From positions 1 through 59,155 of IMG/VR virus record IMGVR_UViG_3300023181_000373: a stretch of 59,155 nt of DNA; one strand, 5' to 3'. The translations under genes and the position numbers were made by a program. Below, piece after piece: positions 1-59,155 of the stretch; positions within the stretch are counted from its first letter, which is position 1, and every line of letters starts with the position of its first letter. The DNA comes from a virus. The notes beneath the pieces were generated by a model. It saw nothing but the letters and a program-made list of their open reading frames with translations. It was not told the origin of the DNA and did no database searches.

Positions 1-240
1 ATGCACACAGTAGATCTTATTTCCAGAAGGATAAATACGCTCATTAGACTTGGTGAGAGGAAAGATGGAGTTTTTTTAACTGATCTTAAGAAGGAGTACC
101 GCCCAGATCTTCAAAATTTTATTGTAGGCGAAACTTTAGGCTTGCGAGACGGAAAAGTAGTTATAGGCAAAAACACTTATAAAAGATGGTTACAAAAGAT
201 CAAAACTAATGGTTTTGATTATGATGTAAAGTTTATTTAA
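1..240 (+). CDS. Small basic hypothetical protein upstream of fic
   Basis: Codes for up to 79 residues, rich in Lys and Arg, with no family I recognise. Its first ATG is the first base of the window, so the true start may lie further left. Its stop codon is followed directly by the ATG of the Fic gene, so the two are probably one host operon. Small partners of Fic proteins are often antitoxins, but the Fic protein here carries its own inhibitory helix, so an antitoxin role is not required. It lies outside the prophage. Confidence 0.5.
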   Translation: MHTVDLISRRINTLIRLGERKDGVFLTDLKKEYRPDLQNFIVGETLGLRDGKVVIGKNTYKRWLQKIKTNGFDYDVKFI

Positions 241-1041
241 ATGGCAATTGAAGATCAATTTAAAAAAATAAACGCCCTTCAAAAACAAATCCTTAAGCTG
301 GAACCAAATCTAATGAAATGGGACCCGGATTACCTGGAAAAAGTAAAAGTTGATTTTACTTATGCATCAAATAACCTTGAAGGTAATAAGATATCACACG
401 GACAGACCATACAAATATTAAAGGATTTCGTTAGCCCAAAGGATACTTCAATTTCTGATTATCTCGATATCCTCAATCATAAAAAGGTTCTTGATTTGGT
501 TTTTGAAAACTATAAATCAGAACGTATTACTGAAAGTAACATCAAGAAACTCCACAAAGAGTTGATGAAAAATCCTGCGCAATGGGCAGATGATACATAT
601 TGCGATCCAGGCAAATATAAGATTTTTGAAAACCGTACATACAGATCTAATGGTAAAGAACATCTATATGCAGAGCCAGAGAAAGTCCAACCGGCTATGG
701 AATTACTAATTAGGGAGACAAATGAAGCTTTAGACGTTAATTCTACCAATATTGAATTTCACCCATTATCTATAGCTACTCGTTTTCACTTCATATTTCT
801 TAATCATATACACCCATTTGGTGACGGAAATGGCAGAATAGCACGTATTTTTATGAATCTTATTTTATTACAGAAAGGGCTTCCCCCTATTTTCATAAAA
901 GAAGTTGACAAAAAAGATTATCTGGATTGTTTTACAAAGGAAGAAGAACACCCCGGAGTAATGCTTGAATTTATGACAGCACGATTGATTGAAAGTCTAA
1001 AATCAAAGAAAAAGCATCTTCTTGCAAGTTTGAATAAATAA
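241..1041 (+). CDS. fic: Fic family adenylyltransferase, class II
   Basis: A 266-residue Fic enzyme, a family that usually transfers AMP from ATP to a hydroxyl of a target protein. The complete signature HPFGDGNGRIAR is at residues 191-202, with catalytic His191 and the anion-binding loop that holds ATP. An inhibitory motif of the form S-x-x-x-E-G is at residues 43-48 (S43, E47, G48), which places it in class II, where the N-terminal helix blocks ATP until the protein is activated. The C-terminus is Lys-rich. It is host flank next to the attachment site, and the target protein cannot be told from sequence. Confidence 0.9.
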   Translation: MAIEDQFKKINALQKQILKLEPNLMKWDPDYLEKVKVDFTYASNNLEGNKISHGQTIQILKDFVSPKDTSISDYLDILNHKKVLDLVFENYKSERITESNIKKLHKELMKNPAQWADDTYCDPGKYKIFENRTYRSNGKEHLYAEPEKVQPAMELLIRETNEALDVNSTNIEFHPLSIATRFHFIFLNHIHPFGDGNGRIARIFMNLILLQKGLPPIFIKEVDKKDYLDCFTKEEEHPGVMLEFMTARLIESLKSKKKHLLASLNK

Positions 1042-1116
1042 GCTTTACTATATTTATTAACGGTGAGAATGTGAATCTGTATACTAAAATCGAGTAAGCG
1101 CCAAATAATTATCATG

Positions 1117-1182
1117 TATAGGAAAATGCCATTTTGTATACACGACGAAGATGTCATATAAAGAAGATGGCACTTTCCTATA
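1117..1182. repeat. Imperfect inverted repeat, 16-bp arms
   Basis: TATAGGAAAATGCCAT (1117-1132) pairs with 1167-1182 with one mismatch around a 34-base loop. It lies in the 180-base gap between fic and the small membrane gene. It has no T-run, so it is not a normal terminator. It could be a miniature mobile element remnant, an operator or an RNA hairpin. Nothing else is seen in this gap. Confidence 0.55.
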
Positions 1183-1221
1183 TATGAGATATGAAACAGC
1201 ACCACAGAGGCAACGCCATTA

Positions 1222-1452
1222 ATGAAAAAAGCCTTAAAAACAATTTTAGGTATAATCGTTTTTTCTAGCTTATTTGGAATATCATATGCGTTTGGAACTA
1301 AAGACATTTCACCTATATTAATAGACTATCTTTTTTTCGGAGGTGGAGTTTTATGTTTTGCTTCCATCATTACATTAGGCATACTGGTAATGGTAGACGA
1401 TAATTATCCATCGCACTTGCTTGGAGATCTTGACAACTTCACAAACACCTGA
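1222..1452 (+). CDS. Small membrane protein
   Basis: A 76-residue protein with two hydrophobic segments at about residues 4-24 and 37-58 and a polar acidic tail. The start follows a gap with no clear ribosome-binding site, which is usual in Bacteroidota. It sits between fic and the attachment site and is therefore host DNA or a remnant of an older insertion. No family is recognised. The weak context makes its reality less than certain. Confidence 0.5.
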   Translation: MKKALKTILGIIVFSSLFGISYAFGTKDISPILIDYLFFGGGVLCFASIITLGILVMVDDNYPSHLLGDLDNFTNT

Positions 1453-1515
1453 TCTATATCGTAATGTATATTCCAAATAAGCACAGATGGGTATAGAATG
1501 AGATTATAAAACAGC

Positions 1516-1546
1516 AAAAAAAAGCCTCCGAGATAATCTCAGAGGC
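1516..1546 (-). terminator. Intrinsic terminator of the tRNA-like gene
   Basis: On the minus strand GCCTC and GAGGC arms extended by GAGA/TCTC form a hairpin (1524-1546) followed by eight T residues (1523-1516). It lies immediately downstream of the tRNA-like 3' end and would terminate that host gene when the prophage is absent. Confidence 0.8.
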
Positions 1547-1548
1547 CT

Positions 1549-1595
1549 GTGTGGAGCCGAAGGGGTTCGAACCTTTGTCTACCACCTTCAACGGT
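1549..1595 (-). other. Candidate attL: 3' end of a tmRNA or tRNA gene
   Basis: The minus strand shows a T-loop (GGTTCGAACC), a 3' acceptor strand CGGCTCC and a following A. The expected partner strand of the acceptor is absent upstream, so this is a displaced 3' fragment. The acceptor would pair with GGGGC(C/T)G including a G3-U70 wobble, and AGAC precedes the T-stem; both features fit tmRNA (ssrA) better than an ordinary tRNA. The T-stem carries one A-C mismatch. The intact gene should lie beyond the right edge, next to the integrase start. Confidence 0.6.
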
Positions 1596-1641
1596 GTTTG
1601 ATGACGGTTTAAGTGGTCAAAAATAGGGTTTGGTTTGGTCA

Positions 1642-1669
1642 TTTGTCAGTGATTTGGTCAGCTAATATT
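1642..1669 (+). promoter_or_regulatory. Possible integrase arm-type sites, left end
   Basis: Holds TTTGTCAGT (1642-1650), TTGGTCAGC (1654-1662) and AATATT (1664-1669). The same three words in the same order recur at 59099-59137 inside the 5' end of the integrase gene. Paired sites near both prophage ends are what integrase arm-binding sites look like; the words are short, so this is a suggestion. Confidence 0.4.
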
Positions 1670-1709
1670 GGTAAAATAAATGATCAAATCAAATCCGATT
1701 AAAGCAACA

Positions 1710-1737
1710 AACCCCTGGCTTTCACCAAGGGTTTTTA
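1710..1737. terminator. Terminator at the end of the late operon
   Basis: An inverted repeat ACCC-TGG / CCA-GGGT (1711-1732) with a short loop. It has five T residues after it on the plus strand and TTTG after it on the minus strand. It lies just after the stop of the last leftward prophage gene and would end the late transcript before attL, and may also block transcription entering from the host. Confidence 0.65.
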
Positions 1738-1758
1738 TCATAATTGAAAACATTACTA

Positions 1759-2553
1759 CTAGAATCCTACCAGCTTATAAGTTAATGTTCCACCTGGTCC
1801 CCATTGTTTAAACTTATCATAGTACTGGTAATTAGCTGAAGCATTAAAACGTCCCAGTTGTATTTTTACACCCGGGCCAGCAGCCACACCGGTAAACTGA
1901 TTGTAGGTTGATACAGTTTGTATTTCTGCATGAAAAGGCAATACTTTTTTATCAAATCCAATATAATTTACATGATCAACAGTGAAGTACCTGCTATCTG
2001 ATGTGACTGACATTAACTCTCTATTTTTCCAAGGCGTGAACCATTTTGATTTATTACCTTTTGCGATCGTAATACCGAATCGCCCCATGAAATCAGCTGT
2101 GGCTACCGGAGATAATGCATTAGGAGGAGTAAACTTAAGATCCAGTCCATTGCCGTTATAAGTGTAGAAAAGATTTTTCAATGAATCTCGTTCGGCAATA
2201 AGTTGTAATTTCTCTGCTTTATACTGAGCAGCAATGACAGTAACTTCTTTTAGTTGCTTGGTTCTGATATCAAGTGCGAGAGCTGCAGTATCAACTATAT
2301 CTGGAATGTCTGTTTTATCTACATTTTCTACAGGGGTATGATTGCCCGTAATATCCAAAATCACACTTTCAACACCGTTTGCTTTTACGGCCCTGGCTAT
2401 TTCTTTTGCTTCGGTTAGGATCTTTTTTTCCACCTTTTGATTCTTTTCCTGAAGTGTGGATGCAACCTGGTGTTCTTTGAACCATCCCACTGCCATACAA
2501 ATCAAGCCAATAGCGAGAGCAGCTATGATTAGGTAATACTTTAAGTTTTTCAT
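1759..2553 (-). CDS. Membrane-anchored coiled-coil protein with beta-rich C-terminus (lysis region)
   Basis: A 264-residue protein with one N-terminal membrane helix (about residues 5-23), then a long charged helical stretch (about 25-125) likely to form a coiled coil. The C-terminal third is rich in alternating polar and aromatic residues and ends in LVGF, like an outer-membrane strand with a terminal Phe. It is the last gene of the late operon, next to the endolysin and another membrane protein, so a spanin-like role joining inner and outer membranes is an inference. No family is recognised. Confidence 0.65.
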   Translation of the reverse strand: MKNLKYYLIIAALAIGLICMAVGWFKEHQVASTLQEKNQKVEKKILTEAKEIARAVKANGVESVILDITGNHTPVENVDKTDIPDIVDTAALALDIRTKQLKEVTVIAAQYKAEKLQLIAERDSLKNLFYTYNGNGLDLKFTPPNALSPVATADFMGRFGITIAKGNKSKWFTPWKNRELMSVTSDSRYFTVDHVNYIGFDKKVLPFHAEIQTVSTYNQFTGVAAGPGVKIQLGRFNASANYQYYDKFKQWGPGGTLTYKLVGF

Positions 2554-2554
2554 A

Positions 2555-2851
2555 CTATTGTTCTTTAACTATGTCTTTAGATTTATTAAGCTTTTTAGTG
2601 GTGATACTGTCTTTTTTCTCAGCTTCGACGGCCTGATTTAAAATAATACCGTTCTTGATCAGTAGCGAGGTATTGAGTATATCGTTCTTACTCCGCTCTG
2701 CCTCATACCTCTTTTCGCATTCCTCACAATCACTTTTCTTCAGTACTGTGTATAGCAGGAGAACTACCACCGCGAACAGTGAGACCACTGTTACACCCCA
2801 TGGATACTTCTGCATTTTTTCGGGTGTGGGTATTTTTATTTTCTCAATCAT
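2555..2851 (-). CDS. Single-pass membrane protein, holin or inner-spanin candidate
   Basis: A 98-residue protein with a short N-terminus, one membrane helix at about residues 18-37, a CEEC pair just after it, and a charged helical tail. Its ATG overlaps the stop of the endolysin gene (TAATG), so the two are translationally coupled. Position and shape fit a lysis protein: either a holin of the single-span type or an inner-membrane spanin. Sequence alone does not decide between them. Confidence 0.7.
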   Translation of the reverse strand: MIEKIKIPTPEKMQKYPWGVTVVSLFAVVVLLLYTVLKKSDCEECEKRYEAERSKNDILNTSLLIKNGIILNQAVEAEKKDSITTKKLNKSKDIVKEQ

Positions 2852-3408
2852 TACGCTGCATATTTAAGTTCTGCTTTTGCGAGACTGATATTGTACGGTT
2901 CGCGGCCGTATTTAATTGCAAGTTCTTTGTACCCGCCACCATTGTAATAAGTAGCGACAAGGTGCCAGTTACGTTCCTTAATTGCTTTCCAAAGTTTAGG
3001 ATCTGTTTGTATGAATTTTACGATCCCTTTCACCTGTTGGTATTCGGATGCTTTAAAAGCATCAACCATTGCGTCTACAGTTTTAAATCCTAATCGCGCA
3101 TGATGAAAACCCATTATTTGTCCTAAGCCCCAGCTGGTAGAAAGCATTGCAGCAGTTGCATTTAACTTGAAGGCATTAGAGAATGCTTTATATTCCTTAT
3201 CCTGGTTATCTACCTTATTGATTGACCACAAACCTGAAGGTGCGAATGGTGCTTTTTTCTTAAACCAAGCTGGTTCAAATTGAATGACGATCCTTCCATT
3301 AATAAATCCCTTGCCTCCTGACTCAACGCTGATAAAAGCCATTAATGTGGCATAATTTATATCTATTGATTCGGCTAAGCCTTCGATTTCTTCGCGTGTT
3401 AAATTCAT
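2851..3408 (-). CDS. Endolysin, N-acetylmuramidase (DUF3380) family
   Basis: A 185-residue enzyme predicted to cut peptidoglycan sugar chains. The region with SVESGGKGF (catalytic Glu29 counted from this start) and the following QFEPAWF block, plus a C-terminal part with WGLGQIMGF and ATYYNGG, match the N-acetylmuramidase family. I chose the ATG at 3408: the GTG at 3435 overlaps the -7 box of a late promoter, which leaves a short leader to 3408. There is no signal peptide, so a holin is needed for export. Confidence 0.85.
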   Translation of the reverse strand: MNLTREEIEGLAESIDINYATLMAFISVESGGKGFINGRIVIQFEPAWFKKKAPFAPSGLWSINKVDNQDKEYKAFSNAFKLNATAAMLSTSWGLGQIMGFHHARLGFKTVDAMVDAFKASEYQQVKGIVKFIQTDPKLWKAIKERNWHLVATYYNGGGYKELAIKYGREPYNISLAKAELKYAA

Positions 3409-3434
3409 AATACAACTGATTATTAGATGTATCA

Positions 3435-3495
3435 CAAATTTACCCCCACGATAAAGGCGGACTGGTTTTAAGGTTTTACCATTGGCTATTGGTAA
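3435..3495 (-). promoter_or_regulatory. Late promoter alpha (endolysin)
   Basis: Minus-strand -7 box TAAATTTG (3442-3435) preceded by GTGGGGG. A 20-bp palindrome TTACCAATAGCCAATGGTAA lies at 3495-3476, exactly 33 bp upstream of the box. No TTTG is present at the usual -33 spacing. Copies at 9715-9775 and 21593-21653 have the same geometry, so this is a recurring phage promoter, probably activator dependent. Confidence 0.75.
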
Positions 3496-3623
3496 CTATA
3501 AAGTAGGTAACAAGTTACTATTGCTGAGCACTTTGAATAAGATCAACTTTACCGTACAAATTAGATCAGCACGGAAAACCGTCAAATAGAATAAATTATT
3601 AATAATAACTTACAAAAACTATT

Positions 3624-3779
3624 ATGTTTACAGCTTTAGCAGAAATATTAAAAGGCGAGTCCGTAATACAGAACACACCTTTTAATGGGGATTTTCAAGC
3701 AGTTATAATGGGTGATCAAATCAGCGTCACATTCGATCTGGAGTCAGATATGTATCTGTTTATCCGATTAACGAAATAG
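3624..3779 (+). CDS. Small rightward hypothetical protein
   Basis: A 51-residue protein on the strand opposite to the late operon, between the endolysin promoter and the end of the tail gene. Its stop at 3779 is two bases from the stop of the convergent tail gene, which suggests a real compact gene. The sequence is mixed, ending in a beta-like DMYLFIRLTK, with no family recognised. A separate small gene of this kind in a late region is typical of a moron. The 120 bases before it hold a weak hairpin (ACGG/CCGT, about 3572-3583) and no clear promoter. Confidence 0.6.
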   Translation: MFTALAEILKGESVIQNTPFNGDFQAVIMGDQISVTFDLESDMYLFIRLTK

Positions 3780-3781
3780 TC

Positions 3782-6454
3782 CTACCAATGATCATTAGGC
3801 CCCTGCCCAATATACCTTCCATTGATGTATTTTCGGGTTTGTGGACCAGACGAACTAATCAATTCGTAACCAGTAAGTCCCGGATTTTCCCTGAAATAAA
3901 TCTCTCCTTTTACCATTATTACGTCGCCAGATGTAACATTTAGTGCTACATTCTGATTAGCACCTTCCGCTGCTAATTCCAAGGCAATATTAACAGTATC
4001 GTCAAGGCCGGGTACAGTACCTTTTTTGGGTCTTTTATTCTTCAGGTACCCAATTTGGCTGATTGCTCCACCACTGCTGCCCGGAATCAGGTCTGTCCCA
4101 AATGAAAATTCGTTATACTTATCGCCGGTATATCTTGATGACCCCCTAATGATGGCGAAGTTATTACCTTCTGGAAGCGCAGGAATGGTGGTACCATCAC
4201 TTAAAATTGCTCCCCTGGATAGTTTCCATCCAGATGTCTGTCCATCGGCTGTATTCCCAGATTCTGTACCGATTGTAATGTCCCCGGATATATTGGCTTT
4301 ACTCATATAAACGCTGCCATCATCCAGTACTCTGAATGGTAAATCAGCATCTCCTAATTGTCCACCAGCTCCAAAGCGAATTGATTGATCACCGGCATCA
4401 GTAACGCCACTTATGAAGGCATTCCCTAACCCTGCTGAACCTACATTCAGTAAGCCTTCAGTATAAGAACCATCAAGCATCTGTACTTTGCCTTTGAACG
4501 TACCCTCATCAAGGTTTATCTCTAATTCATTACCAACAATAATTCCCCCCTCAATTGTTCGTCCATAAATGCTTACTGATCCATACACAGATTTTAAGTT
4601 CCTGTAATTATCAATCACACTATTTGCTATCCCTATCCAGAAATGGTAAAATGTAGGATCCTGATCAACTTTAATTTGAGCATCCGAAACCAAGATGCTG
4701 CCATCTGCAGTTGTACGGTTACACTTCGCATAGATATAATAAACTTTAGCAGGATCCAGTCCAGAAACAGTTGCTCCTGGAACATTCCAGGTTACAGGAG
4801 CCGGAGCAATAGTAGTATGAACTAATTTTCCAGCAGACCAGTTTATCTTATTTACATCCGCTTGATAGTTACTTATAAAGTTCAATCCGACTAGTACCAG
4901 TTGCTGACTTGTATCCCCTGTCTGAATCATCAATGCACGTAAGGTTACTGGTGAAATAGCTTCGGTAAATATCTGCTCAGTTCCCGGATCAAAGTATTTA
5001 TTTAACAGCTCCTGAGAAGTTTTCCAAAGCATACGGGAACGCTGGATATTTGTAATTTGGGCAATATTTAAAGCCTTGGTTACCTTCTCGGCTTCATATG
5101 TTACCCTTGCATAACTTGATCCCAATGCCAAATCTGAAATTCGCAGTACTGGATATAGGAATGGCTCGTGTAAATCGCGCTCAAAAGAGTTTACCCTGAT
5201 ATTCTTATCAATAACGATATCAGAGTCCTTGACACCTACATAGTTCCCTAGATCAAGCGTGATGTTATTCCGCTTAAAGTAAAACTTATCAGGCGGCACC
5301 TCATAAGCCACCCTTGGTGGTGAGAATTCAGCAAAGTATTCGTTTCCCTTGGTAAGTAAGAACTGCTCCCTCTCAGAAACATAAGAGGGAGGCATTACCA
5401 AGTCATAGAAAAAGTAAGTATCACCGATTTCAGGCTTCATTAAAGCACTTGGCAATTCCAATGCCTTTTCTACTTCATTTTTAATGATTGTAATAGTTCG
5501 AGTAGCGTGATTGTATCCTCCTTTAGGAATTTCAAACCAATAACCAGCCAGGTTCCCTGTTAAGAAAGAAACCTTAGGTCTTAAAGTTGGCAATTCCTGT
5601 GTATTGATATCAAAGTCAATTCCCATATCAGAAAAAACAAAGGGAGTGGTCACGCTGGAGACCATACCAATACGTTCAGGCTTAATGTCGGGAAAGTTGA
5701 TTACAGCTTCTATTTCATCCGGGCCATACTTTGGCCCTTGAATATAAGGAGTACCTTCTGGAAGCATCAAATTTGGCTGTCTGTTCCTATAATTTACTGG
5801 TAGGTTCTGATCAGATCCTGTAACATAAAGTCTGCTGAATGCTGCCTTTGAGTCAACATTTGTACGGATTAATCCTCCTCTTAATCCTTTATCATATCCG
5901 TACTCGAATTTATGACCGGTGACTACACCACGCTTATTAAAATGGATAGTTTTACCAACTACCCACCATTCCGTTTCAAAATCTTTAGCAGTATTATCAA
6001 TAACGGTTAAAATAGATTCTCCATCAAAAGAAATTAGCTTAGGAACCGAATCAATACATTCTCCCCTACTCCATCCGGACTGTGTACGGTTAGCGTTGGC
6101 CACAATCAAATCCAGCATCATACTTGCATTAGCCATGACCTCTGTTTTGATCACTGTAAGCGCATTGATGCTATCATAGAACATCATGATGGGTTTAGCC
6201 AATCTATAGTATTCAGCTTGAAACGTCATTCTGTAGCTGAATGACATACTACTGTTTTTAGTTGGCTCATCCATTTGGTTCAGATAGTAAGTCTGGCCAT
6301 AAACAAACATCGTATCACCAATCTGGAATTGATAAGCAGCAGGAGAATTAAAGGTGATAGGAACAATGTCCTTAACCATTATTTCTTTCTCCTGCTGACC
6401 CTTCGGCCAAACTGTAGCAATTATAGCATCGCCTCTTTTAATGTTGTATAACAT
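3782..6454 (-). CDS. Tail-tip / prophage endopeptidase-like tail protein
   Basis: An 890-residue structural protein. The N-terminal half contains a block resembling phage tail-associated proteins of the prophage endopeptidase tail type, with alternating beta strands. The middle has a fibronectin-like stretch (about residues 500-600), and the C-terminal third is glycine-rich repetitive sequence with segments like GTFKGKVQMLDGSYTEGLL, typical of a baseplate or fibre shaft. It follows the tail-fibre gene in the late operon. The family match is by overall pattern, so the exact role (hub or side fibre) is inferred. Confidence 0.7.
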   Translation of the reverse strand: MLYNIKRGDAIIATVWPKGQQEKEIMVKDIVPITFNSPAAYQFQIGDTMFVYGQTYYLNQMDEPTKNSSMSFSYRMTFQAEYYRLAKPIMMFYDSINALTVIKTEVMANASMMLDLIVANANRTQSGWSRGECIDSVPKLISFDGESILTVIDNTAKDFETEWWVVGKTIHFNKRGVVTGHKFEYGYDKGLRGGLIRTNVDSKAAFSRLYVTGSDQNLPVNYRNRQPNLMLPEGTPYIQGPKYGPDEIEAVINFPDIKPERIGMVSSVTTPFVFSDMGIDFDINTQELPTLRPKVSFLTGNLAGYWFEIPKGGYNHATRTITIIKNEVEKALELPSALMKPEIGDTYFFYDLVMPPSYVSEREQFLLTKGNEYFAEFSPPRVAYEVPPDKFYFKRNNITLDLGNYVGVKDSDIVIDKNIRVNSFERDLHEPFLYPVLRISDLALGSSYARVTYEAEKVTKALNIAQITNIQRSRMLWKTSQELLNKYFDPGTEQIFTEAISPVTLRALMIQTGDTSQQLVLVGLNFISNYQADVNKINWSAGKLVHTTIAPAPVTWNVPGATVSGLDPAKVYYIYAKCNRTTADGSILVSDAQIKVDQDPTFYHFWIGIANSVIDNYRNLKSVYGSVSIYGRTIEGGIIVGNELEINLDEGTFKGKVQMLDGSYTEGLLNVGSAGLGNAFISGVTDAGDQSIRFGAGGQLGDADLPFRVLDDGSVYMSKANISGDITIGTESGNTADGQTSGWKLSRGAILSDGTTIPALPEGNNFAIIRGSSRYTGDKYNEFSFGTDLIPGSSGGAISQIGYLKNKRPKKGTVPGLDDTVNIALELAAEGANQNVALNVTSGDVIMVKGEIYFRENPGLTGYELISSSGPQTRKYINGRYIGQGPNDHW

Positions 6455-6472
6455 ATTTTAGATCGTCTATAA

Positions 6473-9148
6473 TTAAAGTCCAAACCTGTGCATTATATTT
6501 AAGTCGTATTTAAACCGCCTAACCATTTCCGAATTACCTGCTTGATTCGGGTGTGTTCCATCATTGAATAATATGGCGTTTAATCGGGGGGCGGGGTGCG
6601 TGCTATCTATTGTAGGGAAATTTTGCAAAGCCGTACACAAATCAAACTTTGCGCCTTGCTTACCAAACGTATCTATCCTCGAATTTACAGCGATATGTAA
6701 ATCATTAGTTACGCAAGTAACATGATTAAGTATCAATTCAATACCATTGGTTGCACAGAAATCTACGATTGATTGGTACTGTGCAACAGTACCAATACCA
6801 TTTATACCTATTTTAACAGAAAGTATTCTAGGTTTAATGTATGCTATCTCATTAGTAAGCGCGGTAATACAGCCTGCTACAGTCTGCCCGGCCATAGACA
6901 CATTGCACGCATCATTGTTATAGTAGTCCATTAACTGAACAGCCCAATTTTTATAACATCTACCATTATCTTCAGTAATACTATCACCTGTAAAAGCGAT
7001 ATACGGTCTGAAAGGCCCATAAATTGAACATTGACCTACCGAAATAGATGTGCCTGACACCAACTCCATGCAATAGAAGGGCCTATGATTTCCTGCGCCT
7101 AAATCATAGTTTAAACCATTTAGATAATCAAACCGAACTTCTACCATAGCTAAAGACCTCGGATCTATTAGCCTGACAATGGTTAATGTAGCTCTTCGTT
7201 CTAACTCAACCCAATATTCTAACCCGGGAGTTATTGCGAAAGTTATAGCGGTAGTGCCAATAATCGTAGTGGTAGCACGCCTGTTGAGATTGATTATAAG
7301 ATTAGGGATATCTATTACACAGCTTGTGTCATATACAAAATTGGCATTAACAGTACCTACCTTAAGTATGCTATCTGCTTGTGGAAATATTGATTGCCTG
7401 AACAATCTCCGATCAGAGGTATACTGTCTATTTAATATAAGTTTCGAGCCAGCTGTGGTACTTGTCGCAAGCCCGTTAGATAGTACCCAAGCATTAAGAG
7501 TCCACTCAGTTGTTGGTTGTGAAAAGTTATATTCATAAAACTTAGTCGACCTGCCTAAATTTTTTGCAATTGATGTTAAAGTATCACTGGACTTTTTTGC
7601 AATATCTTTTACGCCTACCCAATCTTTACTAACCATATTAACAAAGGCTCCTTTTAGCGTGCTAGTACTTGAAAATACATCACCTGCAGTATTATAGTAG
7701 CAGTTAAACTGAGTTTGCAAACTGGAATCACTAGTATAGGCAATAGCCACACCTTTAAAAGCAAGATATTGCCCTTGATTTACAACTATAGGCCGCTCCA
7801 GAGTCTGAGTAACAATGTTTCCTGAATATGACCTAATTGATGGACTTACGTCAACAAGAGAAACAACAGTAACCACACCAGCTACTATCTCACAAATTTT
7901 AACTTGTGTAATTTCATCAATAATTGGACTGGTGGATTGAAAAATAAATTGATAAATACTTTTTGGTTTGTCGATCGGGACGCCATTCATAATAAATGAA
8001 GCATATCCTGAATAGACTGCATATGTACCACTCAGCCAATCAAATGGTATGATTGGCGTCAGGCTTTCCTTATAACCGGCATATAAGTCCTTTTGCATCA
8101 AAGTTAGATCGTCAATCTTACTGCTACTTACGTATGTAGCTGTAAAAAATAGCTTAAAAGTTTGAGTAGTAGTTATGGATGGACTATCACCTATAGCTAG
8201 AATAGAATTACCTAATGCAAATGCCGTATATCCAGTTACAGGCTGCTCGTACAACGATATTGTTGGAGAAAAGCCGATATATACATCAGAAGTATACACT
8301 TTATTGATCGTATAAGTATTATCACCTACAACAGTAGAGATCGGTATCTTGTCCAATAATGTAAATGAGTTGCCTACTTTGGAAAATAATTGTATGAATC
8401 CATTGGATGCGGTGCCCGCTTTTAAATATATGTACTTAGTTCTTTTATTGGCTGGTATAAATATATTTGCATCCACCCAATTTTGACCAGTAACAGCTGT
8501 AGTTGCTGTGCCGCTAGTTGTAATGGTCTGAACCACATCAAGGCCATCCAGTACTGGTTTAAATAATTCTGAAGGAACATACTTAGACAGGTCGCTAACA
8601 TTAGCCTTACTGAGTAAATCATCAACCCATACAGCAGATGTTCCTGGCACATCTGTAGATAATGCTGCTCCGCTTGAAATCCAGTATTTGCCTAAATAAG
8701 CTACGGCCATACCTAGACTATACGCTTGAGCAACCCATGATGGTATACGCGAAACTCCGGCTGTACCTGCTGCGCCTCGAATATCAACAGCGTTGGCAAT
8801 AACTGTAGAAAAACCAGTTGCAGTAACATAGCTATTGATATTCTCAGTGGGCTTTGTTCCGGCTCCACCTGTATAATCAACTAATTTCTGAACAATCCTG
8901 GTTCCATCTACAACATTAGCAAATACAGGCTGCCATCCTTTATCTCCCGGAAGTCCCCGTTCAGAATAAACCTGCCAGTAGGCAGTATTCGTGGGGAGCG
9001 TACCGGCAGGTACAGATCCAGATGTCGAAACAAGATATGACGCACCTAAATAACTAACAAAATCAAGATATTCATAATTTGCAGTAGCTGCATTCCATGT
9101 TCCCCGTGGAGTATTACCTACCTTCCCTAAATTTACTGTTGTTGCCAT
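6473..9148 (-). CDS. Tail fibre with C-terminal SGNH/GDSL esterase domain
   Basis: An 891-residue receptor-binding protein candidate. The N-terminus has two W..Y..G..V.YLG..Y-type sugar-binding modules (about residues 15-60 and 135-170) around a GLPGDKG and GAAGTAG collagen-like bit. Residues 719-891 are a complete SGNH hydrolase: nucleophile Ser723 in FTGDSIT, Gly754, Asn783 in GING, and the DGTHPN block with Asp863 and His866. Such domains usually remove acetyl groups from surface polysaccharide, so it probably trims the host capsule or O-antigen during adsorption. Confidence 0.85.
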   Translation of the reverse strand: MATTVNLGKVGNTPRGTWNAATANYEYLDFVSYLGASYLVSTSGSVPAGTLPTNTAYWQVYSERGLPGDKGWQPVFANVVDGTRIVQKLVDYTGGAGTKPTENINSYVTATGFSTVIANAVDIRGAAGTAGVSRIPSWVAQAYSLGMAVAYLGKYWISSGAALSTDVPGTSAVWVDDLLSKANVSDLSKYVPSELFKPVLDGLDVVQTITTSGTATTAVTGQNWVDANIFIPANKRTKYIYLKAGTASNGFIQLFSKVGNSFTLLDKIPISTVVGDNTYTINKVYTSDVYIGFSPTISLYEQPVTGYTAFALGNSILAIGDSPSITTTQTFKLFFTATYVSSSKIDDLTLMQKDLYAGYKESLTPIIPFDWLSGTYAVYSGYASFIMNGVPIDKPKSIYQFIFQSTSPIIDEITQVKICEIVAGVVTVVSLVDVSPSIRSYSGNIVTQTLERPIVVNQGQYLAFKGVAIAYTSDSSLQTQFNCYYNTAGDVFSSTSTLKGAFVNMVSKDWVGVKDIAKKSSDTLTSIAKNLGRSTKFYEYNFSQPTTEWTLNAWVLSNGLATSTTAGSKLILNRQYTSDRRLFRQSIFPQADSILKVGTVNANFVYDTSCVIDIPNLIINLNRRATTTIIGTTAITFAITPGLEYWVELERRATLTIVRLIDPRSLAMVEVRFDYLNGLNYDLGAGNHRPFYCMELVSGTSISVGQCSIYGPFRPYIAFTGDSITEDNGRCYKNWAVQLMDYYNNDACNVSMAGQTVAGCITALTNEIAYIKPRILSVKIGINGIGTVAQYQSIVDFCATNGIELILNHVTCVTNDLHIAVNSRIDTFGKQGAKFDLCTALQNFPTIDSTHPAPRLNAILFNDGTHPNQAGNSEMVRRFKYDLNIMHRFGL

Positions 9149-9149
9149 G

Positions 9150-9710
9150 TTATTGTTTCGTTAAAATGAGTTGTTTTCTGCTATTCAAAGCAAAAGTGTA
9201 TGTTGATTTGTCGTCCTTGGTTACCAGCAAGTCCATATTTGCGTCTACATTAAAGAAGAATTCACCATCAGTTTTATAGGGGACTGGCTGTAATATTTCA
9301 TCAAATGTGAATTGAACCTCTACTGCTATTTTACTTGTAAGATTGGTAATACGGTGCCAGCTGATCCCATCAGGCTGTAATCTGGCATTCATCTTCACTC
9401 CAAGATGTACAGCCTCTAAAGTCACATAAGGCTGATATAGGAATCCTGGTAAAGCGATTTTTGTCGAATTATAAATGCTGATATTATCGCAGTATACGAT
9501 CCCTTTAATAGTTGGTGTTCGCGGCTTTTGAATTACTGGTGCTAATAAATCATATTCCAGTATACCCTCAGCCCATTGATATTTATCTGGCTCTAACGTT
9601 CCAGCTGGTTTCTCAAAACTGTCGGCCGTTGTTAAATCCCGAGTAGGCAGAATGTTGAGTGCCTGAAAAAGGTTGTAACCATTAATATTGTATTGCGCTG
9701 TGATCGCCAT
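9150..9710 (-). CDS. Tail protein, function unknown
   Basis: A 186-residue protein, beta-rich by its alternating pattern, with no signal peptide or membrane helix. It lies one base upstream of the tail-fibre gene and directly behind late promoter beta, between the beta-helix gene and the fibre. Its place fits a distal tail or baseplate component. No family is recognised. The -7 box ends only four bases before the ATG, so its message may be leaderless. Confidence 0.65.
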   Translation of the reverse strand: MAITAQYNINGYNLFQALNILPTRDLTTADSFEKPAGTLEPDKYQWAEGILEYDLLAPVIQKPRTPTIKGIVYCDNISIYNSTKIALPGFLYQPYVTLEAVHLGVKMNARLQPDGISWHRITNLTSKIAVEVQFTFDEILQPVPYKTDGEFFFNVDANMDLLVTKDDKSTYTFALNSRKQLILTKQ

Positions 9711-9714
9711 AAAA

Positions 9715-9775
9715 CAAATTTACCCCCACTATGAACAGAGGCCGGATTTATGGTTTTACCAATAGCCAATGGTAA
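9715..9775 (-). promoter_or_regulatory. Late promoter beta (baseplate and fibre)
   Basis: Minus-strand TAAATTTG (9722-9715) preceded by GTGGGGG, with the palindrome TTACCATTGGCTATTGGTAA at 9775-9756, again 33 bp upstream. The inner part of the palindrome is the reverse complement of that in copy alpha. CTTGTTAC lies further upstream in both copies. It drives the tail protein, fibre and tip genes. Confidence 0.75.
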
Positions 9776-9807
9776 CGAACAAGCACGCGTAACAAGACAA
9801 GGCTTTC

Positions 9808-11145
9808 TTATTGAGCACCTACACCTACGAATTTTGATTTGAAGGTTGTAAGATCGGTAACCGCCTCCTGCCAAGTGTTTAAGTATAGATTACCAGAATC
9901 CTTTACAATATTACCCCCATTTGAATTGGTCATATTTCCGATCGCATTAGCGGGCCTGTACATATCAAATCCAAAGTTGTTGTAATATGAAATTTTACCG
10001 CCCGTATTATAAGTATCCAGCATCACCCCTTCCCAGTCTTTAGATATAGTAAGGTGCCCAGCTGTATTATTATATACATAAGCATCGGTATAATTAATAA
10101 CTCCTTTATGTGAGGTTAAGAAATCTACTATATGCTGTGGTGCCTGTAATTCAAATGCGCTATACTTCCAGCTGTTATAAACGATATTATTATAAATCTT
10201 AATGTCCTTCACCGTGCTGCCAAAAGATACGCCCCAAGCCCTAATTGCATTTCCCTGATGGTTAGTGATCTTATTATCATGAAATGAGCCATTGCCGGTA
10301 ATCATGAAAATACCATTATGAATGCCATTAGGTGCCGACTTATCGTAGACATTATTGATATTGTTCACTACGTTACCTGCAATCTCATATCCATCCAAAG
10401 CGGATGCGTACATGACTGTGCCAATAGTCGGGCAGTCTACAAATTTGTTATTCAAGATTTTTATCCCTGACATATAGGTGGTAATTCCACCATCGCTGTA
10501 ACCTCCTCCTAGCCCGATACCTTGTCCTACATTGGTGAAGGAGCAATTTTCTATACGCCAATCTTTTGAATTGGTTTTATCTGTACCATCCCAGATCCCT
10601 GCATATTCATAGGTGATCACATTGCTTTTAATATTCTTAAAAGTCAAATCATGCAGGTAAATTCCTGTACAGAAACCCCTAATATTGACAGCACGATACG
10701 ATTGATCAGCCATTGTTAATCCATACAACTCAAAGTTATTTGCATTATTAATATCGAATGAACTGTAGTCTGAATTAATTGTAACCCCTGTAGCATCAAT
10801 CACAACATTGGTGGCACTGGTAAAACCTATGCTCCAATAATTGCCCGGTTTAATTTTGAACTTCTTATTTGCAAGTACACCTAAATCAAGCCTTCCGGAG
10901 CCGGTACCTACCAGGATCCAAGTAGGATGAGACAATAGGTAATCTTTGTAGGCTTTGGTCACGACAGACTTCGCCACACTTCCAGTGATCGTTAGTACGG
11001 TTCCATCGGAATACTTTACCGTATTGGTAACGACTGATGCGCTCGTATAAGAAATAGTTTTCCCATCAATAGGGAAAGATCCTGTTTGTGCTGATGCAAA
11101 CATAGTGTAGCTGATCAGCAATAGCGTTAATAGTTTTCTCATCAT
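9808..11145 (-). CDS. Secreted right-handed beta-helix protein in the tail cluster
   Basis: A 445-residue protein with a Sec signal peptide (residues 1-20, cleavage after ASAQ) and then a solenoid: repeated short N-rich strands such as IKILNNKF, YEIAGNVVNNI, IKIYNNIVYN and DAYVYNNTAG, as in pectate-lyase-like beta-helices. It sits between the tape measure and baseplate genes, where fibres or depolymerases lie, but virion proteins do not normally carry signal peptides. It may be an exported polysaccharide enzyme released by the host cell or a lysogenic trait. No catalytic residues can be assigned by eye. ATG codons at 11145 and 11142 are both possible. Confidence 0.75.
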   Translation of the reverse strand: MMRKLLTLLLISYTMFASAQTGSFPIDGKTISYTSASVVTNTVKYSDGTVLTITGSVAKSVVTKAYKDYLLSHPTWILVGTGSGRLDLGVLANKKFKIKPGNYWSIGFTSATNVVIDATGVTINSDYSSFDINNANNFELYGLTMADQSYRAVNIRGFCTGIYLHDLTFKNIKSNVITYEYAGIWDGTDKTNSKDWRIENCSFTNVGQGIGLGGGYSDGGITTYMSGIKILNNKFVDCPTIGTVMYASALDGYEIAGNVVNNINNVYDKSAPNGIHNGIFMITGNGSFHDNKITNHQGNAIRAWGVSFGSTVKDIKIYNNIVYNSWKYSAFELQAPQHIVDFLTSHKGVINYTDAYVYNNTAGHLTISKDWEGVMLDTYNTGGKISYYNNFGFDMYRPANAIGNMTNSNGGNIVKDSGNLYLNTWQEAVTDLTTFKSKFVGVGAQ

Positions 11146-11158
11146 ATTATTTGTTAAA

Positions 11159-14100
11159 TTATCTTCCTACTCCCTGTTGCGCTTTCAATTGATCATCCAT
11201 CTTTCTGTTCATGGATACCAGTGAATTTTCAATGCTTTCTAATCGATTTGTGTTATCGGCTGTCCTGAGCGTATTAGCTGCAATCTTCTGACTTTCCAAA
11301 AGGTTTAATGAACTCATATTCAATATTTGAATCGCAGTCAAACCCATCGGTTTAAGGATGTTATTTGTTTCCAATTGCGTTAACCTGAAACCTGCAAAAT
11401 GCCCCGCTAATACATCTGCTTGTGTGGCTGTAATTGCTTGAATTCCGCTTTTAATTGTTCCTGATGAATCATCAGAACCTAATAAATTTGACCCAGTAAT
11501 CTTTTTAAACTCTTCAAATTTCTTTAAAGCATCGCCAGTAAGGGAGGTGAACAATCCATTTAAGGTGGCAATCTCATCAGCAGTTAATTCATCGCCACTC
11601 TGCGCGGCCTTATCAAATTCACTATAAAACTTCTCCATAGCACCAGCAAGCACTTTATTCTTAAATATGCTTAGCGCCGCGTCATCCATTGTCTGTTTAA
11701 AGAAATCTGCCAGATCCTGAGCAGACGTTTTACCAGAAGCAAACATCTCAGCGAGTGTATTCGTTAGATTGTCGGAAGTAGTACCCGTGAATAGTTCCGA
11801 TGTTTCTTTAGCCAAATCAGCAATAGCCTGTTCAGCATCGTATCCTTTCTGCTCTAATTCCTTCAACCGCTCAACTAAGGCCTTAGCATCACCTTCCAGT
11901 TTACCTTGTGCAAGTAGATTGCTTAACTCCTGAAAGCTTTTACCCTGGAGACTTCCATAGGTCTTGTCTACTTTTGCTTTACGGAACCAGGTACCATGCG
12001 TATAAGTCTCATTAGCGATGAACGACTGGCTTTGCAACTTCGCCATGATCTCTGCAGCTTCCTTCGTATATGCTTCGTTCTGCGACTTTCGTAATGCCAA
12101 CTCATCCCTGATACCTTGCAGTGCAACCTTATTATTCCTGACCGTTTGAAGTTGCCTTTCCTTCAACATATCCTGATATTCACGTTCGCCAGCAATTGCA
12201 TTGATATAGAAATCTTCAACCTCTTTACGAGCAGCAGCGTTCATCTCTTTTACTTTTTTTCCAATAGACAAGAGCCCTGTTACAGCAGTTACTGCTTTAG
12301 TTACTCCACCAACGATATCTCCACTTGCAAAAGAAGAAAAAGAACCTGCAGCATCTGATCCAACCTTAACTAGTTTGCCAATCGTATCTAATAAGTATCC
12401 CGCCTGTGTATCGTTACCACCTAATGATGTCGATAACTCATCGAAACTACTTGATAAGGCACCAAGGTCTTTAGATACTCCAGCAGCAAACTCAGAAGAT
12501 GTTCCTTTTAAATAACTAAAGTTTTCAGCAATCTTATCACCCCAAGAAGCAGCACCATCACCATTTTTATCGATCTCCTTAATCTTAATACCGATAGCCG
12601 CTAACCTGGTAATGATTGCTTTGTAATCATCTTCGCTTAAAATGATTTCATTACCATCTTCGTCCTTTACATGAAGCTGATCACTTACCCTCTTAAATTC
12701 ATCCTTTAAGTTTTGAAGATTACCTTTATCAATTCCAATTTTAAAAGATAATTTAAGTGCATCTAGGCTTTTCTGAACTTTGATAACTTGTTCTGCTGGT
12801 AAGGTGCCGGATCCTAGAACACCCTCTAATGCCCTGATCTGTTGAACCAATTGTTCTCTTGTCAGAATTAAAGCTTCTTCTGCCGCCCTTTTATACACAG
12901 CAGACTTCTGCAGCATAGCTGACGACAATTGGTCAATTTCATCCTGGTATGCCTTAGTACGTACAGCACGATTACTAGCATTAGCATCACCAGTCATTTT
13001 TTCAAAATCAGCATTAAACTTCTCAGTCGCTGTAGTTTTAGCCTGTTGATAAGTAGCATTGGTAAGCAAAAGAGCGTTATAATTATCCCTTTCTTTTTTC
13101 TGCTCTTCTTTGATACGATTTGCAACAATAATTAAACGCTCCTGCTCCGGACCAGATAGAAGCTTTCCATTTATAGAATTAGATACCCCCTTATAGATTA
13201 GCTTTGAGTACTCATCTTTCAGTGTATCCAGATAGTTTTTAGTACTTCCTAATTCAGTAGCAAACCTTTTCTTAGCAGCAGTTTCACCAATTTCTTTTTT
13301 TGCCTGTTCGAAGTCAGTATATAATACTTTTTGTTTATCCAGTTCAATAGTTAACTTGGCAGTATTCTGTCTATAAGTTACTGCCGCAAGTTCTTTCTTC
13401 TCACCTTCAGCCAAGCCGCCTGCATCTACACTTAATCCCTTTGCTTTATTTTTAACATCCTTATTAAATGCAGCCGCTTCAGCTCGCATCTTAATATACT
13501 TATCCTTTACGGACTCAATTTCCTGTTGATCAGCGGACAATTGTCTATCTGTACCGGCCTTTATAAGTTCAGCAATCTTTGTTTGTAAATCATTTCTCGC
13601 TTTTAAGGCTGAAGCATATTGATTCTTTTCTGTAATGCCAGAGTTGTCAATACCACCATTGGCAAGTTTTAACTCTTTTCGTAAGTCTTTTAATTTCTTA
13701 AGATTCGACTGATATTGTGCAGTGGTGTATCCCAGTTTCTTATTTGCATCTACAAGCGCTTTGATATCTGCCTTAATATCATCAGTAGTTCTACCTTCTC
13801 CTCCAGCGCCATCGAAAGTCTCCTGAACAGCACCATAGAGACCAGTATAAGATTTTCTAAGTTTATCAACAATGGATTGTTGCTGCAATAAAGGAGCCTG
13901 CAGATTTTTGAACCTGTCAACAAAAGGTTTAATTGCAGCTTCAGAATTCTTAGGATTTTTAGCGTATTCTTTAGCATAATTGGATTGCTCATACAACCGA
14001 TTCAACTTGCTTTGCTGAATATCAATCGCCTTTTTTAAAGAAGGTTCATCAATATTAGTATCAACAATCAACTTTGATTTGATCGTAGCAATACCTTCGA

Positions 14101-16294
14101 TCTTATCCCGGTTAGCAAGAATTGTAGATTGTCTTTCTTCAGCTTTGATAGCTGCAATAGCATCTGCATTTCTTTTTGCAGCAGCAGTTGGTCCAGATAA
14201 TATATCACCAAAACCACCACCAAAACCTTTAGCTAGCGTGCCAAATCTACTAATTATCGTATCCAGGTTCTTGATCAGTATTGTTGCAGCGTCGATGCCT
14301 CCTTTGAAAAACTGGCCAATGCTACTGTCAGGATTAGTAGTTACATTGGTAATGGAATTACCTAATTTATCCCATGATGCAGCAAGGTTGTTGTTTTTCT
14401 CTTCAAAGTTTTCTGATAAAATAGTATGCTCCTCATAAAGGTCATTACCTGTTTTAACTTTCTTACTTAAGCTTTCTTGATTTAACGCCAAAGCTGTTAT
14501 TGCATTGGTTGCAGCACCAACTTTAAAACCTAATGTACCCAGTCTATCGTTAAACTCAGTCGTAGTTGGATTGCCAGCTTTCAATCCTTTGAAGAATAAG
14601 TCCAGTGCCTGTTTAGAGTCTGTATTTACAAGTTTGGTGAACTTTTCTAACGTTAAAGTTGAATCAGCAAGCTGAGCAATCGCAAAGTACTTTTCTCTCT
14701 TTCCGGATAAGGAAGATATCAACCTACTAGTTGATGATGCTGCAATCTGAGCACTTACCCCTGCCTCTGACAAGACTGCACCATAAGCCAGCATAGTCGG
14801 CAATGATAACTTTGCTACCCGAGCTGCACCAGCAGTTCTTAAAGTGAAATCTTGAAGGAACTGAACGTTAATTGGTCCAGTGTGGGATATACCAAGAATA
14901 GCAGATCCTACCTTTTTAAGTGACTCTTCTAAACTAATATTCTCCTTTGAAGTCAGCTTATAGATTGAAATGATTTTTCCTAATGATCGGGCGACCGTCT
15001 CAGCACCACCTGGGAACTCCCTTTTTAAGACAACTGCTAATTGGTCAATAGTCTCGATATAACCTACAAGATCTTTCTTTGCAACCGCAAGCTGCCCCCC
15101 AACAAAACCAGTGTCTAACAGACCAGATAAATTGGTTCTTGTATCAACATCCTTAAGTGTAGTAACTAATACTCCTACCTCTTCCGTTGACTCCCTTGCG
15201 GTCCTTTTTATATCGGAAATACTATCAGACAATTCTAAGTTAGCATGGAATACACTTTTTATTGCTGCCACTGCTGCGTACAAAGTCAAGTATGAGGCCA
15301 CCATGCCAACAATCTGAGAACCTAAACCTGATAAAAATCCACCGGTCTTTTGGATAGCGTTTCCAAACTCATCAAAACCTTTTTTTCCAGCACTATTTAA
15401 CCTTTGTAATTCCTCCTGAGTCTGACCAATCTTTCTGTTTAGCGCAACGATGTTCTCAGCACCCTTAGCAGTATTTGGCTGTGCACGTACAGCATCAGAA
15501 TAAATCTTTAGCCTATTAGTAAGCGTCTCCTGATAGCCGATCGTCTTTTTGATCGCATTCCCTACCTCATCAAAACCGGCTTTTCCGGCATTTTTTGTTT
15601 TGACAATTGCTGCAGCTGTTTCCTCTAGTTTACGATTGTACTTAGCGATAAGTTCAGGATTGGTCATTGATGCTGCACCATTCTTATAAATTTTTTGCAG
15701 CTCAATCAATCTATTTAAAGTTCCAACAGGACGTTCAATGGAAACTTTCATTGCATTACCCAACTCGTCAAAACCATCTTTACCAATATTTTTGGTTCTG
15801 GTAATCTGAATAGCAACATCAGCAAGCTTTTGATTGTATTTAGCAATTGCATCAGTATTAGCCATCCCAACTAATCCAGCTTTGTAGATGTTTTGTAATT
15901 CTATTAGCCTGGCAAGTGTACCAACTGGTCTTTCGTAAGACGTTTTAATCGCATTACCAAGGTCATCAAAACCTATTTTACCAATATTGGTAAGCCTCTT
16001 TATTTCAGCTTCAAACTCTTGAATCTTTTGATTGTATTTTTCAATACCAGCAACAGACATAGCGGAATCTGCAGAGGCTTTAAACTCAGCCAATTTTGCT
16101 TTAAGCCTTTCAAGAATTCCATTATTAGCATCTGCAATTTTCTTAGCAAATCCTTCCACCTTTTCACCCTGAGCTGTGGCATTGCTTGCCAGCCCATTCA
16201 CCTTGGTGTTCATGGTATTTATCGTCGCATTGAAGCTCTTATCGTTTATCGTTGCATCAAAATGTAATCCACCGCCTGTTGTTGAAGTGCTCAT
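11159..16294 (-). CDS. Tail tape measure protein
   Basis: A 1711-residue, mostly helical protein by far the longest in the window, directly after the frameshifted chaperone, which is the standard siphovirus position. The N-terminus holds four units with the core GFD-(D/E)-x-GNA at residues 108, 174, 240 and 307, a period of 66-67 residues. A hydrophobic segment (about 318-345) follows, and another Gly/Ala-rich stretch lies near residues 1290-1345. By the usual rule of about 0.15 nm per residue the tail would be roughly 250 nm long. Confidence 0.92.
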   Translation of the reverse strand: MSTSTTGGGLHFDATINDKSFNATINTMNTKVNGLASNATAQGEKVEGFAKKIADANNGILERLKAKLAEFKASADSAMSVAGIEKYNQKIQEFEAEIKRLTNIGKIGFDDLGNAIKTSYERPVGTLARLIELQNIYKAGLVGMANTDAIAKYNQKLADVAIQITRTKNIGKDGFDELGNAMKVSIERPVGTLNRLIELQKIYKNGAASMTNPELIAKYNRKLEETAAAIVKTKNAGKAGFDEVGNAIKKTIGYQETLTNRLKIYSDAVRAQPNTAKGAENIVALNRKIGQTQEELQRLNSAGKKGFDEFGNAIQKTGGFLSGLGSQIVGMVASYLTLYAAVAAIKSVFHANLELSDSISDIKRTARESTEEVGVLVTTLKDVDTRTNLSGLLDTGFVGGQLAVAKKDLVGYIETIDQLAVVLKREFPGGAETVARSLGKIISIYKLTSKENISLEESLKKVGSAILGISHTGPINVQFLQDFTLRTAGAARVAKLSLPTMLAYGAVLSEAGVSAQIAASSTSRLISSLSGKREKYFAIAQLADSTLTLEKFTKLVNTDSKQALDLFFKGLKAGNPTTTEFNDRLGTLGFKVGAATNAITALALNQESLSKKVKTGNDLYEEHTILSENFEEKNNNLAASWDKLGNSITNVTTNPDSSIGQFFKGGIDAATILIKNLDTIISRFGTLAKGFGGGFGDILSGPTAAAKRNADAIAAIKAEERQSTILANRDKIEGIATIKSKLIVDTNIDEPSLKKAIDIQQSKLNRLYEQSNYAKEYAKNPKNSEAAIKPFVDRFKNLQAPLLQQQSIVDKLRKSYTGLYGAVQETFDGAGGEGRTTDDIKADIKALVDANKKLGYTTAQYQSNLKKLKDLRKELKLANGGIDNSGITEKNQYASALKARNDLQTKIAELIKAGTDRQLSADQQEIESVKDKYIKMRAEAAAFNKDVKNKAKGLSVDAGGLAEGEKKELAAVTYRQNTAKLTIELDKQKVLYTDFEQAKKEIGETAAKKRFATELGSTKNYLDTLKDEYSKLIYKGVSNSINGKLLSGPEQERLIIVANRIKEEQKKERDNYNALLLTNATYQQAKTTATEKFNADFEKMTGDANASNRAVRTKAYQDEIDQLSSAMLQKSAVYKRAAEEALILTREQLVQQIRALEGVLGSGTLPAEQVIKVQKSLDALKLSFKIGIDKGNLQNLKDEFKRVSDQLHVKDEDGNEIILSEDDYKAIITRLAAIGIKIKEIDKNGDGAASWGDKIAENFSYLKGTSSEFAAGVSKDLGALSSSFDELSTSLGGNDTQAGYLLDTIGKLVKVGSDAAGSFSSFASGDIVGGVTKAVTAVTGLLSIGKKVKEMNAAARKEVEDFYINAIAGEREYQDMLKERQLQTVRNNKVALQGIRDELALRKSQNEAYTKEAAEIMAKLQSQSFIANETYTHGTWFRKAKVDKTYGSLQGKSFQELSNLLAQGKLEGDAKALVERLKELEQKGYDAEQAIADLAKETSELFTGTTSDNLTNTLAEMFASGKTSAQDLADFFKQTMDDAALSIFKNKVLAGAMEKFYSEFDKAAQSGDELTADEIATLNGLFTSLTGDALKKFEEFKKITGSNLLGSDDSSGTIKSGIQAITATQADVLAGHFAGFRLTQLETNNILKPMGLTAIQILNMSSLNLLESQKIAANTLRTADNTNRLESIENSLVSMNRKMDDQLKAQQGVGR
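15340..15975 (-). repeat. Tandem 66-67-residue repeats in the tape measure gene
   Basis: Four in-frame copies, period 198-201 bases, each ending in a KxGFD(E)xGNAI-like motif and containing RPVGTLxRLIELQxIYKxG in the first two and degenerate forms in the others. They probably arose by duplication and may set tail length. Confidence 0.85.
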
Positions 16295-16297
16295 AGT

Positions 16298-17049
16298 TTA
16301 TAGCCCTAAATCTTTTCGTAATTCTGCTGCCTCGTCTTCAGGAGAAATGAAGACTTCATCATCTGGTTTATTCTTGCTTTTGGTTTCAGTATCAGGGATA
16401 GTTGCTAGCTCCATCATAAGATTCATCCAACTCATATCCCATAGTACTTCAGCTCTTGTACTGCCTGGAAAGAACTTTCTGTAAGCATTAATTAAACTCC
16501 AAGGGCTATTATCCCCCTCATCATTGCTCGGCCTCTCTATTCCTGTTCCATCGCAGGTGTCGCAACCTTTTCCGGCACACTCAGGACATTCGATCCTTTT
16601 ATTAAGAGAGTAGAGTTCATAAAACCCGGTATACCGGCCATGCTTAGTGAAGCATTTAATAACCTGTAAAACTGTGCATCAGGTAGCCATCTTAAATATT
16701 CTATTAGAGCCTTTGACGGTTCTTTTTTGTTATTCTGAATACAGAGTGCAACTACGTATAAATAATCATCTGTATGCTCTTTTATAGCCTTCCAGCATTT
16801 ATTTACATCTATTTTGCCATCAGTAAATATGTCCTGTGTTATTTTTAAGGCAATGGATGAAACCCTGTATCTGTTACCTACTAAAATTGGGCTGATTTCA
16901 AAAACTTTTACTTGTTTCATCAATCCAATTTTCATCAGTAGCTTTTCAAATACATTGGTTGGCTTGATAATTATAGTTACAGTTTCAGATTTATCAGTGA
17001 CAGCTTCACCGACCTTTATTAATGCTTCTAATTGTTCAATATCTGTCAT
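16298..17049 (-). CDS. Frameshifted tail assembly chaperone (G-T fusion type)
   Basis: Reading frame 0 from 17049 and shifting -1 at the slippery heptamer GGGTTTT (16627-16621, in zero frame G GGT TTT) gives a product of about 250 residues. The shifted part (16621-16298, 107 residues) has no stop, starts YELYSLNKRIE, and contains CPECAGKGCDTCDGTG, two DnaJ-type CxxCxGxG zinc units. It ends three bases before the tape measure ATG. Lambda gpG-gpGT is the known parallel. The shift itself is inferred. Confidence 0.85.
16537..17049 (-). CDS. Tail assembly chaperone, unshifted form
   Basis: A 170-residue zero-frame product between the tail tube gene and the tape measure gene, the position of lambda gpG. 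It begins TDIEQLEALIKVGEAV and is largely helical. Residues 144-170, after the slippery site, are used only when the ribosome does not shift. It is predicted to coat the tape measure during tail assembly, with the less abundant shifted form recruiting tail tube protein. Confidence 0.8.
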   Translation of the reverse strand: MTDIEQLEALIKVGEAVTDKSETVTIIIKPTNVFEKLLMKIGLMKQVKVFEISPILVGNRYRVSSIALKITQDIFTDGKIDVNKCWKAIKEHTDDYLYVVALCIQNNKKEPSKALIEYLRWLPDAQFYRLLNASLSMAGIPGFMNSTLLIKGSNVLSVPEKVATPAMEQE

Positions 17050-17080
17050 ATGAAAAGTAAAAGCCCCCGGGTTGGGGGCT
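17050..17080 (-). terminator. Hairpin between tail tube and chaperone genes
   Basis: Minus-strand AGCCCCC/GGGGGCT stem (17080-17062) with a five-base loop, followed by TTTTACTTTT. A partial terminator here would leave the abundant tail tube message above and lower chaperone and tape measure expression below. Confidence 0.7.
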
Positions 17081-17087
17081 GTAAAAA

Positions 17088-17591
17088 TTATACTCCGAAA
17101 TCGATCGACATTGCTGGTGTAGCTGCCTTATCTGGTGTTAATACTTTACCTGTCCAGTCAATTTGACCAAACTTAGTTTTATCAAAACCGAAGTTGGCGG
17201 TACCAATAAGCTTCATTTTAACGAAACTGAATTTTATACCAGTTTTAGTTTCTGAAACTACTGATTGGTTAACAGTTACTGATGCACCACCTACAGGGGG
17301 CGACCATACACCGTTAACAACAGTACCACCAAAGAACTTCTGCATAGTTAAAGCAGTAACTTTATAAGTGCTGGCTGTTAAAGTCCAAACTCGGCCTTTA
17401 GTTTCAATCTCATCAAGAATCTCATCTGACTCTTCTGTTTCGATTTCTGTTGTTTCGGGCACAGAGGATACTAATGATGCAGTTCCCTTTACGGTCTCAC
17501 CAAGAATCTCTGTTAAAACGGTGCCCATACCTCCGTCAAGAGCAGGATCACCCATTGTAATAGCTTTTAAGCCATATACTTTCTTTGCCAT
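17088..17591 (-). CDS. Major tail tube protein
   Basis: A 167-residue protein, beta-rich, without membrane helix or signal. It lies just before the frameshifted chaperone and tape measure, where the tail tube subunit belongs. The N-terminus has GDPALDGGMGTVLTE, and an acidic run TEIETEESDEILDEIE at about residues 48-63 could be a loop. The assignment rests on position and size more than on a clear motif. Confidence 0.7.
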   Translation of the reverse strand: MAKKVYGLKAITMGDPALDGGMGTVLTEILGETVKGTASLVSSVPETTEIETEESDEILDEIETKGRVWTLTASTYKVTALTMQKFFGGTVVNGVWSPPVGGASVTVNQSVVSETKTGIKFSFVKMKLIGTANFGFDKTKFGQIDWTGKVLTPDKAATPAMSIDFGV

Positions 17592-17602
17592 AATTATTTA
17601 AT

Positions 17603-18043
17603 TTAAATTGACGAGTAAAACTCTATTCTAAAATTGATGTAGTGCATGTTGTTCACATCATCCATCACCGTGTCTTGTTGGTATTTAAAGCAGTATTGTC
17701 CAGCTTCATCCCATATCTCTCCATCTTCATCTGCCCCATCAGCAAAGGCTTGATTACCTAGTTTAGCCAGCACTAATAACCTGGCTGTATCAGGTTGTGA
17801 TCGATCTGGATTGTTATCTGGTAGTTTCAGATTTGGCACATAAATATTTACATTGAGCACTGCCTCGTCCACATCACCTTTAACCAGTGGTAAACCATTT
17901 ATAACTACATCTTCAAGTTCTGAGTTAAGAGGTTTTTGATACTTGCACAGCTTACCATTGGGTTTTTTTAAACTATTTACCAATACACTGTTCTCTATGT
18001 GCTGAAATAGAACATTTACCACCTCAATTGATGTAAATCCCAT
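17603..18043 (-). CDS. Tail terminator or completion protein candidate
   Basis: A 146-residue protein in the head-to-tail joining block, directly upstream of the tail tube gene. Its position two genes below the head-closure proteins fits a tail terminator. The C-terminus reads DDVNNMHYINFRIEFYSSI, a beta-hairpin pattern often seen in that class. No family name can be given from sequence by eye. Confidence 0.6.
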   Translation of the reverse strand: MGFTSIEVVNVLFQHIENSVLVNSLKKPNGKLCKYQKPLNSELEDVVINGLPLVKGDVDEAVLNVNIYVPNLKLPDNNPDRSQPDTARLLVLAKLGNQAFADGADEDGEIWDEAGQYCFKYQQDTVMDDVNNMHYINFRIEFYSSI

Positions 18044-18045
18044 GG

Positions 18046-18498
18046 TTACCTAAGTGAATTTTTAATCTTTTCCATTGCTGTGATCAACTGCTCTTTTGCC
18101 AATATCGAACTAGCTGTTAGTACATCCTTACCCTTGCTTTCAACTGATGCCGCGTAATCCATTCCAGCTACCACAATCAACACATATCCAATCGACAATC
18201 CTGATGCTAACTCATTCGCCAACTGCTTGCCGGTAGACATACCTTTTTGCTTTTCGGTACCCCTTTCTGAAAGTTGATAGTTCTCATACTGCTTTTTACC
18301 ATTTTTCAAAACAATGTAGCCTATCGAACTTCTCAGATTGCCTGTTTGATCCAAGTAGGTATTATTGCTCCTTGCATTGTTGACGAATGTTTCACCGATA
18401 TATTTAAGCCTCGAAATAATAACCTGGTCAATCCTATCCGTTTTAACCTTGATCATCTTTTTCACATCATCAGGCGAAAATTTAGGTTTGATTCCCAT
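18046..18498 (-). CDS. HK97 gp10-like head-tail protein
   Basis: A 150-residue protein with a helical N-terminus and the segment NARSNNTYLDQTGNLRSSIGYIVLKNG. That pattern (TGNLRSSI followed by a strand) is characteristic of HK97 gp10-like phage proteins, which act at the neck or tail joint. A Lys/Ile helix closes the protein. Its ATG touches the stop of the preceding gene. Confidence 0.75.
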   Translation of the reverse strand: MGIKPKFSPDDVKKMIKVKTDRIDQVIISRLKYIGETFVNNARSNNTYLDQTGNLRSSIGYIVLKNGKKQYENYQLSERGTEKQKGMSTGKQLANELASGLSIGYVLIVVAGMDYAASVESKGKDVLTASSILAKEQLITAMEKIKNSLR

Positions 18499-18833
18499 TA
18501 GGCTTGTATCGATAAATTCATCTGTCCACGTTTGAATCGTTTTATAATACCTGAAGCAATCAGATCTCCATCTTTATCATAACCTTTAAAGTCAATCCTT
18601 TCAGGAACATCCTTCTGATCCAGGGGAGCAAACACATCCCAAGCATACTCTAAATTTTCACCATCATTAGACGGAATCAACTTACCTTCAGAATTTGGCT
18701 CAAACCGGCATTTAATTCCGATCGTAACATTTGATCCAGGAATGATCACCGTATCCCCGTTTTCATCAGTACCGGTAGAGCCACCAATCACATCGAACTT
18801 CAATATGTCCGGATACTGGATTACCATAACCAA
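18498..18833 (-). CDS. Head closure / head-tail adaptor protein
   Basis: A 111-residue beta-rich protein beginning MVMVIQYPDILKF, between the connector-like gene and the gp10-like gene. It overlaps the upstream gene by 13 bases. Size, fold pattern and position match head-closure proteins (SPP1 gp16 or HK97 gp9-like). MVIQYPDIL, one Met later, is an equally possible start. Confidence 0.6.
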   Translation of the reverse strand: MVMVIQYPDILKFDVIGGSTGTDENGDTVIIPGSNVTIGIKCRFEPNSEGKLIPSNDGENLEYAWDVFAPLDQKDVPERIDFKGYDKDGDLIASGIIKRFKRGQMNLSIQA

Positions 18834-19153
18834 CTCCCATCTTCAATGGTACCTTCCACTTTATCAGAATCAATATCTGGCATACCCCAACGATTCAAGT
18901 AAATTAGCCTGGTAATTCTTAGTGAAGCTTTATCATTTAAAGTCAGGGAATAACCACCTTCAGTCACGTTACCGGAAGTACAGGCTACAAGTATTAATTC
19001 TGCTGCTGCTAATTCAACATCTTTTCTTAATTCTTTGGTATACGGAGCTTCTCCGTCCAAATCTGAATTAATCAGAAAAGTAGTATAACTTTCCTCACTA
19101 AGAGGAAAGTTAATTAAGCTTTTCAGCGTCTTTAATATGGATTGATCCGGCAT
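18821..19153 (-). CDS. Head-tail connector protein
   Basis: A 110-residue mostly helical protein placed directly after the major capsid gene, the normal site of a connector of the HK97 gp6 or SPP1 gp15 class. It contains a helix pair around KELRKDVELAAAELILVACTSG. The family assignment is by position and helix content. Confidence 0.6.
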   Translation of the reverse strand: MPDQSILKTLKSLINFPLSEESYTTFLINSDLDGEAPYTKELRKDVELAAAELILVACTSGNVTEGGYSLTLNDKASLRITRLIYLNRWGMPDIDSDKVEGTIEDGSWLW

Positions 19154-19161
19154 GACTATTC

Positions 19162-20247
19162 TTAGAATGAACCTTTACGGTTTGTATTCAGAATGAACGA
19201 CTGATCAATAGTATCCCATGATGGGAACGCATTGAATTCGTAAGCAGTTGTTTCAACAACAGGATCCACTTTACTGAATTTCTTAACCAAACTACCATTG
19301 TATTCAGCATAGGTAACTTGCTTTTGAGGACGTTCTTTCTCAACCATTGGTGCAACGTGAAGTTTACCAATTGGGCCATCTGGTGTAAATACAATGTTAT
19401 CCACGTTCCATGGGTTACTGTATTTCACTTTACCATCCATTTCCACACCAATCGATGCATTGAACGCTCTGATAGTTGGGAACTCGTTAGCTGAAAGATA
19501 GGCGTTTACCTTTGATAAATTTAAATCAAGGTTATCAGTTGTACCTTTTGAAAGCATACCAAATTTAGCAAGAACCTCATTCGATTCCAGTAACTGGTAG
19601 ACTTTTGAAGGGTGCATTCTGATCACACCACCGGTTACACCTAAATCTGCTAAAGGCATGAAGATGTTTGTCTTCAAATCTTTCAATGGCGTTGCACCAG
19701 CAGGATTAGACCATACCTCGCCAACTGTACCGCTCTTGTGTGAATCTGGCATACCAAAGTTCACATCATATTGCGTAACCATACCAACATTATCCTCGTT
19801 GGTGAATTTTAAATAACCACCGGATGATAAAAGTTTAGCTAACCACAAATCAATAGTTTTGTGTGGAGCGGTTGAGCAGAACGAAATATCGTCATATACT
19901 AAATCCAGCAAACGATTCATATCAGGATCAATCTGTTTGGTTAGAGTGATATACTTCATTAACAGATCTTCATCCATAGTACGCTTTCCACGGATTGATG
20001 GAATCTTACCAGACTCTTCACGCAATACGTCACGGGCATGCTCCGGAGCAGATACGTTAAAAGCGGTAACGTAACCTGCTACGCCAGCTTTACGATCGCC
20101 AATAACAGATTTCCACTCTAAGCTATCCACTGGCTTTTTAGTAAGCAGTGATGGCCAGTAAATGGCAGCATACTTAGCCTGGGTGTCATTGATGTAAGTT
20201 TGCAGGTTCTTTTTTTCTGCAAGCTCTTTTATAATTGTTCCTTCCAT
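19162..20247 (-). CDS. Major capsid protein
   Basis: A 361-residue protein in the canonical capsid position, between the decoration-type gene and the connector. Features include an N-terminal helix, the central block AYLSANEFPTIRAFN and the C-terminal segment PDGPIGKLHVAPMVE, which resemble capsid proteins of the phage cap E type with an HK97 fold. No separate protease is obvious nearby. The short overlapping frame at 19188-19394 is a shadow. Confidence 0.8.
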   Translation of the reverse strand: MEGTIIKELAEKKNLQTYINDTQAKYAAIYWPSLLTKKPVDSLEWKSVIGDRKAGVAGYVTAFNVSAPEHARDVLREESGKIPSIRGKRTMDEDLLMKYITLTKQIDPDMNRLLDLVYDDISFCSTAPHKTIDLWLAKLLSSGGYLKFTNEDNVGMVTQYDVNFGMPDSHKSGTVGEVWSNPAGATPLKDLKTNIFMPLADLGVTGGVIRMHPSKVYQLLESNEVLAKFGMLSKGTTDNLDLNLSKVNAYLSANEFPTIRAFNASIGVEMDGKVKYSNPWNVDNIVFTPDGPIGKLHVAPMVEKERPQKQVTYAEYNGSLVKKFSKVDPVVETTAYEFNAFPSWDTIDQSFILNTNRKGSF

Positions 20248-20253
20248 TGTCTA

Positions 20254-20856
20254 TTAGCGTTGTTCAGAAAAAATGATTAAACCTTTCAGGGCATCTTTCA
20301 CCGCCTGAGGTGCTGCCCATGGCAGACGTCTGTTGTACACAATACCTTGACGAACTACAGGAGCATCTTCGTTTTCACTGATATACCTGTGATTTCTAAG
20401 CATACCGTTTACTGCTACTTTTAAAGCTCCAGCATTAGCACCACTAGCAGCAGAATGAAACAATACATCACCTACAGCCATAGCACCTAATGTGGTACCA
20501 ACTGTAACGATATCGTAATCTGCATTACTCGTGTCTAATGTTCCAGCATAAGAGGCACCTCCAACAGTTTTGGCAAATACATCACCTGACACAAATAGAT
20601 GGGCCTGATCTTTATTTAGCTTAGCAATCTTATAAGTAGTTGCACCAGCAGCAGCTACCTCAACGATAACAGCTGTTTTTAATATGGTGACTAACCTGGT
20701 ATTCTCGTCGAAATTGACAAAGGCTCCCGCCCTGATAATCGAATCTTCAACCAAGCCCACATTACTTAAAGTTCCACCACCTTTATAATCGGAGTGGACT
20801 TCAATAAATACTGGAGGGGACATGGTGTCTTGCTTCTTTTTGTTTTTTAATCCCAT
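20254..20856 (-). CDS. Head decoration or fibre protein
   Basis: A 200-residue protein beginning with a short basic tail (MGLKNKKKQD) followed by beta-rich, Gly/Ala-rich sequence with two repeats of the pattern GDV(F/L)F..A. It lies between the scaffold-like gene and the capsid gene, where small decoration proteins are coded. The assignment depends on position and composition. Confidence 0.6.
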   Translation of the reverse strand: MGLKNKKKQDTMSPPVFIEVHSDYKGGGTLSNVGLVEDSIIRAGAFVNFDENTRLVTILKTAVIVEVAAAGATTYKIAKLNKDQAHLFVSGDVFAKTVGGASYAGTLDTSNADYDIVTVGTTLGAMAVGDVLFHSAASGANAGALKVAVNGMLRNHRYISENEDAPVVRQGIVYNRRLPWAAPQAVKDALKGLIIFSEQR

Positions 20857-20857
20857 A

Positions 20858-21562
20858 TTAAATTTCTTGAATGTTGATACCTGAGTCTTTCGGTGCTACA
20901 GTCTCACCGTACTTTTTACTCGCTTCAGCAAATGCGCTCTCGGTTACCAGGCTACCTTTTAAGACAGTACCGTTTCCGATCGCTTCATTTACTACCAGTT
21001 GTTTGGTTGCAGTCCACTTGGTATCAAGCTTAGTTATCGCTTCTTCTTCATTGAAGTTTTCACCGATATGAACATCGTCTACCCAATCTTCAGGAATGCC
21101 TTTTGCTTTCGCAGCAACCTTTAATTTGGATCGTGTTTCATTAAGCTGGATTTGTTGGTTTGAAGCAGCAAAAGGGGCCATGGCCGCAGTTACCGCATCT
21201 GCAATCATTTTTGAAATGTCTGCTGGTTGACCGGATTTCTTTTTAGGAGCAGGATCTGCATCGTCATCATCATCATCGTCGTCATCTGCAGTTTTCTTTT
21301 TCTTAACTAGATCAAACTCTTTTTCAAGGTTTGTTCTTACAGATCGTGCATTCCTACTTGTTTCCTTTTGGATCAGTTCAACCACATCGTCAAAGGAGAT
21401 AATGGAAGTATCGAGGTCATCAATGGTGCTGTCGATTTCTTCTTCCTTAGTGACTTTCGCCTCAATCTTATCGAGTAACAGGTCAATCCCTTTTTGACTT
21501 AATTTTTTAAGCGAACCGGCTTTTGTTAATTGCAGTTTCGCTAAGATTTCTTTTCTGAACAT
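20858..21562 (-). CDS. Scaffold-like head protein with poly-Asp tract
   Basis: A 234-residue helical, highly charged protein with a run of nine Asp residues near position 95 followed by a basic KKKSG stretch. It lies upstream of the decoration and capsid genes, the usual place of a scaffold. The C-terminal half resembles the helical part of phage scaffold or minor head proteins. It is the first gene behind late promoter gamma. Confidence 0.65.
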   Translation of the reverse strand: MFRKEILAKLQLTKAGSLKKLSQKGIDLLLDKIEAKVTKEEEIDSTIDDLDTSIISFDDVVELIQKETSRNARSVRTNLEKEFDLVKKKKTADDDDDDDDDADPAPKKKSGQPADISKMIADAVTAAMAPFAASNQQIQLNETRSKLKVAAKAKGIPEDWVDDVHIGENFNEEEAITKLDTKWTATKQLVVNEAIGNGTVLKGSLVTESAFAEASKKYGETVAPKDSGINIQEI

Positions 21563-21592
21563 AGCAGTTTTTAAGCTTTTTGAGAATAAGCC

Positions 21593-21653
21593 TAAAATTA
21601 CCTAGGATATAAACGCACCTTGATTTTTACAAATCACCATTGACCAATGGTAA
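21593..21653 (-). promoter_or_regulatory. Late promoter gamma (capsid block)
   Basis: Minus-strand -7-like box TAATTTTA (21600-21593) with the palindrome TTACCATTGGTCAATGGTGA at 21653-21634, exactly 33 bp upstream as in copies alpha and beta. It drives the head genes leftward. The palindrome also lies just upstream of the rightward gene at 21689 and could affect both. Confidence 0.7.
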
Positions 21654-21688
21654 TACTTTGCTATATTAAAAGAAAATTAAACGAACTC

Positions 21689-22054
21689 ATGGGATTACAA
21701 GAAAAGTACACAAGCTACATAAGAGGAACAGAACAGGTAGAAGACCTAAACAAAAAAATCGACTATGCAGAGAAGCAAGTGATAGCACATAAAACATATG
21801 CTAAAAATGACAGTTGGGTACTAGCTGATGTTGTTGACAGTCTAATTAATAAGCAGAATGAAATAAAAACACTGACCGATAAAAGAGATAGTCTTGTGAA
21901 TAGTAATAAGACTCTTGAAACTGAAATTTATGACATATTCTCGCACATCGATAATAAACCAGTAATGATGCAGATCAGTGGTGCGAACATACTTGTGTCA
22001 GTCGTTTTTGATGGTGATGGAAATAGAATGTTTTCATCCACTCATCATGGTTAA
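21689..22054 (+). CDS. Rightward coiled-coil protein between head genes
   Basis: A 121-residue protein read against the late operon. Residues 1-90 are charged helix with heptad spacing (EQVEDLNKKIDYAEKQV), followed by a short beta-rich tail (MMQISGANILVSVVF). I chose the ATG at 21689 over an upstream one at 21647 because the upstream one overlaps the late promoter palindrome. It converges on the minor head gene with a four-base overlap. Likely a moron; function unknown. Confidence 0.7.
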   Translation: MGLQEKYTSYIRGTEQVEDLNKKIDYAEKQVIAHKTYAKNDSWVLADVVDSLINKQNEIKTLTDKRDSLVNSNKTLETEIYDIFSHIDNKPVMMQISGANILVSVVFDGDGNRMFSSTHHG

Positions 22055-23118
22055 ATTTTAACATCATTAGCAGTTACCCAGTCCGGCTTTCGTTTCCAGT
22101 TATCCATTTTACCAGCATTGTCATTTACATAGTTAGTGAAGTTTTCTGGAACAGTATTAATCACATCTTTAAATTTGAAGTCTTTTGCAGTTCCATTGAA
22201 GATAGCAGTTTCATAACGATCATATTCTTCAGGACTGGGTAACTTAGCTATACAGTAACAAAGGCAGTTTACGTGCCATTTTAACCACAGGAACCATTTA
22301 GGATATACACCTTGTAAAGAATCGCAAATATCAACTTTAGGGTGATTATTAGAAAGGTTTACCTGGTAACCTAATACAAATGGTAAAGACTTATACCTGA
22401 CCATATCTGCTTGACGGTAACTATCATTAGTAACGTTTCTGGTAATTCTCATAAAGTTTTTAAAAGGAGATCGGTAGACACCTTGACCAGGAGCACCCAA
22501 TTCAGTATAATACTTTTGAGCTGCTTTTGATAATCTTAGCTTAGATTTTCCTTTTGCAGTAATATATCTTACTCGTCTAAATAATGGCTCAGGGTTTTGC
22601 ATGTATGAAACTTGATCTCGGGCCATATCATTTGCTGATTTACCTTCACTTAATCCAGCAAACAGGTTTTGTTCGATCTGTCCCTGAAGCTGACTAGTAT
22701 ATTTAAGTACACGATCTGATAATCCTAAACCAGCACTCTTTTGAGTGATAAACTCTTCTAATGCAGCAGTATTAGGATTATATATCATTTTATTAACGGT
22801 ATCACTTATCTTTGGTGATCCATAATGCTGATGAATTACAGCGCCATTCTTTTCAGTAGATAATTCCCATTGTCCTTTCACCCCATTTATCAAAGTGATA
22901 TTGACTTCTTTACTAAAAGCAAGTAAGATATTATCTACTTTTTTATTGAATTCTGGAAAATCATTAATACTAAACGTATTGCCTTTAGGCTTTAAATTAG
23001 TAGCCTCCCTATATATTCTCGCTATCACCTTACGGTATAACACTTCAATCTGTTTTTGATATTTCTGAATATCCGCCAAGTGCATTGCCTCATACTTTTT
23101 ATTAATATCGTCCGACAT
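22051..23118 (-). CDS. Minor head protein, phage Mu F-like
   Basis: A 355-residue protein following the portal gene, as in many siphoviruses. The C-terminal part holds the conserved block HPKVDICDSLQG then HVNCLCYC, the D/C/H/C pattern of the Mu gpF / SPP1 gp7 head morphogenesis family. The start is the ATG at 23118; the TTG at 23136 is less likely. A hairpin with a T-run lies only 24 bases upstream, between the gene and its candidate promoter. Confidence 0.85.
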   Translation of the reverse strand: MSDDINKKYEAMHLADIQKYQKQIEVLYRKVIARIYREATNLKPKGNTFSINDFPEFNKKVDNILLAFSKEVNITLINGVKGQWELSTEKNGAVIHQHYGSPKISDTVNKMIYNPNTAALEEFITQKSAGLGLSDRVLKYTSQLQGQIEQNLFAGLSEGKSANDMARDQVSYMQNPEPLFRRVRYITAKGKSKLRLSKAAQKYYTELGAPGQGVYRSPFKNFMRITRNVTNDSYRQADMVRYKSLPFVLGYQVNLSNNHPKVDICDSLQGVYPKWFLWLKWHVNCLCYCIAKLPSPEEYDRYETAIFNGTAKDFKFKDVINTVPENFTNYVNDNAGKMDNWKRKPDWVTANDVKI

Positions 23119-23132
23119 AATATATATTTTAA

Positions 23133-23165
23133 ACAAAAAAAGCTAACGGGAACCACTCCGTTAGC
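23133..23165 (-). terminator. Hairpin with T-run in the leader of the minor head gene
   Basis: Minus strand GCTAACGG/CCGTTAGC (23165-23142), an eight-base loop, then TTTTTTTGT (23141-23133). It is a classical intrinsic terminator shape but lies between a candidate promoter at 23210-23253 and the gene it should drive. Either it ends the portal message or it works as an attenuator. Read on the other strand the same bases lead into a 13-codon frame at 23193, which I do not consider a gene. Confidence 0.75.
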
Positions 23166-23209
23166 TAACCAAACCTAAACCAAACTATTACTATGAAAAT
23201 TATCTATTT

Positions 23210-23253
23210 CAAATATACAAACATTATGTTCTAATTGTTCCAAATTAGAACAT
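23210..23253 (-). promoter_or_regulatory. 28-bp element copy 1 plus -7 box
   Basis: Half-sites ATGTTCT, TGTTCCA and TAGAACAT (23226-23253) with a perfect -7 box TATATTTG on the minus strand (23217-23210), eight bases below the element. The element covers the place where a -33 box would be. It stands between portal and minor head genes. Confidence 0.75.
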
Positions 23254-23254
23254 A

Positions 23255-24649
23255 TTATTCAACAATTGTACTTAATTCCTCATTTTTAAGCAGTATATTT
23301 TCCTTATCCCCATCCTTAACCAAAGGATTCAGCTCTACAGCTGTTTGGCGGCTCATGATAGCTTTACCACCTACAGCCAAACTTAATGAATTTAAGTAAT
23401 CTGCTGTGTTGTCAGGAAGTGGATTACCAAACTCCATGCTTACCTCCAAATTAGCTATTTCTGCAGCCATAGCACTTGAATTATCAATAACCTTAGTAAT
23501 GAATGCTTTCAAGATATTATTTTCACGATCGTGAAGTTCTTCATAAGTACCATGTTGGCTCATTGCCTTTAATAGTGGGCCAAAGTATTTCATTTCTAAA
23601 GCTTTCCCGGAGTCCTGTCCCAATGATGCTCCCTCCTGAGAATGCAGATCAACTGTATCAGTAAAATACAGGATAGCACGCTCCAGATCTTCCTGCTCGT
23701 TTTTCACCATGTCGATACTCATCTGTGGCACAAGGTAGGAGGCTTTAGCACCAGCCTGGAGAACTACAACCTTTCCAACTTCGTTGGCGTTAGGTAAGCT
23801 GATCGGTTTACCACCTTCTAGTACCAGGATAGGATCACCGGTGCGATCAATATTATCCGCCCGGGTGGATGATGAGTATTCTCGACGAACAATTATTTTC
23901 TGAACCAGTGCCCATTCTGGATCTTCCTGCATTGCCCAAACCATAGGTATCTTTCCTATAATATTTGTTTCTGGAAGTACATTCCATGATCCACCGTCAC
24001 GATTGCAGTTATAAATAACATCAGCAGTGTAAACATCAAAATGCTGAATTTTTTTATTTCCAACTGCCACGCTATATTCCCGGCCTACAGCTTTTAATAC
24101 ACCGTAATTATCAAAGCTTACATGGATTGTGTCTCCCAGTGATTTTGCAAGTAGAATACACTTGACACTATTTGGAATACTTAAATCAGTTTTATCAGCA
24201 TTAGAATCACGATACGGTACAAATAATTTAACACATTCTGTTTCCGATTTCATGATCTCTGCGCACTTTTGATCCTTAGCATTCATACGCATATCTTTTC
24301 GTAAATCAGTCAGTGCCTTGAACGCCTTATCTGTGCCGGTACTTTCCTGTTTTAGCTTTACGGGTTTGCCATAAATAAAGGCAACAGCAGATTGAACGAT
24401 CTTACGTTGATACGGTAATGGCAGATTCCAGCTGGTCACAATTTTGCCCTTTACTAAATCCTTATCCGGACGTTTCATAATCTCGTGATCATCAATATTC
24501 CATTGTGATAAAGCAAGCGCTACCTTATCTTGTCGATTAGTAAACTTGCCTTTTGCTTTTTCAATTGACCCTTCGGTAAGCAGCGTTACCAGGTCTTTGT
24601 CTTCTTCTGCCATTCCTAATAGGGATTTAATTTTACCGATTACACTCAT
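23255..24649 (-). CDS. Portal protein, SPP1 gp6-like
   Basis: A 464-residue portal subunit, which forms the ring at the capsid vertex for DNA entry. It follows TerL and one small gene and has the usual features: an N-terminal helical part with LSQWNIDDHEIMKRP and NLPLPYQRKIVQSAVAFIYGKPV, a central beta block, and a C-terminal stem and crown. ATG 24649 overlaps the stop of the upstream gene (TAATG), so I prefer it to the longer frame at 24682. Confidence 0.88.
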   Translation of the reverse strand: MSVIGKIKSLLGMAEEDKDLVTLLTEGSIEKAKGKFTNRQDKVALALSQWNIDDHEIMKRPDKDLVKGKIVTSWNLPLPYQRKIVQSAVAFIYGKPVKLKQESTGTDKAFKALTDLRKDMRMNAKDQKCAEIMKSETECVKLFVPYRDSNADKTDLSIPNSVKCILLAKSLGDTIHVSFDNYGVLKAVGREYSVAVGNKKIQHFDVYTADVIYNCNRDGGSWNVLPETNIIGKIPMVWAMQEDPEWALVQKIIVRREYSSSTRADNIDRTGDPILVLEGGKPISLPNANEVGKVVVLQAGAKASYLVPQMSIDMVKNEQEDLERAILYFTDTVDLHSQEGASLGQDSGKALEMKYFGPLLKAMSQHGTYEELHDRENNILKAFITKVIDNSSAMAAEIANLEVSMEFGNPLPDNTADYLNSLSLAVGGKAIMSRQTAVELNPLVKDGDKENILLKNEELSTIVE

Positions 24650-24972
24650 TACCGTAAAGTCTTTAAATAATGATCCATACACCTTTTGCCCTTGTCAGTG
24701 ATATCACTATCAAAAGTCAAGTTGTTGCGTTCTTGATAGGTCTTCATGATTTCACTGGAAACGATATTATATTCCAGGTTCTTTTTAACAACAAAATACA
24801 TTTGGTATTTTTCATCCATCAAATCCGCAAGCTCCTGATCCCACGGTATATTTTTCCTTTTGCAGATGATCTTATCTAAAACCTGTGTGCTGCAGATATA
24901 ATCAATCTGTTCAGGAAGGATCTTACCAAAATCCATTGCTTTTAAGTTGGGTTTAATTCTAAATCCTCTCAT
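24649..24972 (-). CDS. Hypothetical protein between terminase and portal
   Basis: A 107-residue helical, Lys-rich protein with no family recognised. It lies eight bases after TerL and overlaps the portal start by one base, so it is translated with them. It may be a packaging accessory. It contains four Cys/Met-rich segments but no metal motif. Confidence 0.65.
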   Translation of the reverse strand: MRGFRIKPNLKAMDFGKILPEQIDYICSTQVLDKIICKRKNIPWDQELADLMDEKYQMYFVVKKNLEYNIVSSEIMKTYQERNNLTFDSDITDKGKRCMDHYLKTLR

Positions 24973-24980
24973 ATTGTTAT

Positions 24981-26528
24981 TTAATAAAATCCTAAATCTG
25001 CTTTTGATACACCTTCCATTTCCACTACATATCCTTCACCAAAGTCTTCAGTTATACCTGTTAAACAGTCTTCAGCATCATCATGTGCATTGCCACCTGC
25101 AGCCTTATAATTCTTTAGTGACTTATAGAACTTCGGCCATAATGTTTCCCAGCCGACTGGAAAGTGAATCATATTCATAACATCAGCTGACTTCGTGTAG
25201 ATCCTGACATCTTTGTTATCTCCCTGGTGAAACCATTCAATCTTCGTTTTCGTATTACCTATCAACCGTAATTCACGTTCCACATTACGAGCAAAGCCCC
25301 GGCCCCCATTATTACTTTCAAATAGTCCCCGTTGCACTTCTTCCCGGGCCAGCTGCTGGGCAACCTTTATTTCAGTTACCTCCATCTTCTCCTGAGTGTA
25401 AATCACATCAGTCACAAATATGCCAGTGTCGAGTTCATCGTAAGCTATTGAACACAAGTAATCCTCTCCTGTATCAGCGGTATCTACATGAGCTTTTTTC
25501 ATCCGTTTAGTTGTGAACGGAAGGAAACCTGGAGTATAGGTTTTAAACAGCCCATAAAGATATCCTTCTTTCGGTTTAGGATCCATCATGTATTGGCGAC
25601 CAAATATGATAGGGAAATCAACCTCCATCTTTTTTAATTCAGCCAGCTCATGCTTAAATGGCCACAATGCATATTCATTCCCCTCAGTATCTGTTTTGAT
25701 AACCGGGATGCTTAGAACATACCATTTGTTCTTATCAGCTTTAGCCTCTTCCAGATCGTAGGTATATTCTTCCTGGCTCATGATAAATCCACATAGATCA
25801 TTCTCATGCAACCGCTGCATAATGATGATAATAGGAGTATTTCTGCTGTTTACCCTATTCCGGATCGTACTATTGAAACGCTGATTAATTCTTTCCCGCC
25901 TGGTATCAGAATCCGCATCATCTGGTTTGATAGGGTCATCTATGATCAATGCGCCATTAAATCCTGATTTGATATTCAGATCCGCAAGCATTCCATCCAG
26001 TTCAGCTAAGAACTCTTCTTCGTCTTTCTTTTCCTCATCATCAACCTTACCGGCACCGAAACCAGTAACCTGTCCACCGGCCGCTCTTGCATATACTCCA
26101 CCACCATCAGTAGTGTACCACTTCTTCTTAGCATCAGAATCTTGTTTGATCTGAACATGCGGAAACATTTGCTGGTAGGCTTCTGATTCCACCATATCCC
26201 GGATAGCCTCCGAATTATCGAGGGCTAAATCATCTGAATAAGAAAGATGGATAAAAGATGCAGATGAGTTTAATGCAAGGGCATGGGCTACAAAATTCTT
26301 TACTGCCAGCTCAGTCTTACCATAACGCGGTGCAATGTTGATCATCACTTTGGTCAGCTCACAGCGCAATACGCATTCCAGTACATTACAGATCTGCTGG
26401 TGATGATCACCGATTACAAATTTTCTATTTTGGGATTTTTTAAATAGGTACCTAGTCTGAAATAGCAGACTGGTCTTACTCTTAAGAGTAGCCGTTTTTA
26501 CCTTCTTTATTTCTTCCCTGGTCAACAT
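24981..26528 (-). CDS. terL: Terminase large subunit
   Basis: A 515-residue packaging motor. The ATPase has a Walker A-like APRYGKTEL (residues 66-74) and Walker B ALIIDDP (193-199), followed by the QRL coupling motif near 238. The nuclease domain starts near residue 345 with DTADTGEDY (first acidic residue D349) and ends with HDDAEDCL. An unusual acidic insertion (about residues 162-185, rich in E, D and K) precedes Walker B. TerS is directly upstream. Confidence 0.93.
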   Translation of the reverse strand: MLTREEIKKVKTATLKSKTSLLFQTRYLFKKSQNRKFVIGDHHQQICNVLECVLRCELTKVMINIAPRYGKTELAVKNFVAHALALNSSASFIHLSYSDDLALDNSEAIRDMVESEAYQQMFPHVQIKQDSDAKKKWYTTDGGGVYARAAGGQVTGFGAGKVDDEEKKDEEEFLAELDGMLADLNIKSGFNGALIIDDPIKPDDADSDTRRERINQRFNSTIRNRVNSRNTPIIIIMQRLHENDLCGFIMSQEEYTYDLEEAKADKNKWYVLSIPVIKTDTEGNEYALWPFKHELAELKKMEVDFPIIFGRQYMMDPKPKEGYLYGLFKTYTPGFLPFTTKRMKKAHVDTADTGEDYLCSIAYDELDTGIFVTDVIYTQEKMEVTEIKVAQQLAREEVQRGLFESNNGGRGFARNVERELRLIGNTKTKIEWFHQGDNKDVRIYTKSADVMNMIHFPVGWETLWPKFYKSLKNYKAAGGNAHDDAEDCLTGITEDFGEGYVVEMEGVSKADLGFY

Positions 26529-26530
26529 AA

Positions 26531-27031
26531 TTAAAACTCTTCCTCTAAAGCTTTTGCATACTGCCTCACCTCTTCATCGGTTAGTGGCACATTGTAGTTG
26601 ATGTTATTCATCTTACCATCCACCTTAAGTGAATTACCCCATCCTTCGGCTTTACCTTGTCTGTCCAGGTAGAACTGAATACTTGAATCACTTCCTTGAT
26701 CGATGCGGAGCATCAGCTTATCCACTACATGATCCAATACACCAAGCTTTATATTTTTAAATGCCTCTTCAAAATCAGGATCATCATTAACGTAATTGTG
26801 AAAAGTCTTTCTAGTAATGTTCACCATGGCACATGCATTAGTGATGTGGCCACGACATAGTTTGACCGCATGCAGAATGATACGCTTCTTCATTTCGAAG
26901 CCTTTAGTATTGATATCAGCCTTGCATCCCTTCATGAAAGCGGCTTTCTTATCTGCCATGGATTTCTCCATCTTTTTGATGACACCCTTAGTTGCGCTCT
27001 CAGTACATGGTTTTGCTTTAGATTTTGCCAT
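26531..27031 (-). CDS. terS: Terminase small subunit
   Basis: A 166-residue protein immediately upstream of TerL. After a basic N-terminus it has a helix-turn-helix (about residues 48-80, ITNACAMVNITRKTFHNYV) followed by the helical oligomerisation region and a C-terminal tail, matching terminase small subunits that bind the packaging site. It would start packaging by recruiting TerL. The rich Lys/Ala N-terminus (residues 1-45) is longer than usual. Confidence 0.85.
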   Translation of the reverse strand: MAKSKAKPCTESATKGVIKKMEKSMADKKAAFMKGCKADINTKGFEMKKRIILHAVKLCRGHITNACAMVNITRKTFHNYVNDDPDFEEAFKNIKLGVLDHVVDKLMLRIDQGSDSSIQFYLDRQGKAEGWGNSLKVDGKMNNINYNVPLTDEEVRQYAKALEEEF

Positions 27032-27048
27032 TGTCTTTTACCTATTAA

Positions 27049-27071
27049 CCCCGGGACTTATGCCCGGGGTG
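27049..27071. terminator. GC-rich hairpin ahead of the late operon
   Basis: CCCCGGG/CCCGGGG with a seven-base loop, the strongest hairpin in the window, between tRNA-Trp and TerS. No T-run follows on either strand. It may process or end the tRNA-containing transcript. Otherwise the gap 27032-27123 shows nothing. Confidence 0.65.
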
Positions 27072-27123
27072 TCTTCACTGTTTTGCCGGCCATTAAATCC
27101 GGTATTTATATTAATCAAGTATG

Positions 27124-27194
27124 CATGAGTGAAAGGATTCGAACCTATATCAATAGTTTTGGAGACCACTATTCTACCTTTGAACTACACTCAC
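27124..27194 (-). tRNA. tRNA-Trp (CCA)
   Basis: Folds into a cloverleaf: acceptor GTGAGTG/CACTCAT, anticodon stem GTGGT/ACTAT with two wobble pairs, loop CTCCAAA with anticodon CCA, T-loop TTCGAAT. One T-stem mismatch and no encoded CCA. It is phage-borne, between the head block and a small gene. Confidence 0.85.
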
Positions 27195-27197
27195 GTT

Positions 27198-27455
27198 TTA
27201 AACATTATTTAAACCAACGCACCCGCCACATAAAATAAGGGGTTTCTTTTCTTCGAAGATGTTAACTGAAATTATCTTCTTGTTGGTTCCACGAGAGAAA
27301 TAAGCTTTATCATTACTATTTGAATATTCTGAACCTTCTTCCTTCACTTCAATTGTAACCCATGGCCCATATTCACCTTCAGACATCTTAGCCCCCATAA
27401 TCTCAGCCTTAAGTGCTACTAAAAACTGATCAACCTTTTGTTCTGTATCCAGCAT
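27198..27455 (-). CDS. Small protein between two tRNA genes
   Basis: An 85-residue protein, start ATG 27455. A longer frame to 27509 would run into tRNA-Gln and is rejected. Charged, with a beta-like middle (PWVTIEVKEE) and a C-terminal CGGC. No family is recognised. It sits 14 bases downstream of tRNA-Gln and three bases upstream of tRNA-Trp, so it is probably cut from the same transcript. Confidence 0.6.
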   Translation of the reverse strand: MLDTEQKVDQFLVALKAEIMGAKMSEGEYGPWVTIEVKEEGSEYSNSNDKAYFSRGTNKKIISVNIFEEKKPLILCGGCVGLNNV

Positions 27456-27469
27456 ATAATATATATTTG

Positions 27470-27543
27470 TTGACCTGGAAGGACTCGAACCCTCAATCTT
27501 CTGAACCAAAATCAGACGTGCAAACCAATTACACCGCAGATCA
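27470..27543 (-). tRNA. tRNA-Gln (TTG)
   Basis: Complete cloverleaf: acceptor TGATCTG/CAGGTCA, D-stem GTGT/GCAC, anticodon stem TCTGA/TCAGA with loop TTTTGGT (anticodon TTG), T-arm GAGGG-TTCGAGT-CCTTC. No encoded CCA. Phage-borne. Confidence 0.95.
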
Positions 27544-27549
27544 ATTTTA

Positions 27550-27747
27550 CTACGCTTTTTCGTGAAACTTCAATACCTCATCAACTGCATTCTGCAGGTC
27601 TGTAACTACATCTTCTGAATGTCCACCACCGATTGTGATGATCACCCTTGGATGAGTTGTCATGATATCCACTGATACCTCGCCATTTGCGAAGGCCTGA
27701 CTTGTTTTTTCCCGGTCCAGTGGGAACTTAGTTTTTAGCTTTGCCAT
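27550..27747 (-). CDS. Small hypothetical phage protein
   Basis: A 65-residue protein from ATG 27747 (the frame could extend to 27756 but that overlaps the stop of the upstream gene). It has a short beta-alpha pattern (RVIITIGGGHSEDVVTDLQNAVDEVLKF). It lies seven bases above tRNA-Gln and directly below the gene at 27749. No family is recognised. Confidence 0.6.
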   Translation of the reverse strand: MAKLKTKFPLDREKTSQAFANGEVSVDIMTTHPRVIITIGGGHSEDVVTDLQNAVDEVLKFHEKA

Positions 27748-27748
27748 A

Positions 27749-28207
27749 TTATTCAAAAAATTTGTGTTCGGTTTTGATCAGCTCGTAAAGCCGGTAAGTC
27801 TCAGACTTAAATTCTTTATAAGCACGGAAAGCAACGATGACACATGATATCCTTTTCTTTAAAATATCACGGGAACAATTCAGTTCCGCAGCCATTCTGC
27901 TTAAGATGAATCTTTTCAATCTGATATTGCTGATGCTTAAAACCTTCTCAGGCTGATAAAGTAGCATAATCACGGAAACCAGAAGATCTCTATTCTCTGA
28001 TATCGATCTGTTTCCTCCTTTATTAATCCATACTTCGCTATTAATCCCCTTAATGGCTTTGAAAGAACGTACAACTAAAGGAATTAAAGACACATCTTCC
28101 AGGGATGCCGGTAACTCTTCATCCAGCCTTTTACGGATACATAAATCCACTTCCGGATACTCTCTGCGTAGGATATTTGTGATTAAAGCTGAACTGTATT
28201 CCCTCAT
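27749..28207 (-). CDS. Regulatory-type helical protein behind element copy 2
   Basis: A 152-residue helical, basic protein with a late segment LSRMAAELNCSRDILKKRISC that looks like a helix-turn-helix. A longer frame from 28276 would overlap the 28-bp element and its -7 box, so I take the ATG at 28207, 22 bases downstream of the element. No family is certain. It sits at the border between middle and late genes, where a late activator would be expected; that is inference. Confidence 0.65.
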   Translation of the reverse strand: MREYSSALITNILRREYPEVDLCIRKRLDEELPASLEDVSLIPLVVRSFKAIKGINSEVWINKGGNRSISENRDLLVSVIMLLYQPEKVLSISNIRLKRFILSRMAAELNCSRDILKKRISCVIVAFRAYKEFKSETYRLYELIKTEHKFFE

Positions 28208-28213
28208 ATGAAG

Positions 28214-28256
28214 TAAAGATAAAAACAAATGTTCTAATTGTTCTAATTCAGAACAT
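28214..28256 (-). promoter_or_regulatory. 28-bp element copy 2 plus -7-like box
   Basis: Half-sites ATGTTCTA, TGTTCTA and CAGAACAT at 28229-28256, with TATCTTTA (28221-28214) seven bases below on the minus strand. A small AAGTGAA/TTCACTT hairpin (28261-28278) lies directly upstream. Confidence 0.7.
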
Positions 28257-28293
28257 AAATAAGTGAATTTTTTCACTTATCATATGGAAAGAA

Positions 28294-28326
28294 TTAAAAA
28301 GCCCCCTACAAATCAATGCAGAGGGC
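28294..28326 (-). terminator. Terminator after the gene at 28353
   Basis: Minus strand GCCCTC/GGGGGC stem (28326-28301, one wobble) followed by TTTTTAA (28300-28294). It closes the transcript of the upstream gene and isolates element copy 2. Confidence 0.65.
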
Positions 28327-28352
28327 AGGGTACTATGAGGTGTGTGGTGTTT

Positions 28353-28718
28353 CTAATTTACCATGTTTAAAGAAAGTGAATAATCGTAAATCGTATCTAT
28401 GATATACTTCTCAATGATAAGGATCATTCTGTCTACTTCTACTTTGCTTGATTTTGCAATAAGCTCTTTGGTCTTATCCTTGGTGTGATCTTTAAATAAT
28501 TCGATAAGCCGCAAAGTTACGTGAGCCGCGCCTTTCAACCGGATCAATTCTTTGATTGTGCTGTGTGGGGTGAACATCCAGCATAAACAATGCTCCCTGT
28601 AAACAGATATTAGGATATCGTTTTCTTGAAGGTGTTTAGGAGCTAAAAAGACTTGAACGCCCTTAGATTCAAGTTCTGGCTTTTCTAATTTTTCAGTGAT
28701 GATTTTATAACTCTTCAT
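28353..28718 (-). CDS. Hypothetical phage protein
   Basis: A 121-residue protein, beta-rich in the N-terminal half (residues 20-50) and helical in the C-terminal half, with no motif I recognise. It stands alone on the minus strand, ended by the terminator at 28294-28326 and facing away from the XRE gene at 28823. The 104-base gap between them holds a small CCCTA/TAGGG hairpin (28767-28780). Confidence 0.6.
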   Translation of the reverse strand: MKSYKIITEKLEKPELESKGVQVFLAPKHLQENDILISVYREHCLCWMFTPHSTIKELIRLKGAAHVTLRLIELFKDHTKDKTKELIAKSSKVEVDRMILIIEKYIIDTIYDYSLSLNMVN

Positions 28719-28822
28719 ATGTTTTTCGGGTTTGGTGGATTAAAGCTAAAAAAAAGATTTAAAAAAAGCCCTATATCTAGGGTTTATTTGTGAATAATAT
28801 TTATCTTCTTTAGTGGTCGATA

Positions 28823-29065
28823 ATGACCGACAAATCCCAGATATCACAGATAGATGCTGCAACCCTTAAGACGGTTGGTTTAAACATACGTAAGTACAGG
28901 AAACTAAAAGGATTAACTCAAAATGAATTAGCCGATCTCGCAATGATATCTAGAAGTCAAGGTCAGGCATATGAATATGGGACTATTAATCAAAGTGTAA
29001 TCAGCTTAAGAAAAATTGCGAGTACTTTAGGGATCAGTATGTCCAAGCTTTTCGATGAGCTTTAA
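28823..29065 (+). CDS. XRE-type HTH regulator
   Basis: An 80-residue protein that is essentially one XRE DNA-binding domain: NIRKYRKLKGLTQNELADLAMISRSQGQAYEYG (about residues 24-57). It is read rightward inside the leftward middle region. A short palindrome GGTC/GACC overlaps its start codon (28815-28828), so it may repress itself. It is a candidate for binding the 28-bp elements or the 17-bp palindrome at 29277, but nothing shows this directly. Confidence 0.82.
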   Translation: MTDKSQISQIDAATLKTVGLNIRKYRKLKGLTQNELADLAMISRSQGQAYEYGTINQSVISLRKIASTLGISMSKLFDEL

Positions 29066-29266
29066 CTACTTCATAGCCTCTATAATCTTTTCCTCAACAA
29101 ATTCGACCTCTCCCTGAGTAAAATTCGTGATGTTAGTGAACTTCCCTTTTGTATCGAAATAGCCACAGAAAAGACCATTTAAAATAATTTGGTGCAAATT
29201 CTTTTGATCGTTAACTGTACGAACCAATATATTTTTCCCGTTTATTTCTAAGTGTAAGCCATCCAT
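29066..29266 (-). CDS. Small hypothetical protein opposite the XRE gene
   Basis: A 66-residue beta-then-helix protein whose stop abuts the stop of the XRE regulator (convergent, no gap). It has no family I know. Its start is 11 bases from a 17-bp perfect palindrome shared with the divergent gene at 29303, so both are probably controlled by one regulator. Confidence 0.6.
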   Translation of the reverse strand: MDGLHLEINGKNILVRTVNDQKNLHQIILNGLFCGYFDTKGKFTNITNFTQGEVEFVEEKIIEAMK

Positions 29267-29276
29267 AGATCAAAAT

Positions 29277-29293
29277 TACTAATTAAATTAGTA
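29277..29293. promoter_or_regulatory. 17-bp perfect palindrome, divergent operator
   Basis: TACTAATTAAATTAGTA, arms of eight around a single A, in the 36-base space between the divergent genes at 29266 and 29303. It is distinct from the other repeat families and probably a local operator. Confidence 0.65.
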
Positions 29294-29302
29294 TAATTGC
29301 AA

Positions 29303-29536
29303 ATGGAACAATTCAATATTACTTTAGCCGGAGATGTGGAAGTTACGATTAAGCCCAGGAGAATTGTAAAGGATGTGCTGGTGTTTGATGTGTACATTGA
29401 AGATAAAATCCACGGAACAGTTTACCCTGATCACGGATTTGATGATGAACCTCCACTGGTATGGAGATCGCACGATAACTTTGATCCGTACCTTGTTGGT
29501 CTGATCGGCAAAATGATTGAAGAACATGATGCATAA
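29303..29536 (+). CDS. Small acidic hypothetical protein
   Basis: A 77-residue acidic protein, start ATG 29303 (a TTG two codons earlier is possible). The first half is a beta pattern and the second half has the DNFDPYLVGLIGKMIEEHDA helix. It is read rightward and followed at once by a hairpin. No family is recognised. With the XRE gene and the gene at 29066 it forms a small regulatory island inside the leftward operon. Confidence 0.6.
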   Translation: MEQFNITLAGDVEVTIKPRRIVKDVLVFDVYIEDKIHGTVYPDHGFDDEPPLVWRSHDNFDPYLVGLIGKMIEEHDA

Positions 29537-29562
29537 AAAAGCCCTGCATTGCTGCAAGGCTT
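29534..29562 (-). terminator. Terminator facing leftward
   Basis: AAGCC-TGC / GCA-GGCTT (29539-29562) followed on the minus strand by TTTTTT. It would stop the leftward transcript coming from 30.0 kb before it enters the XRE island. On the plus strand it lacks a T-run. Confidence 0.7.
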
Positions 29563-29567
29563 AAAAC

Positions 29568-29637
29568 ATGTGTCGCTATCCCTGCTACTGGACGTAGATA
29601 GCCAAATCCATAAAGCTCCGTGTCCTACACCACACAT
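29568..29637. ncRNA. Candidate structured RNA, three-way junction shape
   Basis: A 70-base stretch in a 171-base gap. An outer stem ATGTGT/ACACAT (29568-29573, 29632-29637) encloses two hairpins, GCTATC/GATAGC (29575-29602) and GTGT/ACAC (29620-29630). All pair exactly. Two further hairpins follow (CCTG/CAGG at 29641-29654 and CTATTG/CAATAG at 29671-29699). It is not a tRNA: it lacks a T-loop and anticodon arm. Strand and function are unknown. Confidence 0.4.
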
Positions 29638-29707
29638 CCCCCTGTTCATTCAGGTGTTTTTATCTTACAACTATTGAAGGTTTTTAAATCCAACAATAGC
29701 CAATATT

Positions 29708-30061
29708 TTATTCACAGACAACTATTTCAGATACCCTTACACCATTTCTACGGATGTATGCACCAACACCTTCCTGAAAACAAGTATCGTATCCAGCCGC
29801 TGTAACTTTCTTTTTTGATATCCTGCCAACTATAATACCATCGGCTTTCGCTTGGTTAATAACAGCCTTTGCCTGCACATCAATTGATTTATAAAATCGA
29901 TCCAACTTTTCTTTAGCCTCAGCATGGATTGATTCTATTATTTTATCTGAAAGTTCTTTATCAGCTTTTAATGGCTCTTGAAGCATATCTGTCAATGACT
30001 GTTGGTCTTTTTCAGATAGATTCATTTTACTGCCTAATGTTGGTATTTGTCCATAACTCAT
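29708..30061 (-). CDS. Hypothetical phage protein with coiled-coil
   Basis: A 117-residue protein, helical from about residue 13 to 75 with a charged heptad pattern, then a short beta-rich C-terminus ending VSEIVVCE. No family is recognised. It is the last gene of its leftward block, followed by the structured gap and terminator at 29534-29699. Confidence 0.6.
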   Translation of the reverse strand: MSYGQIPTLGSKMNLSEKDQQSLTDMLQEPLKADKELSDKIIESIHAEAKEKLDRFYKSIDVQAKAVINQAKADGIIVGRISKKKVTAAGYDTCFQEGVGAYIRRNGVRVSEIVVCE

Positions 30062-30080
30062 ACTGCAGGTTCTTTAATGG

Positions 30081-30410
30081 TTAATTATTTTTATGAGGTA
30101 TAAAGAAGATCCCTGGTTTATCAGTAAGATATTCAATAGCCTGTTTTACTTGATCGTACTTTATATCTCCGTTCGATAATGCATTAGCAATATCAGTGGT
30201 GGTAACTTTTTGTACTTCACTCAAAGCCATATACATTGGAATGCCTACACTGAGTAGTTGAGCTATGTCTATCTTATGTGCCGATCCTTTCAACTTAATA
30301 GCTTGATAAGCGTTCAATACCATATCTGTCTCTTTATCAGTTGTGGGTATTGCCTTGCAAATCATACTTAACATATCAATTTCAGTCTGAGTGATTTCAT
30401 TTGGTTGCAT
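30081..30410 (-). CDS. Hypothetical helical phage protein
   Basis: A 109-residue all-helical protein, start ATG 30410 (a TTG two codons before is also possible). Segment TQTEIDMLSMICKAIPTT and later repeats give no family I can name. It lies between the gene at 30434 and that at 29708 with 20-base gaps, so it is part of the middle operon. Confidence 0.6.
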   Translation of the reverse strand: MQPNEITQTEIDMLSMICKAIPTTDKETDMVLNAYQAIKLKGSAHKIDIAQLLSVGIPMYMALSEVQKVTTTDIANALSNGDIKYDQVKQAIEYLTDKPGIFFIPHKNN

Positions 30411-30433
30411 ACTCAAATATATTGTTTTTGGTT

Positions 30434-30814
30434 TTAAAATGGAAGATCATCTTCTTCTCCAGGTGGATTGGTTAACAGGTGATCAGGATTATTATCTTTA
30501 TCATACCAGCATAGGAAATTAGCAAACCAGTTTATTACTGATGTTGTATCTGTTAAGTCCTGTGTATAATATTCTTGAAAGTAATGAAGAGACAGGTCAC
30601 TAGGATTATGCTCATCGATGAACCGGACCAGAATACCTACCTGCATTTCAAAAGGGATATCAATAAGATACACTTTTCCAAATAGATCAGTCCATCCTAT
30701 CGCGTCTGTATATTTATCAAACCAATCAGTAAATACTTTCATGGCCACAGGATATTTTGCTCTTATATCTTCATCAAAGAAGTTCTGTTTGTTTAGGTTA
30801 GTCTTTGCTTCCAT
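30434..30814 (-). CDS. Hypothetical acidic phage protein
   Basis: A 126-residue acidic protein rich in aromatic residues (Trp, Tyr, Phe) with an acidic DLPF-type C-terminus (PPGEEDDLPF). That tail resembles the acidic C-terminal tip of single-stranded DNA-binding proteins, but there is no OB fold visible, so this is only a remark. Two bases separate it from the small gene above it. Confidence 0.6.
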   Translation of the reverse strand: MEAKTNLNKQNFFDEDIRAKYPVAMKVFTDWFDKYTDAIGWTDLFGKVYLIDIPFEMQVGILVRFIDEHNPSDLSLHYFQEYYTQDLTDTTSVINWFANFLCWYDKDNNPDHLLTNPPGEEDDLPF

Positions 30815-30816
30815 GG

Positions 30817-30999
30817 TTACGGTTTTAGTAGATCAAGTGTGAAAGGTTCTATTTGTGATGATAATTTTAAGCCTTCATCAATGCTCGCAATGAGTCTTAG
30901 TGCCATCTGCTTGTTGTCTATTGATGTGAGAACCTGATGAGCATTACCATTGTCCATTTCGACGCAAATAAGTATTTTGCTGATGTTTTCGATTTCCAT
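30817..30999 (-). CDS. Small hypothetical phage protein
   Basis: A 60-residue protein with a beta-hairpin-like start (SKILICVEMDNGNAHQVLTS) and a helical end. No family is recognised. It is packed between the SPFH-type gene (two bases) and the acidic protein below, so transcription and translation are shared. Confidence 0.55.
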   Translation of the reverse strand: MEIENISKILICVEMDNGNAHQVLTSIDNKQMALRLIASIDEGLKLSSQIEPFTLDLLKP

Positions 31000-31001
31000 G
31001 A

Positions 31002-31544
31002 TTATTTCTTTTGGTCTAAATTTAATCCAGTATCAACCCAGCTTCCATCTTGTATTAATCTAAATGTTTTTACTACCGCGAAGTTGGTTAACCTGAAATA
31101 TTCTACCTTCATGCCGTAGTCACCAGCATTTAGCTTTTTAATCACCGCCTGTTCAATCTTATCAGGATTTAATTCGTGCATGTCGTGTTTATAAACAAAC
31201 TCTGCAATTTCACTCATTGCCATATTAGCCAATGTCAATTCAGGATGGAATAAAGATTTATAAAGCTTTTCCATATCATTGATAGAATAACCCAAAGCAC
31301 TATTTAGGGTAACGGTTGATAAGTCCTTTGATGTTAATGTTTGAACTGGCATAGCTACCACCCTTAGTCTATTTGACTGGATAAAAACACTATCGAGATA
31401 TGGTATCCTAAAATACATGCCGCCAGTCAACAATTTAATATTTTTACCTCTTCTTACTCTTATTCCTTGTTCCCATGGTTGAACTATGATCCATATCTTA
31501 ATGGCATTTAATAGGTACTCTAAGAAGTCCTTTACTTGATTCAT
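31002..31544 (-). CDS. SPFH / band 7 domain protein
   Basis: A 180-residue protein whose segment IIVQPWEQGIRVRRGKNIKLLTGG and the following MYFRIPYLDSVFIQ match the N-terminal SPFH (stomatin/prohibitin/HflKC) domain, then VVAMPVQTLTSKDLSTVTLNSALGYSINDMEKLY, the conserved strand pattern. Known SPFH proteins form membrane rings and some control the FtsH protease. This copy lacks a clear membrane helix and the long C-terminal coiled coil, so it is a minimal form. Its presence in a phage is unusual. Confidence 0.75.
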   Translation of the reverse strand: MNQVKDFLEYLLNAIKIWIIVQPWEQGIRVRRGKNIKLLTGGMYFRIPYLDSVFIQSNRLRVVAMPVQTLTSKDLSTVTLNSALGYSINDMEKLYKSLFHPELTLANMAMSEIAEFVYKHDMHELNPDKIEQAVIKKLNAGDYGMKVEYFRLTNFAVVKTFRLIQDGSWVDTGLNLDQKK

Positions 31545-32071
31545 ATTCTTTGATTGATTACTGATTTAATTAAATTGATTGTTTCGAGGGTGCACAGATC
31601 AGTTGGCGTTCGCCTGATGATCACCCATCCCTGAGCAATAGCCAGGTTATTCTTATCCATATCACGCTGGATGCCGGTACCTGATGAATGGCCGCTCTTC
31701 CCTGCCATGTGAATGCCGCCCTCCTGTTCAATAGCAATTTTTAATTGTACCGAATTCGGGTTAATTGGAATCGCATAGTCAAACCTGTACAGCCGTTCAG
31801 TACTAAAGAAGAATTCCGGCCATACATCCAGTTGCAGTTCCATCTGCACCAGCCTCATGAAAGGTTCAATTGCAGCGGCTTTATTCTTAATATTCCGATC
31901 GTCATCTATCCAGCCGGTTTTATTGACGTACTTCGCTCGAGTCTTTTTCTTTGGCTTATCCAATCCCCGGGCCGCTGCTACTGCAGGCGGTAAAAGCTGA
32001 TCACCAATGAGCACGTAACCGCGATCAAGACAATCTTTGTAAACGGCTTTTAGGATGGATGCTGATTTCAT
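31541..32071 (-). CDS. PD-(D/E)XK-type phage nuclease
   Basis: A 176-residue protein with the order RFDYAI (Asp98), KIAIEQEGG (Glu115), GHSSGTG and the helix RDMDKNNLAIAQGWVIIRRT. That is the Vsr/DUF559-like arrangement of D, E-x-E and a late KN..GW.V.R element found in small phage nucleases. It overlaps the SPFH gene by four bases and the gene above by four. Probable role: resolving or trimming phage DNA. Confidence 0.7.
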   Translation of the reverse strand: MKSASILKAVYKDCLDRGYVLIGDQLLPPAVAAARGLDKPKKKTRAKYVNKTGWIDDDRNIKNKAAAIEPFMRLVQMELQLDVWPEFFFSTERLYRFDYAIPINPNSVQLKIAIEQEGGIHMAGKSGHSSGTGIQRDMDKNNLAIAQGWVIIRRTPTDLCTLETINLIKSVINQRI

Positions 32072-32706
32072 TTAGCGATAGGATGATTACGTTCAATGTT
32101 CCTATCCTTCATTTCCCAATTATAATCCAAAAGATAATTATGAGAATTACCGACCAAATTATATTTATCCGGACTGAATGATAATTTAAAGAATGTCCTC
32201 ATAGTCGGCTTAGCGATGTAGGCAACCTTATGGATATTGAACTGATCAAGCCTTAATAATTCGCATTCCTGATACTGGTAATCAAGATCAGGAATAGCCT
32301 GAGCAGACATTTCTTCGATACTGATCTTATGATCCTGTGTAAGTTCAAAGGGACTGTGGTTAAATATTGTACCATTATTATTTGACCAGATGTAATTTAT
32401 ATCATCAGTCATAAACCCATCTGAATGCCAGCCATCGCGATTGAAAGAACATCCTTCAGCCTGGTACAAATGCTTAACGGTTAAATAAACATTTGAGGCA
32501 TCAAGATTATCGTTACCGAAATTATACGCAAAGTTCCAAATACATTTCTCAATCAGTTCTGAAAATGGATTTAGCCTATCTTCCCAAATAGCCTCCATTT
32601 GACCGGCTAATTTGATAGGCAGATACTGATAGAACATCATCTCTTTGCAATCCACCTCAAAAGTCCCTAATGAGGTAGGTAATTCACCGTATCTTACTTT
32701 CTCCAT
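32068..32706 (-). CDS. Possible 2-oxoglutarate/Fe(II) dioxygenase
   Basis: A 212-residue protein. The segment DGWHSDGF carries His94 and Asp96 and is followed by a distal His159 and an Arg170 eleven residues later, the HxD...H...R set used for iron and 2-oxoglutarate binding in this superfamily. The strand pattern around them is consistent with a double-stranded beta-helix. A target (DNA base, tRNA or protein) is not indicated. The identification rests on spacing of a few residues and is moderate. Confidence 0.5.
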   Translation of the reverse strand: MEKVRYGELPTSLGTFEVDCKEMMFYQYLPIKLAGQMEAIWEDRLNPFSELIEKCIWNFAYNFGNDNLDASNVYLTVKHLYQAEGCSFNRDGWHSDGFMTDDINYIWSNNNGTIFNHSPFELTQDHKISIEEMSAQAIPDLDYQYQECELLRLDQFNIHKVAYIAKPTMRTFFKLSFSPDKYNLVGNSHNYLLDYNWEMKDRNIERNHPIAK

Positions 32707-33131
32707 GGCTGTCTGTTGTTATAATTCTGTTTACGCTTCTTACCGCCCTGCTTTGCTGCTTTTTCATACCATGGACGGTCATCATGGTGGTTGATTATTA
32801 TTGGAGAAGAAAACTCTTGTGCAGCTTTATTAAATGCCAATGCTGCTTTCTCAAATTCATGAGCCAGATTCCTTACAGGTGCACGCATAGCTTCAATCAT
32901 TGCAAGGATATCATCTAAAGGCCTCCCAGCTTTCTCGCAGATATCTGTCAATCTTTCAGGTGTGATGATCACCACATCGGTGCTTAGATTTTGACACGCC
33001 AATTCAATTCTGCTAGGCATATGAGCAGCACCGATAATTATTACTTGGTCCTCCTTAGCAAATAGCTTTGAATAATGTTCCTTTACATTCCGGATCCGCT
33101 CTTCCATTTGTTCAGTTGTTAGTTCGTTCAT
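32694..33131 (-). CDS. Hypothetical helical phage protein
   Basis: A 145-residue protein, start ATG 33131 immediately below the ASCH gene. It is helical, with a QVIIIGAAHMPSRIELAC segment and a basic C-terminal tail (GGKKRKQNYNNRQPWRK) that could bind nucleic acid. It overlaps the dioxygenase-like gene by 13 bases. No family is recognised. Confidence 0.6.
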   Translation of the reverse strand: MNELTTEQMEERIRNVKEHYSKLFAKEDQVIIIGAAHMPSRIELACQNLSTDVVIITPERLTDICEKAGRPLDDILAMIEAMRAPVRNLAHEFEKAALAFNKAAQEFSSPIIINHHDDRPWYEKAAKQGGKKRKQNYNNRQPWRK

Positions 33132-33133
33132 GG

Positions 33134-33655
33134 CTAATACGGTAAGTAAAGACAACCAGCACATTCAATATCACCTTCACAAAAACAAGATTTAGGTAAT
33201 TCTTTATTACACGTTGGGCAATGTCTCGTATACTCCCACAAGCTAAGTGCCCCTTTTACATTCTCGATCGGCTTGTCGTACAGTACCGGATTTTCCAGCA
33301 CCCAGTTCCAGATGTATTTCTGGCCTTTGCGAAGGATATGAATGCCAGTATCCGGACATTTATCGAATGCCATTTGTTCAGCCCAAATTGATTCATGGTT
33401 CAATACACAGTCAACTATATCCACTTCACCGATGATGGCAGAAAATACATGATCATCGAAATTATCCCTGAATATAGTTGGGGTGTTATGCAGTACGGTA
33501 GTTTGCTTATCAGTAAACTGGTAGATCGCAGCCTTAGCTGATGCATGAATAAATATCCTGCCTCGGAATTTAGTCCTCCAGGTGCGGTTCTCAATATCTT
33601 TGATACCATGAGCGATCAGTGTCGCCCATGGCTGCTTTATACTTAGTGCTTTCAT
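33134..33655 (-). CDS. ASCH domain protein with C-terminal Cys cluster
   Basis: A 173-residue protein. Residues 1-40 (MKALSIKQPWATLIAHGIKDIENRTW) are the conserved start of the ASCH domain, an RNA-binding fold related to PUA. The C-terminal 35 residues hold seven Cys (CPTC, CFC, CAGC) and probably bind zinc. ASCH proteins often modify or bind RNA; the phage role is not known. Confidence 0.82.
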   Translation of the reverse strand: MKALSIKQPWATLIAHGIKDIENRTWRTKFRGRIFIHASAKAAIYQFTDKQTTVLHNTPTIFRDNFDDHVFSAIIGEVDIVDCVLNHESIWAEQMAFDKCPDTGIHILRKGQKYIWNWVLENPVLYDKPIENVKGALSLWEYTRHCPTCNKELPKSCFCEGDIECAGCLYLPY

Positions 33656-33966
33656 TACTGCTGATCTAAAGGATTATAAACACTGATATTCATCGGGTGG
33701 AATTGCTCACGAGGACCGAAGCCTATAACTTGTGGTAATCCAGATACCTCATCAAGCCCACCATATACGGGCTTAAGGAATAAGCACTGATTATAGTAAA
33801 GCCTTCCGGTTCTCTTAAACTCCTCCATTTCTTCAAGGCTGAACTCAAAGCACACCGTTGCCGGGCACATTGGATCATTGGTGTTTAAGTTGATGAATAG
33901 CGTATTGTATTCATCTTGGTTCTCAGCCAGTGGCGTGTTGAACTGTTCGGTTCTGATTGATTTCAT
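33655..33966 (-). CDS. Hypothetical phage protein
   Basis: A 103-residue protein, start ATG 33966 (overlapping the stop of the gene above; a longer frame to 33996 is less likely). Beta-rich, with LFINLNTNDPMCPATVCFEFSLEEMEEF and FGPREQFHPMNIS. No family is recognised. It ends at the first base of the ASCH gene, so it is part of the same tight operon. Confidence 0.6.
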   Translation of the reverse strand: MKSIRTEQFNTPLAENQDEYNTLFINLNTNDPMCPATVCFEFSLEEMEEFKRTGRLYYNQCLFLKPVYGGLDEVSGLPQVIGFGPREQFHPMNISVYNPLDQQ

Positions 33967-33967
33967 A

Positions 33968-34369
33968 TTAGTATAAAGGATTAGGTATGTGAACAATTGG
34001 CCGCCAGTGGGTAGCGCCTCCGATTGAGATATCTGCAGAATGGTATTCTACTCTCGACCTACGATCAATAAACATAAACAGGTACTCCCCGGGACAGAAA
34101 GGCATATCTTGAGGAGACTCAATCTTAGTCCAACCGTTGTTACGGTCAACACCTTCCAATGATTCTAAAGAGATCATAAAACCTTTATGGTTAAACCCTA
34201 GTCCCTTGATCAGGCCGTGATCATAAGCAGTACCGTAACCAGTTAAGCTGTATTTCAATTCTGGTTCTTTGAGTTGCAGGATTCCGCTTTCATTGACCAT
34301 ATCCTTGATTTGATCCCAATCAAAGCCAGCTACGGCCCACGATTTTTTTATAAACTCTTGCTTATTCAT
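33968..34369 (-). CDS. DUF551-like phage protein
   Basis: A 133-residue protein whose C-terminal part NNGWTKIESPQDMPFCPGEYL..., HSADISIGGATHWRPIVHIPNP resembles DUF551, a small domain of phages ending in a THW-pattern. The N-terminal 60 residues have no recognised domain. It overlaps a 38-residue membrane gene by eight bases. Confidence 0.65.
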   Translation of the reverse strand: MNKQEFIKKSWAVAGFDWDQIKDMVNESGILQLKEPELKYSLTGYGTAYDHGLIKGLGFNHKGFMISLESLEGVDRNNGWTKIESPQDMPFCPGEYLFMFIDRRSRVEYHSADISIGGATHWRPIVHIPNPLY

Positions 34370-34478
34370 GTGATTCGGTTTTTAGGTTTAGTAATATTCC
34401 GTTGATTAGATAGAGGGCAGCAGCTGCAACGTTCAGCCAGAAGCATACCCATAGTATTTGGTCTAAAGTCTGGTTCAT
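34362..34478 (-). CDS. Tiny membrane protein
   Basis: Thirty-eight residues with one membrane helix (about 12-30, CFWLNVAAAALYLINGILL). It starts two bases below the stop of the next tiny gene and overlaps the DUF551-like gene. Chaining between neighbours supports a real gene. No function is known. Confidence 0.55.
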   Translation of the reverse strand: MNQTLDQILWVCFWLNVAAAALYLINGILLNLKTESHE

Positions 34479-34480
34479 GC

Positions 34481-34597
34481 TTACCTGATTAAATATGCGA
34501 TACATATTGGTGAGAAGAGGATTATTGTACCTATAATGATCAGTGTGACCTTGCGCTTTGATACATTGCGACCTGAGCCTATGTTTCCGATGTTCAT
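34481..34597 (-). CDS. Tiny membrane protein
   Basis: Thirty-eight residues with a basic N-terminus (RNVSKRK) and one membrane helix (VTLIIIGTIILFSPICIAYLI). It overlaps the stop of the upstream gene as ATGA, and is followed after two bases by another tiny membrane gene. Pairs of such proteins occur in phage operons, and a role in superinfection or membrane stress is possible but untested. Confidence 0.6.
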   Translation of the reverse strand: MNIGNIGSGRNVSKRKVTLIIIGTIILFSPICIAYLIR

Positions 34598-34950
34598 AGT
34601 TTGCTGATTAAAATAGAGCGTTCCCAAATCTGATACTCGTCAGCTTTACGGCCTTCAGCAATCGAGTGTATTGCATAAGCAATATTAATTTCCTTCGACA
34701 CGCCAACCTGATCAAGTATACCTGTAACCAAACCTCCTTTGTACTTTCGGAGCTTATAATATGATGCGTCCAATAGACTTCCGGTTACGGCCCACCAGAA
34801 ATCAATTCCAGCTTTCTTCATCTGCCTTTCTGATACATCAAAGTCATCGGGCACGGTAGCTAAACAATATTGAATACCGAATGATGTTACGGTTGTACTT
34901 ACCTTTGAAGGCTTAAAGGCGCTTATGCCTGGTTGTGTTAAAATGATCAT
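34594..34950 (-). CDS. Hypothetical phage protein
   Basis: A 118-residue protein, beta-rich at the N-terminus (LTQPGISAFKPSKVSTTVT) with a central W pair and a helical C-terminus. No family is recognised. It overlaps the tiny membrane gene below by four bases (ATGA). Confidence 0.6.
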   Translation of the reverse strand: MIILTQPGISAFKPSKVSTTVTSFGIQYCLATVPDDFDVSERQMKKAGIDFWWAVTGSLLDASYYKLRKYKGGLVTGILDQVGVSKEINIAYAIHSIAEGRKADEYQIWERSILISKL

Positions 34951-34956
34951 AATATT

Positions 34957-35130
34957 TTAGTGTTTTAAGGTTTCTAAGGTTATTTCTGAATGATCAATGA
35001 AAGACTCCACTGACTTGGCTAATGCAGCCTTCTTCTGTTCCAGTACATTGATGTACATAAATCCGCTAACTAGCATACAGAGAGTCAGCAGGCCAAGCAT
35101 AAGCATGGTCATCTTTTTAATTGGTTTCAT
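34957..35130 (-). CDS. Small single-pass membrane protein
   Basis: A 57-residue protein, start ATG 35130 (a GTG at 35154 would overlap the terminator end). One membrane helix at about residues 6-28 (KMTMLMLGLLTLCMLVSGFM), then a charged helix. It lies between the lipoprotein terminator and the gene at 34594. Function unknown. Confidence 0.6.
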   Translation of the reverse strand: MKPIKKMTMLMLGLLTLCMLVSGFMYINVLEQKKAALAKSVESFIDHSEITLETLKH

Positions 35131-35156
35131 ACGAGAAATGATTAATTTTTGCACCA

Positions 35157-35183
35157 GAAAACCCCGCTTATCTCTAAGCAGGG
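35157..35183 (-). terminator. Terminator below the lipoprotein gene
   Basis: Minus strand CCC-TGCTTA / TAAGC-GGG hairpin (35183-35162) followed by TTTTC. It isolates the lipoprotein gene on its downstream side. Confidence 0.7.
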
Positions 35184-35202
35184 CGATTGTAAGTAATTTT
35201 GT

Positions 35203-35559
35203 TTAATAATTATTCCCAGGAAATGATGCGCCTGGAGGAAATGTAGTTTGTCCTGGTGCTGTACGGTGAAGCACCATTTGTGTGAGTCCTCCTGAAATTT
35301 GTTCATACGTAAAATATTCGTACGGGTGGCATACAGCGTAATATCCACAATAACAAATACCTGTATTGTGAGGGAATGTACCCGGCCCTTCACCAGGAGG
35401 ATTCTGAGGATCAACTACGGATACAGCATGATCGGCATGTGTTAAGTCTTTCTTCAATTCAATTTTAGATTTTGAATCGGGCGTAACATTTGATTCTTTC
35501 TTGCAGCCTACACCTAGTGTAACTGCAAATACCATTAAGGCGATAATAAGATTTTTCAT
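35203..35559 (-). CDS. Lipoprotein, probable moron
   Basis: A 118-residue protein with a signal peptide and lipobox LGVGC (Cys19), then a Lys-rich helix and a C-terminal domain with CYCGYYAVCHPYEYF holding three Cys. It is predicted to sit in the envelope. Hairpins flank the gene on both sides (35157-35183 and 35567-35597), which is the classical pattern of an autonomous moron in a phage genome. A role in superinfection exclusion or envelope change is plausible but not shown. Confidence 0.78.
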   Translation of the reverse strand: MKNLIIALMVFAVTLGVGCKKESNVTPDSKSKIELKKDLTHADHAVSVVDPQNPPGEGPGTFPHNTGICYCGYYAVCHPYEYFTYEQISGGLTQMVLHRTAPGQTTFPPGASFPGNNY

Positions 35560-35566
35560 TTGCCAC

Positions 35567-35597
35567 GAAAGCCCCGCTGATCTGAACCAGCAGGGCT
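35567..35597 (-). terminator. Hairpin upstream of the lipoprotein gene
   Basis: AGCCC-GCTG / CAGC-GGGCT with a short loop; on the minus strand only three T residues follow, so it is a weak terminator for the gene at 35625. It lies 13 bases from the lipoprotein start. Confidence 0.55.
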
Positions 35598-35624
35598 AGA
35601 TTTAACGCATCCACGCGGTCGGTC

Positions 35625-35834
35625 TTACAATTTTTTATCAAGATACATCTTCAATATAATCACCATAGCTTCCGTTAAAGGGTAGCCATCCACGATCAGT
35701 ATATCGTTCTCCCAGCCAATTACAGTATCACCTTTCTCGGAATCATCATTTGGTTCACCGATGTAGATATCACCATCTACAATCACAAAAGCAGTCTCTT
35801 CAGACTTTACAGATAAAATCTCATTCATTTCCAT
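35625..35834 (-). CDS. Small acidic hypothetical protein
   Basis: A 69-residue acidic beta-rich protein (TAFVIVDGDIYIGEPNDD, VIGWENDILIVDGYPL) with a helical end. It is the first gene downstream of element copy 3 and its structured leader. No family is recognised. Confidence 0.6.
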   Translation of the reverse strand: MEMNEILSVKSEETAFVIVDGDIYIGEPNDDSEKGDTVIGWENDILIVDGYPLTEAMVIILKMYLDKKL

Positions 35835-35853
35835 TATCGAAGTTTTTAAATAG

Positions 35854-35939
35854 AAAAAGGCTTATCCCCAGTTTGCGCTTCGACTCGCTCCCCAGAGATA
35901 AACCTCTTTTAAATGTCTTTAAACAGTCCTAAGTCGAAG
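35854..35939 (-). promoter_or_regulatory. Structured leader between element copy 3 and the next gene
   Basis: Minus strand carries a stem GGTTTATC/GATAAGCC (35904-35897 with 35866-35859, one wobble) followed by TTTTT (35858-35854). CTTCGACT (35939-35932) can pair perfectly with AGTCGAAG (35885-35878) inside that stem's loop. The order is b1-a1-b2-a2, so the two helices cross. Confidence 0.5.
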
Positions 35940-35957
35940 TATGAACTGATTGATAAA

Positions 35958-36000
35958 CAAATGTAATAAAAAATGTTCTATATGTTCTATTTTAGAACAT
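35958..36000 (-). promoter_or_regulatory. 28-bp element copy 3 plus -7 box
   Basis: Half-sites ATGTTCTA, TGTTCTA and TAGAACAT at 35973-36000, the inner pair a perfect 17-bp palindrome. The minus-strand -7 box TACATTTG (35965-35958) lies seven bases below. The remaining gap to 36014 is AT-rich without other features. Confidence 0.75.
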
Positions 36001-36014
36001 TTTATTTAAAAAAA

Positions 36015-36680
36015 TTAGTGCATCCGGCTGATTACAGCATTTAAATTCTTCTCCTGATCAGGGGTTAATCTGTTATGTCTTTTGAAAAGATAAAGCAGAT
36101 GGGCCAGTTCACTGTTACGGTGATAGTATTTACCCAGCAGGATATTGTCAAAGTTCCTTTTGTTTTTGTGCAGGAATGGAGCAGGTTTAACAATCGTTCC
36201 CTGGTACAAACTTCTGGTATAGATCAGGCCGGCATAAGATGGCACCTCTTCTGGTTTAATCAATCCTTCAGGACATGCATAAAAGAATTTGTTTGGCAGC
36301 TTTTCAAATGGTTTTACAAAGTTAATATAGCTGGACTCCGAATGCTTTTCATACTTCTTTGTTTCGGGATTATACCTTGATTCACTTGAAATACCAAATC
36401 TGGTACACGGTAAGCAAACAGCAATCTCATTTCTCCTCGTGAATATCTTGTGCTTATCGGTTTTATGTGTAAAGTCTTTCTTAAAGTCCTGCCTGCTCAC
36501 CTTCACCTCTACCTCCACACTGTAGCCGCTTTTGCTGATAGCAAAGAAGTCGCTTTCCCAGTCGAATATGAAAGTATTGAACAGCGGGTAATCGTAATTA
36601 CCGAAGAGGACCTTTACAGCCTCGTGTACTTCGCGTGTTGTCATGTTTGGTATCGGTTTCGATGTTGTGAATAGGTCCAT
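36015..36680 (-). CDS. MmcB-like PD-(D/E)XK nuclease
   Basis: A 221-residue protein. The segment FDWESDFFAISKSGYSVEVEVKVSRQDFKKDF has Asp44 and the E58-V-K60 pair followed by SR-DF, which is the MmcB-type PD-(D/E)XK signature of a family tied to DNA repair. Following blocks have three Cys (CLPC, CPEG) that may bind metal. It is predicted to cut DNA or bind replication forks. A second Met at residue 13 is an alternative start. Confidence 0.7.
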   Translation of the reverse strand: MDLFTTSKPIPNMTTREVHEAVKVLFGNYDYPLFNTFIFDWESDFFAISKSGYSVEVEVKVSRQDFKKDFTHKTDKHKIFTRRNEIAVCLPCTRFGISSESRYNPETKKYEKHSESSYINFVKPFEKLPNKFFYACPEGLIKPEEVPSYAGLIYTRSLYQGTIVKPAPFLHKNKRNFDNILLGKYYHRNSELAHLLYLFKRHNRLTPDQEKNLNAVISRMH

Positions 36681-36709
36681 AGTGGTAGTTATGTAAATTT
36701 ACATAGGTT

Positions 36710-37093
36710 TTAAATCCACACTTGGAGCATGGTAGTTACTCTTAGATGTGGGTAATCATGATTGTAGTGATTCCATCCTAAACCTGCGAATGGGAGGTAA
36801 ACTATTCCATCATAGTAAACAGCAGCATACCATCCAGATTCCTTCTTAGTTCGATCGTGTGATCTCATAATGCAGGGATATTCAGTGTTCTTATCAAACT
36901 TCTTAAACCTGCTGCAATTAAATCCCAGGTTAGCGATCGTTTCTCTAATTTCTTTTGCCTTCCATCTTGCATTGGTACTACCACCACGAGCTGCAATGAT
37001 CTCAGCAAGCTCATGCCCTGTAAGCATACCGATAAGCGATGCAATGAAATGATCATCACCGAAGTCCACCAGATCTATTTCGTACTTTTCCAT
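36710..37093 (-). CDS. Hypothetical phage protein
   Basis: A 127-residue protein with a helical first half (LIGMLTGHELAEIIAARGGSTNARWKAKEIRETI) and a beta-rich second half (SGWYAAVYYDGIVYLPF). No family is recognised. It lies 29 bases above the MmcB-like gene and abuts the Cys-rich protein above it. The overlapping frames on both strands are shadows. Confidence 0.6.
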   Translation of the reverse strand: MEKYEIDLVDFGDDHFIASLIGMLTGHELAEIIAARGGSTNARWKAKEIRETIANLGFNCSRFKKFDKNTEYPCIMRSHDRTKKESGWYAAVYYDGIVYLPFAGLGWNHYNHDYPHLRVTTMLQVWI

Positions 37094-37273
37094 TTAGTGA
37101 TACCAGTTATGGTGACACCTTAAACAATATGCTTGACCGCCACCAATACCATGATTTGAAACCAGTATAGGGATTGTACAGTTACACCAAGTTCCGCAAT
37201 CATCAGTTGTAGGCTTAAGATAACCGTACAGAGGTGATTTACTTTGTTTCTGTTTATCTGTTTGCGCTGCCAT
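37094..37273 (-). CDS. Small Cys-rich (zinc ribbon-like) protein
   Basis: A 59-residue protein, start ATG 37273 chosen because it lies two bases below the previous stop. It contains CGTWCNC and, near the end, CLRCHHNWYH: five Cys and three His, a likely zinc site. Such tiny ribbons in phages often bind host proteins or nucleic acid. Confidence 0.65.
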   Translation of the reverse strand: MAAQTDKQKQSKSPLYGYLKPTTDDCGTWCNCTIPILVSNHGIGGGQAYCLRCHHNWYH

Positions 37274-37275
37274 AA

Positions 37276-37818
37276 TTACAATTTTTGAAGGATTATCCAA
37301 GTGCCGGTTTGTGATTCTGCAGTTATGTAAGCTTCTTTAGAAAGGTCGGCAATCCTATTTCCTGCTACAGTTTTACTATTCATAACTGCTTCAAATGGGT
37401 TTATACCGTAACACTCATTGACCTGCATCAATGATGCAAATGATTCTTTAGCAGAATCGCAATAACGCAAATGGTATTTTGGTTTTTCAGTCATGTAGTC
37501 AATAAATAGCCCTGCTTTTTTAATCTCAACGATTTCCGCACATTGCTTTTCGGTAAGACCCTTTGATTTTCCTAATATCTTAAACTCACCATCTGGCAAT
37601 TTAATGGCTGGTAATGTGATATGTTCAGGTAGCTTACTTACCCTCGCTAAAGCTTTCTCTAACCTATCAGGTGGAAACATCTCATCTTCTCCAATATCAG
37701 TGGCAGGGTTGTCAGCTTTAACAACCAAGTATCCCATGTTTGCAAATGCGCTTACATAACGATCGGGCATAAGCACCGCCAGCCCTTCAAACTTTTCTGT
37801 TTTGATTTCTTTGATCAT
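37276..37818 (-). CDS. Hypothetical phage protein
   Basis: A 180-residue mixed alpha/beta protein with KSKGLTEKQCAEIVEIKKAGLFIDYMTEKP and a central helix. No family is recognised. It overlaps the upstream gene by four bases and is in the middle operon between replication genes and the small zinc protein. Confidence 0.6.
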   Translation of the reverse strand: MIKEIKTEKFEGLAVLMPDRYVSAFANMGYLVVKADNPATDIGEDEMFPPDRLEKALARVSKLPEHITLPAIKLPDGEFKILGKSKGLTEKQCAEIVEIKKAGLFIDYMTEKPKYHLRYCDSAKESFASLMQVNECYGINPFEAVMNSKTVAGNRIADLSKEAYITAESQTGTWIILQKL

Positions 37819-38075
37819 AGTTTCCGTTTTCTATTAAGCCAGGCATCAAACTTGGCATCATCAATTTTATTGTCATGTGTTGCAATCACATACTCATCGG
37901 TTACAACCTTTGCAAAATGCTTTTGCAGGCTCGATAGCAGATCGAATATCTCGACGCTGGAGAAGTCGTTTGAACCTACCACATCCATTTTATTGTCTGA
38001 TTCAGGCGTTAAGGTGATGGTGCACTTTCTAACTTTCCTTTTGCCGAATACGGCCATGCCTTTAATCTTTGCCAT
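37815..38075 (-). CDS. Small hypothetical phage protein
   Basis: An 86-residue protein with a beta-rich N-terminus (KRKVRKCTITLTPESDNKMDVVG), a helix (SSVEIFDLLSSLQKHF) and a basic end. No family is recognised. It overlaps the following gene by four bases (ATGA). Confidence 0.6.
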   Translation of the reverse strand: MAKIKGMAVFGKRKVRKCTITLTPESDNKMDVVGSNDFSSVEIFDLLSSLQKHFAKVVTDEYVIATHDNKIDDAKFDAWLNRKRKL

Positions 38076-38083
38076 TACTGATT

Positions 38084-38245
38084 TTATTTTAGACTGATCC
38101 TAAACATTGGCTTTTTTTCACTTCCACACCATAGACGATGCTTTCTACCTTCCTCCCTAGTGAAGACGATACCGAAAGTAATATTCGGGTTATTAGTTTT
38201 AATGAACTCCAAAAGGTCGTTGTAGTTTTTAGTCATGTAATCCAT
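38084..38245 (-). CDS. Short basic protein
   Basis: Fifty-three residues (MDYMTKNYNDLLEFI...), basic C-terminal half with one Cys. It fills the space between the genes at 38075 and 38248 with gaps of eight and two bases, so it is very probably real. No family is recognised. Confidence 0.6.
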   Translation of the reverse strand: MDYMTKNYNDLLEFIKTNNPNITFGIVFTREEGRKHRLWCGSEKKPMFRISLK

Positions 38246-38247
38246 AA

Positions 38248-39084
38248 TTATTCCCCGGTTAATTGTTTACGATACCATTCGCCTGTGATCGCTCTGTATA
38301 GTAATGATAAATCTTCAACAGAGGTTACCGATGTTAATTTGTCTTGTCCGTTTGATTTTACTAAGTAATGTTTAGCTTCTTTATATGGTCTTGAAAGATA
38401 TAAGCCTGACATTTTTGGATGAAAATAGCTATTTCCTACTTCTTCAAAACCCTGAGAAATTAAAATATCGTGATCTAAACTAACCACCTTAACCGTACTG
38501 GCGGGGGCTTCGTAATGAGGGCAATTTGTCTGTTGATTGATTTGCCTATTTAATTCATCACTTAGCAGTGTAATGCCTTGTAAAACTTCGCTGTATGGAA
38601 TGTTTGATGTATGGCAGGTAAAAGATAGTTTGCCGTCTATTACTTCAAATTCACCGCTTAGGTTCTTTGTATCAGTACTGGCAGTGGATGATTTGAATTG
38701 CGCCTCTTCTTCGTCAAATGTTTGGTTTATACTTTTAACAGCCCAGCTGTAACGCTCGTTATCCCTGTAATGATTAGAGGACTTATCGTAGTATTCTGCA
38801 TCAACTTTATCTAAAGCTATTTGCCTTGCTGTCTTCACTTGCTTACCGGCACTTGAAAGGGATGATCTTCTACCAGCGTACATTTCTGTTGCCTCCTGAA
38901 AGTTCTGGCACTGGTGAATAGATTGCGGTTTAGATCCGACAGGGATTGTTAAATCTCCCATCCATTCAATATGAGAATCATTCTCACGTGTTCCGGTCTG
39001 AACCTGCTCATCCAACTCACTTGCTAAAAAGGTGCAATTAGTTACATTGTTATGTAGGATTGATTTGTTGGCTATTACTTTCAT
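38248..39084 (-). CDS. Hypothetical phage protein
   Basis: A 278-residue protein. Mostly polar, with a helical middle and a C-terminal beta-rich part (LSRPYKEAKHYLVKS). No motif is recognised. It overlaps the zinc-ribbon gene above by four bases. A mixed composition without Cys clusters or signal peptide gives no hint of location. Confidence 0.6.
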   Translation of the reverse strand: MKVIANKSILHNNVTNCTFLASELDEQVQTGTRENDSHIEWMGDLTIPVGSKPQSIHQCQNFQEATEMYAGRRSSLSSAGKQVKTARQIALDKVDAEYYDKSSNHYRDNERYSWAVKSINQTFDEEEAQFKSSTASTDTKNLSGEFEVIDGKLSFTCHTSNIPYSEVLQGITLLSDELNRQINQQTNCPHYEAPASTVKVVSLDHDILISQGFEEVGNSYFHPKMSGLYLSRPYKEAKHYLVKSNGQDKLTSVTSVEDLSLLYRAITGEWYRKQLTGE

Positions 39085-39362
39085 GATTCTGGGTTTATAG
39101 TCCGTTCCTCACCACAGTGGGAGCATCTGAACCGGTTAACAAAATGCTCTCTAGGAGCGCCTATAATTTGTTTGAAATCATGCTCGCCACCATTAGCACA
39201 AGGCAGAATATACTCCATTGTGCACCTGATGTATGAAACTGTAAAACCAAATACCTTTTCACATTCCTCACATTCTGTTTCAAATTGTTCATCCTGTTCA
39301 TGACAATCATCTGGAATGTCATTTAATTTTTCACAATACGGACACGTTAGTTTATCGCTCAT
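39081..39362 (-). CDS. Double zinc-ribbon phage protein
   Basis: A 93-residue protein with two Cys pairs early (CPYC at 7-10, CEEC at 31-34) and a later set (C..., HDF..., CSHC near residue 80). This is the pattern of two zinc ribbons. Its C-terminal part looks like a small nucleic acid or protein binding module. It overlaps both neighbours by a few bases. Confidence 0.65.
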   Translation of the reverse strand: MSDKLTCPYCEKLNDIPDDCHEQDEQFETECEECEKVFGFTVSYIRCTMEYILPCANGGEHDFKQIIGAPREHFVNRFRCSHCGEERTINPES

Positions 39363-39636
39363 TACGCACCTCCTTTACTTCAAAGCTTCGATTTGCCGCC
39401 AGTTCAGCATCACGAACCACCACTAACCCTAATCCGTACTCTTTAATCACCTCACGGGCTTTATTTTGCGCTTCCTCCAAATTGTACACACTGCGTACTT
39501 CTATCTTTCCAGTCATTACTTTGAACTTCGACGGCTGGTACTTCTCAATGAAGATTTGAAGATCGCTCTTCTTTAAGTTTTTTAATGCTCTTGGAACTAT
39601 CGCCAAGCTGTCATTTATTGCTAACATTTTACTCAT
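39352..39636 (-). CDS. Hypothetical phage protein
   Basis: A 94-residue protein with a helix (LEEAQNKAREVIKEYG) between two strands. No family is recognised. It overlaps the zinc-ribbon gene by 11 bases. The 59 bases above it (39637-39695) hold only AT-rich sequence with no motif I can identify. Confidence 0.55.
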   Translation of the reverse strand: MSKMLAINDSLAIVPRALKNLKKSDLQIFIEKYQPSKFKVMTGKIEVRSVYNLEEAQNKAREVIKEYGLGLVVVRDAELAANRSFEVKEVRNER

Positions 39637-39695
39637 AACTATCTGTTTTCTTTATGATTGTGTAATTGGTGAATTTTATTAATTGAAAGTTTTCA

Positions 39696-40448
39696 TTATT
39701 TAAATGGAATGTTTTCACTTTCCAAAGAGAATATTTGCTCAAAGTATTTATTGAGTGCTATCTTCTTCGATCGTGGAATAACCTTTTCATTTGAGGCCAT
39801 AAGGGCTTCTATCTGGATATTGAAGCGTCTTGCCTCTTCTACGGATAAAGGATTTTGTAAGCGTTTGTATTCTTCTGCCCGGGCCAGCTCTACCATTTCA
39901 AACTTCTCTTTCGGTGTGAATGGGATGAGTCCTTCGCTATCGAGAAAAGCGTACACAATGTTTCCTAAATCGTCATAAAAACCTTTGATTTTGTATTTTT
40001 CATACGCTTTCTGTGCAAATTCAATACGATTCTCCCGGGTTAATTCTTTGGATGGTTCAGGTAATGCTGCAACTGGTAATGTCTTTCCCAGGTTAGCACG
40101 GTAATCGCTGACAAGGTATCCGATGATAAACTTTTCAAAGGTGACAACACTAACTCCAAAGAATTCACCATACTCACCTCTGATACCTTTGGAAAAGCAG
40201 TTACTAATTTCGCCTACCCTCAGCTGCTTGTAATCTTTCCGGATGCTGTTGCTTATTTCGCTTACCAGGATAGTCATAGTCTGCTGATCTGGAACGGCCC
40301 AGCCTAAATGGGTAATGGATTTCATGACCTGTGCAAGAACTTCATTGTGGACAGTTTTGTAATCTTCCAGAAAAGCTGGTTGATTTTGAAGAACGTGCTG
40401 CACTTCTGAACTTTTATTAGTGGTTGTGATTTGGGTTTTGTTTTCCAT
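39696..40448 (-). CDS. Phage protein after the initiator, function unknown
   Basis: A 250-residue mostly helical protein directly after the DnaD-like initiator (one base between them). Segment FCRYQLRVG-type motifs are absent and there is no P-loop, so it is not a helicase loader of the DnaC type. It may be a replication accessory by position. The C-terminus has three Ser/Thr-rich turns but no domain can be named. Confidence 0.6.
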   Translation of the reverse strand: MENKTQITTTNKSSEVQHVLQNQPAFLEDYKTVHNEVLAQVMKSITHLGWAVPDQQTMTILVSEISNSIRKDYKQLRVGEISNCFSKGIRGEYGEFFGVSVVTFEKFIIGYLVSDYRANLGKTLPVAALPEPSKELTRENRIEFAQKAYEKYKIKGFYDDLGNIVYAFLDSEGLIPFTPKEKFEMVELARAEEYKRLQNPLSVEEARRFNIQIEALMASNEKVIPRSKKIALNKYFEQIFSLESENIPFK

Positions 40449-40449
40449 A

Positions 40450-41166
40450 TTAAAGTTTTAATCTTTCATACATATCGAGCGCGGCCTGCACTCCTTTTTT
40501 TGGTTTTTCCTCAGTTGATTTTTTGACAGCCACTTCAATTGATCGGTTGATCCATCCTGAGGCAGCAGATTTCCAATTGGCCATTTTATTTTTTCCAACC
40601 ATCCAGTTTTTTGAGCAATAAAAATCAATGAACTTTTTAGCTTGGAAGTTGCAGTCGTGATCAGACCATTTTGTTTCATTTACTTTCTCTGAAAAGAAGT
40701 TGGAAACATCAATGTGTGTGGGAGGGGAAAATGTAGTTTTCCCACTTATAGTTTTCTCTGTTTTAGGTTTAGGTGTTTTGTTGTTTTGTTGTTTAGGAAT
40801 ATTCCCTGTGCTTTCCTCATGCATTCCCTGTGCTGTACCAAGTGCGTTCCCTGTGCTTTCTGCATGCTGTACCAAATTTTGGTATAGCACATTTATCTGA
40901 AAAAAGGCAGATTGATACTGATTTGGTCCTTTTTCATAAATAACATACCCTCCATCAACAAGCTCTTTAATGGCTGAATAGTAAGTGTTCTTTGTTATGC
41001 CAGTCATGCTTAAGACCTGACCAAATGCAACTCTAAATCGATCTTTCCACCCACACCTATTATTGATCTGCAGTAGCGACAAATACACTATAGAGGACGA
41101 TGGTTTTAAGTCCATGTCCAACTCACACTTCTGCCAAAAAGCATTAATCTGCTTTATATAATCCAT
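40450..41166 (-). CDS. Replication initiator with DnaD-like C-terminus
   Basis: A 238-residue protein from ATG 41166 (longer frames start inside a structured leader). Residues 1-95 form a winged helix: FRVAFGQVLSMTGITKNTYYSAIKELVDGGYVIYE. Residues 150-235 contain FIDFYCSKNWMVGKNKMANWKSAASGWINRS, a DnaD-like helical end that binds DNA and loads the helicase. It is expected to start phage DNA replication. Confidence 0.8.
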   Translation of the reverse strand: MDYIKQINAFWQKCELDMDLKPSSSIVYLSLLQINNRCGWKDRFRVAFGQVLSMTGITKNTYYSAIKELVDGGYVIYEKGPNQYQSAFFQINVLYQNLVQHAESTGNALGTAQGMHEESTGNIPKQQNNKTPKPKTEKTISGKTTFSPPTHIDVSNFFSEKVNETKWSDHDCNFQAKKFIDFYCSKNWMVGKNKMANWKSAASGWINRSIEVAVKKSTEEKPKKGVQAALDMYERLKL

Positions 41167-41181
41167 ACTGCCTATTGAAGT

Positions 41182-41287
41182 AATACTATCCCTGCGCACC
41201 ATTAAGGTTGTCAGCTTGTTTTCTGGTACCGGATGGGTACAAAGAAGGTGCACAGGGATAGTATTGAATGTCTTACGGCTGACAACC
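41182..41287 (-). promoter_or_regulatory. Crossing inverted repeats in the initiator leader
   Basis: Minus-strand order b1-a1-b2-a2: GGTTGTCAGC (41287-41278), then a 19-base arm (41265-41247), then GCTGACAACC (41215-41206), then the partner 19-base arm (41200-41182). b1-b2 pair perfectly over 10 bp; a1-a2 over 19 bp with one G-U wobble in the RNA. GTACC/GGTAC (41226-41240) adds a small hairpin. It ends 15 bases before the ATG. Confidence 0.6.
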
Positions 41288-41317
41288 GGGACCGCAATTT
41301 AATTAATTATTTCGGAA

Positions 41318-41345
41318 TTGTTCTACTTGTTCTAATTTAGAACAT
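41318..41345 (-). promoter_or_regulatory. 28-bp element copy 4
   Basis: Half-sites TTGTTCTA, TGTTCTA and TAGAACAT, inner pair perfect (17-bp palindrome). A weak -7-like TAATTAAT follows eight bases below on the minus strand. It heads the initiator gene block. Confidence 0.7.
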
Positions 41346-41351
41346 TATGTA

Positions 41352-41732
41352 TCAAAAAAAAGGAGCATCAGCGTTTATTTTAGACTGCATTACGATCACA
41401 CATTTATTACCAGTTAGATAAGGAAGGAATAAGTTCACCCATCTATAAACGCTTACAGCAGATACCCCGATGGTTAGACCAATCTTCTGAAAAGAATACC
41501 CTTGGCGGTATAATTCATATGCATAAGCCTTGGTACGCAATTCATATCTGTTATTGGTAGAGGACTTCTGGTGATCAGGATGTGATTTATATTTCATTTT
41601 TAAACGTTGTGTTTCAATGCCTCGCCAATTCCTATTCAGTTTCAATCCGATTGCTTTATCAGACATTGATCCTGAATGCTGCCTTATAAATTCTAATTCC
41701 TCTTCTGTATATCTACTGTACTTAGTTCCCAT
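41352..41732 (-). CDS. HTH DNA-binding protein
   Basis: A 126-residue protein with an N-terminal homeodomain-like part (YTEEELEFIRQHSGSMSDKAIG) and a second helix-turn-helix of the resolvase type (AYELYRQGYSFQKIGLTIGVSAVSVYRWV). It lies just above element copy 4, whose left side is six bases from its stop. It could bind the operator elements but that is not shown. Confidence 0.7.
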   Translation of the reverse strand: MGTKYSRYTEEELEFIRQHSGSMSDKAIGLKLNRNWRGIETQRLKMKYKSHPDHQKSSTNNRYELRTKAYAYELYRQGYSFQKIGLTIGVSAVSVYRWVNLFLPYLTGNKCVIVMQSKINADAPFF

Positions 41733-41733
41733 C

Positions 41734-41913
41734 TTAAAATAACTTTAACTGTTCTGGTTTAACTTTTGGTGGCTGGTAATTGTCTCGCTCCCATCTTTTT
41801 TTTAATTCTTCGGCCGGCAGGATCTTGCTAACCTGGTATTCTCTCTGGTGGATCAACTCTTGAATGTATTCGTAATCAAGTAATCCGGATGCCCACTTTT
41901 CAAAGGCGTTCAT
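41734..41913 (-). CDS. 59-residue protein ending in a sliding-clamp motif
   Basis: MNAFEKWASGLLDYEYIQEL..., a mainly helical, charged peptide with the extreme C-terminus KPEQLKLF. QLKLF matches the bacterial beta-clamp-binding pentapeptide (QL-x-LF). Its ATG overlaps the stop of the PP-loop gene (TAATG) and its stop is one base before the HTH gene ATG, so it is a genuine gene. It may recruit or block the host replisome clamp. Confidence 0.75.
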   Translation of the reverse strand: MNAFEKWASGLLDYEYIQELIHQREYQVSKILPAEELKKRWERDNYQPPKVKPEQLKLF

Positions 41914-42860
41914 TAGTATTTAGACATTACACAATGTCCGTGACTCATTTTATACTCAATAAGTTCCTCGTCAGTCATGTGACCAAATTCAGCAATAGCC
42001 TCCTGAAGTATTTCAGGTAGAAGCTTTTCACCTTTAACCCCTAAATTTTTACCGACCCTATGGCTCCACTTAGCAATTTTATTAGCTTCATAACGAACCC
42101 AATCATACCAATCAGCAGGATGAAATCTAAATAACCACAGTATTTCAATTTTACTTAGGTAAGGACAGAACTTGCAATTAGAAGGAAAGGGTAATTTAAA
42201 ATTTGTATGGTTTAAAATATGATCGTGAACATTCCACCGCGCAATTCCTTCCAAAACAAGCGGGTAAATCTTTTCTACCGCTAACCTAAACCATAATGGG
42301 ACCGGGTTTTTATGCTTTTTAAAGGCATCTGTTTGGTTTGCTTTAAGTTCCTTTTTGGTAGCTTTTTTAATCCTCTGCTCCTCGCCTGCGGCTATACCAA
42401 TGATCATTCTAATTCTACTATGGTCCTTAGCAAATTTCTTAATGAAATTCTTACCTTTTGGTTGAATGACTGAATTGTAACCGTAATATTTTTTAGCGAT
42501 ATAATGATCTATAAAATTATAGATAGGCTTAATTTTTAGATTATCTGTGCATGATCTCGGCCCCATTAATGACATTATCGAATCATTTTTAATAAACTGT
42601 CCCTCTAAGGTCTGCCACGTTGCAGGATGATATTCGCCATTAGTTAAAAAATAAAACTCAATTCCATATTGGTGGCAGAGGGCTTTGATATAATTCACGT
42701 GTTCATATGTGTGCTTATGTTCATTACCAGGGTCCGACTCTACTACAATGAAATGACCTTTAACATATTTTTCTCTAAACTCTTGATAAAGCATTATACG
42801 ATACAATATGTCAGTACTATCCTGTCCAGCTCCGAAAGATAAAACGGTTAATTGTTCCAT
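41913..42860 (-). CDS. PP-loop ATP pyrophosphatase, PAPS reductase/DndC-like
   Basis: A 315-residue protein. The PP-loop is SFGAGQDST (residues 8-16); Cys104 in PRSCTDNLKIKP and the Cys229/Cys232 pair (CKFC) match the PAPS reductase/DndC superfamily, which activates or transfers sulfur using ATP. Its gene starts at the very last base of the ThiF gene (overlap), directly below the PRTRC cassette, suggesting that the two systems act together. Confidence 0.8.
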   Translation of the reverse strand: MEQLTVLSFGAGQDSTDILYRIMLYQEFREKYVKGHFIVVESDPGNEHKHTYEHVNYIKALCHQYGIEFYFLTNGEYHPATWQTLEGQFIKNDSIMSLMGPRSCTDNLKIKPIYNFIDHYIAKKYYGYNSVIQPKGKNFIKKFAKDHSRIRMIIGIAAGEEQRIKKATKKELKANQTDAFKKHKNPVPLWFRLAVEKIYPLVLEGIARWNVHDHILNHTNFKLPFPSNCKFCPYLSKIEILWLFRFHPADWYDWVRYEANKIAKWSHRVGKNLGVKGEKLLPEILQEAIAEFGHMTDEELIEYKMSHGHCVMSKY

Positions 42861-43597
42861 TATGTAGCCTCCATTTCTGCAACTTTTATAGGACGAACCT
42901 GCATTGTGGTAAGATTCAGATAAAGTCCATGGTAATCAATCCTTCCATCAGTAATTAACTTCCAAAGTAAGTTGCATCCTAAATTTGCCAAAGTAGAATT
43001 AATAAATAAATCCTGCTTACCTAACGCTTCCGCGAGTGAACAGCTGGGCCCTTGATTCTTCTCTTTAATTTTTTTTAAATCAAAAAGTTGAGTAACACTT
43101 TTAAGTTCTTCAGAGAACAGTGTTCCAAGAACTACCTGGCCAGTCTTTTGAGAATTTCCAAAATCCAACCAGTAGAACCGCTTACCGTATTCGTAACCAC
43201 CAGTATTTGTATATATGCCCTTTCCAATTTCAATTCTTGTTTTTGCAGTATCTACACAGGTGATGAGGATGTTTGCATGATTGAGTGTATCAAACTTAGC
43301 ATTGATCGCCTCCCATTCAAAACCGAAAAACCTGTTTATTCTGGTAATAGATATGATTGCTTTATTCAATCCTAAATCACCTGGAGAATACAACTGTCTG
43401 CCTACATTAGCCATACTTACGGTATCATGATCAAAGGCGCGAACATGAATACCGGGATGACCAAGTGCAACAAGTCCAGTGTGAATTCTGGCTAAAGCAC
43501 TGAGTACCTGAGAACCTGTACCACCTACACCGACCAGATCTACCGTAATCTTATGTGTAGGATTTAAAAGATAATTATGTGTCTTATGATATGCCAT
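42860..43597 (-). CDS. PRTRC ThiF family protein (E1-like)
   Basis: A 245-residue E1/ThiF-type enzyme. The adenylate-binding motif VGVGGTG is at residues 22-28; FDHDTVSMANVGRQLY (55-70) has the Asp and the N-x-x-RQ; Lys79 and CVD (114-116) complete the ATP site. Cys186 in GPSCSLAEAL is the candidate thioester cysteine. PRTRC ThiF proteins are known from mobile elements; this one closes the E-C-F-B-ThiF row. Confidence 0.88.
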   Translation of the reverse strand: MAYHKTHNYLLNPTHKITVDLVGVGGTGSQVLSALARIHTGLVALGHPGIHVRAFDHDTVSMANVGRQLYSPGDLGLNKAIISITRINRFFGFEWEAINAKFDTLNHANILITCVDTAKTRIEIGKGIYTNTGGYEYGKRFYWLDFGNSQKTGQVVLGTLFSEELKSVTQLFDLKKIKEKNQGPSCSLAEALGKQDLFINSTLANLGCNLLWKLITDGRIDYHGLYLNLTTMQVRPIKVAEMEAT

Positions 43598-44304
43598 TAT
43601 AAGATAGATTTAAGGGATATTTTTACCTGATGGGAAACCAGTTCATTGATACTGCTCCATTTAAGCGATGGATTTTGGATCATCCTCTTCCATACTAGGT
43701 TACCGTTTGACTTGCAGAAATTACCACCGTGCATAGCTGAGAATTCTGATAGCCAGAACATGTCCTCCCAGTACTTCATGATGTTGCTGAATGATAAAAT
43801 ATCAGGCTTCTTAACTTTCGCATTACCAAGGCACACTGATTCAGTGGTTACATTATAGTATGGCGCTCTGTATAATTGCGTATCTTCTGTCGGTCGCTTA
43901 TTACTCTTTAATGCAAACACTTTTAATCCTGATTTTGTAGCAGAATAAACAGTTGCTGGTACGTAAGCAAGTCCAGAATCCATTTCTAATGAAGATGAGA
44001 AATGAATCGTCCTCTGCTCTTCTTTGCGGTACCAAACCAAACTGTACTCGCCTGACCCTTCCGATTCACCTTTCAATAAATTCTCCGGAATATATCCACT
44101 TAACCTAACTTTACCAGCATTATTATCAAAAATTGAATTGGCAATTGCTTCAAGGGTTTTTACCTTCAGTGGCCTGCCCTCTAGCATCTGTCCATCTTTA
44201 TTAATCGGATGGCTTTCTAAATAAAAATCATCATGTGATTTATAAGCGATCATAGCCATGAATGGCACGAAGCTTCCATTAAGCTGTTCTGATACTTTAT
44301 TCAT
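43597..44304 (-). CDS. PRTRC system protein B (E2-like)
   Basis: A 235-residue protein. APYYNVTTESVCLGNA (residues 148-162) resembles the E2 active site pattern with Asn151 and candidate catalytic Cys158, followed by the helical SFSNIMKYWEDMFW. Earlier segments (LEAIANSIFD, SLEMDSGLAYVPATVYS) complete the E2-like fold. It would accept a ubiquitin-like protein from ThiF. It overlaps gene F by eight bases. Confidence 0.82.
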   Translation of the reverse strand: MNKVSEQLNGSFVPFMAMIAYKSHDDFYLESHPINKDGQMLEGRPLKVKTLEAIANSIFDNNAGKVRLSGYIPENLLKGESEGSGEYSLVWYRKEEQRTIHFSSSLEMDSGLAYVPATVYSATKSGLKVFALKSNKRPTEDTQLYRAPYYNVTTESVCLGNAKVKKPDILSFSNIMKYWEDMFWLSEFSAMHGGNFCKSNGNLVWKRMIQNPSLKWSSINELVSHQVKISLKSIL

Positions 44305-45424
44305 TGTTGTAAATTTTACGCACTAAATCGCATGCATGTTCAAAGAATTTATCTATTTTAGGTAACCAAGTATCTCGTTTAAATACCGTAGTAGTTTCCT
44401 TGTTGACCATCAGCCATGCATAGGGAACATCTACTGACTCCTGAGCACCAGAATCTATCAGTTCTCCAAGTTCAATAGCAACACCATCAGAATCATCCCA
44501 CAGTATTGTAAACTGCTGCTCAAAATGAAGTCCCTCGCCATTGTATTCTGTTCCTTCATCGGGATTATAATAGTAGTTCACTATTGATTTTCGATCTGGA
44601 TCAATACATAACTGGCAACCTTCGATCATCAAATCAATGATCAAGTGATCGGATTCCAAGCTTTTTATCTCTTCAATTAGTTCATCAGGTTCCCAGTCAC
44701 ATGATTGGTTGATACTATTTTCAAAGGCTGCAGCATCACCAGATTTGTAAACTTCTAAGCAATCTTCTATCCTTTTGATATTGTCAGTAAACCACTCAGC
44801 ATCTTCTGATCCTTCTGATTCGTCGGTAAGATTTAGAATTTGCTCTTCCAAAAAATCCTGCGCATACATAGCATCACCTTGATACCATAAATCTACACCA
44901 GTTTTTTTAGAGAACATTTTCAGGAATGACATGAAGGTAATCAGCAGATCTTCGTTTGAATCTATATTTTTGATGATGGTCTTCACTTCAAATATATGCC
45001 ATTGCTCATCCCAATCACATGCTTTATAAATCACAAAGAAATAATCTCCTTTCTCAGTACGGTCAATTTGCCATTGGCAGTCCTGATCAACAAGAAGGGA
45101 AAACTCTTCTTTAATTCTATCGAACAGGCAGGAAGATCCTAAAGGCAACGTATGAATACTGTACTGGTAAGGCTTACTATTTACTATCTGATAGTAATTA
45201 CTTAGTGCATCGAATAACTGCTGATGAAGAGTTTGATCCTTTAAGATAATATCAACTGCAGGTTTGCTTTGAAATATTACGGAATTAAATTGACCCAGAA
45301 TGCTGGGAGCAGCTTTCTTTCTTGCTGCTCCTCGTTTGCATAAAGGTTTTTGTTTCTTATTTCCATTTCGAATGCCAGGCCTAACTTCTTGTAAAACTGT
45401 GGCTCCTGTAATTTGCGCTTGCAT
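44297..45424 (-). CDS. PRTRC system protein F candidate
   Basis: A 375-residue protein in the F position (between C and B). After a Lys-rich start it holds a beta-rich domain with ADWDEQWHIFEVKTIIKN and later acidic helices with several Cys-W pairs (CDWE, CQLC). PRTRC F has no known function. I name it by position and overall length because its sequence is not diagnostic by eye. Confidence 0.7.
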   Translation of the reverse strand: MQAQITGATVLQEVRPGIRNGNKKQKPLCKRGAARKKAAPSILGQFNSVIFQSKPAVDIILKDQTLHQQLFDALSNYYQIVNSKPYQYSIHTLPLGSSCLFDRIKEEFSLLVDQDCQWQIDRTEKGDYFFVIYKACDWDEQWHIFEVKTIIKNIDSNEDLLITFMSFLKMFSKKTGVDLWYQGDAMYAQDFLEEQILNLTDESEGSEDAEWFTDNIKRIEDCLEVYKSGDAAAFENSINQSCDWEPDELIEEIKSLESDHLIIDLMIEGCQLCIDPDRKSIVNYYYNPDEGTEYNGEGLHFEQQFTILWDDSDGVAIELGELIDSGAQESVDVPYAWLMVNKETTTVFKRDTWLPKIDKFFEHACDLVRKIYNNE

Positions 45425-45430
45425 GGCCGT

Positions 45431-45652
45431 TTAACCTTTGGTTCCGACTGTTGTTTTGAACTCATAAACTGCTTCATCATCTTTCAGAAATGGACCACTG
45501 ACCGTTGCTGTAGTCAGCTCCGGATAATTGTTTGAATAGAAAACCATCACTTCGTCTGGACTAAAAGCATTATTTGGATCTTCCAAAATCTGATCTTTAC
45601 CGTTTAATTTTGCTTTGAAGGTTCTTACTACACCTTGAATATTTAATGCCAT
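45431..45652 (-). CDS. PRTRC system protein C (ubiquitin-like)
   Basis: A 73-residue protein with a beta-grasp pattern: strand MALNIQGVVRTFKAKL, SPDEVMVFYSNNYPELTTATVSGP, then VYEFKTTVGTKG. It ends with a free C-terminal Gly73, and in this family the C-terminus is where activation by ThiF would occur. PELTTATV and GTKG are typical of PRTRC C. It lies one base from the start of the F gene region and shares its ATG overlap with E. Confidence 0.85.
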   Translation of the reverse strand: MALNIQGVVRTFKAKLNGKDQILEDPNNAFSPDEVMVFYSNNYPELTTATVSGPFLKDDEAVYEFKTTVGTKG

Positions 45653-46266
45653 TATGCTTCCTCCTCTTCGTTATAGTTATTTTCCTCAGTTAATTCTCCT
45701 TCTGGTTGATCATCTTTAAAATCAGCCAGGTAATCAGTTGTATCCGCTTCCTCGGCCACTGCACTGAATATGCTTCCCTGAGATAATTTGGCGACCATTT
45801 CTTTGATCATCTTATCAACCGATTCTGGTTTATCAGAAAAGTCTTTAGCTTGCTTAAGTACTGCTACTGCTTCTTTAATCTTGTTATCCTTTTTAAAGGC
45901 ATCAAATTTTGTCATCAATGCAGCGTATTTTTTAAGCTTAGCCTCTTTTTCCTTCTTATCCTGTTCAGCCTTCTTCTTTTCAACCTCATTCTCTTTTGCT
46001 AACTTAGAAGCGCCTGCTTCGAACGTAGCAATGTTTGACATGATACCAGTTGCTGTAGTTATTGGCTGATGGATAATTGAAAGAAATTCCTCATCAAGTT
46101 CAGCAGGGGATCCAGTGATCAGAATAGGTTTGATATTGGCTATGGCGCCATCCTTGATTTCCGCTTTTGGCATGATCATCACTGTCAGCTGATCACCTTT
46201 CTTTTTAATGTTTAATTGCAGTTCAGTGTCGTTAAGCATTTCGCTTATGGAATTGAAAAAATTCAT
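45652..46266 (-). CDS. PRTRC system protein E
   Basis: A 204-residue protein whose first 75 residues (LNIKKKGDQLTVMIMPKAEI..., ILITGSPAELDEEFL) are the conserved PRTRC E domain, followed by a Lys/Glu coiled-coil stretch (about 85-130) and an acidic C-terminus (QPEGELTEENNYNEEEEA). Its stop overlaps the start of protein C (ATG). Function in PRTRC is unknown; the acidic tail could bind a partner. Confidence 0.85.
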   Translation of the reverse strand: MNFFNSISEMLNDTELQLNIKKKGDQLTVMIMPKAEIKDGAIANIKPILITGSPAELDEEFLSIIHQPITTATGIMSNIATFEAGASKLAKENEVEKKKAEQDKKEKEAKLKKYAALMTKFDAFKKDNKIKEAVAVLKQAKDFSDKPESVDKMIKEMVAKLSQGSIFSAVAEEADTTDYLADFKDDQPEGELTEENNYNEEEEA

Positions 46267-46281
46267 AATCTTGGTTTGGTT

Positions 46282-47973
46282 TTATTTTGAAAAAAGGTTC
46301 ATCACACTATCGACGAAGGTTTCTTCGGTTAAATCTTCACTGCCATTTACCGTATTGGCAATTTCACGTTTGTCGTTGATGAGCTGGTAGTTCCATTCAT
46401 CAATGGTGTTTTTACCAAGGAAGTAAGTACACATGACATTGGAATGCTGACCGCCCCGATACAACCTATCCTCTGCCTGATCCATGATTGCTGCGTGCCA
46501 ACCAAATTCAATAAAGCAAATCTGTGTAGCGACATTCTGCAGCCCATCTACACCGGTACCACCGGCTTTCAGGTTAAGGACAATTACATCGATCTTCGGA
46601 TCCTTTTGGAAGCGTTCAACTGCTGCCTGTTTAGCATTGCCATCATCAGCTCCAGTAACGCGTACCGACCTGGGAAACTCCTGCTGAACTTTAGCTACAA
46701 CTTCTTTTAAGCTTGCGAACACTACAACCTTTTGCCCTTGCTCAATCAGATCCTGAATAAATGAAAAGGCATCTTTAAGCTTTCCCCGGGCACTGATGTT
46801 CTTCAGAATACCAATCCTCACCATCACCTCACCTTTCATTGATTTTTTAACGGACTCTTCAGACTGCTTTTTGATGTTGATCATGTAACTTTCCAAGTCA
46901 GCCTGAGCATGCTGGTATTCTCTTCTATGCGTAGCATCCAGTTCGCAGCTTATTACTTGTCTGGATTTATCCGGTAGAAACTTTTTAATTTCAGGATCTG
47001 TTTTATTCCGACGAAGGAAGCAAATCAGGTTCAGCCTGTAGTTCAACTCTTTTAAATTGCTGGCCTCTTTAGGACCAGAGCAATAGCGTTTAACAAAAGC
47101 AGCGTATCCCCCAAAATCCTTTAACCTGTCCATGATACCAAGCTGGGAAACTAAATCGATCGGCTTATTCACGACAACTGTACCGGTAAGTAGCAGTATA
47201 GTTTCTTTCCCGATACAAAGGCCTTTGGTTAATTTGGTAGAGATTGCCTTGATATTTTTTACCTTATGGCTTTCATCTACGATCACCGCCTTAAAGAAAT
47301 CAAGGTATTTCTGTTTAAAATGGATATGCTCCAGGCGCAACTGTTTACCTTTTGGTACCTCATCAATATGATCAACGAAATACGTTTTCAGCGATTCATA
47401 GTTGACAATAAAGAATTGCGACATACCAACCCGGAAGAACTCCATGAACGTTCCCTTGATGCTTTTCTGAAATACAATCCCTTTACGATGGATATTAGCG
47501 TTGATCTCTTTAACCCAGTTTAGTTTTACTGCATCCGGACAGATGATTAAGCAAGGATAGGAAGCCTCACCCATCTGGCTTAGACCTTCGATTGCAATAA
47601 TCGCTTCAGTTGTTTTACCTAAGCCCATATCATCACCGATGATCACTCTACGGTGTTTCAGGATATAAGCAACGGCACCTGGCTGCCATGGTCTCATTTC
47701 CCTTTTTGTTGGGATGCTGATTTCAAGTTCAGGCAAAGCTGGTATTACAAATACCTGTTCAGGTTCAACAGCTGCACTATTGTGAAAATCAAGATCGTAT
47801 TTATCAGCGAATGATTTTACTGCGATGTGATGGGTTACCGGCACGGTCCAGAACTTATCAGTACGATCAAATTTTCTTTCTGGAAGAAGTTTAACGGCTT
47901 CTGCTATTTTAGGTCTGAAAGCAAATTCAATCTTGTAAACCTTTCCTACTTGCATTATGGTTCCTACGCTCAT
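46282..47973 (-). CDS. SNF2-family helicase, SMARCAL1-like
   Basis: A 563-residue SF2 ATPase. Walker A GDDMGLGKT (113-121), DESH box (233-236), and helicase C motifs in the last 150 residues (VIVLNLKAGGTG, QAEDRLYRGGQ). The N-terminal 60 residues resemble a HARP-like annealing region. It may remodel DNA or remove proteins at forks. It sits directly above the PRTRC cassette, with a 15-base gap to protein E. Confidence 0.9.
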   Translation of the reverse strand: MSVGTIMQVGKVYKIEFAFRPKIAEAVKLLPERKFDRTDKFWTVPVTHHIAVKSFADKYDLDFHNSAAVEPEQVFVIPALPELEISIPTKREMRPWQPGAVAYILKHRRVIIGDDMGLGKTTEAIIAIEGLSQMGEASYPCLIICPDAVKLNWVKEINANIHRKGIVFQKSIKGTFMEFFRVGMSQFFIVNYESLKTYFVDHIDEVPKGKQLRLEHIHFKQKYLDFFKAVIVDESHKVKNIKAISTKLTKGLCIGKETILLLTGTVVVNKPIDLVSQLGIMDRLKDFGGYAAFVKRYCSGPKEASNLKELNYRLNLICFLRRNKTDPEIKKFLPDKSRQVISCELDATHRREYQHAQADLESYMINIKKQSEESVKKSMKGEVMVRIGILKNISARGKLKDAFSFIQDLIEQGQKVVVFASLKEVVAKVQQEFPRSVRVTGADDGNAKQAAVERFQKDPKIDVIVLNLKAGGTGVDGLQNVATQICFIEFGWHAAIMDQAEDRLYRGGQHSNVMCTYFLGKNTIDEWNYQLINDKREIANTVNGSEDLTEETFVDSVMNLFSK

Positions 47974-48206
47974 TGTTTGTATACTCCTTTCCTGTGCAAC
48001 TGCGCATGCAGTCTGGTGACGTGACCTTTCAGCCCTCTGATTTGGTTATCTTTATATTTGATTTCTTCATCCTTGCGTTTGGATGAATCTTTCCAGTATC
48101 GAACATCAGCCTGTAAAGCTTTTCGTTCTTTCCCTGTTAGTTCTGGTTCAGGATCTGGTGGCACGACAATTAGATGTGATGGCCATGGGCGTTTATGATC
48201 CTCCAT
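47970..48206 (-). CDS. Small coiled-coil protein
   Basis: A 78-residue protein with a Pro-rich start (RPWPSHLIVVPPDPEPE) and a long charged helix (about residues 24-70). No family is recognised. It overlaps the SNF2 gene by four bases and the YopX-like gene by 14 bases. Confidence 0.6.
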   Translation of the reverse strand: MEDHKRPWPSHLIVVPPDPEPELTGKERKALQADVRYWKDSSKRKDEEIKYKDNQIRGLKGHVTRLHAQLHRKGVYKQ

Positions 48207-48630
48207 TTTCCACCTCCTTCAGTAATTCAGGGTTTTCGTAGATGTTGCCCATCCTTTCAAAACTTTTAGAATAATGTTCAAAATTCCAATCAGGAGTATC
48301 AGATGGATGACCGCCCCCAACATGCTTTAATTCCCATCCGAAACCATTGTGTTCAATAACATAGATGGGAAACCAATAACTCTCTTTTGTACTTATAGAG
48401 TTATTGTGATACATAATAATATCGCCCTCTGCTAGCTCATTACCTTCAATATCATCAAGCCCTACATATTGAAGGACTAATAAATCTTCCATGTCATCAC
48501 CATGCCAGCAGTTAGTTCCAGGATCCACACCATCTAATGTATTTTCTGTTACGAAATCAGTACCTAATCCATATACATCAATCATACGTTTCTGTACGGA
48601 ATGCCATGCTCTAAATTTAAATCTATGCAT
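48193..48630 (-). CDS. YopX family phage protein
   Basis: A 145-residue protein matching the YopX phage family: FRAWHSVQKRMIDVYGL at the start, LLVLQYVGLDDIEGNELAEGDIIMY in the middle, and the end RMGNIYENPELL. YopX proteins are common in prophages with no settled function. Confidence 0.85.
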   Translation of the reverse strand: MHRFKFRAWHSVQKRMIDVYGLGTDFVTENTLDGVDPGTNCWHGDDMEDLLVLQYVGLDDIEGNELAEGDIIMYHNNSISTKESYWFPIYVIEHNGFGWELKHVGGGHPSDTPDWNFEHYSKSFERMGNIYENPELLKEVENGGS

Positions 48631-48841
48631 TCGTCACCCCCTTATCTTCATGACCCGGGCAACCAGTGATAGGATCGAATCCCTCGCAACCTTCACTGCC
48701 AATTAATAATTCACCTTGTTCTTGTCGACCTTCAAGCTCGTGTCTAATGTCAGGAGCAAATCCACCGAATAAGTCTTGCAGCTGAGAATCAGACATTGAA
48801 AGCGCACGGTCAATGCGCATGTGAATACAATGTCTACTCAT
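48623..48841 (-). CDS. Small hypothetical phage protein
   Basis: A 72-residue protein with three Cys (residues 5, 51, 61) and a segment DIRHELEGRQEQGELLIGSEGC. No family is recognised. It overlaps both neighbours by a few bases (4 and 8), which supports coding. Confidence 0.55.
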   Translation of the reverse strand: MSRHCIHMRIDRALSMSDSQLQDLFGGFAPDIRHELEGRQEQGELLIGSEGCEGFDPITGCPGHEDKGVTNA

Positions 48842-49194
48842 GGTTGGTACTCCTTTCTGATTTGCTCATGATCATCGTCGGTTAAGAAATCAATAATCAC
48901 TGGTGTGCTGTAGTAACATTTTTTAGTTTCTGGCAGATTCTTTAAAAAGCGAAGAGCAGTGGCTGCAGTATGGATCGCTTCGGTTCTTATTTCATCAAAG
49001 GTGCCGGTACCTTCATCCAGCAGGTTACCCGCCCTAACCAGTTCACCTGATTCTTCTGCGACAAAAGCAATTTGCTTAACATGGCAGTCTGGCCATACTG
49101 GATGCTTCTTTTCAGCGCGTTCCACTTCCATCATGATTTCCATGATCAGTGTCGCTGTCTCTATATTTTCTGTAGTTATTGAAAGTGTAGTCAT
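48838..49194 (-). CDS. MazG-like nucleotide pyrophosphohydrolase
   Basis: A 118-residue protein. The helical core AFVAEESGELVRAGNLLDEGTGTFDEIRTEAIHTAATALRFL holds the EExGE and late E-x-x-x motif of the MazG/dUTPase-like all-alpha NTP pyrophosphatases. Phage copies may lower alarmone or odd nucleotide levels. It is the first gene below element copy 5. Confidence 0.75.
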   Translation of the reverse strand: MTTLSITTENIETATLIMEIMMEVERAEKKHPVWPDCHVKQIAFVAEESGELVRAGNLLDEGTGTFDEIRTEAIHTAATALRFLKNLPETKKCYYSTPVIIDFLTDDDHEQIRKEYQP

Positions 49195-49212
49195 TGGTTA
49201 AAAGTTAAAACA

Positions 49213-49240
49213 TGTTCTGTTTGTTCTAAAACAGAACATG
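49213..49240 (-). promoter_or_regulatory. 28-bp element copy 5
   Basis: Half-sites ATGTTCTG, TGTTCTA and CAGAACAT. The outer pair is extended here to a perfect 11-bp inverted repeat (ATGTTCTGTTT/AAACAGAACAT). No clear -7 box at the usual distance; the start codon of the MazG-like gene follows 18 bases below. Confidence 0.7.
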
Positions 49241-49257
49241 TTAGTTAAAAAAAAGAG

Positions 49258-49914
49258 TTATTCTAAGTCTGATGCAGCATCATCAAAGTCCATGGCGTAC
49301 TGCGAGTCTGGTGCATATTTACCATTGTAATAAGCAAGTACTTCCTGAGCACAGTGTTTAACGACACGATACAACTCATCACCGAATTCGTAGGCATCCT
49401 GATCACCGAAAAACTCCGCTGGCTGTGATAATGGCAACATTCCTTTACCACGTGTGTATCTGTGACCTGTTAGTGTTACTCCGGTTTCAGCATCATTGAT
49501 AGCAAAGCCGGTTACCTTAAATCGGTTTAATGGATTGTCACGATCTTCTCCTTCATAGTTTTCAAAGGCAGATGGCTCAATAAAGTTCCCATGCATATCA
49601 TAGGCTTCTTTTTGCATGCAGGCAATTATCAAGTGGCATCTTAATAAATCAAAGGCGTAATAAAGATCAGGGTGAGGTAAGAACGGGATAGGCTCCTTAC
49701 CAGTGTTTTCAAACTCCCTTAATTCAACCACACCATTTGCATTGGCAAAATCCCTGGTCACAACTTTAATGTACTCAACGTTAACCCCGCCTTTACCTAA
49801 ACTGGCTTTAGTGATCTTAATCTTTGTGCCGGCCTTTAGTTCATGCGACTCTTCAGCTGCAGCTTTCTTTTCTTCCAGTTCGTCCTGGGTAATTGATTTT
49901 GTTGATACTCTCAT
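49258..49914 (-). CDS. Conserved-type phage protein, function unknown
   Basis: A 218-residue protein with an N-terminal charged helix (ELEEKKAAAEESHELKAGTKIKI), a central hydrophobic pair (LLRCHLIIACMQKEAYDMHGNF) and an acidic end (MDFDDAASDLE). No family is recognised. It is the last gene before element copy 5, which follows its stop after 17 bases. Confidence 0.6.
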   Translation of the reverse strand: MRVSTKSITQDELEEKKAAAEESHELKAGTKIKITKASLGKGGVNVEYIKVVTRDFANANGVVELREFENTGKEPIPFLPHPDLYYAFDLLRCHLIIACMQKEAYDMHGNFIEPSAFENYEGEDRDNPLNRFKVTGFAINDAETGVTLTGHRYTRGKGMLPLSQPAEFFGDQDAYEFGDELYRVVKHCAQEVLAYYNGKYAPDSQYAMDFDDAASDLE

Positions 49915-49926
49915 ATATTGATTTAA

Positions 49927-50421
49927 TTAATTGTCGAAAAAAAACACGATTCTGATATCCATATCACCCACATTACATTGCAGTAGCTTCATGTTCTCTA
50001 CCAGACTGATCAGGTTTCCGTTATTATCAAACCACTCTCTGTAAACGTAATCTGGTGCATTAGTTGATTGGGACCATGAGGTAGGTAATTCACCGGCATC
50101 AAGCTTCTCTGCCTGATCTTTTGATATCATGCCGCTGTACTTCACTTTGGCATCCGGCAAGTAATCCAGTATTTCCTGTAAGGTTAAATAGCTGTGACTA
50201 TGGCCATAGGAACCTTTATCCTCAACTGCATCAAGATATTGTTTACTTGCATCAGCAGGGATTCCTTTTGCTTGATTTATTGGAATGTTATTATCGTAAT
50301 TTCTAACGTCAGCCAGTATTGCAAATAGTGTGTAGCACCGATCAACTCCTAAATCACTATTCAAATTCACCCATGAACCGTTTATTTTCCGTTCTGTGAA
50401 CAGATGTATATCGCAGCCCAT
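49927..50421 (-). CDS. Phage protein of the MGCDIH type
   Basis: A 164-residue protein starting MGCDIHLFTERKINGSW, a start known from a group of small phage proteins of unknown function. I chose ATG 50421 on that basis and because it overlaps the stop of the KTSC-domain gene. It has helices around LQEILDYLP and a FFFDN end. Function is unknown. Confidence 0.72.
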   Translation of the reverse strand: MGCDIHLFTERKINGSWVNLNSDLGVDRCYTLFAILADVRNYDNNIPINQAKGIPADASKQYLDAVEDKGSYGHSHSYLTLQEILDYLPDAKVKYSGMISKDQAEKLDAGELPTSWSQSTNAPDYVYREWFDNNGNLISLVENMKLLQCNVGDMDIRIVFFFDN

Positions 50422-50422
50422 A

Positions 50423-50833
50423 TTAAAATTCTGGTTCTTTAGGTTCAATATATTCTACAGTGGCACCCTCCGACATTTGAAAGATTACACCCGCTTCTGA
50501 TTTTGCAGGAAAGTCTTTAATGTCGCCGGTGATGACCAGTTCAGGTATCCAGTTGACTAAAGTCTTTTCTTGCTTCTCACTTGGAAAGTGCTTAACGACT
50601 TTTGAGCTGATGAACTTTCCAATACTTTCAGCGATCGGAACAAACGATAATGTATCGTAGTCCACTTCTGAATACATGTAGCCAGAACCATTTTTAAACT
50701 GGACATAGATCTTATGCTCCAGCATACTTGTGCCGACAAAGGCAACATTACTGGAAGGTTTTTCGATGATCTCAAATCCATCGAGGATAGGATCAACAGC
50801 GTACGTGCCGCTGGAAAGAGTGATTGTTTTCAT
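50423..50833 (-). CDS. KTSC domain protein
   Basis: A 136-residue protein whose segment SMLEHKIYVQFKNGSGYMYSEVDYDTL (about residues 36-62) followed by SIGKFISSKVVKHF matches the KTSC domain, a small beta module thought to bind nucleic acid or RNA polymerase. The C-terminal 40 residues are acidic. It overlaps the winged-helix gene above by four bases. Confidence 0.75.
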   Translation of the reverse strand: MKTITLSSGTYAVDPILDGFEIIEKPSSNVAFVGTSMLEHKIYVQFKNGSGYMYSEVDYDTLSFVPIAESIGKFISSKVVKHFPSEKQEKTLVNWIPELVITGDIKDFPAKSEAGVIFQMSEGATVEYIEPKEPEF

Positions 50834-51045
50834 TTGGTTTTAATTAAGAATCGATTAGCTTTTTCAGTTAAGGATATTTCGCCTTTTTCATTGGTTGTAT
50901 AATAACCCAGATCCTCTAATGAGCATAGTTCATCAGCGAGTTTACGGTATGAACCGTTGAAGTATTTTAATAAAGGTTTGACAGGCGAACTATCTCGAAT
51001 GCATTTCAACATGTTTATTTTACTCTTCACATGACGTTTTTTCAT
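50830..51045 (-). CDS. Small basic winged-helix-like protein
   Basis: A 71-residue protein, basic at the start (MKKRHVKSKINMLKC) then a helix-turn-helix-like SYRKLADELCSLEDLGYYTTNEKGEISLT. Its shape resembles small winged-helix DNA-binding proteins, but no family name is certain. One base separates it from the gene above. Confidence 0.55.
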   Translation of the reverse strand: MKKRHVKSKINMLKCIRDSSPVKPLLKYFNGSYRKLADELCSLEDLGYYTTNEKGEISLTEKANRFLIKTK

Positions 51046-51046
51046 C

Positions 51047-51226
51047 TTAAAATAATTTTGTTTGGTTAATAATTCTGTCTGGACCGAGGATTGATTCAGT
51101 AGCCTCGTCTACCATCTTTTCCAGCTTAACTGAAACTGTTAAGGCCACTTGTGCCTTGGTTCGGAAGTACTCATTTTGAGTAATCCTCATGCGCTCAATA
51201 AGCGCAGCGTATTCTTTAATATCCAT
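51047..51226 (-). CDS. Small helical phage protein
   Basis: A 59-residue protein, start ATG 51226 (an upstream TTG is weaker). Helical and charged (EYAALIERMRITQNEYFRTKAQVALTVSVKLEKM). No family is recognised. It overlaps the start region of the gene above by 11 bases. Confidence 0.55.
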   Translation of the reverse strand: MDIKEYAALIERMRITQNEYFRTKAQVALTVSVKLEKMVDEATESILGPDRIINQTKLF

Positions 51227-51476
51227 ATTCAACAAATCTCAGGATCGCCATTTTATACCCAACAGAGAACATTAAATCACCGTTCATTTTTAAGCAATCT
51301 TCACGGTACATTTTATCAATGTCTTCATCGGATATTACTGATTGCTTATGAGAATTGTGCCCAGCCATAAAAGCGAACTTTATGATAAATAGTTCGTGAT
51401 CAGAAAATTGCCCTAACGCCTGTTTTTGCTTCATTACGCAATAATCTTCGGCTAATTCTTCTATTGATTTTTCCAT
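51216..51476 (-). CDS. Small helical phage protein
   Basis: An 86-residue protein, helical, with a Cys-rich pattern of three Cys spread apart. No family is recognised. Its start touches the stop of the exonuclease gene and its end overlaps the next gene. Confidence 0.55.
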   Translation of the reverse strand: MEKSIEELAEDYCVMKQKQALGQFSDHELFIIKFAFMAGHNSHKQSVISDEDIDKMYREDCLKMNGDLMFSVGYKMAILRFVEYGY

Positions 51477-52168
51477 TATGCTGAAATTTTAAGTCCATCA
51501 AAAAGCATCCAGTACTTGAATGCTAAATCTTCATATTGAGCCTTACCATGCTCATACAGTTTCCTGCTCATGTCGGTCAGCGGTGCATTCCGATCAATTG
51601 CGATCTTGAATATCTTCTGGTTCTTTTTGCTGATTCCGATCAGCATGTCTTTGTTTGTTCCTTCAATATCCATGTACCATGCCCGGGAGCGGAAGTATCC
51701 GAAATGCTCACAAGCTGCCTCAAACTGGCTTTGTGTTTCGGCTGCGGTTGACTTGATATCACCACCCATCTTCCAGGCTCTTACCAGTAAATCCCATTTG
51801 CAACGGGTACCAGCTGATAACGTGAAATCAAAACCGTTGTAGTTCATCAGCCAGTTATACCTGGTAGATATCGCTTGGAAGTCTGCAGCATCACTGATCA
51901 TCTTTGCAAAAGGATCTTTGTAGTAAGCGCGCTTCATTGCTTTAGCCAGTTCAAAGTCTTCTGCAGTGTACCGGTACGATTGATATTTAACAGTGAGATT
52001 AAACAGATCAACTTTATCAGGCTCGGTGATCAGGTTATCCAGCAGCGTTCCAAATGCATAAGCGTATTCCTTATCGCCAAATTGAGGCTTAGGATGCAGC
52101 AATTCTTGCAGGGCAGAAAGGTCGGAGTTAGATACCTCCGGCCTTCCAAAGTATGGATCATGTGCCAT
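51476..52168 (-). CDS. RecE-like PD-(D/E)XK exonuclease
   Basis: A 230-residue nuclease. Asp126 in CKWDLLVR and the GGDIKS block (Asp137, Lys139) followed by a helix with Gln148 and the RAWYMDI strand match phage RecE/YqaJ-type exonucleases of the PD-(D/E)XK fold. It is expected to resect DNA ends for RecT, which is two genes upstream. It overlaps the gene above as TAATG. Confidence 0.8.
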   Translation of the reverse strand: MAHDPYFGRPEVSNSDLSALQELLHPKPQFGDKEYAYAFGTLLDNLITEPDKVDLFNLTVKYQSYRYTAEDFELAKAMKRAYYKDPFAKMISDAADFQAISTRYNWLMNYNGFDFTLSAGTRCKWDLLVRAWKMGGDIKSTAAETQSQFEAACEHFGYFRSRAWYMDIEGTNKDMLIGISKKNQKIFKIAIDRNAPLTDMSRKLYEHGKAQYEDLAFKYWMLFDGLKISA

Positions 52169-52323
52169 TACAGAGGTTTGTTTTCAGATATGAAATCAAC
52201 AACTTGTTGTATAGAGCAACAGTAATCTTTACCCAAAGTGTCAATCATCTTTTTAAGATAATTAAGTGTGATATTTTGGGGCAGATTAACCTGTACTGAT
52301 TTGTACCTTATCTTCTTTGCCAT
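52168..52323 (-). CDS. Small basic protein between recombination genes
   Basis: Fifty-one residues (MAKKIRYKSVQVNLPQNITLNYL...), a beta start and a helical end with two Cys. It lies two bases below the coiled-coil gene and shares TAATG with the exonuclease gene. It looks like a ribbon-helix-helix type pattern (beta then helix), but this is only a suggestion. Confidence 0.6.
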   Translation of the reverse strand: MAKKIRYKSVQVNLPQNITLNYLKKMIDTLGKDYCCSIQQVVDFISENKPL

Positions 52324-52325
52324 GA

Positions 52326-53549
52326 CTATGCTACTTTAGAGGTTACCGCCTTAACTTCTTCAACATACTCGATGAAAGGATTGTCGATCTTCTCACCGGA
52401 TTTATTATTTTGCTTTTCAGCAAAGGCTCTCATCTGGATCAAAGTTTTTTTACCAAAGTCTTCTACTGACAGGCCCTTACCTTCCTTTTCAAAGTAAAAG
52501 ATGAATATAGCCCCCCATCCATCGGTGGTCAGGACATTGATCTTTTCTGCAACTTTGGTTTTACCTGCAGTCTCTTTAACCTCAGCAATTGCAGCAGTGG
52601 TATCAAATAAGGTACTGGCAGTTTCAAGAGCAACAGTATTTTGCACAGTAGCTTTATCCTTTGCCTCCTGTTCATCTTTCTCACGTTTCAATCGAAGTTC
52701 ATCAGCGATCTTGCGATCTTCCGCAACCTTTTCAAGACGTGCCTTTTCTTTTGCACCAGCTTTAGCAATCTCTTGCAGTTCCAGAATACGAGAAGGAATC
52801 AACTCTAAAGTATTTGATTTCTCAACCTCCATATTCTCTCTGAACATGGCAGCTAACTCATCATATAATGCTTCACGCTCATCAGTGATAATTTTATCTA
52901 CCTCAACCTGATCGATGTATGTAGCGAAAACAGTAGGTTCTAATTTTCTGAATGCATCAATAGGATAAACAATAGGACGATCTTTAATATACTGCTCAAT
53001 TTCTGCCCTGTTTTCCAACGTTAATGCATTGTACTTTTTGCTTACTGATCCTTTGAAGTCAGCCAGTTTGGTATTGAAAATCTCACGGATACTACTTTGA
53101 ATATCAGCTTTGATAGAGATTTTTTCTTTAGCAATATTTTGCTGCTTAAGAATTTCCTGTTCTTTTTTTCTTTGCTCATTAGCTTTGAATGTAGCCCATT
53201 TATCACGAGCAATTTGAACTTTTGCAGATACCGTATCTGCCTTTTTAGGATCCAGTTTGTTTTCCTGAGAAGTAAATAATCCCGCAAGCCTTGTCATCAT
53301 CTGTGTAATCGGTGCTCTACGTTCATTTAATATTTTCACAGCACCTTTAGCTTTTAATTGCCAAGCGTTCAGATCTGAATCTATTGCATCGCTCATTCCT
53401 TCAGCCTCGATAGTGTCCAGAAGAGCCTGAGCACCTTTAACAGCTTTATCAGCTAAGGTTTCATTTGCAACCAGGATTAAACCTGCGTTTTCCATTGTGG
53501 TAGATATTTCCTCTACATTTATATTTGATATCGCTGTAGTAGTTGACAT
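52326..53549 (-). CDS. Large coiled-coil phage protein
   Basis: A 407-residue protein, mostly helical and charged, with a long coiled coil (about residues 105-320) and an end like a small globular domain (WGAIFIFYFEKEGKG...). Partners of this shape occur next to RecE/RecT in phages. It is separated from recT by a 89-base gap holding a perfect hairpin. Confidence 0.65.
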   Translation of the reverse strand: MSTTTAISNINVEEISTTMENAGLILVANETLADKAVKGAQALLDTIEAEGMSDAIDSDLNAWQLKAKGAVKILNERRAPITQMMTRLAGLFTSQENKLDPKKADTVSAKVQIARDKWATFKANEQRKKEQEILKQQNIAKEKISIKADIQSSIREIFNTKLADFKGSVSKKYNALTLENRAEIEQYIKDRPIVYPIDAFRKLEPTVFATYIDQVEVDKIITDEREALYDELAAMFRENMEVEKSNTLELIPSRILELQEIAKAGAKEKARLEKVAEDRKIADELRLKREKDEQEAKDKATVQNTVALETASTLFDTTAAIAEVKETAGKTKVAEKINVLTTDGWGAIFIFYFEKEGKGLSVEDFGKKTLIQMRAFAEKQNNKSGEKIDNPFIEYVEEVKAVTSKVA

Positions 53550-53574
53550 TGGTTCTTATTTTAAGATGGTTAAA

Positions 53575-53619
53575 GGCGGTGACTGCAACTGACAAGGTTG
53601 TTTTTCTATGGTCACCGCC
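53575..53619 (-). terminator. Hairpin between recT and the coiled-coil gene
   Basis: GGCGGTGAC/GTCACCGCC pair perfectly (9 bp, 27-base loop). On the minus strand only TTTAACC follows, so termination may be partial. It could instead be a processing or regulatory site. Confidence 0.55.
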
Positions 53620-53638
53620 CGGTTATGAATTGGGTTAA

Positions 53639-54637
53639 TTAAAATTGTGGTTCGTCAGAGGTATCGATCGAGGCGAACGTTGTAGTTTCAACAGGCTGAC
53701 TGATTTGAGCTTCTTCTAATGCCTGGGTAAAATCATCTTTAGCTTGCGGTACCTCCTCGTGATCAACATCTTGGAACGATTGATTTCCAGTTTCATCAGG
53801 ATCAAAACCATAATCAACTTCTGATGGCAGAATCTCTTCTTCCATAGCTGGTTCAAGCGTAGAAAACTTACCTGTCGGTACTTTTGGATAGCTTTTAAAA
53901 GCGTGTTTTAAAGTTTTAGCCTTCAGAAAACCAGTATCAATTTGTCCACCATTCGATACATAAAGAGCATTTGATTTATCGCTGGTGGCTGTGCCATAAT
54001 TGTTTTTGTTGGAATAAGCACGAAGTCTTTCGACTTCTTTCATATCCAGATAAGGCATTTCAAAACTTCCATCGTGACGTTCAATACGAACAAAGCATGC
54101 TACGATCTTAGCACCGTCAGGACGAGGAAGTTTGGCATCATATTCTTTAGCGACTAATTTGCCTTTGTCGTTGATACCGATTTTGAAGTTATCGCAATCA
54201 TAAACTACGATCGGATTGTCAGCATATTTGATCTGACCAGAACGCATGCGCATTTTTACTTCGCCATAAGGAGAAATAGCAAGCTGTGCGCGTTTCTCAT
54301 AAACTGGTTTACCTTCCACTTCACCCACTTTAAAGTTACGGGTAGTGATATAGCAGTCAGGTTTATTTCCCTGCTCTAAGCTTAACTGATTAACATTAAT
54401 ATCTAAGAATACACCGTATAACGATAAAGGGCTACATTCCCGTAATACTGGTGTTTCAGATAATAATTTTTTGTAGTTGAATACCTGCAAGTGATATTCC
54501 TGTTCGCCTCGCTCATTACCATTAAACTGGTTGTGTAGGGTGATGAACTTATCTTTTACAAAATCTAATTCCACCAGTTCGATAGCTGGTGTGGCTTTTA
54601 AAGTCGCCATTACGTTTGTTACAACTGCTTTTGACAT
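53639..54637 (-). CDS. recT: RecT family single-strand annealing protein
   Basis: A 332-residue protein. CSPLSLYGVFLDINVNQLSLEQGNKPDCYI and LAISPYGEVKMRMRSGQIKYADNPIVVYDCDNFKI have the RecT pattern (G-type helix then YLIPY-like, evvY.gD.f). The C-terminal 90 residues are acidic and specific to this phage. RecT anneals single strands after the RecE-like enzyme resects an end. It begins close to the upstream small genes. Confidence 0.85.
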   Translation of the reverse strand: MSKAVVTNVMATLKATPAIELVELDFVKDKFITLHNQFNGNERGEQEYHLQVFNYKKLLSETPVLRECSPLSLYGVFLDINVNQLSLEQGNKPDCYITTRNFKVGEVEGKPVYEKRAQLAISPYGEVKMRMRSGQIKYADNPIVVYDCDNFKIGINDKGKLVAKEYDAKLPRPDGAKIVACFVRIERHDGSFEMPYLDMKEVERLRAYSNKNNYGTATSDKSNALYVSNGGQIDTGFLKAKTLKHAFKSYPKVPTGKFSTLEPAMEEEILPSEVDYGFDPDETGNQSFQDVDHEEVPQAKDDFTQALEEAQISQPVETTTFASIDTSDEPQF

Positions 54638-54638
54638 G

Positions 54639-54830
54639 TTAATTTTTATTTATAGGTGCAAGGTGATACTTGATTAAATTGTTGGTGACCGGGATAATGG
54701 TCTGAATGTTAAAGGATCTATCCGGGAGGTGCAGTTGATTCCTAATTTCTAAGGCCCATCGGTTAAAGCCTTCTGTGGAGCGATCGTAATCAATGGGAAC
54801 AATCGTTCTATTAATATATAATCTTCCCAT
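54639..54830 (-). CDS. Small phage protein
   Basis: A 63-residue protein, beta then helix (MGRLYINRTIVPIDYD). No family is recognised. It overlaps the stop of the zinc-ribbon-like gene above (TAATG) and ends one base from recT. Confidence 0.6.
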   Translation of the reverse strand: MGRLYINRTIVPIDYDRSTEGFNRWALEIRNQLHLPDRSFNIQTIIPVTNNLIKYHLAPINKN

Positions 54831-54997
54831 TACGCTGCCCTCCTTTCTGTTTCATTACGTTCATCGAATACATCCTTGCATGATAGTTCGCAAAAGATGT
54901 GGCCGGCACTGTAGAATTTCTCGTGTGCAAATGGCTGTTTGCATTCAAAGCATACCTTATGTTTTGAAATCTGGTAGGTTGTGGTTACTTTTGACAT
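54830..54997 (-). CDS. Small Cys-rich protein
   Basis: Fifty-five residues with CFEC and later CELSC, four Cys of a zinc ribbon. It starts with MSKVTTTY after the leader AAATAAGAACCA, a leader shared with the gene at 53549. It is part of the early operon. Confidence 0.65.
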   Translation of the reverse strand: MSKVTTTYQISKHKVCFECKQPFAHEKFYSAGHIFCELSCKDVFDERNETERRAA

Positions 54998-55017
54998 TGG
55001 TTCTTATTTTTAGTGGT

Positions 55018-55176
55018 TTATTTAGCTACTTTAAGTAAGGGAGCGTCTATTGACAGTAGGCGCTTCTTTTCCTTTACAATCTTTTCATTGTGAGCAGCGA
55101 TAAACTCTAACCTCCAATTTCTCCAGAACTCCTCTGTAAAAACTGTGGACGATTGTTTATCTGTGACTACTCGCAT
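55018..55176 (-). CDS. Small basic early protein
   Basis: Fifty-two residues (MRVVTDKQSSTVFTEEFWRNWRLEF...), helical and Lys-rich with an EEFWRNWR block. It is directly after the coiled-coil small gene (stop and start share bases) and is read from the early promoter. No family is recognised. Confidence 0.6.
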   Translation of the reverse strand: MRVVTDKQSSTVFTEEFWRNWRLEFIAAHNEKIVKEKKRLLSIDAPLLKVAK

Positions 55177-55332
55177 TTATTCTTTACTTAGCGGTTTTAC
55201 TGATTGGTGAACGTAGTCATCGGTAATGCCGACGATATCGTTAATGCGTTCAATTTTGGAAAGGAAGAAGTTTCTCATTTGAAGAAGCTCTTCTTCCAGC
55301 TCCTTAATTCTTTTTTGATCTTTAGTTTGCAT
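55177..55332 (-). CDS. Small coiled-coil early protein
   Basis: Fifty-one residues, one charged helix (KDQKRIKELEEELLQMRNFFLSKIERI). It overlaps the gene above by 11 bases and ends at the base before the next ATG (TAAATG). Early phage proteins of this kind often bind host targets, but no family is known. Confidence 0.6.
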   Translation of the reverse strand: MQTKDQKRIKELEEELLQMRNFFLSKIERINDIVGITDDYVHQSVKPLSKE

Positions 55333-55564
55333 CTGCTAGTGTTTTATCCTTGCTCCTACTTACTATTACCGCTGAATTATCAGCATTGAAGTTTACACTG
55401 TATTCCCTTAATGGGTGCCTATCCTTGATAGTGCTACTTACCATTGTTCGCAGATATTTTTCTCTTTCAGGGGGAAACGCTAACTCATATCCTTCTTTAA
55501 TTCCTTCTACCAATTTGACCGCGGATACACCTGGTATTGGCTGTGCTAACTGTAGTATCTCCAT
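55322..55564 (-). CDS. Early hypothetical protein
   Basis: An 80-residue protein, helical start (LAQPIPGVSAVKLVEGIKEGYEL) then beta hairpin (REYSVNFNADNSAVIVSRS). No family is recognised. It lies five bases below the LuxR-type gene. Confidence 0.6.
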   Translation of the reverse strand: MEILQLAQPIPGVSAVKLVEGIKEGYELAFPPEREKYLRTMVSSTIKDRHPLREYSVNFNADNSAVIVSRSKDKTLADAN

Positions 55565-55569
55565 AAATT

Positions 55570-55833
55570 TTAATTAACTAATGACAATGCTTTTGCTGCA
55601 TATTCAGACAACTCTGCCTTACATCTACAGCCTGTTTTTCTTCTGATATTGACAGAGGTATTTACCACCGTTCGGTAGCTGATATGTAGCACCTCCGCTA
55701 TAAGTTTGTCCGATAATGAAATCAGCGCCAAAACTTCTTTTTCTCTCCTGCTCAACCCTGGGTCGATGAGAATATCATACGGCTTTTCTACTAGGCCGAT
55801 AATTAATGTTGATTTATTTTGTACAGTTATCAT
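55570..55833 (-). CDS. LuxR-type HTH protein, first early gene
   Basis: An 87-residue protein with a complete GerE-type domain: LSRREKEVLALISLSDKLIAEVLHISYRTVVNTSVNIRRKTG (about residues 27-68). It is the first gene from the early promoter and faces the S24 repressor, so it takes the cro position. Its role as lytic regulator is inferred. Confidence 0.85.
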   Translation of the reverse strand: MITVQNKSTLIIGLVEKPYDILIDPGLSRREKEVLALISLSDKLIAEVLHISYRTVVNTSVNIRRKTGCRCKAELSEYAAKALSLVN

Positions 55834-56006
55834 TTTGGTAGGTTGTTACTATATGTGAGTTCTGAATTAATAAGTACCTTTGTTATTGTTAGGTAACACA
55901 AATATACCTGTTTTAGATATATATCCAAATATATATTATAACCAAAACAGATATATTTTATAAATACCTGATTTACAGTATTATAATTTTTAATTATATA
56001 ACCATT
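55834..56006. promoter_or_regulatory. Immunity region operators
   Basis: A very AT-rich 173-base gap with paired half-sites: CTGTTTT (55908-55914) and AAAACAG (about 55943-55950), plus ATATATCC/ATATATAT repeats and ACCATTTTGG at the repressor start. They are probable repressor operators. No clear -7/-33 pair is seen for the rightward promoter. Confidence 0.65.
55899..55929 (-). promoter_or_regulatory. Early leftward promoter
   Basis: Perfect Bacteroidota form on the minus strand: TTTG (55929-55926), 19-base spacer, TATATTTG (55906-55899). The spacer contains an AAAACAG half-site, so the repressor can block it. It starts the whole leftward early transcript. Confidence 0.85.
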
Positions 56007-56771
56007 TTGGATATTAATAATTACATAGTTAAAGCATTCAAGGAGAGTAACATCAAGCAAAAAGACGTTATTAAGGATTTAGGTATTCCTCAATCATATG
56101 CTTCTGCCTTAATGAATGGCAAGAGATCTATAGGTAAGGAAATGGCTGAGAAATTAAGTTCATTATATGGTTTTGATAAACTAGCATTATTGACAAGTGA
56201 AATATCTACGGTGCCAGTAATCGAAGCTAAACCGATACGGTTAGCCGACCCCGAAGGATTAGAAGCGACAGGAGACAGATTTTATAGATTGCCAGATGAC
56301 ACAATTATTATGCAGACGCCCGTTATACCCTATAAAGCTTACGCCAGCTATTTAAGAGGACATAGTGATCCTGAATTTTACGAAGGGCTGGAAACATTAC
56401 CGGTACCAGTTGATAAAAATCACAAAGGTGCATATTTGATATGGGAGATTGGCGGAGAAAGCATGGTTAATATAACCTCATTTGAAATGGCCAGAAAAAG
56501 CATTTGGCCGGGGCAAAAAGTTATAGGCAGGGAATTAAGAAGAGAGCACTGGAAATATAAACTACATATAAACACAACTGATTGCTGGATCATAGTTCAC
56601 CGTGAGAGAGGTATTGTGTTGAAGGAAATAACTGAACATAACATCGATACTGGAGAAATACTACTTCATTCATGGAATCCAGATAAGAAAGAACATCCAG
56701 ATTATGCTGTATTCCTAGACGAAGTTGATCAAATCTTCAATGTAGTGGACCCTTACGGGAAAATAAGATAA
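56007..56771 (+). CDS. CI-like repressor, S24 family
   Basis: A 254-residue protein. Residues 1-60 are a helix-turn-helix (IKQKDVIKDLGIPQSYASALMNGKRS). The C-terminal part has Ser152 in GGESM and Lys206 in GIVLKE, the Ser/Lys dyad of LexA-type S24 peptidases. No Ala-Gly cleavage site is obvious. The best start is TTG 56007; no ATG is near, which suggests low translation. Confidence 0.8.
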   Translation: MDINNYIVKAFKESNIKQKDVIKDLGIPQSYASALMNGKRSIGKEMAEKLSSLYGFDKLALLTSEISTVPVIEAKPIRLADPEGLEATGDRFYRLPDDTIIMQTPVIPYKAYASYLRGHSDPEFYEGLETLPVPVDKNHKGAYLIWEIGGESMVNITSFEMARKSIWPGQKVIGRELRREHWKYKLHINTTDCWIIVHRERGIVLKEITEHNIDTGEILLHSWNPDKKEHPDYAVFLDEVDQIFNVVDPYGKIR

Positions 56772-56780
56772 TATATAATT

Positions 56781-57344
56781 ATGAAAATAAAATTATTAAC
56801 ACTCTCCCTGGTTTTGATCTCATCATTGTCTTACGGGCAATTTTTTAAGATCACAACTGGTGGTTTTATTAATGAGGCTGACACAAGCAAGAATTTTTAT
56901 GTGATGGATCACACGAAGTTAACTAAGTCTGAATTATATAAAAAGTCTTTAATCTACTTCAACGGACTATTTGCTTCACCTAAAGATGTGATCAGTACTG
57001 TCCAGGATGAAAGCATAACCCTGAACTTTGTTGAAAGGTATAAAATCGTGATGGGTTATTTATGGAATGTAAATATGAGTTATACATTCAACTTTAAAGA
57101 CGGTAAGGTAAAAGTATCGGCTCCTTACATTAATAAGATTTACAATGATGGGTTAGGCAATATATCGATCAATGTAAATGGCCGACCTGAGAATTACCCT
57201 ATTTACAAAAGAAACGGCAAAGGCGAAATTAGAGGCTCAGATGGATTAAAGACAAAAACTATACTAGAAGGTAAGGCGAATCAATTTGTACTATCTTACA
57301 TAAATGATCTTATTGGTGATCCAATTAAAAAAGATAGCTGGTAA
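56781..57344 (+). CDS. Secreted DUF4468-like protein
   Basis: A 187-residue protein with a Sec signal peptide (about residues 1-19, ending SYGQ) and a segment TKSELYKKSLIYFNGLFASPKDVISTVQDESITLNF similar to the DUF4468 domain of Bacteroidota envelope proteins. It is in the lysogeny operon behind the repressor, so it is likely expressed in the prophage state and may change the cell surface. Confidence 0.7.
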   Translation: MKIKLLTLSLVLISSLSYGQFFKITTGGFINEADTSKNFYVMDHTKLTKSELYKKSLIYFNGLFASPKDVISTVQDESITLNFVERYKIVMGYLWNVNMSYTFNFKDGKVKVSAPYINKIYNDGLGNISINVNGRPENYPIYKRNGKGEIRGSDGLKTKTILEGKANQFVLSYINDLIGDPIKKDSW

Positions 57345-57526
57345 TGAAAGAAGAATCAGAATCTGACAGACTGCAGCGATTGAGTGATGAAGAATTTGCC
57401 CGTACCGGTGTATTCAATGCAAATTTCAAGATGGATATCACGATCACGGAAAATGATATGATCAAAGACCTGGTAAACAAAACAGCAGGTAAAAATATAA
57501 AGATTGATAAACCAAACAATAACTAA
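57344..57526 (+). CDS. Small acidic protein in the lysogeny operon
   Basis: Sixty residues, acidic N-terminal half with Ser/Asp/Glu and a Lys-rich end. Its ATG overlaps the stop of the DUF4468-like gene, and its stop is four bases from the next ATG. No family is recognised. Confidence 0.65.
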   Translation: MKEESESDRLQRLSDEEFARTGVFNANFKMDITITENDMIKDLVNKTAGKNIKIDKPNNN

Positions 57527-57530
57527 ACTA

Positions 57531-57920
57531 ATGGCAACGATAGATAAACAAATTAAAATGCAAATGGCTGCTCGGTTTAAACAATTTCGAGAGGAAGAAG
57601 GACTCAGTCAGGATGCTATTGCTGAAAAGACCAGTACACCCAGGAGTAATATATCTAAATATGATAACGGATCTTATAACCTACCAATTGACTTCATTTT
57701 AGATTTGAAGAAATATTATAGGTTGAGCATTGATTGGCTGTTTACAGGCGAAGGATCACATAAAAGTGAAGTGGTTAAAAACAACACTTTGGTAACAGAT
57801 ATAAAGACGTTAAATGATAATAATATATATCTGCATGCTGAACTTAAATCATTGAAAAAGGAATTTTATAAGATGCATGCTGATTTTTACGAACTTAAAA
57901 ATACATTTAAGGCAGGTTAA
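57531..57920 (+). CDS. XRE-type regulator with coiled-coil tail
   Basis: A 129-residue protein from ATG 57531. An XRE domain spans about residues 10-65 (FREEEGLSQDAIAEKTSTPRSNISKYDNGSYNLP), followed by a charged helix (about 85-125). It is the last gene of the rightward operon and meets the integrase tail-to-tail. It may control excision or the early promoter. Confidence 0.8.
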   Translation: MATIDKQIKMQMAARFKQFREEEGLSQDAIAEKTSTPRSNISKYDNGSYNLPIDFILDLKKYYRLSIDWLFTGEGSHKSEVVKNNTLVTDIKTLNDNNIYLHAELKSLKKEFYKMHADFYELKNTFKAG

Positions 57921-57937
57921 AATCTCCTGCCTTTTTT
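57911..57937 (+). terminator. Terminator at the convergent ends
   Basis: GGCAGG/CCTGCC with a nine-base loop followed by TTTTTT on the plus strand. Both stops (regulator 57918-57920, integrase 57917-57919) lie inside the hairpin. Confidence 0.8.
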
Positions 57938-59155
57938 AAACTCGGTTTCTTGAGTATTAATTCCCAGATCACGCATGTAGATCATAGTTGTAGCCAGATC
58001 CCGGTGCCGGAAGAGTTTCATAATTTTATGCAGATCTTCTCCATCCTCCCCTAAATGCACAGCCCTGGTATGCTTGTAACAATATATACCATCACGATCT
58101 CCTAGATTTAAAGCTGTCTTGTAGGGTTTAAATAACCGCCTGAAGTAATCATCCCCTACTTTAGTTTCACCACCTAAGAACGCTCCATCCCGGTTCCTTG
58201 CAAAAACATAATCGTTTGAAGGCATCTGATCAATTTTCAATTCAAGTAGTAATTCCCTAAAATCTGGATAGATAGGTATGTATTCGGTTTTCCTATTCTT
58301 AGCGGTTCCACTGAGAACACGTAATGTGTTTTGCTTAAAGTTAATATCACCAGCTTTTACCCTGTTACCTTCCGATACATTTCGCAGGCCGGCATAATAG
58401 ATGAAGCTGCAAAATGTATACAGCAATGTATCACCATTTTCCTGCATCATTTCTTTGAGTTGTTTAAACTCCCAATCATTTAATGCCTTGTTCCCAGGTC
58501 GGTCTACCCTTGCCCGGCTTAAGGTAAGGGTGGGTACTTTATCAATATAATCATCATAGTTATTGTAAAAATAATTGAAGAAGGTAGTGATATCTGTCAG
58601 ATAGTGATTATAGGTTTTTCCGGACCAGTTACGTTGCAGCTTATAGTAGGTCATGAAATCCAACACATGCGCTTTTTTTATATCTCGCAGCAATACCTGA
58701 TCATATTCATTCTTGATCAGCCAATTCTTAAAAAGGTTTAGTTCGAGTGAATACTTATGCATAGTGGTTTTCTTGACTGTGATTTCAGCCAGGTACTTAT
58801 CTATGCAAATTGAAATTGTGCGCTGTTTGTTGAGTAAATTTTGAAGTGGCCGATATTCCTCAAAGGGTGACCATCCTTGTTTTAAAAGATCAGTAAGCTC
58901 ATTTTTAAAACCCTTACCGTATTCTCTTCTTTCAGTTTTGGTTTTGAATTGATTGAATCCAAAATTATATCTAAATCTTTCGTATTTCCCAGTTAATGGA
59001 TGTTGATATTTAATCCAAACGAACCAGTCTTTAGTAAGATCACCATTCTTTGGTTCATAAATAAAAGGGCCTTCCCACTTCGTTTTCAAATTCTCAGGTT
59101 TGTCAGTTTGGTCTGTTAATTGGTCAGCCGCAATATTAATGCGACTGACAATCAA
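57917..59155 (-). CDS. int: Tyrosine integrase
   Basis: At least 412 residues of a tyrosine recombinase with a core-binding helical domain (about 110-205) and the catalytic set Arg258 (AGLRNVSE), Lys286, His362-x-x-Arg (HTR at 362-364), His384 and nucleophile Tyr393 (MIYMRDL). The coding frame is open to the right edge, where a TTG is the first in-window codon; the real start may lie outside. It catalyses integration and excision at the tRNA-like site. Confidence 0.92.
   Translation of the reverse strand: MIVSRINIAADQLTDQTDKPENLKTKWEGPFIYEPKNGDLTKDWFVWIKYQHPLTGKYERFRYNFGFNQFKTKTERREYGKGFKNELTDLLKQGWSPFEEYRPLQNLLNKQRTISICIDKYLAEITVKKTTMHKYSLELNLFKNWLIKNEYDQVLLRDIKKAHVLDFMTYYKLQRNWSGKTYNHYLTDITTFFNYFYNNYDDYIDKVPTLTLSRARVDRPGNKALNDWEFKQLKEMMQENGDTLLYTFCSFIYYAGLRNVSEGNRVKAGDINFKQNTLRVLSGTAKNRKTEYIPIYPDFRELLLELKIDQMPSNDYVFARNRDGAFLGGETKVGDDYFRRLFKPYKTALNLGDRDGIYCYKHTRAVHLGEDGEDLHKIMKLFRHRDLATTMIYMRDLGINTQETEFKKGRRF
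59099..59137 (+). promoter_or_regulatory. Possible integrase arm-type sites, right end
   Basis: TTTGTCAGT (59099-59107), TTGGTCAGC (59120-59128) and AATATT (59132-59137), the same words and order as at 1642-1669. They overlap the 5' part of the integrase frame. Confidence 0.4.

Follow-up and report, generated by a model that had tools for sequence, protein, structure and literature searches.

Operon type 6d was described as an E1-like protein, a small ubiquitin-like protein (Ubl) with a C-terminal Gly, a largely helical protein and an E2-like protein with a conserved Cys and a downstream His, with a JAB protein always fused to or beside the E1 (Iyer, Burroughs, Aravind 2006; PMC1779556). PRTRC gene sets have no settled function, and PRTRC ParB, found on many proteobacterial plasmids, has been listed among partition functions (PMC7466150). 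Phage loci supply a testable context for these genes, and here we evaluate one such locus in the virus record IMGVR_UViG_3300023181_000373, whose whole length of 59,155 bases constitutes the window.

The PRTRC cassette and its phage

Five genes in the order E-C-F-B-ThiF occupy positions 42860–46266 of the window, all on the minus strand (Table 1). TAATG overlaps join E to C and B to ThiF, the F/B overlap is ATGAATAA, and C and F are separated by a gap of 6 nt, which bears out the contiguity and translational coupling described in a first-pass annotation made from the sequence. After ThiF the series runs on without a break into a PP-loop gene and then another small gene, both junctions again being TAATG overlaps. 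The cassette part of the first-pass span (41913–46266) stands, whereas its start at 41913 takes in the PP-loop gene, which belongs to the phage backbone (see below).

Table 1. Genes of the cassette and its two flanks in the window.
Feature	Position	Strand	Description
SNF2-type helicase	46282..47973	-	15 nt upstream of E; PF00176 1.3e-26; backbone, one slot edge
PRTRC protein E	45652..46266	-	204 aa, first cassette gene, acidic C-terminus; PF19556 3.6e-41, TIGR03741 8.2e-20
PRTRC protein C, ubiquitin-like	45431..45652	-	73 aa, ends ...VGTKG; Gly73 codon 45434-45436; PF14454 8.6e-25, TIGR03738 1.6e-18
F-position protein	44297..45424	-	375 aa; PRTRC F counterpart by position
PRTRC protein B, Prok-E2_D	43597..44304	-	235 aa; Asn151 codon 43852-43854, Cys158 codon 43831-43833; PF14460 2.6e-32, TIGR03737 2.5e-28
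PRTRC ThiF, E1-like	42860..43597	-	245 aa; Cys186 codon 43040-43042; TIGR03736 9.2e-73, PF00899 5e-11
PP-loop/PAPS-reductase-like gene	41913..42860	-	Overlaps ThiF stop codon; phrog_424 4e-20; other slot edge, outside cassette

Four of the five proteins passed the cut-offs of PRTRC family models, namely E (TIGR03741, 70.8 bits against 37.95), C (TIGR03738, 66.6 bits against 45.95, with 86.8 bits on PF14454), ThiF (TIGR03736, 244.6 bits against 144.75) and B (PF14460, 112 bits against 25), although the match of B to TIGR03737 was significant yet fell below the cut-off (99 bits against 131). The F-position protein matched no NCBIfam or Pfam family and showed a weak profile link to proteobacterial PRTRC_F (hhalign probability 46, E 2e-4); a profile seeded with it matched 17 loci, and its AlphaFold model (pLDDT 86.9) found no PDB match at E ≤ 0.001, with low TM-scores that are uninformative rather than negative. 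PHROGs returned no family for the window B, C, E or F.

The window also encodes terminase, portal, major head, minor head and tape-measure proteins, RecT, an exonuclease VIII-like protein and a repressor, with an integrase at its right end, and we therefore read it as a temperate siphophage. The cassette, which the first-pass annotation placed inside a prophage, lies in a temperate phage record that shows no host flank. A search for terminase relatives of the window returned one 4.2-kb fragment. On a quick ThiF tree, the ThiF closest to that of the window came from Sphingobacterium mizutaii (with L009/L089 as the closest locus), and a Bacteroidota bacterium is the probable host.

Carriage by phages extends beyond the window, since, of 46 further virus records with the cassette, at least 24 gave a clear terminase or portal match (in one or more of four family searches, weak matches excluded). 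ThiF matches spanning 80% or more of the protein came from only two deposited phage records; Burkholderia phage BgVeeders33 (OK665841) is the better of these, and its annotation makes no reference to PRTRC. On the quick ThiF tree, viral and non-viral cassettes were intermixed, with 9 viral-label changes, at least 3 of them forced by well-supported branches.

Active sites, the C tail and the missing protease

We assessed conservation across ThiF-alignment loci from genomes (518 confirmed matches, 80 kept) and viral contigs (95 matches, 80 kept), together with plasmids and phages; in the viral contigs a single-protein ThiF query had given no confirmed relatives where the alignment query gave 95. 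Cys186 of ThiF, which also bears the nucleotide motif GxGGxG (here VGVGGTG), is kept in 168 of 168 relatives, and Asn151 and Cys158 of B are kept in 164 of 164. The first-pass annotation had named these residues, and the 73-residue C with its terminal Gly, just as we find them, and had offered loss of either cysteine among relatives as one observation that would undo its reading; both are invariant, which supports its proposal of an E1/E2/Ubl set in a phage. The nearest PDB chain to ThiF was UBA5 (E 0.009).

Eukaryotic E2 enzymes carry the active-site line HPN-x4-G-x2-C, and the Asn+5 Gly spacing of B matches it: in a 58-sequence B alignment, 28 members have an Asn-to-Cys spacing of 8, and all 28 have Gly at Asn+5. 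The window B has a spacing of 7 rather than the commonest 8, and it has Ala190 in a column that holds His in 53 of the 58 sequences, with His192 two residues on. The missing His is probably the residue proposed near the type 6d E2 active site (PMC1779556). The AlphaFold model of B (pLDDT 92.4) gave no PDB match, and hence no E2, at E ≤ 0.001 in Foldseek, with low TM-scores that are again uninformative rather than negative; support for a putative E2 fold in B comes from its Pfam E2 family and active-site line.

Taken alone, conjugation through a Cys relay is likely. That the phage carries the cassette as a currently functionless passenger is a very unlikely reading. It would suit the window B, which lacks the near-invariant His and is one residue short of the commonest active-site spacing, but none of the five reading frames is broken, their coupling persists, the GC content of the cassette (0.379) is close to that of the phage (0.385), and the catalytic residues are kept.

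Searches of the whole record with PRTRC_A (TIGR03735), Prok-JAB (PF14464) and ParB_N (PF02195) found none of the three, confirming the absence of PRTRC A (JAB) and ParB that had been noted from the sequence. The same absence recurs among relatives: PRTRC_A is missing from 43 of the 47 whole virus records searched (window included), A lies near none of the 80 kept genome loci, PRTRC ParB is rare in Bacteroidota loci (1 of those 80 genome loci), and annotated plasmids of Parabacteroides and Tunicatimonas show the order E-C-F-B-ThiF without A. This layout without A or ParB is the standard one in Bacteroidota, on plasmids and in chromosomal loci, and is no peculiarity of phages.

The C tail follows the protease. 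By script count, C extends past ...KG in 25 loci with A and in none without it, and ends there in 7 loci with A and 135 without. All 25 extended C proteins have a JAB gene in the same locus (Burkholderia-type phages and plasmids of Polaromonas, Rhodoferax, Rhodanobacter, Manganitrophus and others), and the 142 unextended ones end in Gly (140) or Ala (2). A strict rule that A implies an extended C was rejected on the 7 exceptions, leaving a one-way rule, which fits A acting as a maturase of extended C, although related loci are not independent; the rule suggests a purpose for the protease in those systems that have one. The window C ends at ...TKG and thus needs no maturation, and no JAB, for activation. 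The idea that the missing protease marks a special phage variant that modifies without removal is not supported by these comparisons, because the A-less layout is usual in Bacteroidota and a JAB-less C needs no maturation. For proteomics, trypsin cuts ...TKG after Lys and leaves a single Gly, such that standard diGly methods would miss C conjugates; the mass added by that one Gly, +57.02 Da, is also that of carbamidomethylation.

The ParB distribution bears on another view, namely that the cassette is a maintenance module borrowed by phages from plasmids, serving partition or copy control through conjugation or a non-covalent C-ThiF-B complex. ThiF does occur in 378 plasmid records, and the partition function read from ParB on proteobacterial plasmids (PMC7466150) agrees with that view, but the window and all but one of the 80 genome loci are without ParB and integrase-bearing phages need no partition, making this explanation improbable.

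Genomic neighbourhoods

A DNA polymerase III beta-clamp gene sits directly upstream of E in 23 loci, or 21 distinct elements once two genome loci that duplicate virus records are discounted. The clamp-to-E gap is -10 to 69 nt in 22 of these loci (one being a 10-nt overlap) and 109 nt in the remaining one (L108), a weaker match, while in L009/L089 the clamp lies between C and F; for the divergent clamps, Pfam confirmed the assignment. A quick clamp tree with and without cassettes required at least 5 adjacency-label changes on well-supported branches. As to whether the clamp is exclusive to cassette phages, we rejected the idea, as 67 of 81 judgeable loci from two clamp-seeded scans have a clamp and no cassette gene; with most phage clamps lacking a downstream cassette, a universal partnership with the clamp is excluded. 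No clamp gene occurs in the window.

In L253 the cassette follows the clamp and in L265 a PcfJ-like gene takes that place, the L265 clamp being almost identical to the clamps of the L253-type loci L010 and L091. None of 182 cassette loci contains PcfJ, which occurs in 17 of the 79 loci that make up the first clamp-seeded set (itself including a few cassette carriers) and in 8 of the 32 loci related through the helicase. Four loci (L031, L092, L105 and L126) encode E joined to an N6-methylase-like domain that bears an NPPF motif, the window E being unfused, and 40 chromosomal cassette loci have a topoisomerase family upstream (one representative scanned). Clamps, PcfJ exclusion, fusions and topoisomerase together place the cassette with genes of DNA replication, topology and modification. 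The earlier suggestion that the cassette could modify phage or host proteins can be kept in a narrower form, since the recurrent clamp, methylase and topoisomerase link makes DNA replication or modification the likely target.

The genomic slot of the window cassette adds to this. We found 32 virus loci related through the helicase (42–84%), none with a cassette gene; in the closer ones RecT, exonuclease and helicase genes precede the slot, and PP-loop or replication genes come after it. Their slot holds SNF2-N6/N4 plus C5 methylase, D12 plus C5 methylase, C5 methylase, or PcfJ; in the window, the cassette takes the place of such DNA-modification or PcfJ modules between the helicase and the PP-loop/replication genes. 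The PP-loop gene was also tried as a cassette partner and rejected: it is 53–55% identical in the cassette-less L183 and L184, where it stands beside methylases and which identify it as phage backbone, and a related gene is near only 5 other cassette loci.

These loci also weigh on a sulfur relay, in which ThiF would place a thiocarboxylate on C to feed the adjoining PP-loop enzyme for base or DNA thiolation. The overlap of that PAPS-reductase-like gene with ThiF fits such a relay. PAPS-reductase family genes also follow ThiF within a few kb on three plasmids, and at a greater downstream distance in L167. We consider it highly improbable, given that L183 and L184 keep the PP-loop gene with no cassette, that so few other cassette loci have a related gene nearby, and that no known sulfur relay has a role for an E2-like protein whose Cys is invariant.

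A further alternative keeps the chemistry of the Cys relay and changes its purpose, with C attached either to defence proteins of the host or to competitor-phage structural proteins for counter-defence or superinfection exclusion. Bacterial Bil systems tag incoming phage and offer an analogy. The DNA methyltransferases that fill the slot in cassette-less relatives plausibly protect against restriction, and anti-phage defence is known to include conjugation systems built with E1 and E2 parts (PMC10097602; Bil and Bub are named in PMC13373217). We nonetheless regard counter-defence as somewhat unlikely, seeing that B, C, E and F gave no match to any PADLOC model and ThiF only a weak one, as E1-E2, and that the genes around the cassette in phages, on chromosomes and on plasmids serve replication, topology and partition, not defence.

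A proposed relay and the known systems

We favor the explanation that C is conjugated by a Cys relay onto phage DNA replication or modification proteins. A DNA-machinery target is the best-supported reading of the neighbourhoods, but because the window phage has no clamp we put the explanation as a whole just short of an even chance. ThiF would adenylate the C-terminal Gly of C and take C as a thioester on Cys186, after which C would move to Cys158 of B and be joined by B to target lysines, with E and F most likely acting as adaptors between the relay and its target. By analogy with PCNA in eukaryotes, likely targets would be proteins on phage DNA (sliding clamp, polymerase, helicase, methylase), and the phage may benefit through a role in copying or protecting its DNA.

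In favor of this model we counted the invariant cysteines, the E2-type line, the C-terminal Gly, the C/JAB rule, clamp adjacency, the E fusion, the topoisomerase and the slot swap. Against it we counted the clamp-less window with its unfused E, the many phage clamps without a downstream cassette, the clustering of replication genes in phages (by which some adjacency is expected anyway), the fold search for B without an E2, and the spacing of 7 and missing near-invariant His of the window B. A more specific version, unlikely as it stands, is that the phage relay arose on mobile elements and modifies the replisome, with C placed on the phage or host sliding clamp or a clamp-bound enzyme for polymerase switching or DNA protection; if true, it would be a prokaryotic counterpart of PCNA modification.

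What is new here are the phage packaging genes in cassette records, the clamp adjacency, the E-methylase fusions and the slot swap with methyltransferases or PcfJ. The recurring phage operon comprises sliding clamp, E (sometimes methylase-fused), Ubl, E2 and E1 and, should the clamp/methylase context hold, it would tie bacterial Ubl conjugation to DNA replication rather than to defence only.

Compared with plasmid PRTRC (NCBIfam PRTRC models), the window has the same E, C, B and ThiF family matches and the gene order of the Parabacteroides and Tunicatimonas plasmids, but it has no protein A (JAB) or ParB, its F falls outside the model, and it is a siphophage, not a plasmid; it is a ParB-less, JAB-less PRTRC variant and not a complete PRTRC system. 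With type 6d (PMC1779556) it shares the E1-like protein, the Gly-ending Ubl, the largely helical protein and the E2-like protein with its conserved Cys, whereas the downstream His is Ala190 and JAB is absent, as it is in the Bacteroidota loci examined. BgVeeders33 (OK665841) and similar IMG/VR records likewise have phage-borne E, C, F, B and ThiF and, unlike the window, carry A (JAB) and a C with a C-terminal extension. Bil, Bub and CBASS Cap2 are likewise bacterial conjugation systems with an E1-like enzyme and E2-like parts (PMC10097602; PMC13373217) but belong to different families, the window having no CD-NTase and no anti-phage model match for B, C, E or F. Finally, eukaryotic PCNA ubiquitination and SUMOylation is a system that the cassette may resemble in its working without being a member; the window phage has no clamp, and no RING domain was found, while related phages genetically tie a Ubl relay to the sliding clamp, some with an SNF2-type helicase nearby.

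Cassette layouts and phage features

The PRTRC set was fuller, with protein A (JAB protease) included, in the Burkholderia-type phages (L002, L144, L146, L147, L149-L161, L163-L166), whose C proteins also carry a variable tail beyond GTKG. Besides the layouts in the Table, E is preceded by a zinc-ribbon-like sequence in locus L138, and the cassette of L162 possesses C and ThiF, with B not recognised by profile. PcfJ-like genes and the cassette were never seen to co-occur among the compared loci.

Table. Coordinates of window tRNA genes, unusual cassette genes and PcfJ-like slot occupants
Feature	Locus	Position	Strand	Detail
tRNA-Trp (cca)	window	27123-27194	minus	adjoins phage terminase region
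tRNA-Gln (ttg)	window	27469-27543	minus	adjoins phage terminase region
Sliding-clamp gene within cassette	L009 (same element as L089)	5335-6429		C / clamp / F-position gene
E + C-terminal N6-methylase-like domain	L031	4825-6447		NPPF motif
E, same addition	L092	5310-6818		NPPF motif
E, same addition	L105	6156-7613		NPPF motif
E, same addition	L126	5108-7237		NPPF motif
PcfJ-like gene	L265	7863-8864		at cassette's place, after clamp or helicase
PcfJ-like gene	L215	2412-3695		as L265
PcfJ-like gene	L185	10065-11399		as L265

Plasmid neighbourhoods

Near its PRTRC cassette, the Tunicatimonas plasmid (L005:12975-17259) bears a second ubiquitin-like locus, comprising a multiubiquitin domain protein and a ThiF-family gene, as well as umuD and a Y-family polymerase gene. 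On plasmids L170, L176 and L181, annotated PAPS-reductase-family genes follow PRTRC ThiF downstream, no more than a few kb away.
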